A stretch of 64,000 bases of DNA, from contig JADGHX010000005.1 of the NCBI GenBank assembly GCA_019683695.1, positions 1 through 64,000 of the forward strand, written 5' to 3'. The notes under the pieces are model-generated. The model had not been told where the DNA came from and made no database searches. It saw only the letters and a list, made by a program, of their open reading frames with translations. The position numbers and the translations under genes are program-made. Below are positions 1 through 64,000 of this stretch, piece after piece; the stretch's first letter is position 1; each line of letters begins with the position of its first letter. Source of the DNA: Steroidobacteraceae bacterium. Lineage in GTDB: Bacteria > Pseudomonadota > Gammaproteobacteria > Steroidobacterales > Steroidobacteraceae.

Positions 1-354
1 CGTGTCGTGGGCGCGGTGATGTGTATATGCGACAAGTACGTGGACGCGGCCATGAACAACGCCACGGACTTCAACCGGCCGCTGCAGGAGCTGCTGAACG
101 AGTTCTGCTGGGGCGGGACCTGGGGTCGCGAGGGGCTCACACGCAAGGAGCGCAGCATGATCAACCTGGCCATGCTCACGGCGCTCGGCCGCACGCACGA
201 GGTGGAAACCCACGTCCGCGGCGCCTTGAACAACGGCCTCACCCAGCAGCAGATCGCGGAAGTCCTGCTGCAGACCGCGATCTACTGCGGCGTTCCGGCT
301 GCAGTCGACAGCTTCCGGGCGGCGACGAAAGTCATTGCCGAGTATGGCAAGTAA
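1..354 (+). CDS. Carboxymuconolactone decarboxylase family protein (PcaC-like), 5' end outside window
   Basis: The frame is open from the first base of the window to TAA at 352-354, so the true start is probably upstream; a GTG at 7 is the first possible start inside. The protein matches the small all-helical CMD/PcaC family: FNRPLQELLNEFCWG, GREGLTRKERSMINLAML and the C-terminal HVRGALNNGLTQQQIAEVLLQ followed by AIYCGVPAAVDSFR. Family members decarboxylate 4-carboxymuconolactone in the protocatechuate branch of the beta-ketoadipate pathway, but many relatives act on other substrates. The segment AVMCICDKYVD near the visible start has extra cysteines where typical members read VLGDEYVD. It overlaps the next gene by 11 bases, implying one operon. 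The family is clear; the exact substrate is not. Confidence 0.85.
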   Translation, partial: RVVGAVMCICDKYVDAAMNNATDFNRPLQELLNEFCWGGTWGREGLTRKERSMINLAMLTALGRTHEVETHVRGALNNGLTQQQIAEVLLQTAIYCGVPAAVDSFRAATKVIAEYGK

Positions 355-1261
355 GGACCGGATCGGATTCGTGGGGCTCGGCAACATGGGCGCCCCGATG
401 GCGAGGCGCCTTGCCGCGGCGGGCTATGCGCTCACGGTCGCGGATGCGCTGCCGGAGGTCGAGCAGCGCTTTGCGGCCGAGGTGAATTGCGAGCGCGCGG
501 CGAGCCTTGCGGCATTGGGCGAGCGCTGCCAGGTCGTCATCACCATGCTGCCGAACGGCGCCATCGTTCGGGAGGTGCTGCTCGGCACGAACGGCATTGC
601 GCACCGGCTCGCCGCAGGCTCGGTGGTCGTGGACATGAGCTCGTCGTCGCCCATCGGCACACGCGAGCTGTTCGCGGACCTCGCGAAGCTTGGCATTCCG
701 CTCGTGGATGCGCCCGTCTCCGGCGGCGTGAAAAAGGCCGCGGATGGGACACTGGCGATCATGGTTGGCGGTGACCCGGAGCCGATCGCCCGCGTGCGGC
801 CCGTGCTCGAAGTGATGGGCAAGGTGTTCCTCACCGGTGCTTCCGGAACGGGGCACGCGATGAAGGCGCTCAACAATTTCCTCTCCGCGGCCAACCTTGC
901 CGTGGCGGCGGAGGCGGTCATCGCCGGAGAGCGCTTCGGGCTCAACCCGGCGACGATGATCGACATCCTGAACGCGTCCACGGGGCGCAACACGGGCACG
1001 GACTCGAAGTTTCCGAACAACGTGCTGCCCCGCACGTTCAACTCCGGCTTCGCGCTCGGCCTCATGGCGAAGGATCTGCGGCTGGCGCTCGAAGTGGCGC
1101 GCTCGAGCGGCGCACCGGCGAGCCTGCTGGAGATGTGCTCGCAGATCTGGTCCAACGCGGAACAGCAGCTCGGCGCCAAGGCGGACAACACCGAGGTGGT
1201 GAAATACCTCGAGTCGCTGGTTCCGCCGCGGCCGGCGGGCAGTGGCGGTCGTCATGCCTGA
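344..1261 (+). CDS. NAD-binding beta-hydroxyacid dehydrogenase (3-hydroxyisobutyrate dehydrogenase family)
   Basis: The start is the ATG at 344, which overlaps the preceding stop by 11 bases; a TTG at 335 is possible but less likely. The protein has about 305 residues, the usual size. The N-terminal Rossmann motif is IGFVGLGNMGAPMARRLAAAG. The substrate-binding signature DAPVSGGVKKAADGTLAIMV is at about residues 120-140. The region GTGHAMKALNNFLSAANL contains the catalytic Lys (here in AMKALNN), and an all-helical C-terminal half follows. Family enzymes oxidise 3-hydroxyisobutyrate or reduce tartronate semialdehyde and similar acids with NAD(P). Its place between a CMD-like protein and a lactonase-type hydrolase suggests a small pathway on a hydroxy acid or lactone. 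The substrate cannot be read from sequence. Confidence 0.88.
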   Translation: MASKDRIGFVGLGNMGAPMARRLAAAGYALTVADALPEVEQRFAAEVNCERAASLAALGERCQVVITMLPNGAIVREVLLGTNGIAHRLAAGSVVVDMSSSSPIGTRELFADLAKLGIPLVDAPVSGGVKKAADGTLAIMVGGDPEPIARVRPVLEVMGKVFLTGASGTGHAMKALNNFLSAANLAVAAEAVIAGERFGLNPATMIDILNASTGRNTGTDSKFPNNVLPRTFNSGFALGLMAKDLRLALEVARSSGAPASLLEMCSQIWSNAEQQLGAKADNTEVVKYLESLVPPRPAGSGGRHA

Positions 1262-2054
1262 TCCGGCGCCGTACGAGGTTTACGCCATCCGCTACGCCAC
1301 GGTGGCACGGCGCAGCGCGGAAAACTTCATCGGCGGGGACGCGCACGAAACCGGTGCGCGCATGGACTACTTCGTCTGGCTTGCGCGCAACGCGGAGCGC
1401 ACCTTCGTCATCGATACAGGCTTCAATGAAGCCGCGGCGCGCAAGCGCAAGCGCGAGTTCCTGCGCTCGCCGGCCGAAGGGTTGCGGCTCCTGGGCGTGG
1501 ATGCCGCCACCGTGGAAGACGTGATCCTCACGCATCTGCACTACGACCACGTCGGCAACTTCGACCTGTTTCCGCAAGCGCGCTTCCACCTGCAGGATCG
1601 GGAGCTGGCGTACGCCACAGGGCGCTACATGGCGACCGGATTCTTCTCGCACGCGTACGAGCTCGAAGAAGTGGTCGCGATGGTGCGCAACGTGTACGCG
1701 GGGCGTGTCGAGTTCCACGATGGCGACGCGCAGATCGCACCGGGCCTCTCCGTGCACCACATCGGCGGACACACGCAAGGATTGCAGGCCGTGCGAGTGT
1801 GGACGCGCGTTGGGTGGCTCGTGCTCGCCTCCGACGCGAGTCACTACTACGCAAACATGATCGAAGCGCGCCCCTTCCCCATCGTTGCCAGCGTTACGGA
1901 AATGGTGGACGGCTGGCGCAAGGTGCGCGCACTCGCGAGCGATCCGCGGCACGTCGTGCCGGGCCACGACCCGCTCGTCATGCAGCGGTATGCCGCGCCG
2001 GATGCAGCGCTCGAAGGGATCGTCGTACGGCTGGACGCCGAGCCTCGCGCGTAA
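1254..2054 (+). CDS. Metallo-beta-lactamase fold hydrolase, N-acyl homoserine lactonase (AttM/AiiA) type
   Basis: The ATG at 1254 overlaps the previous gene by 8 bases; the protein has 266 residues, no signal peptide, and is cytoplasmic. The dinuclear zinc motif is HLHYDHVGN (HxHxDH), followed by the third-metal-site region HHIGGHTQGLQAVRV, the bridging Asp in LASDASHYY and the final His in VVPGHDPLV. The order and spacing fit the AttM/AiiA group, which opens lactone rings, including N-acyl homoserine lactones. The FNEAAARKRKREFLR segment after DTGF is typical of this group. Its operon partners are a CMD-like protein and a hydroxyacid dehydrogenase, so the true substrate may be a catabolic lactone rather than a quorum signal. 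A strong hairpin follows the stop. Confidence 0.85.
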   Translation: MPDPAPYEVYAIRYATVARRSAENFIGGDAHETGARMDYFVWLARNAERTFVIDTGFNEAAARKRKREFLRSPAEGLRLLGVDAATVEDVILTHLHYDHVGNFDLFPQARFHLQDRELAYATGRYMATGFFSHAYELEEVVAMVRNVYAGRVEFHDGDAQIAPGLSVHHIGGHTQGLQAVRVWTRVGWLVLASDASHYYANMIEARPFPIVASVTEMVDGWRKVRALASDPRHVVPGHDPLVMQRYAAPDAALEGIVVRLDAEPRA

Positions 2055-2087
2055 TCGCGCCGGCGGCGCATGAACACTCGAACGATT

Positions 2088-2120
2088 GCGGCTCGCCGGG
2101 CACAAGCGCCGGCGAGCCGC
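2088..2120. terminator. Perfect 12-bp GC hairpin between convergent genes
   Basis: The arms GCGGCTCGCCGG (2088-2099) and CCGGCGAGCCGC (2109-2120) are perfectly complementary around a 9-base loop. It lies between the lactonase stop (2054) and the receptor stop (2137). No T-tract follows on either strand, so it is a candidate bidirectional terminator or mRNA-end stabiliser rather than a classical intrinsic terminator. Confidence 0.65.
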
Positions 2121-2136
2121 TTAACGCAACGCGCGC

Positions 2137-5100
2137 TCAGAACGTGAGGCGCGCCCCCACGACGAACCGTCTGCCGAGCACGTCGAACAGCGCCGCATTC
2201 GTCTGCACGGAACCGCCGAACGCCGAGTGATTCGCTGCGATCGGCGGATCCCGATCGAACAGGTTGGTCACGCTGCCGAAGAGCTCGAGCGCGGTGTCGT
2301 GCACGTCGAAGTTGTAGGCGAGGTGCAGGTCCGTGTAGTACGCGGGGCTCACACGGTCCACATCGATGGTCGGGTCGCCCGGGTTCGGACCATTGTCGTT
2401 GTAGCGGCGCTTGCCGCTGCCGATGTAGCGCTCCTGCAGGAAGGCGGTGAACGGCCCGTGCCGGTAGGTCGCGCCCGCCACGACCTGAAACTCGGGGAAC
2501 GAGAGCGCGCCGGTCTCGCCCGCCCGGTCCTGCTTGGGCTGGCCGAGGTTCGTGATCGAATTCTCCTGCAGCCAGCTGCCGAGCAGGCGCAGGCTCAGCG
2601 AGCGGGCGCCGCCGAAGGAGGTGTTGTAGTCGATCTCCAGATCGGTGCCGCTCACCTTCGCGGTGTTGATGTTGAGGTACACGTTGCGAAGGCCCGTGAT
2701 CTCGTTCGTGACCGGATCGCGCGTGATCTGATCGCAGAGCGCCTGCGCGCCCTGGAAGCAGCCCGTGACGATCCCCTGCGCGCCGAGCTGTCCGATGCTG
2801 CCGTCGATGTCGATGGAGTACCAGTCCACCGACATCGAGAGCCCCTCCACGACGGGCGGCTGAACCACCACGCCGAGCGTGAGGGTGTCCGCCTTTTCCG
2901 GCGCCACATTGGGATTGCCGCCGATGATCTGCGTGAAGCTCACCGGCTCATTGTTGAGCTCGGGGTCGAGCACCGTGGCGCCGGCGCCGGAGGAATCGAA
3001 CCGCTCGGACATGTTCGCCGCGCGCACGTCCCGTGAGAGCGTGCCGCGCAGCCGCACGGCGTCGATCGCCTGCCAGTCGAGACCGGTCTTCCAGGACCAG
3101 ATGCCCCCGCTGCCCGTGTAGCTCGCCCAGCGTGCCGCGGCACTGAAGTTCAACTGCCGCGCCAGGGTGCGGTCCTTCAAAAGAGGCACGAGCGTTTCAG
3201 CGAACACCTCCTTCACGCTCACGCGGCCACTGAAGGTCGGCACGATGGAGAACTGCACACCGCTGTTCGCGCCGGCAAAGCCGAGCGGAATGCCCTGGAT
3301 GCCGATGTCGGGATTGTTGAACGGCACGGCGACGAAGTTCGGATCGTTGGTCGGGTTCGTCGGATCCTGCACCGTCTGGTTCAGCTCATCCTGTCGCCAG
3401 GCGACGCCGAAGGCGAGCGAGACGGGGCCGGCCGGGCGGCTCTCGAACAGGTCGCCATCGAGCGAGAGCTCGAATGCATGTTGCGTGTTCACCGTTTCCG
3501 CGGTCTTCACGCCTTCGGTCACGTAGGCGATGGCTTCGGGGCTGGCGCGACCCGGCCCCAGCAGATTGATGGGAATGCAGCCGAACGTGGGATCGTACAG
3601 ATTCCGGCGGCACGTGATCGCGCCGGTGTCTGGGTCGCGCACCGCGTCCATCGCCAGAAACAGACGATCCGTTCGCGGGAAGTTCACCGCCTGCATGCGG
3701 CTTTCGTTGCGGCCGTGCTGGTAGTACGTGTCGAGGCGCCAGCCCGCCAGGGTTCCGCGCAAGCCGAGAGTGTACGACTGCATGTCGTTGCTCTGGATGA
3801 GCCGCGAGACACTGAGGTCCGCCGAGCTGCCCATTCTCGAGAAGCCGAACGAGGGGAGGTCCTCGTCGATCATGATCTGGCGGAGACTCTCGGGCAGATA
3901 GGCGTTGTCGCGAAAGATGCGCGCCTGCCAGGGGCCGTGCATCACCGACACGAAGCCGTTTCCGTTCACCTCGTTGCTGCCGAGGATCACCTGGCCGAAC
4001 GCCTCGAAATTGTCGTTCAACGCGTACTTCAGATGCGCAAAGCCGTTGTGCCGCTCCACGTTCGGCACGAGGCCGCCGTCGGAGGCGCGGTCGCGCTCGA
4101 TGTTGTCCCCGATGCCGCCCGACTGCGACTGCGTTCCGGTGAGCGATGCCGGATTGCCGAGCACGAACGGCACCGCCGAGCCGTCGGCGAGAAACATGAG
4201 CCGATCGAGCTTCGAGCCCGGCTGGTTGATCAGCCCGCCAAACGTGTACAGCGTGCTCGTGACGTGCGGCCGCACGAGAAGCTGCGGGCCCTGTCCGGTC
4301 GCGACCCATTCCGGATTCGTGACCGTGCCCCAGTCCTGCATCCAGTTGCGCCCGTCGTAGGTTTCCACCGCGTTCGAGTCGTAATAGTCGAACGAGGTGA
4401 TGAGGTGAGCGCGCTCGCCAAGCGCCGTGCCGAACGCGATCGAGCCCTCCTTGCTCTCGTTGTCGCCGCGCGAGGTCATGCCGCCCTGCATGTGAGCCTT
4501 CACGCCGGTGAAATCCGTATCGAGAATGAAGTTCGTGACGCCGGCCACCGCGTCCGTGCCGTAGGCCGCTGAGGCACCGCCGGTGACCACTTCGACGCGC
4601 TTGATCATCGCTTCCGGCAGCACGTTGATGTCGAGCGTACCCTGCTTCGTGGAGGGCACGACGCGGCGGCCATCGAGCAGCACCAGCGTGCGGTTCGCGC
4701 CGAGCCCGCGCATGTTCAGAATGGACTGGCCTGCGTTCGTGCCGATGAACACGTCCGTGCCCGGTGCGGAATTGCCGAGGAACTGCGGCATCTGATCGAA
4801 CGCGTCGATGAGATTGCCCGGCGCCGCCATCGACATCTGCTCGGACGTCACCACGGTGACCGGCACCGGCGTATTCATGCCGGTGTCGCGAATGCGCGAG
4901 CCGGTGACGGTGATCTCATCCAGAACCGGATCCTGCCCGGCCTCCTGCGCGCCGGCGCGCGCCCCCGAGGTCATGGCGGCCAGGCCCGCCAGGAAGGATG
5001 CGAGGAACCCCCTGCGTTGCTGCGGTTTCATCTCTTCTGCTGCCCCTGTCGTATCGGGATACACCCGCACCACGAGTTGCCTGTCCCCGTGGAAGGACGC

Positions 5101-5388
5101 GGTCAACCCTGTTCCCCGCAGCAGAATCTCCGCGCCCTCCTCGACGCGGTAGCGACCGACGAGGGCGTTCGCTGCGACACGGCTGACGTCCTCGTAGGGG
5201 AAGAGAACCACCAGGTGCGCCTGCTTTGCGAACTCGGTCAGAGCAAGGTCTGCCCGCTGCGCCGGGATGCGGAACGTCTCGAGCGCAGTGTTCGCAACGG
5301 CCCAGGAGCTCGCCATCAGCGCAACGGCAAACAGCGCCCGAGGCCCTCTCGGGAAGCCGTCGCGCCGGACCTGCACGCCCCTGGGCAT
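2137..5388 (-). CDS. TonB-dependent outer-membrane receptor with N-terminal STN signalling domain
   Basis: 1083 residues. A basic N-terminus and hydrophobic stretch (about 10-33) act as signal peptide. An STN (secretin/TonB short N-terminal) domain covers about 35-112 and normally contacts a FecR-type anti-sigma factor. A TonB-box-like DEITVTGSRI (about 157-166), a plug with LNMRGLGANRTLVLLDGRR and VEVVTGGASAAYGTDAVAGV, and a long barrel end in RRFVVGARLTF with the terminal Phe typical of outer-membrane proteins. It should import a ligand (siderophore, sugar, vitamin or other) using TonB energy; the ligand is unknown. Residues 120-148 look like a second signal peptide (MKPQQRRGFLASFLAGLAAM, ending in ARAGA), so an alternative product could start at ATG 5031 without the STN domain. 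The adjacent fecR is broken and no sigma-factor gene is present. Confidence 0.93.
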   Translation of the reverse strand: MPRGVQVRRDGFPRGPRALFAVALMASSWAVANTALETFRIPAQRADLALTEFAKQAHLVVLFPYEDVSRVAANALVGRYRVEEGAEILLRGTGLTASFHGDRQLVVRVYPDTTGAAEEMKPQQRRGFLASFLAGLAAMTSGARAGAQEAGQDPVLDEITVTGSRIRDTGMNTPVPVTVVTSEQMSMAAPGNLIDAFDQMPQFLGNSAPGTDVFIGTNAGQSILNMRGLGANRTLVLLDGRRVVPSTKQGTLDINVLPEAMIKRVEVVTGGASAAYGTDAVAGVTNFILDTDFTGVKAHMQGGMTSRGDNESKEGSIAFGTALGERAHLITSFDYYDSNAVETYDGRNWMQDWGTVTNPEWVATGQGPQLLVRPHVTSTLYTFGGLINQPGSKLDRLMFLADGSAVPFVLGNPASLTGTQSQSGGIGDNIERDRASDGGLVPNVERHNGFAHLKYALNDNFEAFGQVILGSNEVNGNGFVSVMHGPWQARIFRDNAYLPESLRQIMIDEDLPSFGFSRMGSSADLSVSRLIQSNDMQSYTLGLRGTLAGWRLDTYYQHGRNESRMQAVNFPRTDRLFLAMDAVRDPDTGAITCRRNLYDPTFGCIPINLLGPGRASPEAIAYVTEGVKTAETVNTQHAFELSLDGDLFESRPAGPVSLAFGVAWRQDELNQTVQDPTNPTNDPNFVAVPFNNPDIGIQGIPLGFAGANSGVQFSIVPTFSGRVSVKEVFAETLVPLLKDRTLARQLNFSAAARWASYTGSGGIWSWKTGLDWQAIDAVRLRGTLSRDVRAANMSERFDSSGAGATVLDPELNNEPVSFTQIIGGNPNVAPEKADTLTLGVVVQPPVVEGLSMSVDWYSIDIDGSIGQLGAQGIVTGCFQGAQALCDQITRDPVTNEITGLRNVYLNINTAKVSGTDLEIDYNTSFGGARSLSLRLLGSWLQENSITNLGQPKQDRAGETGALSFPEFQVVAGATYRHGPFTAFLQERYIGSGKRRYNDNGPNPGDPTIDVDRVSPAYYTDLHLAYNFDVHDTALELFGSVTNLFDRDPPIAANHSAFGGSVQTNAALFDVLGRRFVVGARLTF

Positions 5389-5475
5389 CTTCTGGTGACT
5401 AGGACAGGTGAGATCGAAAAAAGGACCATCCCCGCACGTGCCGCGTGCCGCCGACGCGACGGCCGTGCGGACGTT

Positions 5476-6133
5476 TCAGCGTTTTGCCGTCAGCACGATC
5501 ACATCGCCCTCACGACGCGGCTCGATGTTGAAACTTTCACGCAAGGCGAGCAGCAAACCCTCCACATCGCCGGCGCGGAAGACGCCCCCCCACGCGAGTG
5601 CGACGAATGGACTCGTCCGCAATCGAAAACCGCACCGTGGTATAGCGCGCAATGTCCGCGAGCACGCTATCGAGCGGTTCGCCCTGATAGATGAGCAGCC
5701 CCCGTTGCCAGGCGAGATTCGCTTCGAGCTGCACGGCCTCGAGCGGGTGCACCTCCGCGACGGCGTCGGCCACCACGGCCTGCTCGCCGGCGCGCACCGT
5801 CACTTCCTCGGTGGCGTGGCCGCGCGTCGCGGCGGGCTCGCGCATGACTTTCACCGTGCCCTCGGAGACGGTCACGCGCACATCGTTGCCGGATCCACGC
5901 CGCACATTGAACGTGGTGCCCACGGCTTGCACGAAGCGGTCTCCGGCCCGCACCCGGAACGGCCTTTCAGGGTCGTGCGCCACGCTGAAAAGCGCCTCGC
6001 CCCGGTTCAGCACCACCAGCCGCTCCGTGGCGGAATACGCCACGTCCACGAGTGTGTCGGTGTTCAGGGTGATGACCGATCCGTCCGGCATCTGCTCGGA
6101 CATCTGCTGGCACGCTTGGCAAACGGCGCGCAA
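5476..6133 (-). pseudogene. fecR-like anti-sigma regulator, truncated at the N-terminus and frameshifted
   Basis: The readable frame from TTG 6133 (or ATG 6103) carries the central FecR domain: MPDGSVITLNTDTLVDVAYS, RGEALFSVAHDPERPF, GTTFNVR, and then LDSVLADIARYTTVRFSI. Typical FecR proteins have about 100 further N-terminal residues (cytoplasmic anti-sigma domain plus one membrane helix); here they are absent and another gene begins 84 bases upstream. Near the 3' end a run of seven G (minus strand, about 5585-5591) shifts the frame and gives a spurious tail. With six G the frame continues as RVGGVFRAGDVEGLLLALRE and then to a stop at 5476-5478 after VIVLTAK. The missing N-terminus plus the shift argue for a non-functional remnant, although the shift alone could be a sequencing error or slippage. 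It sits in the expected position upstream of the receptor. Confidence 0.8.
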
Positions 6134-6216
6134 TCCGCTGCTTGCAGAATGGTTCTTTTTTCCGGCTGAATGGTCTACACGTCAGCTACACATGTCTGCT
6201 GGGGGAGCGGTAAACG

Positions 6217-7062
6217 ATGAGAATGGCGGGATTACGGTGCGCGCTGGCCGCGCGGGTGGCGCTGCTGGCGATCGGATTCGGCGTGCTGCCGGGCATCGCC
6301 GCGGCCGAAACGGTGCTCATCACGGGCGCCAACTCGGGCATCGGGCTCGAGTTCACGAAACAGTACGCCGCACGCGGGTGGGACGTCATCGCCACGCACC
6401 GGCGGTCGGGGACGCCGAAGACGCTCGCCGAGGTCGTGGCGCGCTATCCGAAGGTGCGCGTGGAAACGCTCGACGTCACAAATGTGGAGCAGGCGCGTGC
6501 GCTCGCCGCGAAGCTCGCCGATGTGCCGATCGACATCCTCATCAACAACGCCGGTGTGTACAACGACCGCCGCTCCTGCAAGCCCGGGGACGACACCTGC
6601 CCGGGCGACTGGTCGACGCAGACCTTCGGCAAGATGTATTACCCGCTGCTCGACACGATCCTGGCCGTGAACGTGAAGGGGCCGCTGATCGTCTCCGAGG
6701 CGTTCTACGAGAACGTGAAGAAGAGCAAGCTGAAGAAGATCGTGGCCATCAGCTCGAGCAACGGCACGCTCACCGGGGAGAAGCCGCCGCGGCCGGGCGC
6801 CATCTTCTACCGCACGAGCAAGGCGGCCCTGAACCGCTCGATGCAGATCGTGGCGAGCTCGGTGAAGAACGATGGCGTGACCGTCGTGATGCTGAATCCG
6901 GGGCCGACGCTCACCGAGCACCAGTCTTATCTCAGAGGTGAGTACAAAGGCATGCTGGAAACCTCGTTCACGGTCGGTCACATGATCAGGACGATCGACA
7001 AGGTCACGCTCGCGGAAACGGGCAGCTTCCTGCGTTACGACGGCGCGGTGGAACCGTGGTGA
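6217..7062 (+). CDS. SDR-family oxidoreductase with an N-terminal signal peptide
   Basis: The start is ATG 6217, preceded by a GGGGGAG Shine-Dalgarno. Residues 1-30 form a convincing Sec signal peptide: charged start, hydrophobic core VALLAIGFGVLPG, and AAA before the mature part. The Rossmann domain follows at once: TVLITGANSGIGLE, NNAGVY, ISSSNG and the catalytic YRTSK. SDR enzymes use NAD(P)H and are usually cytoplasmic, so export is unusual. An insertion with two Cys (SCKPGDDTCPG) after the NNAG strand could form a disulfide in the periplasm. Substrate unknown. The next gene starts just downstream and encodes a lipoprotein. The family is certain; the localisation is inferred from the leader only. 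Confidence 0.88.
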   Translation: MRMAGLRCALAARVALLAIGFGVLPGIAAAETVLITGANSGIGLEFTKQYAARGWDVIATHRRSGTPKTLAEVVARYPKVRVETLDVTNVEQARALAAKLADVPIDILINNAGVYNDRRSCKPGDDTCPGDWSTQTFGKMYYPLLDTILAVNVKGPLIVSEAFYENVKKSKLKKIVAISSSNGTLTGEKPPRPGAIFYRTSKAALNRSMQIVASSVKNDGVTVVMLNPGPTLTEHQSYLRGEYKGMLETSFTVGHMIRTIDKVTLAETGSFLRYDGAVEPW

Positions 7063-7118
7063 GTGCTGTGACCGCAGGAGCGCGTGAGCTCCACGGCGCC
7101 TCGGCGCGCGAGTTGGAA

Positions 7119-7655
7119 ATGCGTGACAGCACCGTGAGACGCGTGAGGGGCATGGTCGTCTTCGGCGCCCTCTGCGCCGCCCTGCTGGGTGGCTGCAATC
7201 AGGGAACGCAGAACGCCGCGCCTTCGCACGCGGCGGACGAAGCTGCGATCACCGATTTCAACCGCCTGTATCTGAAAGCGATCAACGACGGGGATATCGC
7301 CGCGCTCGCGAGCCTCACGACAGAGGATCACATCATGATCGCGCCGGGCCGGCCACCGCTCGTGGGCAAGCAGGCGAACATTGCGGCCATGGAGCGGGGC
7401 TTCGCGCAGTTCGACATCGACGAGACGTGGACGCCGGTCGAGACCGTGATCGCCGGCGACTGGGCGTATCAGCGCGGCACCTACACCGTGATCGCCACAC
7501 CCAAGGCGGGTGGCCCGGGGCGCGACACCAGCGGGCATTTCCTGCGCATCTACCGGCGCCAGCCCGATGGGTCGTGGCGCATGACGCGGGACATGTTCAA
7601 CAGCGAGGCGCCGCCGCCTGCCCCCGCGTCTGCGCCCACACCCGGCACGAACTGA
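7119..7655 (+). CDS. NTF2-like (DUF4440/SnoaL-type) lipoprotein
   Basis: The start at ATG 7119 gives an ideal lipoprotein leader: MRDSTVRRVRG, hydrophobic core, then lipobox LLGGC. GTG codons at 7056 and 7059 would overlap the upstream gene and add a poor N-terminus. The mature part is a single cone-shaped NTF2-like domain: ITDFNRLYLKAINDGDIAALASL, then AAMERGFAQFDIDETWTPV, and GDWAYQRGTYTVI ending in SGHFLRIYRRQPDGSWRM. Such domains often bind or isomerise small hydrophobic molecules, but no catalytic residues can be assigned. It probably sits on the inner face of the outer membrane or on the inner membrane. It is likely co-transcribed with the exported SDR 57 bases upstream. The tail is rich in Pro and Ala. 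Confidence 0.8.
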   Translation: MRDSTVRRVRGMVVFGALCAALLGGCNQGTQNAAPSHAADEAAITDFNRLYLKAINDGDIAALASLTTEDHIMIAPGRPPLVGKQANIAAMERGFAQFDIDETWTPVETVIAGDWAYQRGTYTVIATPKAGGPGRDTSGHFLRIYRRQPDGSWRMTRDMFNSEAPPPAPASAPTPGTN

Positions 7656-7699
7656 GCCGCGCTCGGGCGGATACACCGGCATCGAACTGCGCCGGCCGA

Positions 7700-9133
7700 T
7701 TACGCGATCTTGCCGCTGCGAAACCGCGGGCTCGTCTCCGCGCCGGCGCGACGTTTGCCGCGCGAGGCAAATGCGCCGGGCTTGCCGTGCGATCCGTGAC
7801 GTTCCTGGGCGCCGCGCCGCTCGTGCGGATGGCGTGACTGCTGCTGTCCCTCACGCTTGCCATGACCGGGCGCATGACGCCCATTGTGCTGAACCGGGCG
7901 CACGGCCCCGGGGCGCGACGCGTGTACCGGCCGAGGCTCACGCACATCCGACGAAGTGGACCTGTGCGGCGCCTGTGTACGTGCCGGTGTGTTTGCAGCA
8001 ACCGGTGCGCTCACCGCGAACTGCGGAAGCGGCGCAACGGGCAGCGAGCGCCTGAGCAGCCGCTCGATGTCGCGCAGAAGCGAAGATTCGTCGGGAGACA
8101 CGAGCGACACCGCACGCCCAGTGCTGCCTGCGCGGGCCGTGCGGCCGATGCGGTGAACGTAGTCCTCGGGCACATTCGGCAGCTCGTAGTTGACGACGTA
8201 GGGCAGCTCCTTGATATCCAGCCCGCGTGCGGCGACTTCCGTCGCCACGAGCGCCACGATCTTGCACGCTTTGAAATCGGCGAGCGCGCGAACGCGCGCA
8301 CCCTGGCTCTTGTTGCCGTGAATGGCCCCCGCGGGAATGCCCGCCGCTTCGAGCTGTTGCGTGAGCCGGTTCGCGCCGTGCTTCGTGCGCGTGAAGACAA
8401 GCACCTGGTGCCAGTTGCCTTCGTTGATCAGGTGCGCAAGCAGATACCGCTTGTGCTCCTTCGGCACTCTGAAGACCTGCTGCTCGACGCGATCCGCGGT
8501 GGCGTTGCGCATGGCCACCTCCACCGTGACCGGCTCGCGCAGAAAGCGCCCGGCGAGCTCGCGAATGTCGTCGGAGTACGTGGCGGAGAACATCAGGTTC
8601 TGGCGCACCGGCGGCAGCAGCTTGAACACGCGCTTGATCGCGTGGATGAACCCCATGTCGAGCATGCGATCCGCCTCGTCCAGCACGAAATGCCGGATCT
8701 CGCGCAGATCCGCAGCGCCCTGCTCCGCCAGATCGAGCAGGCGCCCGGGGCACGCGACCAGCAGATCGCATCCGTCCCGCAGGGCATTGATCTGCGGGTG
8801 AATACCCACGCCGCCGAAGGCGACCACGGTGCGCAGCCTCACGTACTTGCCATACGTGCGTGCGTTGTCCGCGATCTGAGCGGCCAGCTCGCGAGTCGGC
8901 GTGAGCACGAGGGCACGTGGCGCGCGCTGCGATCCGGGGCGGCCCAGCTTGTGGAGGATAGGCAGCACGAACGCCGCGGTTTTCCCCGTGCCGGTCTGCG
9001 CGCCGGCGAGCACGTCGCGGCCGGAGAGCACGGCGGGAATGGCCTTGGCCTGAATGGGAGTCGGCGCGGCGTAGCCTTTCTCGGCGACGGCGCGCACCAG
9101 CTCGGGCGAGAGCCCGAGATCAGCAAATGACAT
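7700..9133 (-). CDS. DEAD-box ATP-dependent RNA helicase, RhlE type
   Basis: The start is ATG 9133 (MSFADLGLS); a TTG at 9136 is also open. The helicase core has every family motif: Q motif region [13 protein letters not shown], motif [15 protein letters not shown], motif II DEAD, motif III SAT, and in the second RecA lobe [11 protein letters not shown] and [10 protein letters not shown]. The core ends at about residue 365. A basic tail of about 110 residues rich in Arg, His, Gly and Gln follows, as in RhlE and RhlB relatives, where such tails bind RNA. It would unwind short RNA duplexes in ribosome assembly or RNA decay. It is monocistronic and divergent from uup with about 205 bases between. 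Confidence 0.95.
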
Positions 9134-9338
9134 CAAACAAAAACCTTTGTCTGTGGACTCGCGCAGCGGCTTTAAGGCCGCGGCGGTCAGAGCGAGGGAG
9201 ATGAGTGGGATCGAACGCGAGCCTCTTGAATGGGCTCAGGCGGCGAGCAAAACAAGGCGCTGACCGTGCGCCTCACGTTTAGGCGGGCGGCACTCTACAG
9301 GCTTTGCGCCGCCGCGTCCAACCCGGACAATTCGCATC

Positions 9339-11150
9339 ATGTCTCTCATCACACTCCGCGACGCGCATCTCGCCTATGGCGACAGGCCCCTGCTCGATGG
9401 CGCGCGCTTCTTCATGCTGGCCGGCGAGCGCGTCGGCCTCATCGGCCGCAATGGCACCGGCAAGTCGACGCTCCTGAAGGTGATCGCAGGCACGGTGCAC
9501 CTGGACGATGGCGAGCTGCAGCGCCGGGACGGCCTGCGCATCGCCTTCGTGGAACAGGAGCCGGAGCTGCCGGCTGCGGCCACATTGCGTGACAGCCTGC
9601 TGTCTCTCTCGAAAGACGGCCTCGCCGCCGCCGCAAGCGCGGACGACCGGGAGCGCTGGCGCCTGCATTCGCGGCTCGACGAGTATCTGCAGCGCTTCGA
9701 GCTGAACCCGGAGAAGTCTCCCGAAACGTGCTCGGGCGGCGAGCGCAAGCGCGCCGCGCTCGCGTGGGCACTCGCCCTCGAGCCCGAGCTGTTGCTGCTG
9801 GATGAGCCCACGAACCACCTCGACATCGACGGCATCGCGAAGCTCGAAGACCTGCTGCTGCGGGTGCCAGCGTGCCTCGTGATCACACACGACCGCGCCT
9901 TCCTCGACCGCGTGACCACGCGCATCGTGGAGCTGGACAGAGGTGTGCTGCGCTCCTATCCCGGCAACTTCGCCGCGTACGAATCCCGCAAGCTCGAGGA
10001 GCTTGCCGCGGAAGAGATCGCCAACCGGCGCTTCGACAAGTTCTGGGCGCAGGAGGAAGCCTGGATCCGCAAAGGGGTCGAGGCCCGCCGCACGCGCAAT
10101 GAAGGGCGCGTGAAAAGGCTCGAACGGCTGCGGGCCGAGCGCGCCGAGCGCCGCGAGCGGCTCGGCCACGTGAAGCTGAGCCTCGATGCTGGCGAGCGTT
10201 CCGGCAGGCTCGTTGCCGAGCTTACCGACGTGACGAAGCGCTATGGCGATCGCGTCGTGCTCGACAAGGTATCTGCCCGCATCATGCGCGGCGACCGCGT
10301 GGGGCTCATCGGGCCGAACGGCGCGGGCAAGTCCACCCTCATTCGCGTCATCCTCGGCGCCCTCGCGCCGGACAGCGGCAGCGTGCGCCTCGGCACGAAT
10401 CTGCAGGTGGCGTACTTCGATCAGCTGCGCGAGCAGCTCGACCCCGAACGCACGGTGGCCGACACGATCAGCCCCGGCTCGGACTGGGTGGAGATCGCCG
10501 GCGAGCGCAAACACGTCATCACATACCTCGCGGATTTCCTGTTTCCGTCGCAGCGCGCGAAATCCCCCGTGAAGATGCTCTCCGGTGGCGAGCGCAACCG
10601 GTTGCTGCTCGCGCGGCTGTTCGCGCGTCCGGCGAACTTCGTCGTGCTCGACGAGCCGACGAACGACCTCGACATCGAATCGCTGGAGCTGCTCGAGCAG
10701 AAGCTCCAGGACTATCCCGGCACGCTGCTCCTCGTGAGCCACGACCGTCGCTTCCTCGACAACGTGGTCACGCAGACGATTGCCGCGGAGGGTAACGGCG
10801 TCTGGCGAGAGTACGTGGGCGGTTATTCAGACTGGCTGCTGCAGCGGCCCCGGCCTGCCCCTTCACCGCGCGAGCAGGCCGCGCCCGCGAAACAGACCGC
10901 GCCGCGCGAGAAGACCCGAACCCGGCTGAGCTACAAGGAGCAGCGCGAGCTCGAGGCCATCCCCGGGGAGATCGAGGCGCTCGAACGGGAACAGGCGCAG
11001 ATCAACGAACGCATGAGCAGCGCGGACTATCACCGGCAGGGCGCTGCGCAGATCCGCGAGGACCGCCGGCGCCTCGAGGAGATCGAGGCGTTGCTGCTCG
11101 AGAAGTTCACGCGCTGGGAAGCGCTGGAAGAGCTGCGAAATCGCGCGTGA
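9339..11150 (+). CDS. uup: ABC-F family ATPase Uup
   Basis: 603 residues with two ABC domains and no membrane segments, as expected for ABC-F proteins. Domain 1 has Walker A GRNGTGKST, signature CSGGERKR and Walker B LLLLDEPTNHLDI. Domain 2 has GPNGAGKST, LSGGERNR and VVLDEPTNDLDI. The charged linker RVKRLERLRAERAERRE lies between them. A C-terminal coiled coil (about 525-600) separated by a Pro/Ala-rich stretch is the Uup feature. ABC-F proteins act on the ribosome rather than in transport; Uup is linked to DNA stability and ribosome function in E. coli. The first signature has Cys in place of the usual Leu. It is convergent with the large kinase, 33 bases apart. Confidence 0.93.
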   Translation: MSLITLRDAHLAYGDRPLLDGARFFMLAGERVGLIGRNGTGKSTLLKVIAGTVHLDDGELQRRDGLRIAFVEQEPELPAAATLRDSLLSLSKDGLAAAASADDRERWRLHSRLDEYLQRFELNPEKSPETCSGGERKRAALAWALALEPELLLLDEPTNHLDIDGIAKLEDLLLRVPACLVITHDRAFLDRVTTRIVELDRGVLRSYPGNFAAYESRKLEELAAEEIANRRFDKFWAQEEAWIRKGVEARRTRNEGRVKRLERLRAERAERRERLGHVKLSLDAGERSGRLVAELTDVTKRYGDRVVLDKVSARIMRGDRVGLIGPNGAGKSTLIRVILGALAPDSGSVRLGTNLQVAYFDQLREQLDPERTVADTISPGSDWVEIAGERKHVITYLADFLFPSQRAKSPVKMLSGGERNRLLLARLFARPANFVVLDEPTNDLDIESLELLEQKLQDYPGTLLLVSHDRRFLDNVVTQTIAAEGNGVWREYVGGYSDWLLQRPRPAPSPREQAAPAKQTAPREKTRTRLSYKEQRELEAIPGEIEALEREQAQINERMSSADYHRQGAAQIREDRRRLEEIEALLLEKFTRWEALEELRNRA

Positions 11151-11183
11151 GCGCCTGTGCGCTTGAGGAGCGGCCGACGAGCG

Positions 11184-15212
<4,029 letters not shown>

Positions 15213-15390
15213 CCGGCTTCGCCCCCTGATTACGACGGGACTCTATCAGCGGCCGCGGGGCGGGCCCCGGCACGCCATCACAAGTGCGCGAACTGTTCTG
15301 ATTTTGGTGCCGCCCGCGCGCCCACCGCGTGCCGCCAGACATTCGTCGAAATGTGCGCTGGATCATTCCCCGCGAGCGCACGGGGCGGCT

Positions 15391-15690
15391 TCAGGGGTCC
15401 GCGCCCGGCGGGGGGCCCAGTGCCTGCAGCAGGATGGCGTGCACGTCGCGGAAATCCGTTGCCCAGAACGCGCGGCCCATCGCGGCGCGCAGCCCGGCGA
15501 TGCTCGCGCGGGCTTCCCGCAGCTCGCGCAGCGCCGCGACGGTGTCTCGGGAAAGATTCCTGAGCGTGGACGCGGGAGGCAGGTTGCTCTCGTCGGTGCC
15601 GTGCCAGCGCATGAGCTGATCGAGGCGTTCGTCGTCCAGCAACGGCTTGTCCGCATCATCCGGCGAGCCGGGTACTGCTTGAATGTCCAT
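15391..15690 (-). CDS. Hypothetical protein, 99 residues
   Basis: The likely start is ATG 15690 (MDIQAVPGSPDDADKP); the frame is open to 15735 but the extra part overlaps the divergent neighbour. I recognise no family. The middle (about residues 25-80) looks helical: LDDERLDQLMRWHG, then TLRNLSRDTVAALRELREARASIAGLRAAMGRAFWATDF. The D/E-rich acidic N-terminus and lack of signal or membrane segment suggest a soluble cytoplasmic protein. It lies between the large kinase gene and a divergent metallohydrolase gene (39 bases to the ATG at 15729). Codon pattern matches the neighbours. It could be a small regulator; nothing more can be said from sequence. Confidence 0.6.
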   Translation of the reverse strand: MDIQAVPGSPDDADKPLLDDERLDQLMRWHGTDESNLPPASTLRNLSRDTVAALRELREARASIAGLRAAMGRAFWATDFRDVHAILLQALGPPPGADP

Positions 15691-15728
15691 GGCGCGCTCC
15701 ACGGGGCTGACCGGCAAAAGCAAACCGC

Positions 15729-16829
15729 ATGCCATCGCCCACGCTGCGTGACAGACTCAACGCTCGTGCACGCCCGCACCGCTGCACACCGACACGGAAC
15801 GGAGGAGCCTTGAGCGCCAATCGCCGTGATGAAGCGGGATCGCTCCCGGCAAGTTATGGCACGCAGGCGTCGGTTCGGCCGGCAGACAGGACGACCGGCA
15901 TCCGGCGCAGGGATCTGCTGGTCGGCGCAATGTGCACCTGCTGTTTGCCGGCGCTGCTGCGCGCAGCCCAACAAACCGGCCCGATGCAGCTCGACGAGGT
16001 GGCACCCGGTGTCTTCTTCCGGCGCGGAGCCGACGAGGACGCCGCCGCGGAGAACGACGACGCCCTCGCCAACATCGGCTTCGTGGTGGGCCGCGAGGCT
16101 GTCGCGGTGTTCGATCCGGGCGGAAGCCTCACGGATGGCGAGCGGCTCCGGGCCGCCATCCGGGACGTCACGCGGCTGCCTGTCCGCTACGTCGTGCTGT
16201 CACACGTTCACCCGGACCACATCTTCGGCGCCGCTGCGTTCGAGCCCGACAAGCCCGCGTTCATCGGACACGAGCATCTGCCCGCCGCCCTCGCCCAGCG
16301 CGGTGAGTACTACCGCAAGCGCCTTGCAGCCGTGCTCGGCGATCATCGCGCCGGGAAGGTGGTGGCGCCCACGCAGCTCGTGCGGGACAGGCTGCAGATC
16401 GACCTGGGTGGCCGCACGCTCGAGCTGACGGCCCATCCGCTCGCCCACACGAACACCGACGTCACAGCGCTCGATCGCAAGGCGGGCCTGCTTCTCGCAT
16501 CCGACCTGGTATTCGTGCGTCGCGTGCCGTCTCTCGATGGGAGCCTCCGTGGCTGGATCAGCGAGCTCGGCGCTCTGCGCGCGCTGCCCGCGCGACGCGT
16601 GGTCCCCGGTCATGGGCCGGTGGCGTTAGACTGGCCTCGAGCCGCAGCCGACCTCGAGCGCTACCTCAACGTTCTGCTGTCGGAGACGCGCGCCGCCATC
16701 GGCAAGGGGCAATCCATCGAGGAGGCCGTCGAAACCGTCGGGCGCTCCGAGCGAGGCAAGTGGGCACTCTTCGACGACTACCACGGTCGGAACGTCACTC
16801 AGGCGTTCAAGGAGCTCGAATGGGAATGA
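15729..16829 (+). CDS. Tat-exported MBL-fold metallohydrolase of quinoprotein relay type
   Basis: 366 residues from ATG 15729. A twin-arginine motif RRRDLLVG starts at about residue 59 and is followed by a short hydrophobic stretch, so it is probably exported folded. The 58 residues before it are unusually long for a leader and the real start may be internal. The zinc motif is H159-V-H161-P-D163-H164 in LSHVHPDHIFG; later come AHPLAHTNTDV, the bridging Asp in LLLASDLVF and VVPGHGPV. These features and its partner gene match the quinoprotein relay system zinc metallohydrolases (SoxH-like), known beside PQQ-dependent alcohol dehydrogenases. Its exact reaction is not established. It overlaps the next gene by 10 bases, so the two are translationally coupled. 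Confidence 0.82.
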   Translation: MPSPTLRDRLNARARPHRCTPTRNGGALSANRRDEAGSLPASYGTQASVRPADRTTGIRRRDLLVGAMCTCCLPALLRAAQQTGPMQLDEVAPGVFFRRGADEDAAAENDDALANIGFVVGREAVAVFDPGGSLTDGERLRAAIRDVTRLPVRYVVLSHVHPDHIFGAAAFEPDKPAFIGHEHLPAALAQRGEYYRKRLAAVLGDHRAGKVVAPTQLVRDRLQIDLGGRTLELTAHPLAHTNTDVTALDRKAGLLLASDLVFVRRVPSLDGSLRGWISELGALRALPARRVVPGHGPVALDWPRAAADLERYLNVLLSETRAAIGKGQSIEEAVETVGRSERGKWALFDDYHGRNVTQAFKELEWE

Positions 16830-18274
16830 AACGGCAAGCACCTCCGCGCACGCGGCGTCCCCCCTGGCTTGCGGCCCTCCTCTTCGTGCTCGCGCTCTGT
16901 GCGGCGCCGGTGGTGGCCACCGCGCAATCCGCGGGCCTTCCGCAGAACATCACGTCGATGAGCGCCGGGGAGATCCGGGGCGCTGCACCGGCGGACGACC
17001 CCTCACGTGTCGCACGCTGGAACGCGCTGAAGGAAGCGCTGTTCGGCAAGCGCCCAGTGCTCGAGGGCACGGCCGTCGTCCAGCTCGAAGCGCCGCCGCG
17101 CGCGCTCGATGCCGCACTCGTTCCGATGACGGTGACGCTCGCGGGCGGCAAGAGCGTGAAGGGTCTTTATCTCGTCATCGACAACAATCCCTCGCCGCTT
17201 GCCGCACGTGTCACGTTTGGCCCGCGAGCGGACCCGAGCGTGCTGAAGCTGCGCGTGCGCGTGAACGAGTACACGCTGGTTCACGCGGTTGCCGAGGCGG
17301 AGGACGGCACGCTCTACGGCGTGGAGAAGTTCGTGAAGGCCGCGGGAGGGTGCTCTGCACCCGCAGGCGCGGACGAATCAGAGGCCCTGCGCGACATCGG
17401 CCGCATGAAGCTGCGGCTGCCGGACACCCTCACGCCCGGCCGGCCGGTGCAGACCACCCTCATGATCCGCCACCCGAACTTCAACGGCATGCAGATGAAC
17501 CAGATCACGCGCATGTACACGCCGGCCCGGTTCATCCGCACCACCGAAGTGAGCTACCAGGGCGAGAATGTGTTTCGGCTCGACTCGGATATCTCGCTGA
17601 GCACGAATCCCGTCATCACGTTCAACTTCGTGCCGGATGCGCACGGCAAGCTGCACGTGAGCGTGCTGGACAGCGAGAACCAGCGCTTCGAGCAGACGTT
17701 CGACGTGCCCGCCGGCAGCGCGCCCTCGGCTGTGCCGACGGCATCCGCTCCCGCGAACGGCGCCGTTCCGGAACCCGCGGACTTCTGGACGGGCCCGATC
17801 AACTCGGCGGTCCCGGCCACGCTCACCGGCGGAACCGTCATCCGTGCATCGGAGCTTGCGAAGCTGCTGAAACAGGAGCGGCCCGTGATCGTGGACGTGT
17901 CGAATACACCGCCGCGGCCTTCGAACCTCGCGCCGCAGGCGGTGTGGATGCCGCCGCCGCATCCGGTCATTCCGGGGAGCCTCTGGTTGTCGGGCGTGGG
18001 CGAGGGTTCGGTGAGCGCCGCGACCGATGAGTTCTATCGCAGCCGCCTGGCGCAGACGACGTCGAATGATCTGAATCATCCCGTCGTGGTGTATTGCCAC
18101 GAGCGATGCTGGCTCAGCTGGAATGCAGCGAAACGCGCCATCCGCTATGGCTACCGCCGCGTGTACTGGTTTCCGGACGGCATCGAGGGCTGGCAGGCCG
18201 CGGGCCACGCCACCGAGGTGGCGCAGCCCGAGTTCGCCCCCGCGCTTCAAAACACCCTGAATCGCACAGGCTGA
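16820..18274 (+). CDS. SoxYZ-like carrier fused to a CXXCW-type rhodanese domain
   Basis: ATG 16820 has AAGGAG five bases upstream. 484 residues: signal peptide (about 1-36, ending VVATAQS), SoxY-like domain with the carrier motif AAGGCSAP (Cys178), SoxZ-like domain (about 195-305, LMIRHPNFNGMQMNQ), a Pro/Ala linker, then a rhodanese-type domain (about 335-470) with C426-HER-C430-W431 in a segment ending LSWNAAKRAIRYGYR. In known genomes the fused SoxYZ-like carrier and the PQQ-associated CXXCW protein are separate proteins encoded near quinoprotein dehydrogenases. Here they are one polypeptide. The carrier Cys probably holds a sulfur or thiol-linked group that the rhodanese cysteines handle in the periplasm. 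No PQQ dehydrogenase or cytochrome c is in the window. Confidence 0.85.
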   Translation: MGMKRQAPPRTRRPPWLAALLFVLALCAAPVVATAQSAGLPQNITSMSAGEIRGAAPADDPSRVARWNALKEALFGKRPVLEGTAVVQLEAPPRALDAALVPMTVTLAGGKSVKGLYLVIDNNPSPLAARVTFGPRADPSVLKLRVRVNEYTLVHAVAEAEDGTLYGVEKFVKAAGGCSAPAGADESEALRDIGRMKLRLPDTLTPGRPVQTTLMIRHPNFNGMQMNQITRMYTPARFIRTTEVSYQGENVFRLDSDISLSTNPVITFNFVPDAHGKLHVSVLDSENQRFEQTFDVPAGSAPSAVPTASAPANGAVPEPADFWTGPINSAVPATLTGGTVIRASELAKLLKQERPVIVDVSNTPPRPSNLAPQAVWMPPPHPVIPGSLWLSGVGEGSVSAATDEFYRSRLAQTTSNDLNHPVVVYCHERCWLSWNAAKRAIRYGYRRVYWFPDGIEGWQAAGHATEVAQPEFAPALQNTLNRTG

Positions 18275-18290
18275 GCGCGGTCGCTCAGCC
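18269..18290. terminator. Perfect 9-bp hairpin containing both stop codons of a convergent pair
   Basis: The arms GGCTGAGCG (18269-18277) and CGCTCAGCC (18282-18290) flank loop CGGT. The left arm contains the TGA of the SoxYZ-rhodanese gene (18272-18274) and the right arm the TCA, read as TGA on the minus strand, of the MAPEG gene (18285-18287). There is no T-tract. Candidate bidirectional terminator. Confidence 0.6.
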
Positions 18291-18677
18291 CCAGCCAAAC
18301 CCGATTCGGAACGCGCCGTACAGGCAGCCGAGCACGAGAATCGTCACCGACAGGAAAGACAGGCCGGCGCCGATGTGGCGCGTGGCGGGGTCCCTCACGT
18401 ATTGAAACGTGTACAGGATACGCGCCGCCACGAAGAGACTGCCCAACACCGTCGCCCACGTCTGGCTCACCCACCAGCCGTAGAGCCACACGGCGGGCAC
18501 GAACGCGATCAGCATCTCGAGCGAGTTCTGGTGCACGCGGAACCACCGCTCGAACATGGGGTGACCTGTGCAGGCCGGCGCATCAACCCCGTACCGCACG
18601 CGTGCGCGGCCCACCAGCATTCCGAGCACCAGGTAATGGAGTATCGCCGCGAGAACCACCACAGTGACCCAAACCAT
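18285..18677 (-). CDS. MAPEG-family integral membrane protein
   Basis: The ATG at 18677 (MVWVTVVVLAAILHYLVLGM) has GGGGAGG a few bases upstream; the frame is open further but without a good start. 130 residues with four predicted membrane helices: VTVVVLAAILHYLVLGML, LEMLIAFVPAVWLYGWWV, TWATVLGSLFVAARILYTFQ and LSFLSVTILVLGCLYGAF. Between helices 1 and 2 is FERWFRVHQNSLEMLIAFVP, the MAPEG hallmark (E-R-x-x-R-V-H-x-N). Family members include glutathione transferases and peroxidases acting on lipophilic substrates. Bacterial members are mostly uncharacterised. It shares a stop-codon hairpin with the convergent upstream gene. Confidence 0.87.
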   Translation of the reverse strand: MVWVTVVVLAAILHYLVLGMLVGRARVRYGVDAPACTGHPMFERWFRVHQNSLEMLIAFVPAVWLYGWWVSQTWATVLGSLFVAARILYTFQYVRDPATRHIGAGLSFLSVTILVLGCLYGAFRIGFGWG

Positions 18678-19069
18678 TCCGACCTCCCCGTCAGACGCTC
18701 GCGGCATTGTCGCCGATTCGCGCACGGCACGCCTGATGTGGCTGCACGTCGGACAGAACGGATCGGCTGCGCGCTGTTCGCATGGCGAGACTTCGTCGCT
18801 CGCGGCGGCTCGCACTGCTGCGGACAATCGTGGTGACGCGGCGTCGAGCAAACCCACGCTCATGAGAAAGCCAATGCCGCTGGCACGCGAAAGTGATTCA
18901 CGTCCGCGCTGCCGTCTTCGCCATGCGGCGCGAGGAGCGATCCGCGGCTCGGCCTCCGGATACGCTCGTCACATCCCATGCGACACGGTGGCCGCGCACC
19001 CGGGCGTCATGAGAACAAATCCTCCAAACGGGCGAGTCACGCCTGCGCGTGAGCCACTATCATAGGGAC
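18678..19069. other. Gene-free divergent intergenic region, 392 bases
   Basis: It lies between the divergent MAPEG and zwf genes. Open frames here look random (Arg-rich, no family features). A TATCAT at 19058-19063 just before zwf could be a -10 element, but no good -35 sits 16-18 bases upstream. A TGGCACG at 18879-18885 resembles a sigma-54 -24 element but lacks GC ten bases on. No RNA gene or repeat was recognised. Confidence 0.6.
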
Positions 19070-20554
19070 ATGGCACGCGGTCCCGATGGGAATAGCGACA
19101 AGCCCGAGCCGTTCGACATCCTTCTGTTCGGCGCCACGGGTGACCTCGCCATGAGCAAGCTCATGCGAGGCATCTACCGGCGTGTCTCCGCCGGGCAGAT
19201 TCCGGAAGGCTCCAAGGTCTTCGCGCTCGCCCGGTCGAACCTCACACGCGAGCAATACCTCGAGCGCGTGCGTGAGAGCTTCCGGACCGTGCTACCGGCG
19301 AACGAGTTTTCTCAGCAGCAGTGGGATGCGTTCGCCCGCGTCATCGACTACCTGCCCGTCGACGCCACCGTGCGCGAGCACTTCGATGCTCTGGCCCGCG
19401 CACTCGCCGGGCGTGAGGGCAATGTACGCGTCGTATTCCTCTCGCTTGCGCCCAAGCTGTTCACGGCGGCGTGCGCGAATCTCGCGGCGGCGGGCATCGT
19501 CACGCCGAAGACCCGCGTCGTGCTGGAGAAGCCGCTCGGGCAGGATCGACGCTCCTCGGACGAGATCAACAGGCTCGTCGGCTCGATCTTCAGCGAGAAC
19601 CAGATCTTTCGCATCGATCACTACCTCGGCAAGGAAGCCGTGCAGAACCTGCTCGCGCTGCGTTTCGGCAATCTGCTGTTCGAGCCGCTCTGGAGACGCG
19701 GCCGCATCAGTCACGTGCAGATCACGGTGGGCGAGCAGGTGGGCGTCGAGGAGCGCGGCGAGTTCTACGATCAGACCGGCGCGCTGCGCGACATGGTGCA
19801 GAGTCATCTCCTTCAGCTCCTGTGCATCATCGCCATGGAGCCGCCGGTCAGCGGCGATGCGGATTGCGTGCGGGATGAGAAGCTGAAAGTGCTGCGCGCG
19901 CTGCGCCCCATCGAAGGCGCAGACGTGGAGGTGAAGACGGTGCGCGGCCAGTACCGGGCGGGCGCGAGCGGCGGCAAACCCGTCCGCGGTTATCTGGAAG
20001 AGGACGGCGTGCCACGCGACAGCCGCACGGAAACCTTCGTCGCACTGAAGGCCGAAGTGGACAACTGGCGCTGGGCCGGTGTGCCGTTCTACCTGCGCAC
20101 GGGGAAGCGCATGCCGGAGCGCATCGCGGAGATCGTCGTCTCGTTCGAAAAGGTGCCGCACCCCATCTTCGATGGCGAGCGCGCGCATCGCCCGAACCGG
20201 CTCATCATCCGCCTGCAGCCGGATGAGAGCATCACGCTCTGCATCCTCGCGAAGACACCCGGCGAGCTCATGCGCCTGAAAACCGTGGATCTCGGGCTGC
20301 ACTTCGCGGACACGTTCAAGGAACGCAGCCTCGATGCCTATGAGCGCCTGATCACCGACGTGGCAAAGGGCAATCTCCGGCTCTTCATGCGCCGGGACGA
20401 GCTCGATGCCGCCTGGGCCTGGATCGACCCGATCCGCGAAGGCTGGCTGCAGAGCGATGAGCCGCCCAAGCCGTACATTGCCGGCACGTGGGGGCCGGCC
20501 GCCTCCAGCGCGCTCATCAGCCGCGACGGCTTCACCTGGCACGGGGAGGTCTGA
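19070..20554 (+). CDS. zwf: Glucose-6-phosphate 1-dehydrogenase
   Basis: ATG 19070 follows AGGG; a GTG at 19049 is a poorer alternative. 494 residues, normal size. The N-terminal nucleotide motif is LLFGATGDLAMSKLM and the substrate/catalytic signature is FRIDHYLGKEAVQNLL. EKPLG comes before it, and later segments FYLRTGKRMPER and LYDRLIxD-like AYERLITDVAKGN are typical. It oxidises glucose-6-phosphate to 6-phosphogluconolactone, producing NADPH for the pentose phosphate or Entner-Doudoroff route. The usual partners (pgl, edd, eda) are not beside it. A gene for an NADPH-using flavin hydroxylase follows 40 bases later, though this may be coincidence. A TATCAT box ends only 6 bases before the ATG, so a very short leader is possible. 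Confidence 0.95.
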   Translation: MARGPDGNSDKPEPFDILLFGATGDLAMSKLMRGIYRRVSAGQIPEGSKVFALARSNLTREQYLERVRESFRTVLPANEFSQQQWDAFARVIDYLPVDATVREHFDALARALAGREGNVRVVFLSLAPKLFTAACANLAAAGIVTPKTRVVLEKPLGQDRRSSDEINRLVGSIFSENQIFRIDHYLGKEAVQNLLALRFGNLLFEPLWRRGRISHVQITVGEQVGVEERGEFYDQTGALRDMVQSHLLQLLCIIAMEPPVSGDADCVRDEKLKVLRALRPIEGADVEVKTVRGQYRAGASGGKPVRGYLEEDGVPRDSRTETFVALKAEVDNWRWAGVPFYLRTGKRMPERIAEIVVSFEKVPHPIFDGERAHRPNRLIIRLQPDESITLCILAKTPGELMRLKTVDLGLHFADTFKERSLDAYERLITDVAKGNLRLFMRRDELDAAWAWIDPIREGWLQSDEPPKPYIAGTWGPAASSALISRDGFTWHGEV

Positions 20555-20593
20555 GCGCGCGAGCGGCTTCGTTTCGCAAGGGGGGGTTCAGCA

Positions 20594-21784
20594 TTGACCG
20601 AAGTCATCGACGGCGTAGTCGTCTCGGGCGCGGGCCCCGTCGGCCTCGTCACCGCCATGAAGCTTGCGCGCGCGGGCATTCGCGTGGTGGTGGTGGACAG
20701 CGAACCCTTCATCCGCAATGAGCCGCGCGCTGCCGTGTATCACTCGCCCGTCGTCGAGCGTTTCGATCGGCTCGGCCTGCTTGAGGATCTCAGGCAGATC
20801 GGCGTGCTCAAGCAGGCGTACCACTACTGGTCCATCGACCACACGTTGCTCGGTCACTTCACGTTCGATGTCTTGAGGCCAGAGGACACCGCGTATCCCT
20901 TCAACCTGCATCTCGGTCAGCCCGCGCTTGCCGAAGTGATCCTGCGTCACCTGCTGCGCGTGCCCGGAGCCGAAGTGCGGTGGAACACGCGTGTGGTCGG
21001 CGTCACCCAGAACGACGAAAGTGTCACGGCAACCGTGGAAACCGCCGAGGGCCCGAAGCAGATCCGCGCGCGCTGGCTCATCGGCGCGGATGGCGCACAC
21101 AGCGGTGTGCGGCGAGCGCTGAACCTGAAGCTCGAAGGGGTCACCTGGCCCGAATGGTTCGTGGCCACGAACGTGCGGTTCGATTTCACGAAGCACGGCT
21201 ACGGGCAGTCGAACGCCGTGCTCGATCCGGAACACTGGGCGATCATTCCCATCATCGATCAGACGGGCCTCTGGCGCTGCACGTATCGTGAGGACGGACA
21301 CCTCTCCGAAGACGAGGCGCGGCGGCTCGTGCCGGAACGGTATGCGCTCTTCGCGCCGGGCCTCGCGGACTGCACACCCGAAGCGGTGTCACCCTATCGC
21401 GTCCACGATCGCTGCCTCGAGACGTTCCGCATCGGCCGCGTGCTGATGGCCGGCGACGCCGCTCACCTCATCAATCCGATCGGCGGGCTGGGGCTCACGG
21501 GCGGGCTGCTCGATGCGCTCTCGCTGGCGGATGCGCTCATCGCCGTGATCGAAGGTCGCCGCCGCGAGCACGTGCTCGATGCCTGGGCGCAGGAACGCCG
21601 CCGCGTCTTTCTCGAAGTGACGGCGCCCACCGCGAAGGAAAATCGCCGGCGCCTGTCCGAGCGTGACCCGGCGCGACGGCAGGCGGATGCCGAGCGCCTG
21701 CGGCGGCTCACAAACGATCCGGAGCTCGCGCGGCAGGCGCTGCTCGGCGTGTTTCAGCTCGTGGGCCGCGACGTGCTCGCCTGA
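20594..21784 (+). CDS. FAD-dependent aromatic monooxygenase (class A flavin hydroxylase)
   Basis: It begins with TTG at 20594, preceded by a G-rich AAGGGGGGG; no ATG fits. 396 residues. Motifs in order: dinucleotide fold GAGPVGLVTAMKLARAG, the second FAD/NADPH motif GADGAHSGVRRALN at about 174, and the third motif GDAAHLINPIGGLGLTGG at about 288. These define phenol or 3-(3-hydroxyphenyl)propionate hydroxylase-type enzymes, which insert one oxygen into a phenolic ring using NAD(P)H. It is shorter than PheA/TfdB enzymes (about 600), lacking the thioredoxin-like C-terminal domain. Its 3' end overlaps the convergent acyl-CoA ligase by 31 bases. With the dioxygenase on the other strand it points to hydroxylated-ring degradation; the substrate is unknown. 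Confidence 0.9.
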   Translation: MTEVIDGVVVSGAGPVGLVTAMKLARAGIRVVVVDSEPFIRNEPRAAVYHSPVVERFDRLGLLEDLRQIGVLKQAYHYWSIDHTLLGHFTFDVLRPEDTAYPFNLHLGQPALAEVILRHLLRVPGAEVRWNTRVVGVTQNDESVTATVETAEGPKQIRARWLIGADGAHSGVRRALNLKLEGVTWPEWFVATNVRFDFTKHGYGQSNAVLDPEHWAIIPIIDQTGLWRCTYREDGHLSEDEARRLVPERYALFAPGLADCTPEAVSPYRVHDRCLETFRIGRVLMAGDAAHLINPIGGLGLTGGLLDALSLADALIAVIEGRRREHVLDAWAQERRRVFLEVTAPTAKENRRRLSERDPARRQADAERLRRLTNDPELARQALLGVFQLVGRDVLA

Positions 21785-23412
21785 TCGCGCTGCGTGTCGA
21801 TGGCTCTGGAGAGCAGATCCGGCTGAGCCTTCAGGCGGTGCTTCGCCACGCGATGTGAGGGCGTGTGCGGCAGGGAATCCGCAAACGCCACGTAGCGCGG
21901 CACCTTCATCGGCGCCAGATGCGAGCGGCACCAGCTGATGATGTCCTCCACGCCGAGGGCGGCGGCGGGCTTCGGCACGACCACGACGAGCACTTCCTCC
22001 TCTCCCAGCTCGGAGGGCACGCCGATGGCGGCCGCCTCGAGCACATCCGGGTGGCCGGAGATCACGCGATCCAGCTCCGCGCCCGAGATGTTCTCGCCAC
22101 GACGGCGGATGATGTCCTTCTTGCGCGCGACGAAATAGAAGTAGCCATCCGCATCGCGTTTGGCGAGGTCGCCCGTGAGGAACCAGCCGTCCCGGAATGC
22201 CGCCGCGGTCTGCTCGGGATCGTCGAGGTAGCTCTTGAAGAGAATCGGCGTCTGGACGACGAGCTCACCGGTTTCGCCGACGGGGACGTCCCTTCCCTCA
22301 TCGTCCACGACACGCAGCGCGGAGAAGTTGCCGGGAAAGCGCGGATGCACCGCCGGCAGGCCGATGCTCCCGAGCTTGCGCGTGCCCGCGAAAGGATTGC
22401 ACGCCGCGCCCGGAATCTCGGACATGCCGTAGCCTTCCACCATGTGCGGCACGTGAAACTCGGTGTTGAACACGCGCATCATCTCTTCCGAGATCGGCGC
22501 GCCGTACATCTTCGTGATCCGGTGGGAAGAATCGAACTCCGAGCGCGAGCGCTTCATGAGAATCGCGCCAACCGCCGCAAGGAAGTTGAACTGCGTGGCG
22601 CGCACCTGCGCGGCGAATTTCCAGAACTGGGATGCGCTGAAGCGCCGCGCGGTGATCACCGTGCCGCCGGCGGCCAGCGCACCGCCCGCTGAATAGAACA
22701 ATGCATTGATGTGGAAGAACGGCAGCAGCGCGAGCAGCCGGTCCTCCGGTTGCAGGTGCAGCCGTGCCACGAACGCTTCGCCCGCAAGCACCCAGTTGCG
22801 CTGGCTGTGCACCACGCCTTTCGGAAAGCCCGTGGTGCCCGAGGTGTAAATGACGATCGCGGGATCGTCAGCGCCGATCTCCGGCAGCTCCACATCGCCC
22901 TCTCGGGCGGCCAGCCGCCGGATCGACTCGGTGAGCGTCTCCGCATCCGGCGCGGTGGAACCGAGCTCATTCAGGGAGATGACACGCACGGGCCCGTGCT
23001 TCATGCCATCCACGATCGTGCGCGTGCGCTCGAGATCTTCCGGCTGGCACACCACCACGCTGGCACGCGAGTGGCTCAGCATGTAATGCAGATCGTCGTC
23101 CGTGGCGGCCGGGTTCAGCGGCACGAACAGCGCGCCCGTCTTGCACGCGGCGAGGAACACGATGATGCTGAGATCCGTGTTCACGGAGATGACGGCGATG
23201 CGGTCGCCCTTGCTCACGCCGCGGCGCGCCGCCGCCAGCGCGAGAAGCGAGCTCACCTCGTCGAGCGCGGCATAGGTCCAGACACGCCCTTCGAACTCGA
23301 GCGCCGGTTTGTCGGGAACGACCGCCACACGCGAGGCCAGAAACGTGGGCACGGTGTCCGCATGCTGCGGATAAAGAGCCAGCACCTCCGCTGGCAGCAG
23401 TTCAGTTGACAT
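21754..23412 (-). CDS. Acyl-CoA synthetase / AMP-dependent ligase (CaiC-like)
   Basis: 552 residues, ANL superfamily. P-loop YTSGTTGFPKG, aromatic motif VEGYGMSEIPG, GELVVQTP, the hinge region GWFLTGDLAKRDADGYFYFV, then RKKDIIRRRGENISGAELD. It should activate a carboxylic acid as an acyl-AMP and then transfer it to CoA. At the C-terminal A10 position, where most members read GK (catalytic Lys), the sequence is TPSHRVAKHRLK, so Lys appears replaced by Arg; some relatives of carnitine-CoA ligase vary here. It lies upstream-first in a minus-strand order dioxygenase, ligase (12-base gap to 23425), so it is likely in one operon with an SDR and a ring-cleaving dioxygenase. It may activate an aromatic or dicarboxylic intermediate. 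Confidence 0.9.
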   Translation of the reverse strand: MSTELLPAEVLALYPQHADTVPTFLASRVAVVPDKPALEFEGRVWTYAALDEVSSLLALAAARRGVSKGDRIAVISVNTDLSIIVFLAACKTGALFVPLNPAATDDDLHYMLSHSRASVVVCQPEDLERTRTIVDGMKHGPVRVISLNELGSTAPDAETLTESIRRLAAREGDVELPEIGADDPAIVIYTSGTTGFPKGVVHSQRNWVLAGEAFVARLHLQPEDRLLALLPFFHINALFYSAGGALAAGGTVITARRFSASQFWKFAAQVRATQFNFLAAVGAILMKRSRSEFDSSHRITKMYGAPISEEMMRVFNTEFHVPHMVEGYGMSEIPGAACNPFAGTRKLGSIGLPAVHPRFPGNFSALRVVDDEGRDVPVGETGELVVQTPILFKSYLDDPEQTAAAFRDGWFLTGDLAKRDADGYFYFVARKKDIIRRRGENISGAELDRVISGHPDVLEAAAIGVPSELGEEEVLVVVVPKPAAALGVEDIISWCRSHLAPMKVPRYVAFADSLPHTPSHRVAKHRLKAQPDLLSRAIDTQRDQASTSRPTS

Positions 23413-23424
23413 GTACAGGATTCA

Positions 23425-24303
23425 CTACGCGGCGGCGGACGTCGTCAGGGGCCGCAGGCGGAAATCGTACTCGACCGTATAAAAAGGCGTGGTCATGCGC
23501 TCGCCCGTGGGCGCAACGCCAGGCTCGTGTCGATCGAACCTGGCAACGAGGGATTCCTTCATTCCGAAGACAGCGTCCGAATCGAGATACTCGCTTCCGG
23601 CCACGAACAGGTGCGTGGTCACGCTCGCGTGTCCCGGCGCGGAGACGATCATGTGGATGTGCCCGGGCCGGTAGGGGTGCCGCCCCATCTTGCGCAGCAT
23701 GCGGCCCACGGGCCCGTCGGTGGGCACGGGATAGAACGTCGGCCGGATCGAGCGGAACCAGTAGCGGCCCTGCTCGTCCGTGCGGATCTTGCCGCGCGCC
23801 TTCATGCCGACCTCCTCACCCAGCTGCATGTCGTAGTTGCCCTCGCCATCGCCGGACCAGATGTCGAGCACCGCATCGGGCAGCGGCCGGCCATCGGCGC
23901 TCAGCACCCGGCCGGAGTAGAACGTCGGCTCGCCCTTGACGCCTTCGGCGAGGTTGCTGCCGCGAGGCAGCTCCGGCGCGCCCTCCCAGTAGAACGGACC
24001 GAGCACGGTGGACTCGGCCGTGCCGTTCTCCGCCGGATGATTCAGCGTGATGACGAGAATGGACACCCCGAGCGTGTCGGACAGGAGAATGAACTCCTGG
24101 CGACGGTCCGTGCAGGCCTGACCCGTTTCGGTGAGGAACTGAATGGCCTGCATCCATTCCTCTTCCGTGAGCCGCACCTCGCGCACGAAGTCGTGAAGGT
24201 GCGTGATGAGCGAGGTCATCACCTGCTTGAATCGCGCATCCTTGCACTCCGACATCCGCGCGATGACTGCGGCCGTGATGCTCTTCTCGTCGAATTCAGG
24301 CAT
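23425..24303 (-). CDS. Intradiol ring-cleavage dioxygenase, hydroxyquinol 1,2-dioxygenase group
   Basis: 292 residues. The N-terminal helical dimerisation domain (about 1-95) is followed by the catalytic beta sandwich. The four ferric ligands are all visible: Tyr157 (GNYDMQ), Tyr191 (FYPVPTDGPVG), His215 and His217 (RPGHIHMIVSA). LGPFYWEGAPELPRG and SGRVLSADGRPLPDAVLDIW are typical of the catechol/hydroxyquinol subfamily rather than the protocatechuate enzymes. It splits a 1,2-dihydroxylated ring between the hydroxyls with O2 to give a muconate or maleylacetate. Hydroxyquinol fits better than catechol by overall sequence, but this is judgement by eye. No maleylacetate reductase gene is near. 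Its neighbours are an SDR upstream (21 bases) and an acyl-CoA ligase downstream. Confidence 0.92.
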   Translation of the reverse strand: MPEFDEKSITAAVIARMSECKDARFKQVMTSLITHLHDFVREVRLTEEEWMQAIQFLTETGQACTDRRQEFILLSDTLGVSILVITLNHPAENGTAESTVLGPFYWEGAPELPRGSNLAEGVKGEPTFYSGRVLSADGRPLPDAVLDIWSGDGEGNYDMQLGEEVGMKARGKIRTDEQGRYWFRSIRPTFYPVPTDGPVGRMLRKMGRHPYRPGHIHMIVSAPGHASVTTHLFVAGSEYLDSDAVFGMKESLVARFDRHEPGVAPTGERMTTPFYTVEYDFRLRPLTTSAAA

Positions 24304-24324
24304 GTCGTGTTCCCCCTCCCGTTC

Positions 24325-25095
24325 TTATCCGACCGTCAGGCCACCGTCGATGGCGAGTGTGTGTCCGGTGACGTACGAGGCCGCATCGGAGCACAGCCAC
24401 ACGATCGCCCGAGCAATCTCCTCCGGCTCCGAGATGCGCCCCATCGGCACGCTCTCGGCGATCGTGGAAATCTCGACGTTGCCGGCGACCATCCGGTGCA
24501 GCAGCCCGGTATTCACCGGGCCCGGCGCCACGCAGTTCACGCGGATGTTCGACCGTGCAAGCTCGAGCGCCGCCGCTTTCGTGAGCCCGATGACAGCATG
24601 CTTGCTGGCGCTATAGAGCGCGATGTTTGCAATCGGCTGGATGCCGGCGCTCGACGCGGTGTTCACGATGGCGCCGCCGCCGTGCGCGAGCATGTGTGGA
24701 ATCTGATGCTTCAGCCCGTGCCACACGCCTCTCAGGTTGACGTTGATGAGACGGTCGAAATCCTCTGTCGTGGCCTCGTGCACCGGGCCGAACCGGCCTT
24801 CCGTGCCGGCGTTGTTGACGGCCGCATGGATGCGGCCGAAGCGCCGGGCGGCCTCCTCCACCACCGCTTGCACGTCCGCCTCGCGAGTGACATCCGCCTC
24901 CATGAAGGCGGCCTGCACACGCCCGGCGCTGCGGATTTCCTCTTCGAGCGAGCGGCCGCGCGCGGCCCCCAGGCCTGCGGCGAACACATTGGCCCCGGCG
25001 GCTGCGAAGGCGAGCGCCGTCGCCCGGCCAATGCCCTCGGTGGCGCCGATGACGAGTGCCGTCCGGCCCGACAGATCCTGAAGCGTGCTGTTCAT
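24325..25095 (-). CDS. SDR-family oxidoreductase
   Basis: 256 residues, classical SDR. Cofactor motif TALVIGATEGIGRATALAF, NNAG, catalytic Ser in NTASSAGIQP and YSASK; then RVNCVAPGPVNT and the C-terminal ASYVTGHTLAIDGGLTVG. The first glycine motif reads GATEGIG, within family limits. It oxidises or reduces a hydroxyl/keto group with NAD(P). It is the first gene of a probable minus-strand operon with the intradiol dioxygenase and the acyl-CoA ligase, suggesting it converts a dihydrodiol or a ring-cleavage product in the same route. The substrate cannot be deduced. Confidence 0.92.
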   Translation of the reverse strand: MNSTLQDLSGRTALVIGATEGIGRATALAFAAAGANVFAAGLGAARGRSLEEEIRSAGRVQAAFMEADVTREADVQAVVEEAARRFGRIHAAVNNAGTEGRFGPVHEATTEDFDRLINVNLRGVWHGLKHQIPHMLAHGGGAIVNTASSAGIQPIANIALYSASKHAVIGLTKAAALELARSNIRVNCVAPGPVNTGLLHRMVAGNVEISTIAESVPMGRISEPEEIARAIVWLCSDAASYVTGHTLAIDGGLTVG

Positions 25096-25143
25096 GGCGA
25101 ATGCCCCGCATCTTAGCGGCGCGCCAGCCGCGACGAACGGATA

Positions 25144-26151
25144 TTACTTCGACGGGCCGCTGGGCGAAGGGGCCGGCGCGGCGAGCAGCCGCGCCTTGTT
25201 CGTCTCGAGCAGCTCCCGCACGGACCGGGGCTTGCGGCCGATGAGAATCTCGAGCGTATCGCTCTTGATGTTCAGGTAGTTGTCCCGGATGGCCACCCCG
25301 AAGCTGGCACGCTCGAGAATCTCGGGCTTCGGCAGGCCGGCCTGCAACAGGGATGCCATGTAGGCCGTGTCACTCACCTCGAGCACGCGCACGGGCCGGC
25401 GGGCGATGTCGCCGAGCAGCTCCGCGAAGTCCCGCTCGTTGATGAGGTCGGGGCCGGTGATGTCGTAGATCTTGCCCTCGTGTCCGCCAGTAGTCAGCAC
25501 CACGGCCGCGGCCGCGGCACAGTCCCGGCGGGCCACGGGCGCCCACTTGCCGCGGCCTGAGTTCGTGACGATTTCGCCTGCCGCGAGCGCCTGCGCACCC
25601 CGTTCCACCAGCGCATCCGCAAACCGCTGGTTGCGCAGAATGGTGTAGGCCATGCCGCTCTTCTTCAGGGCTTCCTCGGTGAGGCGGTGCGCCCGCGCAG
25701 GCGTGGCCGGGTTGTCCTCCACCGGGTTGGTGAGGGACGTGTAGACGACATGGCGAATGCCCGCACGCCGCGCCGCACTGAGCGCAGCCGCGTGCCGGGC
25801 CGCAGCATTCTCACCCGGGGTGCTGATGAGCAGGAGCTGCTTGCCGCCTTCGAACGCGGCCGGCAGCGACTCCGGCCGATCGAAGTCGCCTTGCCGCACG
25901 GTGATACCGGCCTGGGCGTAGGACGCAAGCTTTTCGGGTGTGCGCGTGACGAGAATGAGCTGCTCGAACGGTACGCCCCGCGCGAGCAGCTCTGCGATGG
26001 CATCGGCTGCGAATTCGCCGGATGCGCCGGTGACGACGATGGCGTTCGCACGCGCCCCCGCCTCCTCCGCCGCTCGCGCGCAGGCGGGCGCGAGCGCCGC
26101 GCCCACGACGAGCACGAGCGACAGTGCGAGACAGCGCAGGACCGCGATCAA
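25144..26151 (-). CDS. NmrA-like NAD(P)-binding protein with a signal peptide
   Basis: 335 residues. Residues 1-28 form a signal peptide (hydrophobic core LALSLVLVVGAALAPACARA). Next comes a Rossmann fold of the NmrA/QorB type: NAIVVTGASGEFAADAIAELLARG, LVTRTPEKL, VRQGDFDRPESL, and LLLISTPG. Later parts IRHVVYTSLTN, YTILRNQRFADAL and IYDITGPDLINERDFAELLG are typical of quinone-oxidoreductase-like members. Cytoplasmic relatives sense redox state or reduce quinones; export would be unusual, and this is the second exported Rossmann protein in the window (compare 6217-7062). The glycine motif is incomplete (TGASGEFA rather than TGATGxxG), so nucleotide binding is uncertain. It follows an exported unknown gene by 16 bases in one operon. 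Confidence 0.85.
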   Translation of the reverse strand: MIAVLRCLALSLVLVVGAALAPACARAAEEAGARANAIVVTGASGEFAADAIAELLARGVPFEQLILVTRTPEKLASYAQAGITVRQGDFDRPESLPAAFEGGKQLLLISTPGENAAARHAAALSAARRAGIRHVVYTSLTNPVEDNPATPARAHRLTEEALKKSGMAYTILRNQRFADALVERGAQALAAGEIVTNSGRGKWAPVARRDCAAAAAVVLTTGGHEGKIYDITGPDLINERDFAELLGDIARRPVRVLEVSDTAYMASLLQAGLPKPEILERASFGVAIRDNYLNIKSDTLEILIGRKPRSVRELLETNKARLLAAPAPSPSGPSK

Positions 26152-26167
26152 GGCTTCGGGAGCAGGC

Positions 26168-26920
26168 TCAGGGCTTCAGTCGGGGAAGCACTCGCGCGAA
26201 CTGCCGCTTCATCACATCCGCGAACACCGGCTGGAGCTTCGCGACTTCCTCATCGCCGAGCGCCTTGAGATCGTCGCCGGGCGTGAAGTTGTTCCACTCG
26301 TAGAGGTAGGCCGCGCCCCAGTCACGGTAATCGAGCCGCACGTCGTCATCCGACTTCACGAGCAGCAGCATCTGGGTGAGATTGAACACGACCGGCTTCT
26401 CCGTGCCGCCGGGCTCGTCGCTCGTGGAGAAGCCCCAGCCCTGAATGTAGCCGGGCAGGCGCCGCAGCCGGCTTTCCTCCACGGCATTCGACTCGCTGTT
26501 CGGCCCCGGCGCGATGATGATGAGCGCCGCGAGATTCTCGGCCTTGAAGAGCCGCTCCAGCTCGCCCATGCAGGCGCGCGGCAACCGGGCGGCCTGCGGA
26601 TTCTCGATGATCCAGCCCTGCTTCTCGCGCCGCAGGCGATCGCTCGGCGCGAGCGCCACCGCCTCGAAGCCGGCGTTCGTCAGCTCCCAGATGAGCGGCT
26701 CGTCGATGACGTCCGCGGTCGTCCAGCTCCCGCGATACGTGCGCAGGAAACTGTCGGTCTGCGAGCGACCGATGTGATAGTGCGTGACATCCGCCAGCAT
26801 CAGATCGATGACGCCAACGCGGCCTCCCGGCGGAACGAGAGGCGGCTGCGAACCCTGGCTCCATGCGGAGCCCGTGGCGCACAGGAGTAACGCGAACAGG
26901 AATGCTCTTCTGGCGAACAT
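26168..26920 (-). CDS. Exported protein of unknown function, 250 residues
   Basis: A clean signal peptide (MFARRAFLFALLLCATGSAWS-Q) leads to a soluble domain I do not recognise. Notable segments: GVIDLMLADVTHYHIGRSQTD, WTTADVIDEPLIWELTNAGFEAVAL, LAALIIIAPGPNSESNAVEESRLRRLPGYI and LRLDYRDWGAAYLYEWNNF-like text near the end. The alternating strand and helix pattern with a central IIIAPGPN turn could be an alpha/beta fold. It should be periplasmic. The start ATG 26920 has a strong AAGGGGG upstream, and the NmrA-like gene follows after 16 bases, so the two probably work together in the envelope. Confidence 0.78.
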   Translation of the reverse strand: MFARRAFLFALLLCATGSAWSQGSQPPLVPPGGRVGVIDLMLADVTHYHIGRSQTDSFLRTYRGSWTTADVIDEPLIWELTNAGFEAVALAPSDRLRREKQGWIIENPQAARLPRACMGELERLFKAENLAALIIIAPGPNSESNAVEESRLRRLPGYIQGWGFSTSDEPGGTEKPVVFNLTQMLLLVKSDDDVRLDYRDWGAAYLYEWNNFTPGDDLKALGDEEVAKLQPVFADVMKRQFARVLPRLKP

Positions 26921-27057
26921 TGGAGCCCCCTTTTTCGTGTGCAGGTACCCCCCGGCGCGCCCTTATGACACGCCTCGCCCGCCACAATCAACGGCCGATC
27001 GCCAATTCCGGGCACTCCTTCGCACAAATGAGTTGACACCCGAAAATCGGGACGGCG

Positions 27058-28182
27058 ATGCTGCCTTGCATGCCAGGCACCCTGTGGATCGGCACCCGAA
27101 AGGGCGCTTTCGCACTGCGCGCAGACGCGAAGCGCAAGACGTGGAGGCTCGCGGGCCCGCAGTTCCTCGGGCACATCATTCATCACATCGTGATGGATCC
27201 GCGCGAGCCGCGAACCCTGCTCATGGCGGCGAAAACCGGGCACCTCGGGCCTACGGTGTACCGCTCCACGGACAGGGGGCGCACCTGGCGTGAAGCCGCG
27301 CGGCCGCCCGCCTTCCGCAGGATCGATCACGGGGACGGGAAGGCCCTCGCGGTGGAGCGCGTGTTCTGGCTCACACCGGGACATTCGTCCGAGCGCGGCA
27401 CGTGGTACGCCGGCAGCTCGCCTGCGGGCCTCTTCCGCTCGGAGGATGGCGGCGAGCGATGGGAGCCCGTTGCCGGGTTCAACGATCACCCCATGCGCCC
27501 GCAGTGGATCGCCTTCGGTACGCCCGATGGCGAGCTCCTGCACTCGATAATCGTGGATCCGCGCGATCCGCAGCATCTCTACGTGGGCGTCTCGATCGGC
27601 GGCGTGTTCGAATCGACGGACGGCGGGTGCAGCTGGGCGCCGCTCAATCGCGGCTGCGAGGCGGATTTCCTGCCCTCGCCGGATGCCGAATTCGGGCACG
27701 ATCCGCACACGGTGGTGATGTCCCCGGCGGCACCCGACCGCCTGTACCAGCAGAATCACTGCGGCATCTACCGCATGGATCGGCCGGCCGGCACGTGGGT
27801 GCGCATCGGCCGGGCCATGCCGAAGAAGATCGGCGACATCGGCTTTCCCATCGTGGTCCATCCACGCGATCCGGATACTGCCTGGGTGTTCCCGATGGAT
27901 GGCACGACCGTGTGGCCGCGCACGAGTGTCGGCGGCAAGCCCGCGGTGTACGTCACGCGGGATGGCGGCAAGAGCTGGCAGCGGCAGGACCGCGGCCTGC
28001 CCGCTTCCCAGGCCTGGTTCACCGTGATGCGGCAGGCGATGTGCGTGGACACACACGAAAGCGTAGGCCTCTATTTCGGTACCACGAGCGGCGAGGTGTG
28101 GGCGAGCCGGAACGGCGGCGAATCCTGGACGTGCATCGCCCGTCACCTGCCGGAAATCTTCTCCGTCACGTACGCCGAGTGA
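27058..28182 (+). CDS. BNR/Asp-box repeat beta-propeller protein
   Basis: 374 residues; ATG 27058 is used, with ATG 27070 (MPGTLWIGTRKGAFAL) as an alternative. Five Asp-boxes (S/T-x-D-x-G-x-x-W) are visible: YRSTDRGRTW, FRSEDGGERW, FESTDGGCSW, YVTRDGGKSW and ASRNGGESW. They are separated by blade strands such as HHIVMDPREPRTLLMAA and HSIIVDPRDPQHLYVGV. This is the sialidase/VPS10-like propeller fold, but no sialidase Arg triad is obvious and there is no signal peptide, so it is probably cytoplasmic and not a glycosidase. It is the first gene of a tight cassette with a MoaD/ThiS-like carrier (18 bases) and a MoeB-rhodanese protein. It may be a scaffold or the target of the sulfur carrier system. 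Confidence 0.87.
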   Translation: MLPCMPGTLWIGTRKGAFALRADAKRKTWRLAGPQFLGHIIHHIVMDPREPRTLLMAAKTGHLGPTVYRSTDRGRTWREAARPPAFRRIDHGDGKALAVERVFWLTPGHSSERGTWYAGSSPAGLFRSEDGGERWEPVAGFNDHPMRPQWIAFGTPDGELLHSIIVDPRDPQHLYVGVSIGGVFESTDGGCSWAPLNRGCEADFLPSPDAEFGHDPHTVVMSPAAPDRLYQQNHCGIYRMDRPAGTWVRIGRAMPKKIGDIGFPIVVHPRDPDTAWVFPMDGTTVWPRTSVGGKPAVYVTRDGGKSWQRQDRGLPASQAWFTVMRQAMCVDTHESVGLYFGTTSGEVWASRNGGESWTCIARHLPEIFSVTYAE

Positions 28183-28200
28183 TCACGGAGGCGGGTGCGC

Positions 28201-28467
28201 ATGGCGTGCACGGTTCGGGTTGCGAGTCCCCTTCGCTCCTACACCAACGGGGCGGCGAGCGTCACCGCCGTGGGCGGCACGTTGCACGAGGTGCTCGCGG
28301 ACCTCGAACGGCGCTTTCCGGGCATGCGCTTTCGCATGATCGATGAGCAGGACCGCATCCGGCAGCACATCCGCCTGTTCGTCAACACGCAGGGCGCAGC
28401 GGACCTGTCCGCCCCCGTGCATGATGGCGACACGGTTCATCTCATCTGCGCCCTGAGCGGAGGATGA
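28201..28467 (+). CDS. MoaD/ThiS-family ubiquitin-like sulfur carrier
   Basis: ATG 28201 is 9 bases after GGAGG; a GTG at 28195 lies too close to it. 88 residues with a beta-grasp pattern: CTVRVASPLRSYTNGAASVTA, HEVLADLERRFPGMRFRMID, IRLFVNTQGA and DGDTVHLICALSGG. The C-terminal Gly-Gly is exposed exactly as in MoaD and ThiS, which are adenylated and thiocarboxylated there by an E1-like partner. That partner is encoded next (1-base gap). MoaD proper serves molybdopterin synthase, but no moaE or other cofactor gene is here. A dedicated sulfur-delivery or protein-modifying role is possible. Confidence 0.88.
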   Translation: MACTVRVASPLRSYTNGAASVTAVGGTLHEVLADLERRFPGMRFRMIDEQDRIRQHIRLFVNTQGAADLSAPVHDGDTVHLICALSGG

Positions 28468-28468
28468 C

Positions 28469-29611
28469 ATGCCGGCGCTCTCCGCTGCGGAGCTCGCTCG
28501 CTACAGTCGTCATCTGACGCTGGGCGAGATCGGCGCGGCGGGGCAGGAAAAGCTCAAGGCGGCGCGCGTTCTCGTGGTGGGAGCCGGCGGGCTTGGCTCG
28601 CCTGCGGCGCTGTATCTTGCGGCAGCCGGCGTCGGCACGCTCGGCCTCGTCGATTGCGATCGCGTGGAGATTTCGAATCTGCAGCGGCAGGTGCTCTTCG
28701 ACACGGAAAGCATCACTCGGCCGAAAGTCGACGTCGCTCGCGAGCGATTGTTGAAGCTCAATCCCGAAATCCGCGTCGTCGCGCATTCACTGGAGCTGTG
28801 CGCAGCGAACGTGCGCGACGTGCTGAGCGGCTACGACATTGTGCTCGATGGCACGGATCGGCTCGCGACGCGTTATCTGGTGAACGACGCGTGCGTCATC
28901 TGCCGCAAGCCGCTGGTCACCGCCGCGATCCATCGCTTCGAGGGTCAGGCGATGACGTACGTGCCGGATCGCGGACCGTGCTATCGCTGCCTCTTTCCCG
29001 ATGCGGCCGAAGGCGTCGTGCCGAGCTGCGCGGAAGCCGGCGTGCTCGGCGTTCTCCCGGGTATGCTCGGCGCGCTGCAGGCCACGGAAGCAATCAAGCT
29101 CATCGTGGGCGTGGGCGAGCCCCTCGTCGGGCGGCTGCTCATCTGCGACGCGCTCGAGATGCGGTTCGATGAATTCCGGGTCGAGCGGCGGCCCGACTGC
29201 GCGGTGTGTGGTCGCACGCCTGCGATCACCACGCCGACAGATCCGCCGGGGTCTTGCACTGAGGAAGCGTTGCGCGCTGCGCGCCGGCTGTCACCTGCGG
29301 AACTGCAGGCGATGCTGCGGGAATCGGGCTCCTCCGCGCGCCTGCAACTCATCGATGTGCGCGCGCCGAAGGAATTCGCGGTGGCCTCGCTCCCGGGCGC
29401 GGTGAACATACCGATCACGGAGTTGCCCGATCGGCTTGGCGAGATCGCGCCGAGCGCGACGCCGGTGTTCCTCTGCCGCAGTGGCACGCGGAGCCTCCGC
29501 GCATGCGGGCTTGCGATTCGGGCGGGCATTCGCGCACCCGCGCATCTCGAAGGCGGGCTGCTCGCGTGGGCTGCAGACGTGGATTCCGCGTTTGACGTCG
29601 CACCGCTGTAG
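28469..29611 (+). CDS. MoeB/ThiF-type E1 adenylyltransferase with C-terminal rhodanese domain
   Basis: 380 residues; ATG 28469 has GGAGG five bases upstream. The ThiF/MoeB domain has nucleotide motif VLVVGAGGLGSPAALYLAAAG, the Arg-finger region NLQRQVLF and the Asp in DGTD. Cys187 in PSCAEAGVLG occupies the place of MoeB Cys187, and two CxxC pairs (CYRC, CAVC) bind structural zinc. The rhodanese domain (about 275-380) has active-site Cys336 in FLCRSGTRSLRAC. The protein should adenylate the carrier's C-terminal glycine and hand over sulfur from its own persulfide, as in MoeZ or MOCS3. It is translationally coupled to the carrier gene. No molybdenum-cofactor genes are nearby. Confidence 0.92.
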   Translation: MPALSAAELARYSRHLTLGEIGAAGQEKLKAARVLVVGAGGLGSPAALYLAAAGVGTLGLVDCDRVEISNLQRQVLFDTESITRPKVDVARERLLKLNPEIRVVAHSLELCAANVRDVLSGYDIVLDGTDRLATRYLVNDACVICRKPLVTAAIHRFEGQAMTYVPDRGPCYRCLFPDAAEGVVPSCAEAGVLGVLPGMLGALQATEAIKLIVGVGEPLVGRLLICDALEMRFDEFRVERRPDCAVCGRTPAITTPTDPPGSCTEEALRAARRLSPAELQAMLRESGSSARLQLIDVRAPKEFAVASLPGAVNIPITELPDRLGEIAPSATPVFLCRSGTRSLRACGLAIRAGIRAPAHLEGGLLAWAADVDSAFDVAPL

Positions 29612-29625
29612 CCGCGGGAACGCCC

Positions 29626-30654
29626 CTACTGCCGGCTGGAATCATCCGGCTCGGTGGCCACGACTGCGGGTACCGTGCTGAAGACGGTGAGGCCCGGCGC
29701 AGGAGCTGGCGCACCGGGCTGCGCGGCCCGCACGGGCAGATTGCGCAGAGCGAACTGGCGCATCTGCTGCTGCCATTCCTGGTACTCGCGATAGTGTTCG
29801 TACTGCTCGCTGCTCAGAATCGAGCGCGCCCGCTCCGTCATCAGGCGATTGAACTCATCCTGCCATTGCTGGTGCTGGCTCACGGCCTCTTCCGTGAGAA
29901 CGCCGGGTGCGGCAGGCGGCGGCGGAAGTTGCTGCCGCGTTTCGATCATCGCGTTCACGAGCTGCGTGCGCTGATCGTCCGTGAGCGGCATGCCGGCGCC
30001 CTCGAACTGGGAGCTGAGCGCGCTCACCTGCATGCGCTCGGGCAACGTCTTCTGGTACTGCTCCCACTGCGCCATGCGCGCGGGGCCGATCAGCGCTTCG
30101 ATCTCCGCCTTGCTCTTCGCCAGGTCCTGCGGCGCGCGGCCGATGGCGCTCGTCTGCTGCTCGGTGAGCAGGTCGATGAGCTTCTCGGACTCCTCCTTCG
30201 TCAGGCCCAGGAACTTGCCTGCATCCTGATACAGACGGCGAGTGCTTGCCCGCAGCTGTGCGCGCATGAACGGCGGCGGCGGCATCGGGGCCGCCAGGGC
30301 CTGGACGCGCCCGTTCGTGATTACCCGCGAGGCAAGACCCGCACCTTGCGATTCCACCCTCTCGACCGACTGGGCCCTGGACCCGCTCGCGCCGGTGGCA
30401 CCGGCTGTGGGTGCGCGCGATGCCGCTTGCGCCACTCTCGTCAGGCTTTCCACCTGATCCCGCGCATTCGCGAGCTGCTGCTGCAGATCCGACTGCATGC
30501 GCTCGAGATCCCGGAGGCGCTTTTCGTGATCCTGCCGCAGGGCCCGCTCGGCCTCGGCGCGCTCATGTTCCGCGCTTGCGCGCTTTGCGAACTGCACGGT
30601 CGTGACGGCGAGGGCAGACGTCGTCGCCAGCAGAATGAGGACGAGTGCTTTCAT
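29626..30654 (-). CDS. Membrane-anchored coiled-coil protein of unknown function
   Basis: ATG 30654 (MKALVLILLATTSALAVT) is chosen because it opens with a membrane anchor or signal helix; the frame runs further upstream to 30825 but with no coherent N-terminus. 342 residues. A coiled coil (about 25-75, AEHERAEAERALRQDHEKRL) follows the anchor. Two similar helical units come next: LGLTKEESEKLIDLLTEQQT, and LTDDQRTQLVNAMIETRQQ, recalling LTxxQ-type periplasmic proteins (Spy/CpxP). I cannot confirm homology. A Gln-rich helix (YEHYREYQEWQQQMRQ) and a Pro/Ala tail end it. It is probably periplasmic and tethered. It converges with the MoeB gene, 14 bases apart. Confidence 0.78.
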   Translation of the reverse strand: MKALVLILLATTSALAVTTVQFAKRASAEHERAEAERALRQDHEKRLRDLERMQSDLQQQLANARDQVESLTRVAQAASRAPTAGATGASGSRAQSVERVESQGAGLASRVITNGRVQALAAPMPPPPFMRAQLRASTRRLYQDAGKFLGLTKEESEKLIDLLTEQQTSAIGRAPQDLAKSKAEIEALIGPARMAQWEQYQKTLPERMQVSALSSQFEGAGMPLTDDQRTQLVNAMIETRQQLPPPPAAPGVLTEEAVSQHQQWQDEFNRLMTERARSILSSEQYEHYREYQEWQQQMRQFALRNLPVRAAQPGAPAPAPGLTVFSTVPAVVATEPDDSSRQ

Positions 30655-31171
30655 GGCATCGGGCTTCCGTGCGGACTGTGTTGGAGCAATCGGCTCGACG
30701 ATTCTTCTGCGAACCCGGGGCTCGTGTGGAGCTGGCGTCATCGGCGCGTCGCAGCGGCCCCGATCACGCCCAGGCCCCTGGCGACCCGTCCGAGTCCACG
30801 TTTCGGTCCGGGCGTACCTTAGCAAGAGGCTCCGAGGGCGGAAAGCCGAGCCTCAGCCTTCCGGCCTGCGAGGGCAGCGGATGTCGCCCTGCCCTGGCCC
30901 ACGCACCGATGTTCTCTCACCGTCGGGACTGCAGCTCGAGCTGCAGCACGCGTGCGACCGGCTCAGCCAGTGGGCCCAGCGCAGAGGGTTGGCTCAGCAC
31001 GCGGCAGTGGGACCCGCACGCGTGGTGGGCAGCAAGTCCCGCAACGATCCCTATCCCCGTCGATACCCGCGCCACGCCACACCCGGATCGCCCGTCCCCT
31101 TCTTACAATTCATTACATCCTGCGCCTGCGCGCGGCTCGCCAGCGCCGCGGCGTTCGCTTCTAATCGCGTC
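30655..31171. other. Gene-free divergent intergenic region, 517 bases
   Basis: It separates the coiled-coil protein gene from a two-component operon. Frames across it read as low-quality Arg/Ser-rich text with no domain. A perfect 18-base palindrome lies at 30929-30946. A TACAAT at 31104-31109 could be a -10 element for the regulator gene 63 bases downstream; no clear -35 is 17 bases before it. No RNA gene or terminator was seen. Confidence 0.6.
30929..30946. repeat. Perfect 18-base palindrome, possible operator
   Basis: CTGCAGCTCGAGCTGCAG is self-complementary over its full length, with no loop. It sits in the middle of a 517-base divergent control region, about 225 bases before the regulator ATG. 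Palindromes this long are uncommon by chance, even in GC-rich DNA. A dimeric regulator could bind it. Function is inferred from position only. Confidence 0.4.
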
Positions 31172-31891
31172 ATGCAGGACAAGCCGCATATTCTCGTCGT
31201 GGACGATGACCGCGAGATCCGCCGGCTGCTGAGCGAATACCTCGAGAAGAACGACTACCGCGCCACCTCGGTGGCCGACGGACGAGGCATGCGCCGGGCG
31301 CTCGAGATCTCGCCGCCGAATCTCATCGTGCTGGATCTCATGCTGCCGGGGGAAGGCGGGCTCGCGCTGTGTCGCGAGGTGCGTGCGCGCTCGCAGGTGC
31401 CCATCATCATGCTCACCGCGCTGGGGGACGAGCCGGATCGCATCCTCGGCTTCGAATGCGGCGCCGACGACTACGTCGTGAAGCCCTTCAACCCCCGCGA
31501 GCTGCTCGTGCGCATCCGCGCAGTGCTGCGCCGGGCGGCCCATGCGCCGCGCGACCCGGATACGCTGGCGGTGCGCGCATATCGCTTCGCGGGCTTCCGG
31601 CTCGACACCACCACGCGCCGCCTCGCTCGCCCCGATGGCAGCGAAGTGTCCCTGAACGGCGCGGAATACCGCCTGCTCTGCATTCTGCTGAGCCATGCGA
31701 ACCGCGTGCTCACCCGCGTGCAGATCATGGACCTCGCGCGCGGCCGTGACCTCGACCCCTTCGACCGGAGCATCGACGTGCGCATCAGCCGACTGCGCCA
31801 GCGGCTCGGGGACGATGCGCGCTCCGCATCGATCATCAAGACCGTCTACGGCGAGGGTTACGTCATCGGCGTGCCCGTCGAGACCGAATGA
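31172..31891 (+). CDS. OmpR-family response regulator
   Basis: ATG 31172 starts MQDKPHILVVDDDREIRRLL; the frame upstream is open but shadows non-coding sequence. 239 residues. The receiver domain has acidic pair DDD, phospho-Asp in IVLDLMLPGEGG, Thr in IIMLTALG and Lys in DDYVVKPFNPREL. The winged-helix DNA-binding domain covers about 135-235: VSLNGAEYRLLCILLSHANRVLTR, then SIDVRISRLRQRLGDD and IIKTVYGEGYVI. It overlaps its kinase gene by four bases (ATGA), so the pair is a cognate two-component system. Closest type by eye is OmpR. A CAP-domain secreted protein follows in the same operon. Confidence 0.94.
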   Translation: MQDKPHILVVDDDREIRRLLSEYLEKNDYRATSVADGRGMRRALEISPPNLIVLDLMLPGEGGLALCREVRARSQVPIIMLTALGDEPDRILGFECGADDYVVKPFNPRELLVRIRAVLRRAAHAPRDPDTLAVRAYRFAGFRLDTTTRRLARPDGSEVSLNGAEYRLLCILLSHANRVLTRVQIMDLARGRDLDPFDRSIDVRISRLRQRLGDDARSASIIKTVYGEGYVIGVPVETE

Positions 31892-33387
31892 GCCGCTTCC
31901 CGCTCGTCCCGCAGAGCCTCTTCGGGCGATTGTTCACGGCAGTCGTCGGCGTGGTGATTCTCACGCTGCTGATCATCGCCCTGCTGATCGCCCGCGAGCG
32001 CCGCCAGTTCGCGTTCCTGACCACCGGCGCAGGCAACAGCACGCGCGTGATTGCGGAAACCAGCGAGTCGCTCGCGAAGCTCCCTCCCGCCGAGCGGGCA
32101 GCCATGATCGAGAAGCTGCGCGAGCAACCGCTCGTCATCGAGGACGTTCGTCGCCGTCGCCCGCCGCCGAGGCCAGAGGAGCTGCGCGACCTCGAAGAGT
32201 CGTTCGTCGCGCAGCTGCGCCGTGAGCTGGGGCCGGGATACGGCGTGCTCGTGCGCCGCGCATCCCCCGATCACACGAAGATCATCCGCATCGAATGGGC
32301 GCGCGGGGGCCAGCGCCCCGGCGCGGGTGCCGGCGAGGCCGGGGACGCGTTACCCGAGCTGCCCGCACTTTCAGATGCGGAGGGCCGGCGGGTACAAGCG
32401 CTGCGGCTGCGCGGGGCACCCGCGCGTCTCAGCGGACGATATGACGTGACCATCACGTTGCCCGACGGCGAGCGCGTGCTGTTTCGCGCCTTGCCACCCT
32501 TCCCGCCGTTTCCCATGCCGCGCGCGATCTTCATTCAGCTCGGCGTGCTCACAGTGCTTCTCGGGATCGCGCTTTTCGTGATGACACGCACCATCACTCG
32601 ACCCTTGCGCGAGCTGGCAACCGCGGCGGATGCGGTGGGGCGCGGCGCCTATCTCGCGCCGCTGGCCGAGAACGGCGCGCGCGAGATCCGACGGGCCACG
32701 CGCGCTTTCAATACAATGCAGGAAAGGCTGCGCCGCTATCTCGAAAGCCGCACCCGCGTGCTGGCCGCGATGTCGCACGACCTGCGCACCACGCTCACGC
32801 GGTTGCGGCTGCGCGCGGAGTCGATCGAGAACGAGGACCTGCGGGCCCGCTTCTCCGCGGATCTCGACGAGATGGCGCGGATGGTGCAGGGTGCGCTCGG
32901 CCTCTTCCGCGATCTGAACGCGGATGAGCCGCTCGAGCGGGTGGACATCGACCAGCTCCTCGAAACGCTGCGCAAGGAGTTTGCGGAGATGGATGCGGAG
33001 ATTGTCATTGAAGGGCGCACGCAAGGGCCGCTCACTGCGCGCCCCCTTGCGCTCAAGCGCTGCCTGACGAACCTGCTCCACAACGCCATCAAGTTCGGCG
33101 AGCACGCGACCGTGATCGTGGAGGATGGCGAGGAGCTCGTCATCCGCATTCGCGACCGGGGGCCGGGCATCCCGCCCGAGGCGCTCGAGCAGGTCTTCGA
33201 GCCCTTCTTCCGCGTGGAGGGCTCACGCAACCGGGATACGGGCGGCGCAGGGCTTGGCCTGTGCATCGCGCGCGATACGGCGCAGGCACACGGCGGCTCC
33301 CTCACGCTGCAGAACCTGCCGGAGCGCGGCCTCGAAGCGATTCTGAAGCTGCCGCGTGCAGAATCCCCCGATCGGGGCCGTTCCTAG
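31888..33387 (+). CDS. EnvZ-type membrane sensor histidine kinase
   Basis: 499 residues. TM1 (about 12-35, FTAVVGVVILTLLIIALLIA), a periplasmic sensor region of about 170 residues rich in Arg and Pro, TM2 (about 212-232, AIFIQLGVLTVLLGIALFVM), a HAMP domain starting TRTITRPLRELATAADAV, then HisKA with His297 in MSHDLRTTLTRLRLRAE. HATPase_c has NLLHNAIKFG, DRGPGIPPEALEQVFEPFFR and GGAGLGLCIARD. The usual HDLRTPL reads HDLRTTL here (Thr302 instead of Pro); in EnvZ-like kinases this Pro affects the balance of kinase and phosphatase activity. It overlaps the regulator gene by ATGA and its own stop overlaps the next start by one base. Confidence 0.93.
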   Translation: MSRFPLVPQSLFGRLFTAVVGVVILTLLIIALLIARERRQFAFLTTGAGNSTRVIAETSESLAKLPPAERAAMIEKLREQPLVIEDVRRRRPPPRPEELRDLEESFVAQLRRELGPGYGVLVRRASPDHTKIIRIEWARGGQRPGAGAGEAGDALPELPALSDAEGRRVQALRLRGAPARLSGRYDVTITLPDGERVLFRALPPFPPFPMPRAIFIQLGVLTVLLGIALFVMTRTITRPLRELATAADAVGRGAYLAPLAENGAREIRRATRAFNTMQERLRRYLESRTRVLAAMSHDLRTTLTRLRLRAESIENEDLRARFSADLDEMARMVQGALGLFRDLNADEPLERVDIDQLLETLRKEFAEMDAEIVIEGRTQGPLTARPLALKRCLTNLLHNAIKFGEHATVIVEDGEELVIRIRDRGPGIPPEALEQVFEPFFRVEGSRNRDTGGAGLGLCIARDTAQAHGGSLTLQNLPERGLEAILKLPRAESPDRGRS

Positions 33388-34232
33388 TGCTTCAGCGCGT
33401 TCTCGTGTGTCTGGCCGCTGGCCTCGTCCTCACCTGCGGCTCCGGGATCTCCGTCGCGGCACCGGGCCTGCTCGATGCCATCAACGAGGTTCGCGCGAGA
33501 GGGTGTGGCGGCAAGCCCGGCGTGCGCACTCCGTTGCGCGCCAACCGGAAGCTGGATTCGGCGGCACACCGCATTTCGCGCGGGCAGGATCTCACGGCCG
33601 CGCTTGACGCCGCGGGATACAAGGCTCTGCATTCCACATCGCTCTACCTGTCGCAGCCTGGCGGGAACGAAGACATCGCACGCAAGCTCGCCGAGCGTTC
33701 CTGCACAGCGCTGAGCGATGCGGAGGTGCGTGAGATCGGCATCGAACAGCGCGGCGGCAGCACGTGGATCGTAATCGCTGCGCCCTTTGCCGCGCCGGCA
33801 CTGGCAGACGCCAATCGTGTGAGCGCCGGCGTGCTGGCCCTTGCGAATGAGGCACGGGCGCATCCGCGGCGGTGTGGGCGCAAGCAGTTCGCCGCCGCCC
33901 CGCCGCTGCGCCTCGCACCGAAGCTTTCCGAGGCCGCCCGCGCCCACGCCCGGGACATGGCCCGTCACAGTCGTCTCGCGCATGAAGGCTCCGATGGCAG
34001 CACGCCCGCTCAGCGCGCGACGCGCGCAGGCTATGTCTGGCGCAGGGTGGGCGAGAATGTCGCCGCGGGCCCCATCACCCCCGAAGAGGTCATGGCCGGC
34101 TGGCTCGCAAGCCCCGGCCACTGCGAGAACCTCATGGACCCGCGGTTCACGGAGATGGGCATCGCGTACACGGTCGACGCAACGAGCGCCGCCGGCGTCT
34201 ACTGGGCCCAGGTGTTTGCCACGCCGCGCTGA
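33387..34232 (+). CDS. Secreted CAP/SCP-domain protein
   Basis: The GTG at 33387 overlaps the kinase stop by one base and gives a signal peptide (VLVCLAAGLVLTC then SVAAP); 281 residues. The first half (about 25-145) has repeated Cys and resembles a degenerate copy, with LDAINEVRARGCGGK, LRANRKLDSAAHRISRGQDL. The second half is a clear CAP (cysteine-rich secretory, antigen 5, PR-1) domain: LANEARAHPRRCG, APKLSEAARAHARDMARHSRLAH, RVGENVAAG, VMAGWLASPGHCENLMDPRFTEMGIAY. The conserved His in RLAH and GHCENLM are present. Bacterial CAP proteins are secreted and poorly understood. Here expression is tied to the two-component system, so it could be an effector or a signal-related protein. Confidence 0.88.
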   Translation: MLQRVLVCLAAGLVLTCGSGISVAAPGLLDAINEVRARGCGGKPGVRTPLRANRKLDSAAHRISRGQDLTAALDAAGYKALHSTSLYLSQPGGNEDIARKLAERSCTALSDAEVREIGIEQRGGSTWIVIAAPFAAPALADANRVSAGVLALANEARAHPRRCGRKQFAAAPPLRLAPKLSEAARAHARDMARHSRLAHEGSDGSTPAQRATRAGYVWRRVGENVAAGPITPEEVMAGWLASPGHCENLMDPRFTEMGIAYTVDATSAAGVYWAQVFATPR

Positions 34233-34286
34233 TTGGCTTAGGGTCGCGAGCCTGTCCGCCCGGAAGGTTCGCAAGAGGCGCCCTGC

Positions 34287-35708
34287 TTGAGCCACGTCGT
34301 ACATACCGACCGACTGGTCGACGAACAGAGAATCGGGTCGTTCCACATCAAGCTGCTCGTGCTGTCGTGGCTCGCCATGTTCGCGGATGGCTACGACATC
34401 TCCGCGTTGTCCTTCGCGGCGCCGGAGCTGGTGCGGCAGTGGGGCGTGCCGTCGGAAGCCTTCAAGGTGGCCTTCAGCGCGAGCCTCTTCGGTGTGCTGT
34501 TCGGCGCGCCGCTGCTCGGCTACATCGGCGATCGCTTCGGCCGTCGCAAGGCGATCCTGCTGGGCTCGGTGATCTTCGGCGTGTGCACGCTCGCCATGGT
34601 GTGGACCACCAGCCTCGGGCAGATGGCGGTGCTGCGCTTCCTCACGGGCATCGGCATCGGCGGGCTGATGCCCAACACGATCTCGCTCAATTCCGAGATG
34701 TCGCCCCGGCGCTGGCGAGCCACGCTCGTGGTGCTGATGTTCACGGGCATCACGCTCGGCAGCGGCATGCCGGGCCCGGTGGCGGGCTGGCTCGTGCCGG
34801 AGTATGGCTGGCAGATCCTCTTTGTCATCGGCGGCGCGGTGCCGCTCACCTTTGCGGTTGTGCTGTTCTTCGCGCTTCCGGAGTCGGTGAAGTTCCTCGC
34901 AAGGCATCCGTCACGCCGCGCGCAGCTGCTGAAGACGGCGCGTCGCATGCGGCCCGATCTGCAGTTGCCGGATGATGCGCAGTTCGTCATCGAGCAACCC
35001 GTAGCGGCGGCCGCGAGCACCAACGGCGACTTCCTCGGGCTTCGGGAGATCTTCAAGGGCGGGCTTGCCTTCATCACGCCCCTGCTGTGGGTGTGCTTCG
35101 GCACCACGCTCATGGCGAACTACTTCCTCAACAGCTGGCTGCCGCTCATTTTCGAGAGCAACGGCATCACGCCGAAGCAGGCTGCCATCGCCAGCACGCT
35201 GTATCACTTCGGCGGCACCATCGGCGGCATCGTCGTGAGCGTGCTGCTGAATCGCTTCGGCTTCGCCGCCATCGCCGCACTGTTCGCGCTCGCGGCACCG
35301 GCCATCGCCGCCATCGGGTTCGAGGGGCTCTCCACCACCACGCTCACCTACGTCTCGGGTTTCGCGGGGCTCGCGGTGCTCGGCGCGCAGTTCGGCAACA
35401 ACGCCTGCTCGGGCCTCATCTATCCGACGGAGGCGCGCTCGCAGGGGGTGGGCTGGGCGCTCGGGATCGGGCGCATCGGCTCGATCGTCGGCCCTTACGT
35501 GGGCGGCGTGCTGATCGGCATGAACATTCCGATGAACGAGCTGTTCCTGTGGGCCTCCCTGCCGATGGTGCTCGGGCTCGTCGCCGCCACGCTCGTCGCG
35601 CGGCTCTGCTACAAGCGCTTCCGCGGCTTCACGCTGGATGACAGGCCTGCGGAATCGGATGCGGGCGCGAGGGCTGCGGGCACGAAACAGCTCGAAGCCG
35701 CGCGCTAA
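34287..35708 (+). CDS. Aromatic acid:H+ symporter (AAHS family MFS transporter)
   Basis: TTG 34287 is used, with AAGAGG eight bases ahead. 473 residues with 12 membrane helices. Motifs: DGYDISALSFAAPEL in TM1, GYIGDRFGRRKAILLGS after TM2 (the MFS motif), and IGIGGLMPNTISLNSEMSPRR. These match the PcaK/BenK/MhpT group, which imports benzoate, 4-hydroxybenzoate or similar acids with protons. It fits with the aromatic-degradation genes at 20594-25095, though 9 kb away. A GC hairpin holding its TAA stop follows. A Lys/Arg-rich, Ala-rich tail ends the protein. Confidence 0.92.
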   Translation: MSHVVHTDRLVDEQRIGSFHIKLLVLSWLAMFADGYDISALSFAAPELVRQWGVPSEAFKVAFSASLFGVLFGAPLLGYIGDRFGRRKAILLGSVIFGVCTLAMVWTTSLGQMAVLRFLTGIGIGGLMPNTISLNSEMSPRRWRATLVVLMFTGITLGSGMPGPVAGWLVPEYGWQILFVIGGAVPLTFAVVLFFALPESVKFLARHPSRRAQLLKTARRMRPDLQLPDDAQFVIEQPVAAAASTNGDFLGLREIFKGGLAFITPLLWVCFGTTLMANYFLNSWLPLIFESNGITPKQAAIASTLYHFGGTIGGIVVSVLLNRFGFAAIAALFALAAPAIAAIGFEGLSTTTLTYVSGFAGLAVLGAQFGNNACSGLIYPTEARSQGVGWALGIGRIGSIVGPYVGGVLIGMNIPMNELFLWASLPMVLGLVAATLVARLCYKRFRGFTLDDRPAESDAGARAAGTKQLEAAR

Positions 35709-35717
35709 AGCGCGCGG
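35698..35717. terminator. GC hairpin with the transporter stop codon in its loop
   Basis: The arms CCGCGCGCT (35698-35706) and AGCGCGCGG (35709-35717) pair perfectly, leaving AA between; the physical loop would be TAAA. The TAA stop of the AAHS gene (35706-35708) overlaps the top of the stem. No T-tract follows. Possible terminator for the plus strand before the convergent SDR. Confidence 0.5.
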
Positions 35718-35757
35718 GCTGCTGCCCGGCGCATCCCGCGTGCTCGGGCGGCCGCGT

Positions 35758-36507
35758 TCAGCCGCGGCCGATGTACGGCATCTTCGTGGCCATCACGGTC
35801 ATGAACTGCACGTTCGCCTCGAGCGGCAGATTCGCCATGTACAGCACGGCCTGACCGACGTGCTTCACGTCCATGAGCGGCTCCGCATTCGGGCCGACAC
35901 GGGGCATCTTGTCCACAAGCTCCGTGTGCGCGTTGCCGATATCGATCTGGCCACACGCGATGTCGAACGCGCGCCCATCGAGCGAGGTGGATTTCGTAAG
36001 CCCCGTGACGGCGTGTTTGGTGGCCGTGTACGCGGCGCTGTTCGGCCGCGGCACATGCGCGGCGATCGAGCCATTGTTGATGATGCGTCCGCCCCGAGGC
36101 GTCTGCGCCTTCATCATGCGCACGGCTTCCTGCGTGCACAGGAACATGCCGGTGAGATTCGTATCGACGATGCTCTTCCAGGATTCGAACGGCAGATCTT
36201 CGATCGGAACGGCGGGCACGCTGATGCCGGCGTTGTTGAACAGCAGGTCGAGGCGACCGAACACCTCGCGTGTGCGGGCGAACAAGGCCCGCACGGACTC
36301 GGGGCTCGTCACGTCCGCCTGCACGGCGAGCATTGCGGAAGGCTGCGCGCCCGCCGCCGTCGCCTCGGAGATGGCGGCCTGCAAACGTTCCACTCGCCTT
36401 CCGGCGAACACGACCCGCCAGCCATCCGCCACCAGAGCGAGCGCCGCAGCCTTGCCGATGCCGCTGCCCGCGCCGGTAACGATCGCGATCTTGCTCTCAG
36501 CTTTCAT
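35758..36507 (-). CDS. SDR-family oxidoreductase
   Basis: 249 residues. Motifs: [32 protein letters not shown], catalytic Ser in NNGSIAAH and YTATK. The end lacks the usual DGG signature and instead reads [29 protein letters not shown], as in a large group of SDRs of unknown substrate. It is cytoplasmic. It faces the AAHS transporter gene. A dehydrogenase for an alcohol or diol is likely; the substrate is unknown. Confidence 0.92.
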
Positions 36508-36730
36508 TGTCTCGACTCACTCACACGTGCATGAAGGTGAGCGAGTGTAGTGGCACGCGTCGGCGCTCGCTGCTCCGATCTGCGTTCGCGCCGCGGTCCG
36601 CACGCTTGTACAGGCCGCGCACCTGCACAGTTTCGGGGTCGCGCGAAAGCCCGCGGGCCGCCCGATACCACAAGCGAGGCACAAACAAGGCAAAATCACT
36701 GGCAGTCAGCCACCCAGGGGACATTCAGCA

Positions 36731-37204
36731 ATGATCAGGATAGTCGCAGCTGCGCTTCACCTGCTGGCACTCGGTCTCGGACTCGGCGCCGTGCTCACGC
36801 GCGGCAACGTGCTGCGCGAGCCACCGACAGCGGACTCCCTGAAGCGCGCCTTCCGCGCAGACAACCTGTGGGGCGCGGCCGCAGTGCTGTGGCTGGCAAC
36901 CGGCCTCTGGCGCCTCTTCGGCGAGCTCGAGAAGACCACGTCGTACTACGTGGCGAACCACTGGTTCCTGGCCAAGATGGGATTGTTCGTGCTGATTCTC
37001 ATCCTGGAGGTGATGCCCGCCATCGTGCTGATGCGCTGGCGGGCGGCCCTGCGGCGCGGCGAGAGTCCGGCCACTTTCGCGTCCGCGCCCATGGCCAGGC
37101 GCATCGCCCTGCTGAGTCACATCGAGGCGTTGCTGGTCGTGGCGATCATCTTCGCCGCGTGCGCCATGGCACGCGGCTACGGAATTCCGGGCCCCGCGGG
37201 CTAA
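36731..37204 (+). CDS. DUF2214-family integral membrane protein
   Basis: 157 residues with four hydrophobic segments: AAALHLLALGLGLGAVLT, NLWGAAAVLWLATGLWRLF, MGLFVLILILEVMPAIVLM and IEALLVVAIIFAACAMARGYG. The pattern, with LGAVLTRG after TM1 and RADNLWG before TM2, matches DUF2214, a small inner-membrane family with no known function. An alternative is a CopD-like membrane protein, but the His ligands are missing. The ATG 36731 is 11 bases after TTCAGC with weak Shine-Dalgarno. It ends in a small hairpin (37195-37210). Confidence 0.8.
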   Translation: MIRIVAAALHLLALGLGLGAVLTRGNVLREPPTADSLKRAFRADNLWGAAAVLWLATGLWRLFGELEKTTSYYVANHWFLAKMGLFVLILILEVMPAIVLMRWRAALRRGESPATFASAPMARRIALLSHIEALLVVAIIFAACAMARGYGIPGPAG

Positions 37205-37210
37205 CCCGCG
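37195..37210. terminator. Short GC hairpin with TAA stop in the loop
   Basis: The arms CGCGGG (37195-37200) and CCCGCG (37205-37210) flank loop CTAA, which is the stop codon region (TAA 37202-37204). It is short and lacks a T-tract, and the convergent gene ends 13 bases on. Listed as a member of the stop-codon hairpin pattern; terminator function unproven. Confidence 0.35.
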
Positions 37211-37222
37211 ATGACGTGAGGG

Positions 37223-38299
37223 TCAGAGCCGCTCCCCGGCGCCGCCCGACGCCACGCGAAAGCGGATGCGGCCGTGGGTCACGGGCACGTGGCCCTTGAG
37301 GTGCGTGGCGCGCCACGCGTCGAAGCCGGCCAGATCGAGCCCCGGCGGCGCCGCGCCCCATGAGTCCCGGTGCAGGTAGGTCCACACGTACTCGCGCAGG
37401 AAACCCGCGGCTTCCACGCGGTCAATGTCGCTGAAATAAGCGGACGCCACGCGTGCATCGGTGTGCCGGAGCGCGCGAAACATGTTCACGGCGGTGGTGC
37501 GGCCATGCACCTCCTCCTCGAACGACGCGTCGCGCTCGCCCGCAGCCGCGGCTCCGCCTTCCTCGCTGACGGCGTACGCGGCCCGTGCAAAGAGATACGC
37601 GAGCCATATCCTGCTTTCCTCCCTCGGTGTGGCCGGATCCCACACGATGGACACTTTCTCCGCGGCCTCGGCCTCGGCTCTGGCGCGGGCGCGTGCGGCG
37701 GCCACGGGTGCCGCGGTGTCGGGGATGGCTTGCCCGAGCGCCTCGAGAATCTCGCCGCGGCTGAGCAGTGCGTCTTCGCCAAGCCCCGGCGCGGCATCGA
37801 ACCGCGCGTCGATGACGAGGCCGTGCGCGGCGGTGAAGATGAGCCATGTGGAGGCCGCGTCCTCACCGTGCCCGACGGTGAAATGCGCCTCACGCGCCAC
37901 TCGGCCGGAACGAGGGCCGAGCGTCACCTCCTTCTCGTACTGCGCCTTCAGGCCGGGCACAGGCGTGGAGGCGATCACGTCCCGCTTGGCTTCCTCGTAA
38001 CGCTGCAACAGGTCCGGCGCGTGCAGGCCATCGGGCATCGACCCTTCACCCAGATCCGTCACGCTGATCTCGAGCGCGAGGCCGAACGCGCGATAGGAAT
38101 AGCTGGCCGAGCGTGCACCCTCCGGGCCGCTGTGCTCGCCGATGAATTCCAGCGGGCCGATGTATTCGGGCAGCGCGAGCCCGCCGATCGAGGTGGTGTG
38201 GACGGGCATGGTGGGCGCAACAGCGCCGGCGGGCAGGGTGAACGGCAACAGCGACAGCGCACCCGCGATCAGCGCGATGGATGGTGTTCTTCTTCTCAA
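37223..38299 (-). CDS. Exported protein of unknown function, 358 residues
   Basis: Signal peptide (about 1-27, IALIAGALSLLPFTLPAGAVA). No family recognised. The N-terminal third has LPEYIGPLEFIGEHSGPEGA and ASYSYRAFGLALEISVTDLG, which suggest a beta-rich fold; the middle (about 190-225) is an Ala/Arg/Glu-rich helix (ARARARAEAEAAEKV); the C-terminal part has helices ending FLREYVWTYLHRDSWG and FDAWRATHLKGHV. It probably sits in the periplasm. It diverges from hemJ with 172 bases between starts and converges with the DUF2214 gene. Confidence 0.75.
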   Translation of the reverse strand: MRRRTPSIALIAGALSLLPFTLPAGAVAPTMPVHTTSIGGLALPEYIGPLEFIGEHSGPEGARSASYSYRAFGLALEISVTDLGEGSMPDGLHAPDLLQRYEEAKRDVIASTPVPGLKAQYEKEVTLGPRSGRVAREAHFTVGHGEDAASTWLIFTAAHGLVIDARFDAAPGLGEDALLSRGEILEALGQAIPDTAAPVAAARARARAEAEAAEKVSIVWDPATPREESRIWLAYLFARAAYAVSEEGGAAAAGERDASFEEEVHGRTTAVNMFRALRHTDARVASAYFSDIDRVEAAGFLREYVWTYLHRDSWGAAPPGLDLAGFDAWRATHLKGHVPVTHGRIRFRVASGGAGERL

Positions 38300-38471
38300 T
38301 CGATCCCCCCCGGTTCAACGAGACCGGGAAGGTGCAACGGGCGTGCCGGACGTGCGCACGCCTTGCACGGCGGCCACTTAGGCACTGGCACGCGTCTTGT
38401 GTGCGGTCGTCCTGTCAACCTTTTCGACAGCCTCGGCGCCGCGCGACGGCAGTGAATTACAATCGCGGCCC

Positions 38472-38897
38472 ATGCTGATCTGGCTCAAGGCGTTCCACGT
38501 CATCTTCGTCGTCACCTGGTTCGCGGGGCTGTTCTATCTGCCGAGGCTGTTCGTCTATCACGCGTCCGCGAAGGATGCCGTCAGTCTCGAGCGCTTCGTG
38601 GTCATGGAGCGGCGACTCTACGGGATCACGACCATCGGCGGTGCGCTCGCCATCCTGTTCGGCGTGAGCATGATCGTCGTGCAGCCTCAGTACCTCTCGG
38701 CAGGGTGGCTGCGCGCGAAACTGGTACTGGTCGTGCTGCTCATCGGCTACCAGCACATGTGCCGAGCGCTCATGCGCGCGTTCCGCGAGGGCCGCAACAC
38801 CCGGTCGGATCGCTGGTATCGCTGGTTCAATGAAGCCCCAGCCCTGCTGCTCATTGCGATCGTGATTCTCGCGGTGGTGAAGCCCTCTTTCGGCTGA
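38472..38897 (+). CDS. hemJ: HemJ-type protoporphyrinogen IX oxidase
   Basis: ATG 38472 gives MLIWLKAFHVIFVVTWFAG, the canonical N-terminus; the longer frame from 38397 is not supported. 141 residues with four membrane helices. Conserved HemJ (UPF0093) residues include His in AFHVIF, W and FAGLFYLPRLFVYHA, and MERRLYGITT. HemJ oxidises protoporphyrinogen IX to protoporphyrin IX, the penultimate heme step, with quinone as likely acceptor, at the inner membrane. It is common in Proteobacteria lacking HemG. An imperfect sigma-54-like element (38386-38401) lies 71 bases upstream of the ATG. A hairpin with its stop in the loop follows. Confidence 0.93.
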   Translation: MLIWLKAFHVIFVVTWFAGLFYLPRLFVYHASAKDAVSLERFVVMERRLYGITTIGGALAILFGVSMIVVQPQYLSAGWLRAKLVLVVLLIGYQHMCRALMRAFREGRNTRSDRWYRWFNEAPALLLIAIVILAVVKPSFG

Positions 38898-38905
38898 GCC
38901 CCGAA
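38889..38905. terminator. Weak stem around the hemJ stop codon
   Basis: TTCGG (38889-38893) and CCGAA (38901-38905) can pair around a 7-base loop that contains the TGA stop (38895-38897). An inner GGC/GCC pair is possible. It is in the 12-base gap of the convergent hemJ and tonB pair. Small and unproven. Confidence 0.3.
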
Positions 38906-38909
38906 CGCA

Positions 38910-39518
38910 TCACCCCTGCTCGAGCTTGAATTGCACCTGCACCCGGGTCCAGGACTCCACGGGTTGCCCGGCCTGCATCGCCGGCTGAAACACCCATTTG
39001 CGAATGGCCGTCACTGCGGCCTCATCCAGCCGCGGGAAGCCCGTGCTGCTCAACACTTCAACATCGATGGGCCGTCCGTTCGCGTCGACGAGCACGCGGT
39101 ACACACCCACGCCCTCCTCTCCCGCGCGCCGGGACTGCGGCGGGTACACGGGATTGACGCGGCGGTCCACCTTCATGTTGGCCGTCTCGCCCACCGGCTG
39201 CGGCGGGCTGGGCTCGCTGACGGGCGCGGTGATCGCGGCGGGCGCCGGCTCTTCGACCGGCACTTCCACGACGGGCACCGTGTCCTCGATCGGCATGCGA
39301 TCGAGTGTCGGCTCCGCCAGCTCCGGCTTGATCACCGGGACAGGCTGGCTTTGCGTCTCCTCGGGAACATCGATGATCACCGCATCCATGCGAGGCGCGG
39401 CGGTGGGGAATTCGACGATGCCGAGGCTGGTGGCGATCGCATAGATCAGCACGGCGTGCGCCACCACGACGACGACACCAACCGGTCCACGCTGCAAAAT
39501 ACCTGGCTTGCTCTGCAT
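38910..39518 (-). CDS. TonB-family energy transducer
   Basis: 202 residues. One N-terminal membrane helix (about 11-33, GPVGVVVVVAHAVLIYAIATS) anchors it in the inner membrane. A Pro/Glu/Val-rich periplasmic spacer (about 55-112) follows. The C-terminal TonB domain (about 118-200) has VNPVYPPQSRRAGEEGVGVYRVLVDANGRP, then SSTGFPRLDEAAVTAIRKWVFQPA. TonB moves proton-motive energy from ExbBD to outer-membrane receptors such as the one at 2137. No exbB or exbD is nearby. The SLGIVEF-type segment after the membrane helix is short. Function is clear. Confidence 0.92.
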   Translation of the reverse strand: MQSKPGILQRGPVGVVVVVAHAVLIYAIATSLGIVEFPTAAPRMDAVIIDVPEETQSQPVPVIKPELAEPTLDRMPIEDTVPVVEVPVEEPAPAAITAPVSEPSPPQPVGETANMKVDRRVNPVYPPQSRRAGEEGVGVYRVLVDANGRPIDVEVLSSTGFPRLDEAAVTAIRKWVFQPAMQAGQPVESWTRVQVQFKLEQG

Positions 39519-39864
39519 GCCAGGGCCCTCCTTCGGGCGCTGCCCAGTCTCCCTTCTGAGCGAGTAACGCGGCGAAGCGTTCCGGGTTCGGAGCGATTTT
39601 CGCGAGTTTCCGCGTTGATTCGCGTGTTCCTACCGCGCCGTCGGACTTCCTCCTACACGGATGTTCCGGGCGCTGAAGGGACGGCCGCTGCCCCAGTTGC
39701 GTGCAGCCGACGCACCAGCAGCGGGCATGTCACTGCAGCCTGTTGGAACGAGCACGCAACTTTGCGCGAGCGTGAAAGTCTCGGTGCACGTTCTGTGATG
39801 AGCGCCATCAGCTCACCTGCCGCACATTGCTAGGGTGGCGTAACATTTTTGATGCTTCGAGTTC
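39519..39864. other. Gene-free divergent intergenic region, 346 bases
   Basis: It separates tonB from the GGDEF-EAL gene. Frames here have no domain. No strong promoter, terminator or dyad was seen. A TAACAT at 39841-39846 lies about 20 bases before the GGDEF-EAL ATG, but without a -35 partner. Confidence 0.55.
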
Positions 39865-42081
39865 ATGAGCACAGCCGATCACTCGCGGCGCTCGGCCGCG
39901 CGCCTTTCTGAAGACATCCTGCACTCGTGGAGCGGCTTGCCGGACGGCGTCAGCCCCAGCCCGCGCGAGTCGAATGTGCCTTCCGCGCGCGAGCTCGAGT
40001 ACATGCGCATGCTGAAGACGTTGCTCGGCAACGTGGACGGCATGGTCTACCGCTGCCGCGACGATGCGCACTGGACGATGGAGTTCGTCAGCGAGGGCTG
40101 CGAGCGCGTCACCGGCTATCAGCCTCGTGATCTCATGGGCAACGGACGCATCACCTACGAGTCGATCACGCACCCGGAGGACAAGACGTGGGTGCGCGAA
40201 GCGGTGCGCAGCGCGCTCGCGGCGCGCACGCGCTTCGATCTCGAGTACCGCATCCTGCATGCCGATGGCGGCGTTCGCTGGGTGTGGGAGCGCGGCACGG
40301 GCGTGCTCGATGAGCACGGCCGCGTGATCGCGATCGAAGGGCTCATTCAGGACGTCACGGCACGCCGCGACGCGGTGCAGGCGCTGCGCGAAGCGGAGCG
40401 CCGCTATCGCGGCCTCTTCGACAACGCCATCGAAGGCATCTTCCGCACGACGCCCGACGGGCACTACCTCGATGCGAACCCGGCGCTCGCGAACATCTAC
40501 GGCTTCAGCTCTCCGCAGGAGCTGATGGACTCATTGCGCGACATCGGCCGGCAGCTCTATGTCGACCCGCAGCGGCGCGAGGAATTCATGCGCATCATGC
40601 GGGCACGCGGCTCGGTGACCGGCTTCGAGTCGCAGGTGTACCGCAAGAACGGCGACATCATCTGGATTTCCGAGAACGCGCGGGCGCTGTTCGATGCCTC
40701 CGGAACGTGCGTGGGTTACGAGGGCACGGTCGAGGACATCACCGAGCGCAAGCGCTATCAGGCGCGCATCGAGCAGCAGGCAAACTACGACACGCTCACC
40801 GGCCTTGCGAACCGCTCGCTCCTGCAGGATCGGCTCGAGCAGGCGCTGCTCACCGCCGCGACCTACCGGACGAAGCTCGCGGTGGTGTTCGTCGATCTGG
40901 ACCGGTTCAAGCTCATCAACGACAGTCTCGGGCATCACGTCGGCGACGAGCTGCTGAAAGTGATGGCGGGGCGGCTCGAGTCCTGCGTTCGCGAGTGCGA
41001 CACGGTCGCGCGCCTCGGCGGCGACGAGTTCGTCGTGCTCGTCACCGGCCAGAGCGCGGCGGATCAGGTGCGCAGTGTCGTTGAGCGCATGCTCACCGTG
41101 GTGTCGCAGCCGTGGGTCACCGAGCACGGCGAATTCAACGTGAGTTGCAGCATCGGCGTGGCCCTCTTTCCGAACGACGGCACCGATGCGCAGACGCTTC
41201 TCAAGCACGCCGACTCGGCCATGTATCGCGCCAAGGAGAGCGGCCGGAACAACTTCCAGTTCTTCACACGTGAGCTGAACACGCTCATGACGGAGCGGCT
41301 GGAGCTCGAGTCGCGCCTGCGCCGCGCGCTCGAGCGCAATCAGTTCCTCCTGCACTACCAGCCCCGCGTGGACCTCACGAGCGGGCGCATCATCGGCGCC
41401 GAAGCGCTGATCCGATGGCAACTGCCCGACCAGGGCCTCGTCGCACCCGGGCGCTTCATTCCGCTGGCCGAGGAGACCGGACTCATCGTGCCGATCGGCA
41501 AGTGGGTGCTGAAGGCCGCCTGCGCGCAGAACCGGCGCTGGCAGGACGAGGGTCGCGAGCCCATCGTGGTCTCGGTGAATGTCTCGGCGCGGCAGTTCCG
41601 CCAGGACAATCTCGTGCGCACGGTCGCCGAGGTGCTGCAGGAGACGGGACTCGAGCCGCGCTATCTGGAGCTCGAGCTCACGGAGAGCATGGTGATGCAC
41701 GATCCGGCGCAACTCGTGGCCATGCTGGGCGAGCTGAAGCGACTCGGCGTGCACATCGCGGTGGATGACTTCGGCACGGGCTACTCGAGCCTGAGCTACC
41801 TCAAGCGCTTCCCCGTGGATCGGCTGAAGGTCGATCGATCCTTCGTGGAGCATCTCGCGACCGATGCGGACGATGCGTCGATCGTGCGCGCCATCATCAC
41901 GCTCGGGCACAACCTGGGACTGAAGGTCGTGGCCGAAGGCGTGGAGATGCCCCAACAGGTGTCGTTCCTGCAGACGCATCACTGCGATGAGGCGCAGGGC
42001 TTTCTCTTCGGCCGGCCGGTCGGGGCGGACGCCCTGGCGCAGCTCCTGGGTCGGCGCATCGCGCCCGGCGTGGAGGCGTGA
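39865..42081 (+). CDS. PAS-PAS-GGDEF-EAL cyclic-di-GMP enzyme
   Basis: 738 residues, no membrane helix. Two PAS-PAC modules cover about 45-295 (VDGMVYRCRDDAHWTMEFVS; GIFRTTPDGHYLDANPALANIYGF). The GGDEF domain starts DTLTGLANRSLLQDRL and has active-site G385-G-D-E-F389 with an intact inhibitory RxxD I-site (R376-ECD379). The EAL domain has E513AL, NVSARQF, ELTESMV, DDFGTGYSSLSYLKRFPVDRLKVDRSFV and AEGVE, all residues expected for phosphodiesterase activity. So both synthesis and breakdown of c-di-GMP look possible, with PAS sensing input. It is monocistronic and ends before a strong terminator that serves fhs. Confidence 0.94.
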   Translation: MSTADHSRRSAARLSEDILHSWSGLPDGVSPSPRESNVPSARELEYMRMLKTLLGNVDGMVYRCRDDAHWTMEFVSEGCERVTGYQPRDLMGNGRITYESITHPEDKTWVREAVRSALAARTRFDLEYRILHADGGVRWVWERGTGVLDEHGRVIAIEGLIQDVTARRDAVQALREAERRYRGLFDNAIEGIFRTTPDGHYLDANPALANIYGFSSPQELMDSLRDIGRQLYVDPQRREEFMRIMRARGSVTGFESQVYRKNGDIIWISENARALFDASGTCVGYEGTVEDITERKRYQARIEQQANYDTLTGLANRSLLQDRLEQALLTAATYRTKLAVVFVDLDRFKLINDSLGHHVGDELLKVMAGRLESCVRECDTVARLGGDEFVVLVTGQSAADQVRSVVERMLTVVSQPWVTEHGEFNVSCSIGVALFPNDGTDAQTLLKHADSAMYRAKESGRNNFQFFTRELNTLMTERLELESRLRRALERNQFLLHYQPRVDLTSGRIIGAEALIRWQLPDQGLVAPGRFIPLAEETGLIVPIGKWVLKAACAQNRRWQDEGREPIVVSVNVSARQFRQDNLVRTVAEVLQETGLEPRYLELELTESMVMHDPAQLVAMLGELKRLGVHIAVDDFGTGYSSLSYLKRFPVDRLKVDRSFVEHLATDADDASIVRAIITLGHNLGLKVVAEGVEMPQQVSFLQTHHCDEAQGFLFGRPVGADALAQLLGRRIAPGVEA

Positions 42082-42101
42082 GGCGCTCCTTGCCTGTATC
42101 C

Positions 42102-42136
42102 AAAAAAGAAGGCCGGACCTGAAGCGGTCCGGCCTT
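42102..42136 (-). terminator. Intrinsic terminator of fhs
   Basis: A perfect 11-bp stem, AAGGCCGGACC (42109-42119) and GGTCCGGCCTT (42126-42136), has loop TGAAGC. Read on the minus strand it is followed by C then six T (the AAAAAA at 42102-42107). It lies 27 bases beyond the fhs stop. The stem could also stop the convergent GGDEF-EAL transcript. Confidence 0.85.
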
Positions 42137-42162
42137 CGCAGGCGTCTTCGCGACGCGGGCGG

Positions 42163-43845
42163 TCAGAACAGTCCGACGATCTTCCCGCTCTCGTCCACGT
42201 CGATGTTGTTGGCCGCCGGCACCTTCGGCAGGCCGGGCATCGTCATGATGTCGCCGCAGATCATCACGATGAACTCCGCGCCGGCGGCGAGCCGCACTTC
42301 GCGGATGTTCACCACGTGCCCCGACGGCGCACCGAGTAGCTTCGGGTCCGTGGAGAACGAGTACTGCGTCTTCGCCACGCACACCGGGTAGTGCCCGTAG
42401 CCGGACTCCTGGTAGTGCTTGATCTGCTGACGCACCTTGCTGTCGGCCGTGATGTCGCTCGCGCCGTAGATCTTCGTGGCAACGGCCTTCATCTTGTCCC
42501 ACAGCGACAGGTTGTCGTCGTAGACGAACTTGAAGTTGCTCGGCTGCTCGCACAGCCGGACCACTTCCTTCGCCACCTCGATCGCGCCCTTGCCGCCTTC
42601 GGCGAAGTGCCGCGCCAGGATGATCTTCACGCCGAGGTGAGACAGCTTCTCCTGCATGAGCTTGATCTCGGCGTCCGTGTCCTCGGCGCGCTGGTTGATG
42701 GACACGACGGTGGGCAGACCGTAGTGGTCGCGCACGTTGTGGATGTGGCGCTCGAGGTTCACGAGGCCCTTCTCCAGCGCGGCGAGATTCTCCTTGCCGA
42801 CCTCCGCAACGGGCACGCCGCCGTGGTACTTGAGCGCGCGCACGGTGGCGACGATGACGGCCGCCGAGGGCTTGAGGCCCGCCTTGCGGCACTTGATGTC
42901 GACGAACTTCTCGGCGCCGAGGTCCGCACCGAAGCCGCCTTCGGTGACCACGTAGTCGGCAAGTTTCAGCGCCGTCTTCGTGGCCATGACGGAGTTGCAG
43001 CCGTGCGCGATGTTCGCGAACGGACCGCCATGGATGAAGGCCGGATTGTTCTCGAGCGTCTGCACGAGGTTCGGCGCGAGCGCATCGCGCAGCAGCGCGG
43101 TCATGGCGCCGTGGGCGTTCAGGTCGCGCGCACGAATGGGCTTCTGATCGCGCGTGTAGCCGACCACGATGTTGCCCAGGCGCTCTTTCAGATCCTTCAC
43201 GCTCGTGGCGAGGCAGAAGATGGCCATGACTTCCGAGGCCACGACGATGTCGAACCCGTCCTGACGGGGATAGCCGTTGCCCGGGCCGCCGAGGCCGATC
43301 GTGATGTCACGCAGCGCGCGGTCGTTCACGTCCACCACACGCCGCCAGGTGATCCGGCGCACGTCGAAGCCGAGCGCGTTGCCCTGGTGAATGTGGTTGT
43401 CGATGAGCGCCGCGAGCAGGTTGTTCGCCAGCGCGATCGCCGCGAAGTCGCCCGTGAAATGGAGGTTGATGTCCTCCATCGGCACGACCTGCGCGTAGCC
43501 GCCGCCGGCGGCGCCGCCCTTCATGCCGAACACGGGCCCGAGGGCCGGCTCGCGCAGACAGATGATGGCCTTCTTGCCGAGATGGTTGAGCGCATCGCCG
43601 AGGCCCACCGTCGTGGTGGTCTTGCCCTCACCCGCCGGGGTGGGGGAGATGGCCGTGACCAGCACGAGCTTGCCGTCGGGGCGGCTCTGCAGCTGCTCGA
43701 TGTAATCGAGCGAGAGCTTCGCCTTGTATCGGCCGTAGGGCTCGAGATTTTCCTCGTCGATGCCGAGCTTCTTCGCGATCTCGGTGATCCGCTTCATTTT
43801 CGCCGCTTGGGCGATCTCGATGTTGCTCTTCAAAAGGGGACCCAC
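42163..43845 (-). CDS. fhs: Formate--tetrahydrofolate ligase
   Basis: 560 residues, full length for the family. N-terminal [25 protein letters not shown], the P-loop [20 protein letters not shown], the signature [29 protein letters not shown] and [13 protein letters not shown] are all present; the C-terminus has [17 protein letters not shown]. It makes 10-formyl-THF from formate, THF and ATP in the cytoplasm, feeding purine and one-carbon metabolism. It stands alone with its own terminator. The start ATG 43845 is preceded by GGGTGGGTCCC; no clear promoter was identified. Confidence 0.96.
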
Positions 43846-44112
43846 CCGCCGTTGAAATGGGGGCGCACTCTATCATCCATCGCCGGGCTTGCGGCAGACC
43901 GCGAGGCGGTCGGGCCGCGTCGTGAAATCGCAGCGCTCGCGTTGCGGCCACGCCGCCGGTCCGAATACCGCACCGGGGGCGGTTCGCAGCCGATGCCGGG
44001 CGGCTCGTGGCGGCGGCAGCGGTGCGCGCCGGCCCTCCCCGGCGGCGGGACACCGGGTGAGGCGCCGCCCCGGGGCGACAAGATTAGTTCGATAGCAACC
44101 TATCTTTCCGCT

Positions 44113-45159
44113 TTAGCGCGGCTGCAGGCGCGCGCCTGCCAGAAGGCCGAAGAGCGGGCGCGCCGGCCGCGGCGGCAACCGCGCCACGTCCGCGCCGGCC
44201 TCCTCCGGCCCGGCACAGGCGCGCCGCGGCTCGCCGTCCACGCGCTCGAGCGCGAGGGCCACCTCCTCCGGCGAGAGCCACGTGCCGTTCGCCGGCTCCA
44301 GGGCCTGCGCCTCACGCCCCCGGATCTCCACGATGGGCGCGCCCGGCCGCTCGCGGTCCCGACGGACGAGATCGCCCGTGTCGAAGCGGATGAGCGGCAC
44401 CGCGCCCGCCTCCAGGTCCGTGATGACCAACCGTTCGAACGGGCTGCCCGCCCCGACAGGCAGGAATTCGACGTGAAAATCGCGCTCCAGCACTTCGTAC
44501 GCCGCGCGCCCCGGACGCGTGTACGCGATCAATCCCACGTCGTGAATGCTGTAGAAATCCGCAACGCGCGCGCTGAACGCCGATTCGAGCAGCGCGCGCT
44601 GCGCATCCGTCAGCTGCTCCGCGGTGCTGATGACGAGCCGCGGCCGGAACCTCACCTCGGGGGTCGTGAGCATCCGACGCGCAATGCGCAGAAGCGAGCT
44701 CAGTGGGCCGTAGAGCACCTGGGGCCGCGTGCGCACGAATTTCGCGAACACATCGGCTTCGGGTGCGCGCGAATCGATACACGTCCAGCGCATCAACGCC
44801 GCGCCCGCCGGAAAAGGCGGCTCCATGATCAGCATGAGGCGCTCACCCGGGCTGTATCCCACGTCCCGGAGCGCACGCACGAACCGCTTGCGCCGGCGGC
44901 GCAATGCCGCATGGTCTGCCGGCAGCTCGCCCGGCTGCACGGACGCTGCGTCCAGCGTGCGCCCGAGGAAGCGCTGATCGATGCGCAACTCGGCGGGGCA
45001 CGCCAGCAGGTCCGCTTTGCGGACCACAGGCAGGAATTCGAGGTGCACGGCGGAGGCGATGCGCGTGAGATCCACGCCAGCGGCGCGCCAATGCTGCCGA
45101 TAGAACGGCACGTGTTCGACGGCATCCAGAAGTATCCGGTGAAGTCGTATCGCGTTCAT
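44113..45159 (-). CDS. PaaK/CapK-like adenylate-forming protein, short and lacking the P-loop
   Basis: ATG 45159 (MNAIRLHRILLDAVEHVPFYRQHW) is chosen because it starts at the conserved family N-terminus. 348 residues against about 430 in phenylacetate-CoA ligases. Clear family parts: PFYRQHWRAAGVDL, LPVVRKADL, VLYGPLSSLLRIARR, RLVISTAEQLTDAQRALLESAF, and RFDTGDLVRR. The Ser/Thr/Gly-rich ATP motif (STSGSTG) expected after ASVQPGE is absent and replaced by a run of Arg (ALRRRRKRF). The C-terminal part is also short and its last 40 residues look unlike the family. It may be a degenerate relic or a non-catalytic relative. It stands between fhs and a hybrid kinase. Confidence 0.75.
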   Translation of the reverse strand: MNAIRLHRILLDAVEHVPFYRQHWRAAGVDLTRIASAVHLEFLPVVRKADLLACPAELRIDQRFLGRTLDAASVQPGELPADHAALRRRRKRFVRALRDVGYSPGERLMLIMEPPFPAGAALMRWTCIDSRAPEADVFAKFVRTRPQVLYGPLSSLLRIARRMLTTPEVRFRPRLVISTAEQLTDAQRALLESAFSARVADFYSIHDVGLIAYTRPGRAAYEVLERDFHVEFLPVGAGSPFERLVITDLEAGAVPLIRFDTGDLVRRDRERPGAPIVEIRGREAQALEPANGTWLSPEEVALALERVDGEPRRACAGPEEAGADVARLPPRPARPLFGLLAGARLQPR

Positions 45160-45655
45160 GTTTGTGCTTCCGTGACGAGATCGCCTGCAGATGCCGGCAC
45201 CCGCGCATGCGAGTGCCCGCGGATTTGACAGAAGACCGCTGAATGGCCGGACCACGCGGCCCGCGCATCCTGTTCAGTGAGGAGAATCCCCGTGCCTTCC
45301 CCAGTTCGGATTCGTTTTGGGCGTGCCTGTTGCACCTCCCGTGCCACACGTCACGGGCGGCGGCGGCGGCTGTGAGCGGGTGTTTCCGGGTACTGCCTGC
45401 GCCCGGCGCGTGTACGAAAGGCACAGTGCGTGTAAAGACGCGCACTACAGATTCCCGGACACGGACCGATAACCGAAGGCCGGCCGCGCGTCTCGTGCGA
45501 ACTGCCCCAGTGCATGGCGTGCCCCGCTGCGAAGGGTGTCACAGATGCACTGCCCGACTCGCAAGCGCGCGTGCCGGCAAGTAGCGCATTGCGGTTAGTA
45601 CTGACGACTCGCACACAGACGTCCGCAACGTCGGACGGCGAGACTCCCCGACTCC
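45160..45655. other. Gene-free divergent intergenic region, 496 bases
   Basis: It holds the control regions of the PaaK-like gene and a hybrid kinase. Frames are not gene-like. A near-perfect stem GTGCGTGT (45426-45433) with ACGCGCAC (45438-45445) and loop AAAG is visible but has no T-tract. No RNA gene or clear promoter was recognised. Confidence 0.55.
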
Positions 45656-48535
45656 ATGACAGCGATCGACGAACGAGGCAACGGAGACAGCGCGACGGCC
45701 GGCGGGACCGACATGCCGACGCCGAACCGCTCCGGCTCACGCGCCGGCGCCTTCCTGGAGCGCTTCAATCGCCCCGTCACGATCGTGGCAGCCGTTGCGA
45801 TCCTGCTGTTCGACAACCTCATCCAGACGTCACTCGGCCCGGCCTATGTGACCGTGGTCATTCTCAGTCTGTGGGCACCGCGCACACGTGACACGTATCT
45901 GGCAGCCATGCTCTGCACGGTCTTCCTGCTGCTCGACATGGCGCTCGCGCATCCGCCGCCGGACCTTTTGTGGCTCATGGTTTCGCACCGTGCGCTTGCC
46001 ATTGCCGTGATCTGGATGACTGCGCTCATGTGCCTGTGGCGCAAGCGGCAGGAGCAGGAAGACGCGCGCGTGCTCGCCCAGGCGGAACGGGCGCTCACCG
46101 AGAGCCGCGAAGTCCTGACGGCCCTTGCGCGCGCGGAGAAGGCGGAGGAAGCACATCGTCAGGCCGAAGCGCGCCTCGCGCGCGCCATTCGCGGCACGAG
46201 CGACGGCCCGTGGGAATACGAGATCGCCACGCAGCAGTACTGGCTCGCACCACAATGGCGCGAAATGCTCGGCTACAGCGAGGACGACTTGCGGAACCCG
46301 ACGCTGGAGACGATGCGGCAACTCATCCACCCGGAGGACCTGCCGATTCAGCAGGCCGCGTTCGAGCGCTGTATCCAGACAGCCGGCGTGTACGACGCGG
46401 AATTCCGTGCTCGCACGAAGAGTGGCGAGTACCGCTGGTTCCGCTCGCGCGGCATCTGCGACACGGACGAGAACGGTCGTCCGCAGCGTGTATCCGGCGC
46501 TCTGCAGGACATCACCGAGCGTCGCGAGTATCAGCACGCGCTCATCGAAGCGCGCGAAGCCTCGGCGGCGGCCAATCGGGCCAAGAGCGAATTCCTCGCC
46601 AACATGAGCCACGAGATCCGCACACCGATGAACGGCGTCATCGGCATGACGGAGCTGCTGCTCGACACGGACCTCGACCCCTCCCAGCGCGACTACACCG
46701 AAACCATCCGCGACAGCGCGACGGCGCTGCTCACCGTCATCAACGACATCCTCGACTTCTCGAAGATCGAGGCCGGCAAGCTCGATCTCGAGCACATCGA
46801 GCTCGATCTGCGCGACACGGTCGAGGACGTGGCGCGCCTGCTCGCGATCCAGGCGCACGGCAAGGGGCTCGAGCTCACCGCGCACATCGACCCGGCGGTG
46901 CCGGACCTCGTGAAGGGCGACCCCGCGCGGCTGCGCCAGATTCTCGTGAACCTCGGCAGCAACGCGGTGAAGTTCACCGCGAAGGGCGAGGTGGCCATCG
47001 AGGTGAAGGTGGCCGAATCCACGCCCGACAGCACGCTCATCCGCTGCGAGGTGCGCGACACCGGCCCGGGCATCCCGAAGGACAGGCAGGCCGCGCTGTT
47101 CCAGCCCTTCTCGCAGGTGGACGCCTCCACGACGCGCAAGTTTGGCGGCACGGGTCTCGGTCTCTCGATCGTGAAGCGCCTGGCGGAGCTGATGGGCGGC
47201 GAGGCGGGCCTCGAAAGCACGGAAGGCGTCGGCTCGACGTTCTGGTTCACCGCTCGCGTGGGCGTTGCGGAGCGACGGCACATCGATGCCCAGGCCCAGC
47301 ATGAGATCCTGAAAGGGCTGCGCGTGCTCGTCGTGGACGACAACGCCACCAATCGCAAGGTGCTCGCCGGGCAGCTCGAAGCCTGCGGCATCGAGCCGGT
47401 GTGTGTCGCCACCGCGCAGGACGCCCTGCAGGAGCTGGTCGATGCCACCGTGCAGAACTCCCCGTTCCAGGTGGCGCTGCTCGACTATCACATGCCCGAG
47501 TGCGACGGCGAGCAGCTCGGCCGGCTCATCCGCACGTACGATCATCTGACGCAAACGCGTCTCGTGCTGCTCACGTCCTCGGGTCACCGCGGCGATGCGC
47601 AGCGGTTCGCGGAGCTGGGCTTCGCCGGCTACCTCGTCAAGCCCATCACCCGGCGCGATCTCACGGCGTGCCTGAGCCTCATCATGTCGAACAGCGCCGA
47701 GTCGTGGAAACGCCGCGCGCAGCCGCTCGTCACGCGCCATCAGGTGCGCGCGGTGCGGCTCGACGTGGAGCGCCGCATCCTGCTCGCCGAGGACAACCCG
47801 GTGAACCAGAAGGTGGCGCGCATGGTGCTCGAGAAGCTCGGCCTGGAGGTCACCGTCGTCAACAACGGGCGGGAGGCCGTGGCCGCGTGGAAGGCCGGCG
47901 GCATCGATCTCATCCTCATGGACTGCCAGATGCCGGAGATGGATGGCTACGAGGCGACCCGCGAGATCCGCCGGCAGGAATACGGCCGCAAGGCCGTGCC
48001 CATCGTGGCCCTCACCGCCCATGCCATGAAGGGCGATGACGAGAAGTGCCGCGCAGCCGGCATGGACGACTACCTCACCAAGCCGCTCGACCGCGCGAAG
48101 CTCATCGCGTGCCTGGAGAAGCACCTCGGCCGCATCCAGTCCGCGCCGGACGGCGGGGCCGAGCCCGCCGCGTCCGAGGACGGCAGCGACGCGCCGGCGC
48201 CGGTCGACTGGTCGGCGTTCATGAAGTCGATGGATGGGGACGAGGCGCTCGCGCGCGAGCTGGTGGACCTGTTCATCGAAAGCGGGGACGAGTCCCTCTC
48301 CGCCATCCTCACGGCGCTCGGCATGCGCGACTACGCCGCCGTGAGCGCCCAGGCGCATTCCCTCAAGGGCGCCAGCGCGAACCTGCGAGCGACCGCCACC
48401 GCCACGGCCGCGGCGCGCCTGGAGGCCGCCGCCCGCTCGGGCGATGAGGCCCAGATCGATACGCTCGCGACGGCGCTCCAGGCCGAGGTCAACCGGACGA
48501 TCGAGTACCTGCGCGCGAAAGTCGCCTCGGCCTAG
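45656..48535 (+). CDS. Membrane hybrid sensor kinase: 4 TM, PAS, HisKA, HATPase, two receivers, HPt
   Basis: 959 residues. Four membrane helices (about 40-128) with no sizable periplasmic loop, a short coiled coil, one PAS-PAC module (about 170-300), HisKA with His319 in [15 protein letters not shown], HATPase_c ([44 protein letters not shown]), receiver 1 with Asp610 ([11 protein letters not shown]), receiver 2 with Asp756 ([11 protein letters not shown]), and HPt with His901 in [12 protein letters not shown]. The module order after PAS is the same as in the five-PAS kinase at 11184. It is a full phosphorelay in one protein; its output regulator is not adjacent. A separate MFS gene follows 91 bases later. 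Confidence 0.94.
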
Positions 48536-48626
48536 CGGATTGCGCCGGTTGCCGGGTCGGCACCGGGCGACACTCACGCGGTCGCGGTATGATCCGCGCT
48601 CCCCCACTGGTCGAAGGTTTCATCGG

Positions 48627-50303
48627 GTGTCGGAGTCCTGGCGAGCCCATACGCTTGCGCCGTTTCGCTCGCGCACGTTTCTCAGGATCTGGTCGGCGAG
48701 CCTCGTCTCGAACTTCGGCAGCCTCATCCAGGCGGTGGGCGCCTCGTGGCTCATGACCTCGCTTGCGCCCTCGCCTGACTACGTGGCGCTCGTGCAGGCC
48801 TCGACCACGCTCCCGATCATGCTGCTCGCCCTGCCCTCCGGGGCGATCGCGGACATCTGGGACCGGCGCGTGATCATGCTGATCGCGCAGGCGCTGATGC
48901 TTGTGGTGTCCGTCGCGCTGGCGGTGGTCACGTACTACGACTCCATCACGCCGTGGACGCTGCTGATCATGACCTTCCTCATCGGCTGCGGCACGGCAAT
49001 GTACGGCCCGGCGTGGCAGTCCTCGGTGGGCGAGCAGGTGCCCCGCGAGCACATCCCCGCCGCCGTCGCGCTGAACACGATGTCATACAACCTGGCACGC
49101 AGCGCGGGGCCGGCCATCGGCGGGGTCATCGTGGCGGCCGCGGGCGCCTTTGCCGCATTCGTCGTCAACGCCTTCACCTACGTGGCGCTGCTGGTCACGC
49201 TCGCCACCTGGAAGCGGCCGAGGACCGAATCCCAGCTCCCGCCCGAGTCGATGCTCATGGCCATGAGCGCGGGCCTGCGGTACTCGCGCCTGTCGCCCGC
49301 CATTCGCGCCGTGCTCCTGCGCTCCGCCACGCTCGGCTTGCTCGGCAGCTCGATCTGGGCGCTCATGCCCCTCATCGCGAGGGACCTCCTGGAGGGCAGC
49401 GCGCGCACCTATGGCGTGCTCTTCGGCACGTTCGGCGTCGGCGCGGTGGTCGGCGCGGTGATGAGCACGGCCGCGCGCATGCGGTTTCGCAATGAAGACA
49501 TCGTGCGCGCCGGCACGGTGATGTTTGGCGTCACGGCCATCGTGTCCGCCTTCAGCCCGTGGATGCTGCTCACGTTGCTGGTGTTCTTCTTCGGGGGCGT
49601 CGCGTGGGTGCTGATGCTCTCCACGTTCAACATCACCATCCAGATGTCCTCGCCCCGCTGGGTCACGGGGCGGGCGCTCGCGATCTACCAGATGGCCACC
49701 TTCGGCGGCATGGCCCTGGGCAGCTGGCTCTGGGGCGAGCTGGCCGATGATTTCGGCCTGGTGACGGCGCTCGCGATCTCCGGCGTGCTGCTCTTTGCGT
49801 CCACGCTGCTGGGCTTCGCGGCGCCGCTGCCGCAATCGGAGGGGCTGAACCTCGCGCCCTCGCGCGGGCCGCTGCAGATCACGCCTCGCGTGGAGCTGGG
49901 TCCGGAGAGCGGGCGCGTGGTCGTCACGGTGGAATACCGCGTACACGAGCGCGATCAGGCCGACTTCGTGAAGGCCATGCAGGAGCTGCGTCGCATCCGC
50001 CGGCGCGACGGCGCGCGGCGCTGGATGCTTTTGCAGGACATGACCGAGCCGGAGCTCTGGATCGAGCGCTTCCACAGCCCGAGCTGGGTCGAGCATCTGC
50101 GACGCTACCACCGCTTCACGGTGGCGGACATGGAGATCGAGCGCCGCGCCGTGGCGTTCCACCGGGGCAACGAGCCGCCGAAGATCCGTCATCTGCTCGA
50201 GCGGCCCGCGGGCGAGCTGCCCACGCGCACCGAAGCGCAGCAGCTCGGCGAGCGCGCCGTCGTCAGCGACCCGAATCTGCCTTCGAGCGCCGGACGCACC
50301 TGA
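48627..50303 (+). CDS. MFS exporter of the MFS_3 family with C-terminal alpha/beta-barrel-like domain
   Basis: GTG 48627 starts SESWRAHTLAPFRSRTF; 558 residues. About 12 membrane helices cover about 20-400, with MFS_3 features: FRIW-like TFLRIWSASLVSNFGSLIQAVGASW, TTLPIMLLALPSGAIADIWDRR, ARSAGPAIGGVI. The cytoplasmic tail (about 430-545) has GRVVVTVEYRVHERDQADFVKAM, then RRDGARRWMLLQDMTEPELWIERF and SWVEHLRRYHRFT, which resemble the dimeric alpha/beta barrel of antibiotic biosynthesis monooxygenases. MFS_3 members, such as enterobactin exporter EntS, pump out small molecules; the tail's role is unknown. Substrate unknown. It shares a stop-codon inverted repeat with the convergent phosphatase. 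Confidence 0.88.
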   Translation: MSESWRAHTLAPFRSRTFLRIWSASLVSNFGSLIQAVGASWLMTSLAPSPDYVALVQASTTLPIMLLALPSGAIADIWDRRVIMLIAQALMLVVSVALAVVTYYDSITPWTLLIMTFLIGCGTAMYGPAWQSSVGEQVPREHIPAAVALNTMSYNLARSAGPAIGGVIVAAAGAFAAFVVNAFTYVALLVTLATWKRPRTESQLPPESMLMAMSAGLRYSRLSPAIRAVLLRSATLGLLGSSIWALMPLIARDLLEGSARTYGVLFGTFGVGAVVGAVMSTAARMRFRNEDIVRAGTVMFGVTAIVSAFSPWMLLTLLVFFFGGVAWVLMLSTFNITIQMSSPRWVTGRALAIYQMATFGGMALGSWLWGELADDFGLVTALAISGVLLFASTLLGFAAPLPQSEGLNLAPSRGPLQITPRVELGPESGRVVVTVEYRVHERDQADFVKAMQELRRIRRRDGARRWMLLQDMTEPELWIERFHSPSWVEHLRRYHRFTVADMEIERRAVAFHRGNEPPKIRHLLERPAGELPTRTEAQQLGERAVVSDPNLPSSAGRT

Positions 50304-50333
50304 AGGCCTTCACAGGGCGTCGGAGCCTTCAGG
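50299..50333. terminator. Inverted repeat containing both stop codons of a convergent pair
   Basis: CCTGAAGGC (50299-50307) and GCCTTCAGG (50325-50333) pair over 9 bases. The left arm holds TGA of the MFS gene (50301-50303) and the right arm TCA, TGA on the minus strand, of the phosphatase (50329-50331). A smaller overlapping palindrome TGAAGGCCTTCA sits at 50301-50312. No T-tract. Confidence 0.5.
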
Positions 50334-51207
50334 GCACGTGCATCGGGACCAGCGCGGCTTCCTGCGCACAGCGTTGCGCATCCGGCGGCGGTCCCTTGCG
50401 GCGCAGCTCCGCGAGCTCAGCGCGCGCCGCCTCGATGTCCGCCCGGTACTCGGCGGACGCGGCAACCCGCGCCATGACGGCCGATGCAGTGAGGCGGCCC
50501 GCATCCACGGCGCTCGGGTGGTGCATGCCACAGACCACGCGGCTGTCCCCGAAGGCGCGACCGCGCGCCAGGATCGCGCTCGCCCGATCGGGGTCGGCTT
50601 CGGCGAGCACGAGCGCCCAGGTCCACCCCAGAACGGAGTGGCCGGACGGGTAATCCGAGCTGCGCCCGACGGACTCGGGCGGCACGCACGTCACGCCCGC
50701 ATCGATCTGGAACGGCCTCTTCTTGCCGAAATGCTCCTTGGCAACGCCGGCTGCCCGGCCCGTGTCACGCGTTGCCTTTTGAGCCACGTGCAGGAGCTTG
50801 GGCGCATTGTCAGGCGTGAGCTCCACACCCACGGCACACGAGAAGTCGCGCAGCAGGTCCGATGGTGAGCCCGCAGCATCCTGCACAGCCATTGCCCAGC
50901 GAGCGGTGCCCTGGAGCTTGCGCGTTTCGCGGAAAATCTCGCGCTCGGCAGCGTAGCGGGCATCCCCCTTCTCCGGCGGCGGTGGAAGGATCGCCAGGAT
51001 GTCGATGGCATCGGGTGCCAGATACCCGGGCGGCCGGATGCCTGGGCCGCTCGCGGGCGCCGTTCCACCCGGCATGGACGCATTGACCGGCGCAGCTGCG
51101 GAACCCCCATCGGCCACCGCTGCGAATGCCGCGCCTGCAAGCGCAAGCGCGAAGCCGCCCAGGCAGGTGCCGCACGCACGCAGCGCGAATCGCGTTCTTC
51201 TTCTCAC
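50329..51207 (-). CDS. Class A-type nonspecific acid phosphatase (PAP2 superfamily)
   Basis: 292 residues with a signal peptide (about 1-31, LGGFALALAGAAFA). The three phosphatase motifs are visible: K-x6-RP in KEHFGKKRPF, PSGH in SDYPSGHSVLGW, and SR-x5-H in SRVVCGMHHPSAVDAG. In the last motif the usual Asp four residues after the His (H-x3-D) reads Ala, with another Asp two residues further on. Family enzymes cleave phosphate monoesters in the periplasm at acid pH through a phospho-His intermediate; the Ala could lower activity. It shares the minus strand with a zinc peptidase 29 bases upstream, so they may be co-transcribed. Confidence 0.88.
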   Translation of the reverse strand: MRRRTRFALRACGTCLGGFALALAGAAFAAVADGGSAAAPVNASMPGGTAPASGPGIRPPGYLAPDAIDILAILPPPPEKGDARYAAEREIFRETRKLQGTARWAMAVQDAAGSPSDLLRDFSCAVGVELTPDNAPKLLHVAQKATRDTGRAAGVAKEHFGKKRPFQIDAGVTCVPPESVGRSSDYPSGHSVLGWTWALVLAEADPDRASAILARGRAFGDSRVVCGMHHPSAVDAGRLTASAVMARVAASAEYRADIEAARAELAELRRKGPPPDAQRCAQEAALVPMHVP

Positions 51208-51236
51208 GTCGCCCCCCTTTCAGCGGTTCTCGTGGT

Positions 51237-53321
51237 TCACCAGATCGACACGCGTTCCTCGGGCGGCAGGTAAAGCTTGTCTCCCGGCTGCACGCCGAAC
51301 GCCTTGTACCAGGCGTCCATGTTGCGCACCGGACCGTTCACGCGGAAGTACACGGGGCTGTGCACGTCGGACATGACCATCTCGCGCATGACCCCGTCGC
51401 GATACTTTGCGCGCCACACCTGCGCCCACGAGAGGAAGAAGCGCTGATCGCCGGTCAGGCCATCGATCACCGGCGGCTCCTTGCCCTTCAGCGAAAGACG
51501 ATAGGCGTGATAGGCCATGTTGAGGCCGCCCAGGTCGCCGATGTTCTCACCGAGCGTGCTCGCGCCGTTCACCTTGAGCCCCGGCAGCGCCTCATACTCC
51601 GAATACTGGCTCACGAGCTTCTTCGCGCGCGCCTCGAACGCCGCGCTGTCGGCCGGCGTCCACCAGTCGTGCAGACTTCCGTCCGGGCCGAACTTGCGGC
51701 CCTGGTCGTCGAAGCCGTGGCCGATCTCGTGGCCGATCACCGCGCCGATCGCGCCGTAATTCACGGCATCGTCCGCGTTCGGATCGAAGAACGGCGGCTC
51801 GAGGATCGCCGCGGGGAACACGATCTCGTTGTTCTGCGGGTTGTAGTACGCGTTGATCTCCTGCGGATTCATGAACCACTCGGAGCGGTCCACCGGCTGG
51901 TCGAGCCGCGCCACCTGGCGATGCCAGTCCCACAGCGCCGCGCGGCGCACGTTGCCGATCAGATCGTCGCGCTTCACCTCGAGCGTCGAGTAGTCCTTCC
52001 ACTTGTCGGGATAGCCGATCTTCGGCAGGAAGGTGGCGAGCTTCTCGTGCGCGCGCTTCTTCGTCTCATCCGTCATCCACGTGAGCGCGTCCAGGCGCTC
52101 CGCAAGCGCGGCGCGCAGGTTGGCGACGAGCTCTTCCATCTTCGCCTTGGATTCGGGCGGGAAGTATTTCGCGACATACACCTGCGCCACCTGCTCACCC
52201 AGCGCGCCGTTCACCGCATCTACCGCACGCTTCCAGCGTTCCCGCTGCTTGGGCTGGCCACGGAGCGTCGCGCCGTAGAACCCGAAACGCAGATCGTCGA
52301 ATCGCTTCGGCAGGTATGCCGCGTGATTGTTCAGGTGATGGAATGTCAGGTAATCCTTGATCGTGTCGAGCGACGTGGAGCCCACCAGTTTGGCAATGTC
52401 GCGCACGGCGCTGAGCTCGCCCACGACCACGGCCTTGCGTGACCCCAGCTCCGCGGCATCGAGGAACGCCTGCCAGTCGAAGCCGGGCGCCTCCGCGCGC
52501 AACTGCTCCACCGTGCGCGGGTTGTACATCGCCTCCACGTCGCGCCGCTTTTCGATCGGCCAGCTCACCTTCGCGATGGCGGTCTCGAACGCCATGATGC
52601 GCTTCGCCTTGCTCTTCGTGTCCGCGCTGCCGGCCAGCTCGAGCATGTTGGCAATGTAGGCTTCGTACTTCGCGCGGATCTCCGCAAGCTGCGGATCGTC
52701 CTTCACGTAGTAGTCGCGATCCGGCAGACCGAGGCCGCCCTGACCGATGCTCACCGTGTACACGTTCGGGTTCTTGAGGTCCGGGCCCATGCCAATATCA
52801 AAAGTGGACGGATACCCGGGCGAGCCGAACAGCGTGGCCACGTCCTTGCGCGTGCGAAGCGCAGCGATGCGGTCGAGCTCGGCCTTCACCGGCGTCAGGC
52901 CCTTCGCCTCGAGGGTCGCTTCATCCATGAAGCTCGCGTAGTAATCGCCGATCTTCTGCTCGGGCGTGCCGGGCGCGGGGTGCGAGGCCGCGGCCTGCTC
53001 GATGATGTCGCGCACCCGGTTCTGGGACTGCTCGTCGAGCTTGGTGAAGATGCCGAAGCTCGAGCGATCCTCGGGAATCGTGAAATGATCGAACCACGTG
53101 CCGTTCGCGTACGCGAAGAAATCGTCTCCCGGCTTCACCGAGAGCTTCCGCGCGGTGAGATCGAGCCCGAAGTCGCCGATCGCCGCCTTTTTTGGCGCAG
53201 GCACCGCCGCTGGCGGCGCCGAGGGTGCCGCCGCGCCTTGTGCAAGCGGCTGAACGCCCGGCGTCGTGCAGCCCACGGCGAGGGCGGCAAGCGTGAGGGC
53301 AGCGAGTCTGCGTGACTTCAT
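51237..53321 (-). CDS. M13-family zinc metallopeptidase lipoprotein (PepO/neprilysin-like)
   Basis: ATG 53321 gives a lipoprotein leader with lipobox AVGC at about residue 17; 694 residues. The N-terminal domain starts LDLTARKLSVKPGDDFFAYANGTWFD. The zinc motif is H531-EIG-H535, the third ligand E592 is in GENIGDLGGL, and NAYYNPQNNEIVFPAAIL and the C-terminal PVRNMDAWYKAFGVQPGDKLY are typical. The C-terminal W of the family is present. M13 enzymes cleave short peptides outside the cytoplasm. It sits in the envelope facing the periplasm or the surface. The frame is open upstream to 53717 but that part is not peptidase-like. Confidence 0.94.
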   Translation of the reverse strand: MKSRRLAALTLAALAVGCTTPGVQPLAQGAAAPSAPPAAVPAPKKAAIGDFGLDLTARKLSVKPGDDFFAYANGTWFDHFTIPEDRSSFGIFTKLDEQSQNRVRDIIEQAAASHPAPGTPEQKIGDYYASFMDEATLEAKGLTPVKAELDRIAALRTRKDVATLFGSPGYPSTFDIGMGPDLKNPNVYTVSIGQGGLGLPDRDYYVKDDPQLAEIRAKYEAYIANMLELAGSADTKSKAKRIMAFETAIAKVSWPIEKRRDVEAMYNPRTVEQLRAEAPGFDWQAFLDAAELGSRKAVVVGELSAVRDIAKLVGSTSLDTIKDYLTFHHLNNHAAYLPKRFDDLRFGFYGATLRGQPKQRERWKRAVDAVNGALGEQVAQVYVAKYFPPESKAKMEELVANLRAALAERLDALTWMTDETKKRAHEKLATFLPKIGYPDKWKDYSTLEVKRDDLIGNVRRAALWDWHRQVARLDQPVDRSEWFMNPQEINAYYNPQNNEIVFPAAILEPPFFDPNADDAVNYGAIGAVIGHEIGHGFDDQGRKFGPDGSLHDWWTPADSAAFEARAKKLVSQYSEYEALPGLKVNGASTLGENIGDLGGLNMAYHAYRLSLKGKEPPVIDGLTGDQRFFLSWAQVWRAKYRDGVMREMVMSDVHSPVYFRVNGPVRNMDAWYKAFGVQPGDKLYLPPEERVSIW

Positions 53322-53523
53322 GGGAACGTACCTGCGGAGGCTTGAGCGGCCGGTAATGATACCGGCGACGGACCGGCACGCGTGGAACGTTCGTCGTCGG
53401 GTTGCGACAGTCCGACGCACGCGCCAGGGCTCGAGGCACTTGAGACGCAACCGGGATCGCTTCTTGCGCCGCAACCTGAAGCCTCGCGATGCGAGGCCAG
53501 CCGAAGCGGAGCGGAGAACCGGT

Positions 53524-53871
53524 ATGACGGAACTGCTGATGAGAGCCGCGCGCCAGCTCGGCGTGCCCACCGAGGTGAGTGCCGGGCCAGGTCCCGGGCT
53601 GCCCGGCGCGAGTATCTGGGCGCGCTGGCCACGCGACCCTCGCGACATCGCACAGGACGTGCTCGAACACCTCACTCGAACCAGTGCGGATGCCACCGTG
53701 GTACCGGTGCCAGGCACGTCGCTATGGCGCGCGCGTCAGGGCGAGTGGTCCCACGTCGGCCTCTTTGAAGAAGCCATTGCGCATCTTGCAGAGCACATTC
53801 TGGAGCGGTCTCGCAATACGCGTCGCTCCGGCAGACTGTCTTCGGCAGCTCATCGCAATTCCATTCGTTGA
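53524..53871 (+). CDS. Hypothetical protein, 115 residues
   Basis: Starts at ATG 53524 (MTELLMRAARQLGVPTEV). I recognise no family. No signal or membrane segment. It has MRAARQLGVPTEVSAG, WPRDPRDIAQDVLEHL and EEAIAHLAEHILER, so helices seem likely, with a short basic tail ending SSAAHRNSIR. It is divergent from the M13 gene and overlaps the TTG (53868) that would extend egtB. Its Shine-Dalgarno is only GGAG. It could be a genuine small gene in the egtBD operon or a chance frame. Confidence 0.5.
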   Translation: MTELLMRAARQLGVPTEVSAGPGPGLPGASIWARWPRDPRDIAQDVLEHLTRTSADATVVPVPGTSLWRARQGEWSHVGLFEEAIAHLAEHILERSRNTRRSGRLSSAAHRNSIR

Positions 53872-53936
53872 CTGCACACGCAGTCCGCTTGCCACCAGAT
53901 TGCCAACCGTCGCCCGGCCCGGAGGGTTCCGTTCGT

Positions 53937-55244
53937 ATGCTTCGCAATCGCGTCCGCAGTTCGCCCACCGTTGTCGCCGGCGGGCTCGATGCATCGTCTC
54001 TTGCCGCGCGTTTCCGACGAGTGCGCGCCACCACCGAGACGCTGTGCCGCCCGCTCGCAACGGATGACTACTCCATCCAGTCGATGCCGGATGCGAGCCC
54101 GGCCAAATGGCACCTTGCGCATACGACGTGGTTCTTCGAAGAGTTCGTGCTGCAGCACTCGCTCGCGGGATACGAGTTCTTCGATCCGGCGTATCGCTAT
54201 CTCTTCAATTCGTACTACGAGGCCGTGGGCCCGCGACACGCGCGCGCTGAACGCGGGATGCTGTCGCGACCCACGATCGAGCAGATCTGGGCCTATCGCG
54301 CGTATGTCGATGAAGAGATGCAGAGCCTGCTCGACTCCGACGCGCTGTTGCCGGAAATGCATGCCGTCGTAACCCTCGGGCTGCATCACGAACAGCAGCA
54401 TCAGGAGCTGCTGCTCACGGACATCAAGCATCTTTTCTCACGCAACCCGCTGCGGCCGGCTTACGCGGCGGCGGCCGCCCCTGCCTCGCGCTCGCCGGCG
54501 CCGCTGGCGTTCGTCGAATTCGATGGGGGACTGGTGGAGGCGGGTTACATCGGCGGCGGCTTCTGCTTCGACAATGAGCAGCCGCGGCATCGGGTGTTCC
54601 TCGAGCCCTTCCGCATCGCCAATCGCCTCACGACGAATGGCGAGTACCTGGAGTTCATCCGCGCGGGCGGCTATGACCGGCCGGATGTGTGGCTCTCGGA
54701 TGGCTGGGCGTGGGTCCAGCGCGAGCAGTGCCGGCGGCCGCTGTACTGGTCCGACTCCCTCGACGAGGAGTTCACGCTCGCCGGGCCGCGTCCTCTCGAT
54801 CCGCACGCACCGGTGTGTCATCTGAGCTTCTACGAAGCCGATGCCTTCGCGCGCTGGGCGGGCGCCAGACTGCCGACCGAGTTCGAATGGGAGCACGTGG
54901 CCGCACAGGCGCCCCTGCGCGGCTGTTTCCTGGAGGCGGGCACCTGGCATCCGGTCGCTGCTGCGGAGCAGGAGGAGGGTTCGCGGAACCCCGCGCCGGT
55001 CCGGCAGTTGTTCGGCGACGTGTGGGAATGGACCGCTTCGGCCTATGCACCCTATCCCGGCTTCCGCCCACTGTCCGGCGCACTCGGTGAATACAACGGG
55101 AAGTTCATGGTGAACCAGCTCGTGCTTCGTGGGGGCTCGTGTGCCACGCCACAGAGCCACATACGCGTGACATACCGCAACTTCTTCTATCCGACCGCGC
55201 GCTGGCAGTTCAGCGGCTTGCGGCTCGCGGCGGACGTGCGCTGA
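53937..55244 (+). CDS. egtB: Ergothioneine biosynthesis sulfoxide synthase EgtB
   Basis: ATG 53937 has GGAGGG upstream; a TTG at 53868 adds 23 residues with no family similarity. 435 residues. The DinB-like N-terminal domain has WHLAHTTWFFEEF and the iron motif H151-EQQ-H155-Q-E157, with His62 as a probable third ligand. The formylglycine-generating-enzyme-like (FGE-sulfatase) domain has GRLTTNGEY-like IANRLTTNGEYLEF, PVCHLSFYEADAFARWAGARLPTEFEWE, DVWEWTASAY and LRGGSCATP, RVTYRNFFYP. EgtB joins hercynine to a cysteine-containing thiol using O2. EgtD follows with TGATG overlap. No egtA, egtC or egtE is next to it. Confidence 0.95.
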   Translation: MLRNRVRSSPTVVAGGLDASSLAARFRRVRATTETLCRPLATDDYSIQSMPDASPAKWHLAHTTWFFEEFVLQHSLAGYEFFDPAYRYLFNSYYEAVGPRHARAERGMLSRPTIEQIWAYRAYVDEEMQSLLDSDALLPEMHAVVTLGLHHEQQHQELLLTDIKHLFSRNPLRPAYAAAAAPASRSPAPLAFVEFDGGLVEAGYIGGGFCFDNEQPRHRVFLEPFRIANRLTTNGEYLEFIRAGGYDRPDVWLSDGWAWVQREQCRRPLYWSDSLDEEFTLAGPRPLDPHAPVCHLSFYEADAFARWAGARLPTEFEWEHVAAQAPLRGCFLEAGTWHPVAAAEQEEGSRNPAPVRQLFGDVWEWTASAYAPYPGFRPLSGALGEYNGKFMVNQLVLRGGSCATPQSHIRVTYRNFFYPTARWQFSGLRLAADVR

Positions 55245-56227
55245 TGTCGCACCAGGGACTCCACGCTCACCTGCGCACCCGGGAGCGGACGCATCCAGAG
55301 TTGGTGCTCGTGGCGAACGTGCTCGCGGGTCTGCGCGAGACCCCGAAGCGCATCGCTCCGGTGTATTTCTACGACGCGGTGGGCTCCGCGCTCTTCGACC
55401 GGATCTGCGAGCTTCCCGAGTACTACCTCACGCGCACGGAAACACAGATCCTGCGCGATGACGGCGCGGACATGGCCGACCAGATCGGCGAGAACGTGCT
55501 GCTGGTGGAGTTCGGCAGCGGGTCGAGCATCAAGACCCGACTACTGCTCGATCGGCTGCGCACCGTGGCCGCCTATGTTCCGGTGGATATTTCCCGGAGC
55601 CACCTGCTGGCCGCCGCGCAGCGCATCGCCTCCGCGTATCCGCACGTCGAGGTGCTGCCGGTGTGTGCGGATTTCACCAAACCCTTCACGGTGCCCACGC
55701 CGCGCCGGGCGCCCACTCGCATCGTGGTCTTCTTTCCGGGCTCGACGATCGGGAACTTCGATCCGCAGGACGCCGTGAATCTGCTCCGCCTGATGCGGGA
55801 TATCGCAGGACCTGCGGGCGGCTTGCTCCTCGGTGCGGATCTCGTGAAGGACGCTGCGATCATGGTGCGCGCGTACGACGATGCCGCCGGGGTCACGGCG
55901 GCGTTCAATCGCAACGTGCTCCAGCGATTCAATAACGAGCTGGACGCGGATTTCGACGTCACGAGCTTCAGGCATCGTGCGGTGTGGAACGCGGCGGCGA
56001 GCCGCATCGAGATGCACCTGCTCAGCACGCGCCGACAGCGCGTCACGCTCGCGGGCGAATCCATCGAGCTCGACGAAGGCGAGTGCATCGTCACCGAGCA
56101 CTGCCACAAGTACACGCTCGCAGCGATCCGCGAGCAGGCCCGTCACGCAGGTTGGGCAGCCCGCCAGCACTGGCTCGACGCAAACCAGTACTTCAGCCTC
56201 ACGTACCTGGAGGCGGTCGACCGCTAG
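55244..56227 (+). CDS. egtD: L-histidine N-alpha-methyltransferase EgtD
   Basis: ATG 55244 overlaps the egtB stop by one base (TGATG), so translation is coupled. 327 residues. Family segments: [36 protein letters not shown]-binding [47 protein letters not shown] and [10 protein letters not shown]. It trimethylates histidine to hercynine, the substrate of EgtB. Together they make the core of ergothioneine, a thiol antioxidant. A putative promoter and apt follow 23 bases downstream. Confidence 0.96.
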
Positions 56228-56250
56228 CGGGTCTGTTCTACAATGGAGCG

Positions 56251-56796
56251 ATGAACGCCTCCATCTACGACGAGCTCAAACGCGCGATCCGCACGATTCC
56301 GGACTACCCGAAGCCTGGCATCCAGTTCAGGGACATCACGACACTGCTCGGCGATGCCAGAGCTTTCCGGCTTACGGTCGACGAGCTCGTGCGCCCCTGG
56401 ACCGACGCCGCAGTCAGCCGCGTGGCCGGCATCGAAGCGCGCGGTTTCATTCTGGGCGGCGCCGTCGCCCATCAGTTGCGCGCGGGCTTCATCCCCATTC
56501 GCAAGAAGGGCAAACTGCCGCACACCACTGTGCGCGTGGCCTACTCCCTCGAGTACGGCATCGACGAGATGGAAATGCACCGCGACGCCGTCACGCCAGG
56601 CGAGCGCATCGTTCTCGTCGATGACCTGATCGCCACCGGCGGCACCGCGGAAGCGGCCGCTCAATTGCTGCGCAACGCAGGCGCCGAAGTGCTCGCCGCC
56701 TGCTTCATCGTGGACCTGCCGGAACTGGGGGGCTCCCGCCGTCTGCGGGAGGCCGGGATTCCCGTCCGCACCCTCGTGTCCTTCGAGGGCCACTGA
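56251..56796 (+). CDS. apt: Adenine phosphoribosyltransferase
   Basis: 181 residues from ATG 56251. [46 protein letters not shown], and the PRPP-binding loop [22 protein letters not shown] are hallmark sequences. It converts adenine and PRPP to AMP in purine salvage. It lies 23 bases after egtD; linkage to ergothioneine synthesis is not known, and it may simply share the transcript. A TACAAT at 56239-56244 ends 6 bases before the ATG with a TCGACC-like box 16 bases upstream, so a very short-leader transcript is possible. Its stop falls in an inverted repeat. Confidence 0.95.
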
Positions 56797-56826
56797 CGAT
56801 CGACCGCGCGCCGAAGGCCCTCAGTG
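56791..56826. terminator. Inverted repeat containing both stop codons of a convergent pair
   Basis: CACTGA (56791-56796) and TCAGTG (56821-56826) are inverted copies that hold the TGA stop of apt and the stop of the minus-strand gene. A second pair, GAGGGCC (56785-56791) and GGCCCTC (56816-56822), overlaps them. Loop 24 bases. No T-tract. Confidence 0.4.
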
Positions 56827-57138
56827 CATTCGGGCACGCGCGGGGCTCCTCGCCCGTCCGCCGGTGCGCCCTGCCGTGCTGCCGGCCGTGCGCGTTCGGC
56901 TGGTCGTGCGTGTTCCCGATCCGGATCGCTTCTTTTCGAGGCTGCGGAGGACGGCTGCGTCACGCGCGTCCTGGCCTCCCGCTTTTGCTTTGCTCTTCGC
57001 CTTGCGCAGGGCGCCCTCGTCGACACCGCCCGTGGCGCGCCGCGTCGCGCTCTTGCCGGCCTTCTTCATGAAACTGCGCGTGCGCGTGTTGTAACGGCGT
57101 GCGGACTCGTAATCACCCTCACCCTGAACCTTCGGCAT
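56821..57138 (-). CDS. Small basic protein of unknown function, 105 residues
   Basis: Starts MPKVQGEGDYESARRYNTRTRSFMKKAG. The opening resembles short bacterial proteins found near stress genes, but I cannot name the family. It is rich in Arg, Lys, Ser, Gly and Thr with no hydrophobic segment (SGSGTRTTSRTRTAG tail), so it is probably disordered and could bind nucleic acid. It is convergent with apt and is divergent from the YqjD-like operon. A good GGGGATCG-type leader precedes the ATG (about 57145). Confidence 0.7.
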   Translation of the reverse strand: MPKVQGEGDYESARRYNTRTRSFMKKAGKSATRRATGGVDEGALRKAKSKAKAGGQDARDAAVLRSLEKKRSGSGTRTTSRTRTAGSTAGRTGGRARSPARARMH

Positions 57139-57301
57139 CTCGATCCCCTTTCGTCAGCGTGTTTCAAAACCCCGTCTAAGTAACCGACGCACGCGCGCCG
57201 CTGCTGTAGGACGGCTCTGACGCGGTAGTCAGCCGACGCCGCATCCGCTTGCGCCTTCCTTCGGATTGGGAGTGACGGGGCTGCACCGATAGCCTCACTT
57301 C

Positions 57302-57373
57302 ATGAACCTGCGTGACCTCGGATCACTCTTCGCTCTGGCCTGCGGCGTGCTGCTGGTCCTGATGGCAGTGTGA
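57302..57373 (+). CDS. Possible 23-residue membrane peptide
   Basis: ATG 57302 to TGA 57371-57373 encodes MNLRDLGSLFALACGVLLVL then MAV. It is nearly all one hydrophobic helix with a basic/acidic start. It lies 34 bases before the YqjD-like gene and could be a short transmembrane peptide of that operon. There is no clear Shine-Dalgarno (CACTTC precedes it), so this is a suggestion only. Confidence 0.25.
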   Translation: MNLRDLGSLFALACGVLLVLMAV

Positions 57374-57407
57374 GCTTGCAGACCCGGGCGGAAGAAAGGA
57401 CGGATTC

Positions 57408-57731
57408 ATGACGGAGCGTAGTGCCGAACGCGGCGCCGCCCTCGCGCAGGAGTTGCGCGAGGTGGTTTCACAGGCGGAAAACCTTTTGCATGCACTGGGT
57501 GGCGACGGGAATGAGGCGTTGAGCCAGCTCCGCGCGCGCGTTCACGGCGCCGTGGACGCGGCGAAATCCCGCCTTGCGGACCTGGAGCTGCAAGCCACCG
57601 CCGCTGCACAACGCGCCTCGGTGGAAGCGGATGTCTATGCACGCGAGAACCCCTGGACGGTGGTCGGCGCGGGCATGGGTGTAGGCCTGATGCTCGGGGC
57701 GCTCTTCACGCGCAGTCTGCGTCCACGATGA
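57408..57731 (+). CDS. YqjD/ElaB-type DUF883 membrane-anchored protein
   Basis: 107 residues. A coiled-coil N-terminal part (REVVSQAENLLHALGG; ALSQLRARVHGAVDAAKSRLADLE) and a C-terminal segment ENPWTVVGAGMGVGLMLGALF, which matches the DUF883 signature and membrane anchor. E. coli YqjD and ElaB bind ribosomes and the inner membrane in stationary phase under RpoS control. It overlaps the next gene by 4 bases, like the yqjDEK cluster. Confidence 0.85.
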   Translation: MTERSAERGAALAQELREVVSQAENLLHALGGDGNEALSQLRARVHGAVDAAKSRLADLELQATAAAQRASVEADVYARENPWTVVGAGMGVGLMLGALFTRSLRPR

Positions 57732-58111
57732 ACGAGCCCGCTCCTTCCCTCGTCGGCCGCGGCCGGTCACTCCTCGATGAGGTGCTGCGTTTGGCCCAGA
57801 CGCGCCTGGAATTGCTTGCCGCGGAGCTGCAACACGAGAAGCTCGCGCTCATCCGCCAGTGGCAGCTGGCTCTGGCCGCAGCGATCTGCGTAGCCCTCGC
57901 CGGCGTATCGCTTATCCTGTTGCTAGCGCTGGTGCTCCCGGAGGAGTCGCGCATCCGCGCGCTGATCGCGGCGTGCGTCATCTTCCTCGGAGGCGCGATT
58001 GGCTGCAGCCTCGCCTTGCGCACGCGTGCGCAGCGACCGCCGCTGTTCTCCCGCGTGATCCACCAGCTGCGCCTGGATCGAGCCTCTCTCCAGGAGCCGT
58101 CCGGGGAGTGA
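57728..58111 (+). CDS. YqjE-like protein (phage holin family, DUF1469-type)
   Basis: ATG 57728 overlaps the previous stop by 4 bases. 127 residues: a helical start LLDEVLRLAQTRLELLAAELQHEK, then two membrane helices (ALAAAICVALAGVSLILLLAL and LIAACVIFLGGAIGCSLA). This is the YqjE/holin-like layout. The function is unknown; the name 'holin' is only a family label. It belongs to a YqjD-YqjE-YqjK-like operon. Confidence 0.82.
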   Translation: MNEPAPSLVGRGRSLLDEVLRLAQTRLELLAAELQHEKLALIRQWQLALAAAICVALAGVSLILLLALVLPEESRIRALIAACVIFLGGAIGCSLALRTRAQRPPLFSRVIHQLRLDRASLQEPSGE

Positions 58112-58117
58112 TGACGC

Positions 58118-58369
58118 ATGAAACGGAAGCAGGCAGAAAGGCTGGCACGCGAACGCCTGCAGCTTCTCGAAATGGAAGCCGCGCTTCAGCGCGCCTCGCT
58201 TGCAGCCACTCTCGCGAAGCTGGAGAAACGCCGCGCTCTCGCCTGGGGCGGACAGGCCGCGAGCTGGGGCGCGAGACTCCTCGCCACGCCCCGCATACGC
58301 TGGCTGCTCGCCGCGGGCCTCTTCTCGCGGCTGAAACGCAAGCGTCGAGGGGAAAAATGGGCTCACTAG
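58118..58369 (+). CDS. YqjK-like small protein
   Basis: 83 residues, starting MKRKQAERLARERLQLLEME: a charged helix followed by a weak hydrophobic segment (RWLLAAGLFSRLKRKRRGEKW). The position, after YqjD- and YqjE-like genes with a 6-base gap, and the composition fit YqjK. Function unknown; probably inner-membrane associated. Confidence 0.72.
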   Translation: MKRKQAERLARERLQLLEMEAALQRASLAATLAKLEKRRALAWGGQAASWGARLLATPRIRWLLAAGLFSRLKRKRRGEKWAH

Positions 58370-58436
58370 CAGGAACCTGCGTCGTCCGCGCCGCGATAAT
58401 CAACGAGCGAGCGCCGAAGCAGGCGAGGCCACGCGA

Positions 58437-59414
58437 ATGATCACTGCGAGAATGGACGTGACTCAGAAACCCGTCACCGGAATCGGGGCATTGCGACTGC
58501 TCCCCATGCCCGTATGGGTTGCGCTGGCGGCAGCGCTGGTCGTCATCCTTTTCATTGCGGCGCAGAGCGAGCTCACGGGCGCGCTCATCGCGATGACCCT
58601 CGTCAGCCTGCTGTTGCTGGCCGTGCTCACGGCACTGCTTGCGACGGAAGCCGCAAGACACGAACGGCAACGCATCGCCGCCGAACAACAGGGTTCCGAA
58701 TTCGAGAAGCTGCTCGAGCTGCGCACGCGCGAGCTCTCCGAGCTCTCCACGCATCTGCAGGAATTCGCGGAAAAGGAAAAATCCGAGCTCGCGCGCAACC
58801 TGCACGATGAGCTCGGGGGCCTTCTCACCGCCGCGAAGATGGACCTGTCGTGGCTGCAGTCCCGACTCCCCGAGCCGCCGTACGGCGCTCGCCTCGCGCA
58901 GCTTGGCACCGTGCTCGATGAAGCGATGGATCTGAAACGGCGGGTCGTCGAGGAACTGCGCCCGTCGCTGCTCGATCACTTCGGCTTGCCCACCGCGCTG
59001 CGCGCGCATGTGGAGTCCGTGTGCACGAAGGCGCGGCTGCAGTACGACGTCACGCTGGCCGAGGAAGCCGAGACCATCCCGAGGGAGTGCGCGATCGCCC
59101 TGTTCCGCGTGATTCAGGAAGGTCTTGCGAACGTGGTGCGGCATGCACGCGCGACGCAGGTGCGCCTCGCGCTCACGTGCGATGACAACCGTTTTCTTCT
59201 GCTCCTCATCGATGATGGGTGCGGCATGAATCTCGATCATGGCCGCTTCGGCTGGTCACATGGCCTTGCGGGCATGCGCCAGCGCGTGCAGGCACTCGGC
59301 GGCCGCTTCAGCATCGAGTCGCGCCCGTCCGAGGGCACGACGCTGCGCGTGGAAGTGCCGAAGCGGCGCATTGCGCTGACCGGTGAGGGCGGGCAACCGC
59401 GCTCAGTGACCTGA
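58437..59414 (+). CDS. NarX/UhpB-type sensor histidine kinase (HisKA_3)
   Basis: 325 residues. Two membrane helices (about 22-75: LPMPVWVALAAALVVILFIA and TGALIAMTLVSLLLLAVLTALL) with almost no external loop, then a coiled coil, and a HisKA_3 domain with His123 in LARNLHDELGGLLTAAKMDL. HATPase: RVIQEGLANVVRHARATQV, LLLIDDGCGMN and GLAGMRQRVQALGGRF. It should phosphorylate a NarL-type regulator, such as the one at 59860. Its 3' end overlaps the convergent receiver gene by 12 bases. With the YqjD-like genes upstream it may respond to envelope or stationary-phase stress. Confidence 0.92.
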   Translation: MITARMDVTQKPVTGIGALRLLPMPVWVALAAALVVILFIAAQSELTGALIAMTLVSLLLLAVLTALLATEAARHERQRIAAEQQGSEFEKLLELRTRELSELSTHLQEFAEKEKSELARNLHDELGGLLTAAKMDLSWLQSRLPEPPYGARLAQLGTVLDEAMDLKRRVVEELRPSLLDHFGLPTALRAHVESVCTKARLQYDVTLAEEAETIPRECAIALFRVIQEGLANVVRHARATQVRLALTCDDNRFLLLLIDDGCGMNLDHGRFGWSHGLAGMRQRVQALGGRFSIESRPSEGTTLRVEVPKRRIALTGEGGQPRSVT

Positions 59415-59852
59415 CCGCGAGGGCGCCCACTTCGACTGCCCGTCCGCGACGATGCCCTTCAGCAGCGAGATGTCCCGCATCTTGTCGAGGAAATAATCCG
59501 CGCCGGCCGCGAAGCAGTGGTCGCGCACGAAGTCCGACGCATAGTTCGTCAGCACCACGATGAGCGGCTGCCCCTCGGGCGGATAGAGCTGCCGGGCCTG
59601 GCGGATGACGGCCACGCCGTTGCCCTCGGCCAGCTCGATGTCCACGACGAGCACGTCGTACATGTCCTCCTTGAGCCGCGTGAGCGCTTCGGACTGGGTG
59701 GCGGCCTGGGCCGCCACGGCGAGCCGCCCGGGCTCGGAGAGCAGGTCGACGAGCCGCCGTGAGAGGACGTCGGAATCCTCGATGAGGAGGATGCGGCGCT
59801 CGACCGCCGACTGTCCGTTGATGCCTGAGGCGCGGGCTTCGGGGGAAGTCAT
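59403..59852 (-). CDS. Single-domain response regulator (receiver only)
   Basis: 149 residues. Receiver elements: RILLIEDSDVLSRRLVDLLSE, phospho-Asp in VLVVDIELAEGNG, Thr in IVVLTNYASDF and Lys in DYFLDKMRDIS. There is no output domain. The phospho-Asp follows VVD instead of the usual MD. It could act as a CheY-like adaptor or phosphate sink between nearby kinases. It lies 7 bases after a NarL-type regulator gene on the same strand, and its 3' end overlaps the kinase at 58437. Confidence 0.88.
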   Translation of the reverse strand: MTSPEARASGINGQSAVERRILLIEDSDVLSRRLVDLLSEPGRLAVAAQAATQSEALTRLKEDMYDVLVVDIELAEGNGVAVIRQARQLYPPEGQPLIVVLTNYASDFVRDHCFAAGADYFLDKMRDISLLKGIVADGQSKWAPSRSGH

Positions 59853-59859
59853 CGAGCGT

Positions 59860-60501
59860 CTACTGCAGGAGATTGTTCTTGATCGCGTAATACGTGATGT
59901 CCGCGTTGGTCTTCATGCCCATCTTCTCCAGGATGCGGGTGCGGTACGTACTCACGGTCTTCACGCTCAAGAACAGTTTTGCGGCAATCTCCGAAACGCT
60001 CTTGCCTTCGGCGAGTTTCGTGAAAATCTGGAACTCCCGCTCGGACAGCACGCTGTGGCGGGGCTCGTTCGGCGAGCCCCCCTGCATGCCGCTCACGAGC
60101 AGCTCCGCAAGCTCAGGGCTCACGTACCGCCCGCCGCGCACGGCGGCGCGGATCGCGCGGCAAAGCTCGGCATCGTCGGCGTTCTTGCTCACGAAGCCGC
60201 TTGCCCCGGCGCGCAGCACGTTGAGCCCGTACTGCGTCTCGGGGTAAGCGGAGAGCACGAGCGTTGCGATCGAGTCGTGATGGGTCTTGATCTGGCGGAG
60301 CACGTCGAGACCCGACATGTCCGGCAGCGAAAGGTCGAGCAGCAGCACGTCGCAGGGCGAATTGCGCAGCAGGGCCAGCGCTTCCCGCCCCGTGCGCGCC
60401 TCGCCGGCCCAGGCGAAATCCGGCTGCGCCTCGATGATTTGCTTCAGCCCGATGCGAACGAGCTGGTGATCGTCTACGACAGCGACACGTGTGGCAGGCA
60501 T
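59860..60501 (-). CDS. NarL/FixJ-family response regulator
   Basis: 213 residues. Receiver with acidic pair VVDDHQLVRIGLKQII, phospho-Asp in LLLDLSLPDMSG, and ASGFVSKNADDAEL. The LuxR-type helix-turn-helix is near the C-terminus (LSEREFQIFTKLAEGKSVSEIAAKLFLSVKTVSTYRTRILEKMG). It binds DNA as a dimer when phosphorylated, most likely by the NarX-type kinase nearby. The gene is on the opposite strand to the kinase. It is followed by the receiver-only gene in the same operon. Confidence 0.92.
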   Translation of the reverse strand: MPATRVAVVDDHQLVRIGLKQIIEAQPDFAWAGEARTGREALALLRNSPCDVLLLDLSLPDMSGLDVLRQIKTHHDSIATLVLSAYPETQYGLNVLRAGASGFVSKNADDAELCRAIRAAVRGGRYVSPELAELLVSGMQGGSPNEPRHSVLSEREFQIFTKLAEGKSVSEIAAKLFLSVKTVSTYRTRILEKMGMKTNADITYYAIKNNLLQ

Positions 60502-60614
60502 GGCACGTGGAGGTTAAGGCGACGTCCGCAGCACGATAGCGACTTTCTGATCGCGTCGCCGCACGCTGACGCCCGCGGTTGTGTAGGACGAGTCCTACAC
60601 GCCGGCCGCCGCAA

Positions 60615-62012
60615 TCAGCGCGCGGATTCCGCAGTGTCCTGAGTATCCACCAGCGCTTCCTTGCCTGCGAGCGCATCCTTGCCGTTGTAGGCCTCGAGTC
60701 GATTGTAGAGCGTCTTGAGACTCACGCCGAGAATCTCGGCCGCCTTGCGCTTCACGTGGCCGCAGTAGACCAGCGTGGCCATTGTGACGCGGCGCTCGAC
60801 TTCCTCGAGCGGCGTACCCACCCGGATCGTGATGGTGGTGCCATCGTCGCTCTTCGGTGTGGGCTCGGATACGGCGACGTCACACTCGATGACGTCGTCG
60901 GCCATGATGTACGCGCGCTGCACGTAATTGCGAAGCTCACGCACGTTGCCCGGCCAGTTGTGCTGATACAGGCGCACGAGCGCATCGCGCGAGAACGTCT
61001 TGTTGGTGCCCTCGATGCGATTGAGCTCGTCGAGGAAGAACTGCGCGAGCTGCTCGATATCCGTGCCGCGCTCCCGCAGCGGCGGCAGGCGAATCGGGAA
61101 GACGTTCAGCCGGTGGTAGAGGTCCTCGCGCAGCTTGCCCTCCTGCACCGCCTTTTCGGGCTCGCGGTTGGTGGCCGCGACGACCCGCACATCGCTCGAG
61201 ATGAGCTGGGTGCCGCCCACGCGCATGAACGTGCCCGTCTCGAGCACGCGCAGGAGCTTCACCTGCAGCTCCATCGGCATCTCCGTGATCTCGTCCAGGA
61301 AGATCGTGCCGCCGTTCGCGCGCTCGAAGAAGCCCTTGTGCTGGCGATCCGCCCCGGTGAAGCTGCCGCGCTCGTGGCCGAAGAGCTCGCTCTCGATGAG
61401 CTGCGGTGCGACCGCGCCGCAGTTGAGCGGCAGGAACGGGGCATCGCGCCGCCGGCTGAGCTCGTGGATGGTCTGCGCGGCGAGCTCCTTGCCCGTGCCG
61501 CTCTCGCCAATGAGCAGAGCCGTCGCGGACGTGGGCGCCACGCGGCTGATCTGATCGTAGAGCACCTGCATGCGTTGCGAGCTGCCGAGAATCTTTCCGA
61601 AGCGGCCGAGCTTGCGCAGCGCCTCCCGCAGCTCACCGATCTCCTGCTGGAGCGCGGACGTCTTCTTCGCGTGACGCAGCACGGCCTGCACACGTTCGAG
61701 GTCCGCCGGCTTCACGAGGTAGTCGCTGGCGCCGGCGCGCAGCGCCGCCACCGCACTGTCCACCGTGGCGTGGCCCGTGACGATGATCACCTCCGTGGCG
61801 TCCGGTTTTTCGAGCTCGGAGACGAGCTCGATGCCCTCACCATCGGGCAGCCGCAGATCCGTCAGCAGAACGTCCGGCCGCTGGCGTCCGAGCTCGATGC
61901 GCGCCTCGCGCAGCGACTGCGCGCGCGCCACCGTGAAGCCTTCCATGCGCGCCACTTCCTGCAGCCATTCCACGACGTCCGGATCGTCATCGACAATCAA
62001 TGCGTGTGCCAT
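60615..62012 (-). CDS. NtrC-family sigma-54-dependent response regulator
   Basis: ATG 62012 (MAHALIVDDDPDVVEW) has GAGG five bases upstream; a GTG at 62027 is less likely. 465 residues. The receiver has phospho-Asp in VLLTDLRLPDGEG. The AAA+ domain has Walker A GESGTGKE, the sigma-54 contact loop GSFTGA (Ser for the usual Ala), Walker B GGTIFLDEITEM and NWPGNVRELRNYVQRAY. The Fis-type DNA-binding helix is at the end (HVKRKAAEILGVSLKTLYNRLEAY). It should activate sigma-54 promoters when phosphorylated. No cognate kinase is directly beside it, and a sigma-54-type promoter lies about 1 kb away at 63039. Confidence 0.94.
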   Translation of the reverse strand: MAHALIVDDDPDVVEWLQEVARMEGFTVARAQSLREARIELGRQRPDVLLTDLRLPDGEGIELVSELEKPDATEVIIVTGHATVDSAVAALRAGASDYLVKPADLERVQAVLRHAKKTSALQQEIGELREALRKLGRFGKILGSSQRMQVLYDQISRVAPTSATALLIGESGTGKELAAQTIHELSRRRDAPFLPLNCGAVAPQLIESELFGHERGSFTGADRQHKGFFERANGGTIFLDEITEMPMELQVKLLRVLETGTFMRVGGTQLISSDVRVVAATNREPEKAVQEGKLREDLYHRLNVFPIRLPPLRERGTDIEQLAQFFLDELNRIEGTNKTFSRDALVRLYQHNWPGNVRELRNYVQRAYIMADDVIECDVAVSEPTPKSDDGTTITIRVGTPLEEVERRVTMATLVYCGHVKRKAAEILGVSLKTLYNRLEAYNGKDALAGKEALVDTQDTAESAR

Positions 62013-62101
62013 TGCATCCTCGTCCACGTACTTTTTTCGGGGCTACTCTACTGCCGTTCCGGCACATCACCAATGTCGTCCTGCCCCGACAGGAACGCGT
62101 G

Positions 62102-62344
62102 ATGCTCGATGGCTCGCCCGATGCGCAGGCGATAGCCGGACGGTGCGGGATGAACTGGAAAATCGGACTTCTCTCGGTCGGTGTGCTGGCTCTGGGCGCC
62201 GCGCTCGACCGCCGCAGACGGCAGGAGCGACAGAGGCTACCACGCCCGGAGATCGAACGTTGGGAAGAAGAAGGCGGCGCGGTGCCGACGAGCGAGGACC
62301 GGACGGCCGCGCAGACGGCGACGGTTCCGCCCTCCACATCCTGA
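62102..62344 (+). CDS. Small protein with an N-terminal membrane helix, 80 residues
   Basis: ATG 62102 is six bases after AGGAA; an internal ATG at 62150 (MNWKIGLLSVGVLALGAALD) is an alternative that starts right at the helix. One hydrophobic segment is followed by a strongly charged stretch (DRRRRQERQRLPRPEIERWEEEGG) and a Thr/Ser-rich end. I recognise no family. It is divergent from the NtrC-type regulator gene, with 89 bases between starts, and precedes a long gene-free stretch. Confidence 0.6.
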   Translation: MLDGSPDAQAIAGRCGMNWKIGLLSVGVLALGAALDRRRRQERQRLPRPEIERWEEEGGAVPTSEDRTAAQTATVPPSTS

Positions 62345-62578
62345 GCTCGACGGCCATCCCGATCGGTCATGGTGTCGTCCTGCTGTGCGCTCTGCGCAAC
62401 GCCTGGGACCGTGCTCGCCTGCCTTCGTTGCGCCATGCCCACGCTCGGCGGGTAAAAAGGAAACGCTCCGCCTCTGCCAGGGTTCTCAGCGCGTACTTTT
62501 TGCACCGGCTGTACCTTTTACACGCTTTGCGCCCCGTGAAACCCGCCTGGGCACGGGCTCGGCGGCGCACGCCACCGC

Positions 62579-62603
62579 GTGTGACCGATTGATCGGGTCA
62601 CAC
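62579..62603. repeat. Dyad symmetry, possible protein-binding site
   Basis: GTGTGACC (62579-62586) and GGTCACAC (62596-62603) pair perfectly around a 9-base loop, GATTGATCG. It resembles a dimeric regulator site or a structured RNA stem. It lies 436 bases before the sigma-54 promoter. No function can be assigned. Confidence 0.35.
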
Positions 62604-62898
62604 CCGGGAGGGACAACGCTTGATGCGCGCATTCGGGCCCTCTCGTTTTTCAGGGACGCGCTCGCGCCCTGATCGGCCACTTCGGCACGTGTGGAGGGCT
62701 CTCGCCCCGCCTCCACGGCACCTCATTCGCGCGCCGCTGCCTTCGCGATGTGGCGGCGCTCCCCGGTGCCCGCGTTCATCGCCGGCGCGCCGGGTGCGCG
62801 CTGGCGTGAAAACAAGGGCTTGCACGTCCTCCTGCGAATCGGGCCCTGCGCCCGGATGCGGGCGCGGCAGCGACGGCGCGCCTCGCGCGCGATCGTCA

Positions 62899-62914
62899 CG
62901 GACACGGCTGTCCG
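62899..62914. promoter_or_regulatory. Candidate enhancer site (dyad) upstream of the sigma-54 promoter
   Basis: CGGACA-N4-TGTCCG (62899-62914) is a perfect 6+6 dyad centred about 158 bases before the inferred start site, a usual distance for NtrC-type activator sites. It is only one dyad in GC-rich DNA, so chance is possible. The activator encoded at 60615-62012 is the natural candidate. Confidence 0.3.
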
Positions 62915-63038
62915 CATCGGGCGTGCCCCCCCGCGCACGCGACGGCCCGCTTTCAGGCGTCGCGCCGCGAAGTCCGGACGAGCGGGAATTTCTGCCGCGA
63001 GCAAGCTCGAGCATGAAGCGTGCCTGAGCCGTTCGCCG

Positions 63039-63054
63039 TGGCATGGGGGTTGCA
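63039..63054 (+). promoter_or_regulatory. Sigma-54 (RpoN) type promoter
   Basis: TGGCATGGGGGTTGCA matches the consensus TGGCACG-N4-TTGCA at every fixed position except T for C at the sixth base. The invariant GG (63040-63041) and GC (63052-63053) are 10 bases apart as required. It faces the plus strand; transcription would start near 63065. No ORF follows. Confidence 0.7.
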
Positions 63055-63064
63055 TAGATCAGAG

Positions 63065-63162
63065 CGAATTCGCTTCGACGCGGCTCTTTCGAAGACAGCG
63101 GCGAGGCTTACCGAAGACCCCCCGTTTGGCGGGCTGTGGTGCGACCAGCCCGCTATTTTTTT
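63065..63162 (+). ncRNA. Candidate sigma-54-dependent small RNA, about 98 nt
   Basis: The start is inferred 12 bases after the GC element of the promoter; the end is the T-tract of the terminator. The 5' end lies in a perfect palindrome AGCGAATTCGCT (63063-63074). A stem CTTCGA (63073-63078) with TCGAAG (63089-63094) follows, then a C-rich stretch (GACCCCCCG near 63115-63124) that could pair with Shine-Dalgarno sequences, then the terminator hairpin. There is no ATG in the interval. Sequence and boundaries are read directly; the existence of the RNA is inference. Confidence 0.55.
63129..63162 (+). terminator. Intrinsic terminator with seven-T tract
   Basis: GCGGGCT (63129-63135) pairs with AGCCCGC (63147-63153); an inner GGT/ACC pair extends it with a 2-base bulge and loop GCG. 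It is followed by TATTTTTTT (T7 at 63156-63162). It is oriented for the plus strand, although both flanking protein genes end near it in other ways, so it terminates something transcribed inside the gap. Confidence 0.8.
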
Positions 63163-63192
63163 GCCTGCCTTTTGCACCTGTTTGCGCGCGAA

Positions 63193-64000
63193 TCAGCGCG
63201 CGTCCGCAAGCCTGCGGATGATGGGCACGAACGAATCGAAGTCGACCGGCTTGGGCACATGCAGATCGAAGCCCGCATCGATCGCCGCTTCCACATCAGC
63301 TCGTGAGGCGTAACCGGTGAGTGCAATCGCTACCATGCGATCCCCCAAATGCATGCGGCGGAGCTTGCGAACGAGCGAGTACCCGTCCTCTTCCGGCATG
63401 CCGATATCGGTGACGAGCACGTCGAAGCGCGCCTGAGGGTCCCGCAGATAATCCAGCGCCGCGCGAGCCGAATCGCCGATGGTCACGTGCGCGCCCTCGA
63501 GGCGCAGCGTTTCCGCCACGACCGCTCTCGCGTCCGGCTCGTCGTCCACGACGAGTATGGACAGACCCGCGAGCTGCTCGGCGCGAGCGCAGCCCAGTCG
63601 TGGCAGGGTGCCATCACCCTCGAGCGCATGCGCGGGCCCGGCCGGAAGCGTGACCACGAACATCGATCCCTGGCCCAGGCCCGGGCTGCTGGCGGAGACC
63701 GTTCCGCCGTGAAGCGCGACGATCTCGCGCACGAGCGTGAGGCCGAGCCCCAGCCCACCGGCGCCACGCGTCGTGGAGCTGTCGCCCTGGCGGAAGCGAT
63801 CGAAGATGTGCGGCAGCAGCTCTGGAGAGATGCCCTGCCCCGTGTCGGCGACGCTGAGCACGCTGCGATCGGCGAACTCGCGCAGCTGCACCGTGATGCG
63901 CCCGCCCGCCGGCGTGAACTTCATGGCATTGGAAAGCAGGTTCGCCACCACCTGGTTCAGGCGGTCCGGATCGGCGGACAGGCAGGCGCGCTGCGGCGGC
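63193..64000 (-). CDS. Hybrid sensor histidine kinase, 3' part (5' end outside window)
   Basis: The frame is open to the last base of the window, so the N-terminus is missing. The visible part holds HATPase_c with DPDRLNQVVANLLSNAMKFTP, VADTGQGISPELLPHIFDRF and GGLGLGLTLVREIVALHGG, then a C-terminal receiver: LSILVVDDEPDARAVVAETLRLEG, phospho-Asp in VLVTDIGMPEEDG, Thr in IALTGYASRAD and Lys in HVPKPVDFDSF. This is the HisKA-HATPase-REC layout common in proteins with many PAS or GAF domains. It may receive phosphate itself or signal to a separate regulator. No neighbour on the far side is visible. Confidence 0.9.
   Translation of the reverse strand, partial: PPQRACLSADPDRLNQVVANLLSNAMKFTPAGGRITVQLREFADRSVLSVADTGQGISPELLPHIFDRFRQGDSSTTRGAGGLGLGLTLVREIVALHGGTVSASSPGLGQGSMFVVTLPAGPAHALEGDGTLPRLGCARAEQLAGLSILVVDDEPDARAVVAETLRLEGAHVTIGDSARAALDYLRDPQARFDVLVTDIGMPEEDGYSLVRKLRRMHLGDRMVAIALTGYASRADVEAAIDAGFDLHVPKPVDFDSFVPIIRRLADAR

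Follow-up and report, generated by a model that had tools for sequence, protein, structure and literature searches.

A probable sigma-54-dependent small-RNA gene with a near-invariant core beside an NtrC-type regulator in Steroidobacteraceae

Positions 63039-63162 of the DNA analysed here (the window, by which we mean the whole 64,000-nucleotide stretch) probably constitute a previously undescribed small-RNA gene. We observed a conserved unit of promoter, core and terminator that is near-invariant and strictly tied to the gene of an NtrC-type regulator, together with a palindrome that is unique in the genome. On this basis we consider it likely that the unit is a trans-acting small-RNA (sRNA) gene whose RNA is the main output of a dedicated module combining two-component signalling with sigma-54. 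The literature searched held no small-RNA work on Steroidobacteraceae, and the RNA had no match in Rfam at the gathering threshold or at E<=5. If the reading is true, this is a new sRNA family whose sequence constraint is very strict relative to its surroundings and which was found from a promoter motif alone.

Promoter, predicted RNA and terminator

The elements of the locus are as follows.

63010-63025, minus strand: divergent sigma-54-like box AGGCACGCTTCATGCT, agreeing with 10 of 12 consensus positions
63039-63054, plus strand: sigma-54 (-24/-12) promoter box TGGCATGGGGGTTGCA, an exact consensus match
63065-63162, plus strand: predicted small RNA in its long form, about 98 nt, with its start taken from the box and its end from the T7 tail
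63072-63107, plus strand: predicted 5' hairpin, variable in sequence and conserved in position in the long forms
63116-63154, plus strand: 39-nt ultraconserved core GACCCCCCGTTTGGCGGGCTGTGGTGCGACCAGCCCGCT, 99.4% mean pairwise identity in 16 genomes
63118-63123, plus strand: C6 run, the proposed seed, kept in the diverged copy of genome G004 and predicted mostly single-stranded
63127-63162, plus strand: Rho-independent terminator, a hairpin with T7, stem and T-run kept in all orthologues

The initial annotation had proposed a sigma-54 box with GG-N10-GC spacing, and TGGCATGGGGGTTGCA indeed fits TGGCAYG-N4-TTGCW without a mismatch and with the correct spacing. The window has two exact boxes of this kind, where dinucleotide shuffles gave 0.02 on average. 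The predicted sRNA start, at about 63065, lies 12 nt past the GC of the box, and no sigma-70-like promoter was found in the last 2 kb of the window. The divergent box AGGCACGCTTCATGCT has counterparts in relatives, where such boxes precede DUF2383 genes; the window locus has no DUF2383 gene. Elsewhere in the window, the second exact box, TGGCATGCGGTTTGCT (15719-15734, minus strand), stands about 28 bases before an ATG at about 15690 on the minus strand, and the ORF behind it precedes the gene of a large hybrid kinase with multiple PAS domains (11184-15212, minus strand).

At the other end of the unit, the proposed hairpin with T7 on the plus strand proved to be real: GCGGGCUG...CAGCCCGC makes a GC-rich stem at 63127-63155, followed by T7 at 63156-63162. 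The hairpin was absent from the list of a simple terminator scan, we think because of the loop-length limit of that scan. Since the T-run is on the plus side only, the convergent kinase gene does not have this hairpin as its terminator. Between promoter and terminator, the suggested C-rich unpaired stretch corresponds to the C6 run, which belongs to the almost invariant core and is predicted to be mostly unpaired in most, not all, structures (0.5-0.86, ensemble). The size of the surrounding gap needs a qualification. The 848 bases originally given hold only if a doubtful 64-aa ORF (62150-62344) counts as a gene; on a GC3-based map the empty stretch is 1166 bases (62027-63193). The conserved terminator and a 17-genome comparison without a sign of coding constraint suggest that the unit is non-coding, with a predicted transcript.

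The folding energy of the whole RNA was ordinary for the window copy (z = -1.07). Therefore, the case rests on conservation and comparison, not on energy. Such an unremarkable energy would also fit a chance pairing of a sigma-54-like box with an unrelated terminator. However, the unit is conserved in 17 genomes and only 0.02 boxes were expected, so that chance is already refuted by the comparative data and retains a practically negligible probability.

Conservation, distribution and the two forms of the RNA

A covariance search of related genomes had been suggested at the outset. We built the model from the 3' part of the RNA and ran it over 217 Steroidobacteraceae genomes. It returned strong copies (62-88 bits) in 16 of them, a single one per genome; a seventeenth genome, G004, carried a diverged 44-nt unit in the same place, and the other 200 had no strong copy. 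An order-level search of 396 genomes gave no convincing copy outside Steroidobacteraceae. Among about 85,000 named species genomes, the exact 20-mer ACCCCCCGTTTGGCGGGCTG was present only in 15 metagenome-assembled genomes; their labels read Proteobacteria, Gammaproteobacteria or, once, Steroidobacteraceae. From these searches we would place the window itself in Steroidobacteraceae.

The core GACCCCCCGTTTGGCGGGCTGTGGTGCGACCAGCCCGCT had the same sequence in 14 genomes of the 16, with a single-base difference in each of the remaining two; mean identity at fourfold-degenerate sites was 54% for ntrC, 50% for rpoN2 and 48% for the kinase gene. Conservation of the GG-N10-GC box and the terminator had been named in advance as a test of the reading, and both were present in all 16 strong orthologues and in diverged G004, with a sigma-54 box upstream of the core at 17 of 17 loci. 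A DNA search of 98 related genomes found four relatives in which identity of 94-98% was confined to 50-66 bases within the RNA; each had an upstream sigma-54 box, with a different stretch between box and core. In G004, the C6 run persists together with the GGCGGGCTG...CAGCCCGCT stem, and the loop has been replaced. Thus, the C6 run and the stem are the most durable parts.

Several further hits were rejected. The weaker covariance hits L048, L050, L052, L055, L049, L054, L073 and L074 had no correctly placed sigma-54 box and are not members, and pattern hits in G140 and G146 were sigma-54-like boxes preceding ORFs, not sRNAs. The first four of these loci (genomes G217, G215, G057 and G216; genus g24) share a separate sRNA-like unit, in which a sigma-70-like promoter precedes a GAGTGACCCCC(C)...GGCGGGC hairpin and a T-rich tail. 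The unit points away from a neighbouring MerR-type gene and is possibly another C-rich sRNA family.

The RNA came in two forms. Ten genomes, including that of the window, have the long form, with the box 78-132 bases upstream of the core. In six others the distance from the start of the box to the C-run is 28 bases, giving a predicted RNA of 48-50 nt; in G004 it is 25-26 bases and the predicted RNA is 44 nt. All of these short predicted RNAs begin at AGACCCCCC or ACCCCCC. If true, the short form, whose promoter directly adjoins the core, is a natural deletion that delimits the minimal functional RNA. It also bears on whether the conserved stretch encodes a short peptide in the frame ...TEDPPFGGLWCDQPA..., which is open in several orthologues. 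The RNA of the short form starts at the core, and therefore leaves no room for a start codon; the 39 nt are almost free of changes, synonymous ones included; and the diverged copy in G004 lacks that sequence. A peptide is thus extremely unlikely.

A leader or attenuator of a downstream gene, in place of a free RNA, was considered for the nine relatives that have an ORF of about 97 aa downstream on the same strand (L104, L105, L107, L108 and L114-L118, the match in L107 being partial). The predicted product ends in GMPSTWQSGI and has no Pfam match. On the other hand, the ORF was not found in the window or at seven further loci, all of which have a converging gene next, and the core is unchanged without it in all but G004, which makes this explanation very unlikely.

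In the long forms, the 5' hairpin ends directly before CCGAAGACC at all ten loci; the short forms have none. Its mean z was -2.76 over the ten loci, compared with -0.41 in upstream control segments, and the window copy was weaker (z -1.09). Because the ten-sequence alignment of this variable hairpin was structurally unreliable, a three-sequence count was used instead. Between G042 and G058, two stem pairs changed from C-G to U-A, a small count that 64 of 500 shuffles also reached. We read these double changes as a direct, if slight, indication of an RNA stem. They are relevant to the idea that the element acts as DNA, for instance as a protein-binding or recombination site, which its partly palindromic sequence, its very high conservation and its single copy per genome would suit. 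Nevertheless, the constant relation to the sigma-54 box, the T-run on one side only and the common upstream hairpin with its double changes point to RNA, and we hold a DNA element to be highly improbable.

Linkage to a signalling locus and the candidate enhancer

The likely trans-acting sRNA gene stands among genes of signal transduction, with two putative control sites upstream.

60615-62027, minus strand: NtrC-type response regulator (receiver, sigma-54 interaction and Fis-type HTH domains; PF00072, PF00158, PF02954)
62491-62505, no strand assigned: degenerate companion site GCGTACTTTTTGCAC, in tandem, 18 bp upstream of CTGTACCTTTTACA
62509-62522, no strand assigned: palindrome CTGTACCTTTTACA, CTGTAN(3-4)TTTACA, proposed enhancer for the NtrC-type activator
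63193-64000, continuing to about 65025 of the contig, minus strand: hybrid histidine kinase (PAS-HisKA-HATPase-receiver, by Pfam), convergent
about 64978-66378 on contig C255 of G000, just past the end of the window: second rpoN, beside the hybrid kinase

The presence of an NtrC-family gene near the candidate, as first annotated, was borne out by the three Pfam domains, and the suggested link between the two was strengthened by the comparison. Of the 217 genomes, precisely the 17 with the sRNA also had an orthologue of the regulator (83-92% identity), and the other family genomes had none at E<=1e-150. As sRNA and regulator are physically linked, this co-occurrence is partly co-inheritance. 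The next-best NtrC homologue among the 396 genomes of the order, in G244 (56% identity), was set aside, with no recognisable sRNA adjoining it.

The regulator comes first at the locus and is often followed by genes for an NhaP-type antiporter and a DUF2383 protein; then come sRNA, hybrid kinase and rpoN. In relatives, the hybrid kinase adjoins the sRNA at every locus whose contig is long enough to show it. Besides the rpoN at the sRNA locus, the window genome carries a second copy on contig C276, and it has a single hfq. The sRNA is probably the main output of this adjacent signalling system. Further away in the window, at 57408-58369 (plus strand), genes for a DUF883 protein, a holin-X-like membrane protein and a small basic protein lie in a row, next to genes for two response regulators and a histidine kinase; this neighbourhood may be related to the envelope or to stress.

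The pattern CTGTAN(3-4)TTTACA occurs once in the 5.18-Mb genome of the window, at the sRNA locus, 517 bp upstream of the box. It was also found at the sRNA locus of several relatives, and like sites lie upstream in most; in some relatives the palindrome is weak or absent. In several relatives, companion sites resembling GCAC-TTTT-CA are spaced as in the window. Perfect palindromes found elsewhere in G101, G119, G135 and G004 were discarded, having no sigma-54 box nearby. Judging from proximity and co-occurrence, CTGTACCTTTTACA is a candidate enhancer of the NtrC-type regulator.

Candidate target, proposed mechanism and relation to known sRNAs

We searched the 17 genomes for targets with CCAAACGGGGGGTCT, allowing at most one mismatch, and obtained four sites besides the sRNA itself. 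One of them, in G101, offers 14 contiguous bases complementary to the sRNA at the ribosome-binding site of ctpA, the gene of an S41 C-terminal processing protease. Because of this complementarity ctpA was chosen as a candidate, and the choice was then tested on the ctpA orthologues of the remaining 16 genomes. G6 stood just before the ctpA start codon in 11 of the 17 sRNA-bearing genomes (counting G101) and G5 in two (the window species and G021), counts that are not independent trials, as the genomes are related. Only GGGG was present in G025, G042 and G058, where the core is kept, with UCU next to it in two of the three. The ctpA of G004 has no long G-run, and the sRNA of that genome is diverged as well. 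For comparison, G6 appeared in 0.9% of 320 start-codon windows from the 17 loci, and G5 or longer at none of the 110 starts in the nine largest neighbouring gene families. The DUF2383 family had a G-run at two of nine starts, but those ORF calls overlap the sRNA itself.

The mean duplex energy with the sRNA was -21 kcal/mol for ctpA against a comparison value of -9.3 kcal/mol. In the window species the pairing covers only about 7 bp, at -18.1 kcal/mol, an energy no better than that of about 4 of the 170 start windows scored in the window. The G-rich ctpA leader could also be simply a ribosome-binding site. Picked by complementarity, ctpA is at present the best candidate target of the sRNA. The remaining complementary sites lie in an ABC substrate-binding protein gene of G143 (at about codons 12-17), in an intergenic position of G000, and in G021 (L159, position 1501), where a sigma-54-like box TGGCACGACACTTGCC starts about 30 bases earlier; the last is possibly a co-regulated transcript.

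A real, sigma-54-dependent RNA might instead bind a protein, as a sponge or cofactor, and leave mRNAs alone. This would account for the invariant terminator loop, and for stem, loop and linker being alike conserved beyond the needs of a seed. CrcZ (under CbrB) and GlmY/GlmZ are sigma-54-dependent sRNAs under NtrC-type activators and work by binding Hfq or RapZ, and sRNAs that titrate CsrA/RsmA carry repeated GGA in hairpin loops. By contrast, the 39-nt core has no GGA and no CrcZ-like repeats, nor any Rfam match; G004 lost the loop yet kept the C6 run and the stem; and most genomes have a conserved candidate target region complementary to the RNA. We therefore regard protein binding as unlikely.

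For the preferred reading, an sRNA acting on mRNAs, we propose the following sequence of events. The hybrid kinase would sense a signal, possibly an envelope-related one, and bring about phosphorylation of the NtrC-type regulator. The regulator would bind CTGTAN(3-4)TTTACA and activate sigma-54 RNA polymerase at 63039-63054, as sequence and co-occurrence suggest, with sigma-54 perhaps supplied by the locus's own RpoN copy, given its position. The conserved signals predict that an RNA of about 98 nt is made and stops at the terminator. Its C6 seed may then pair with G-rich ribosome-binding sites and block translation, with ctpA as the best candidate. CtpA in Pseudomonas aeruginosa degrades cell-wall hydrolases (PMC6050968), from which it would follow that repression of ctpA alters envelope turnover. 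The narrowest version, in which kinase, NtrC-type activator and private sigma-54 form a single-output island serving mainly one C-run sRNA that silences ctpA and so alters hydrolase turnover, is tentative, and we would not bet on it in full. With a unique enhancer and a named candidate target, the circuit is directly testable with reporters.

Beside the systems above, two known sRNAs invite comparison. The sX13 RNA of Xanthomonas acts through C-rich loops on G-rich motifs near translation starts (PMC3771888). The candidate resembles it in having an unpaired C-rich motif in a GC-rich gammaproteobacterium, where pairing to G-rich starts is presumed. However, sX13 presents its motifs in three hairpin loops. 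The RNA described here has just one C6 run, placed either in a linker or at the 5' end; its core is far shorter, and its promoter is of the sigma-54 type. The Qrr sRNAs of Vibrio are sigma-54-dependent. They lie downstream of a two-component relay and are activated by LuxO, an NtrC-type enhancer-binding protein, which uses palindromic sites upstream of them (PMC10162802). The likeness lies in the control logic, which for our locus would likewise combine a sigma-54-dependent sRNA, an NtrC-type activator and an upstream palindrome. There is no sequence relation: Rfam, which includes Qrr, gave no match even at E<=5, and the LuxO palindrome TTGCAWWWTGCAA is unlike the one found here. Moreover, our sRNA has a second rpoN and a hybrid kinase at its locus, and a C-run as its proposed seed. 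By its architecture and its lack of an Rfam match, the sRNA is a member of neither Qrr nor sX13. If the proposed circuit is true, its regulator would be a further NtrC-type protein devoted chiefly to an sRNA, beside LuxO-Qrr.
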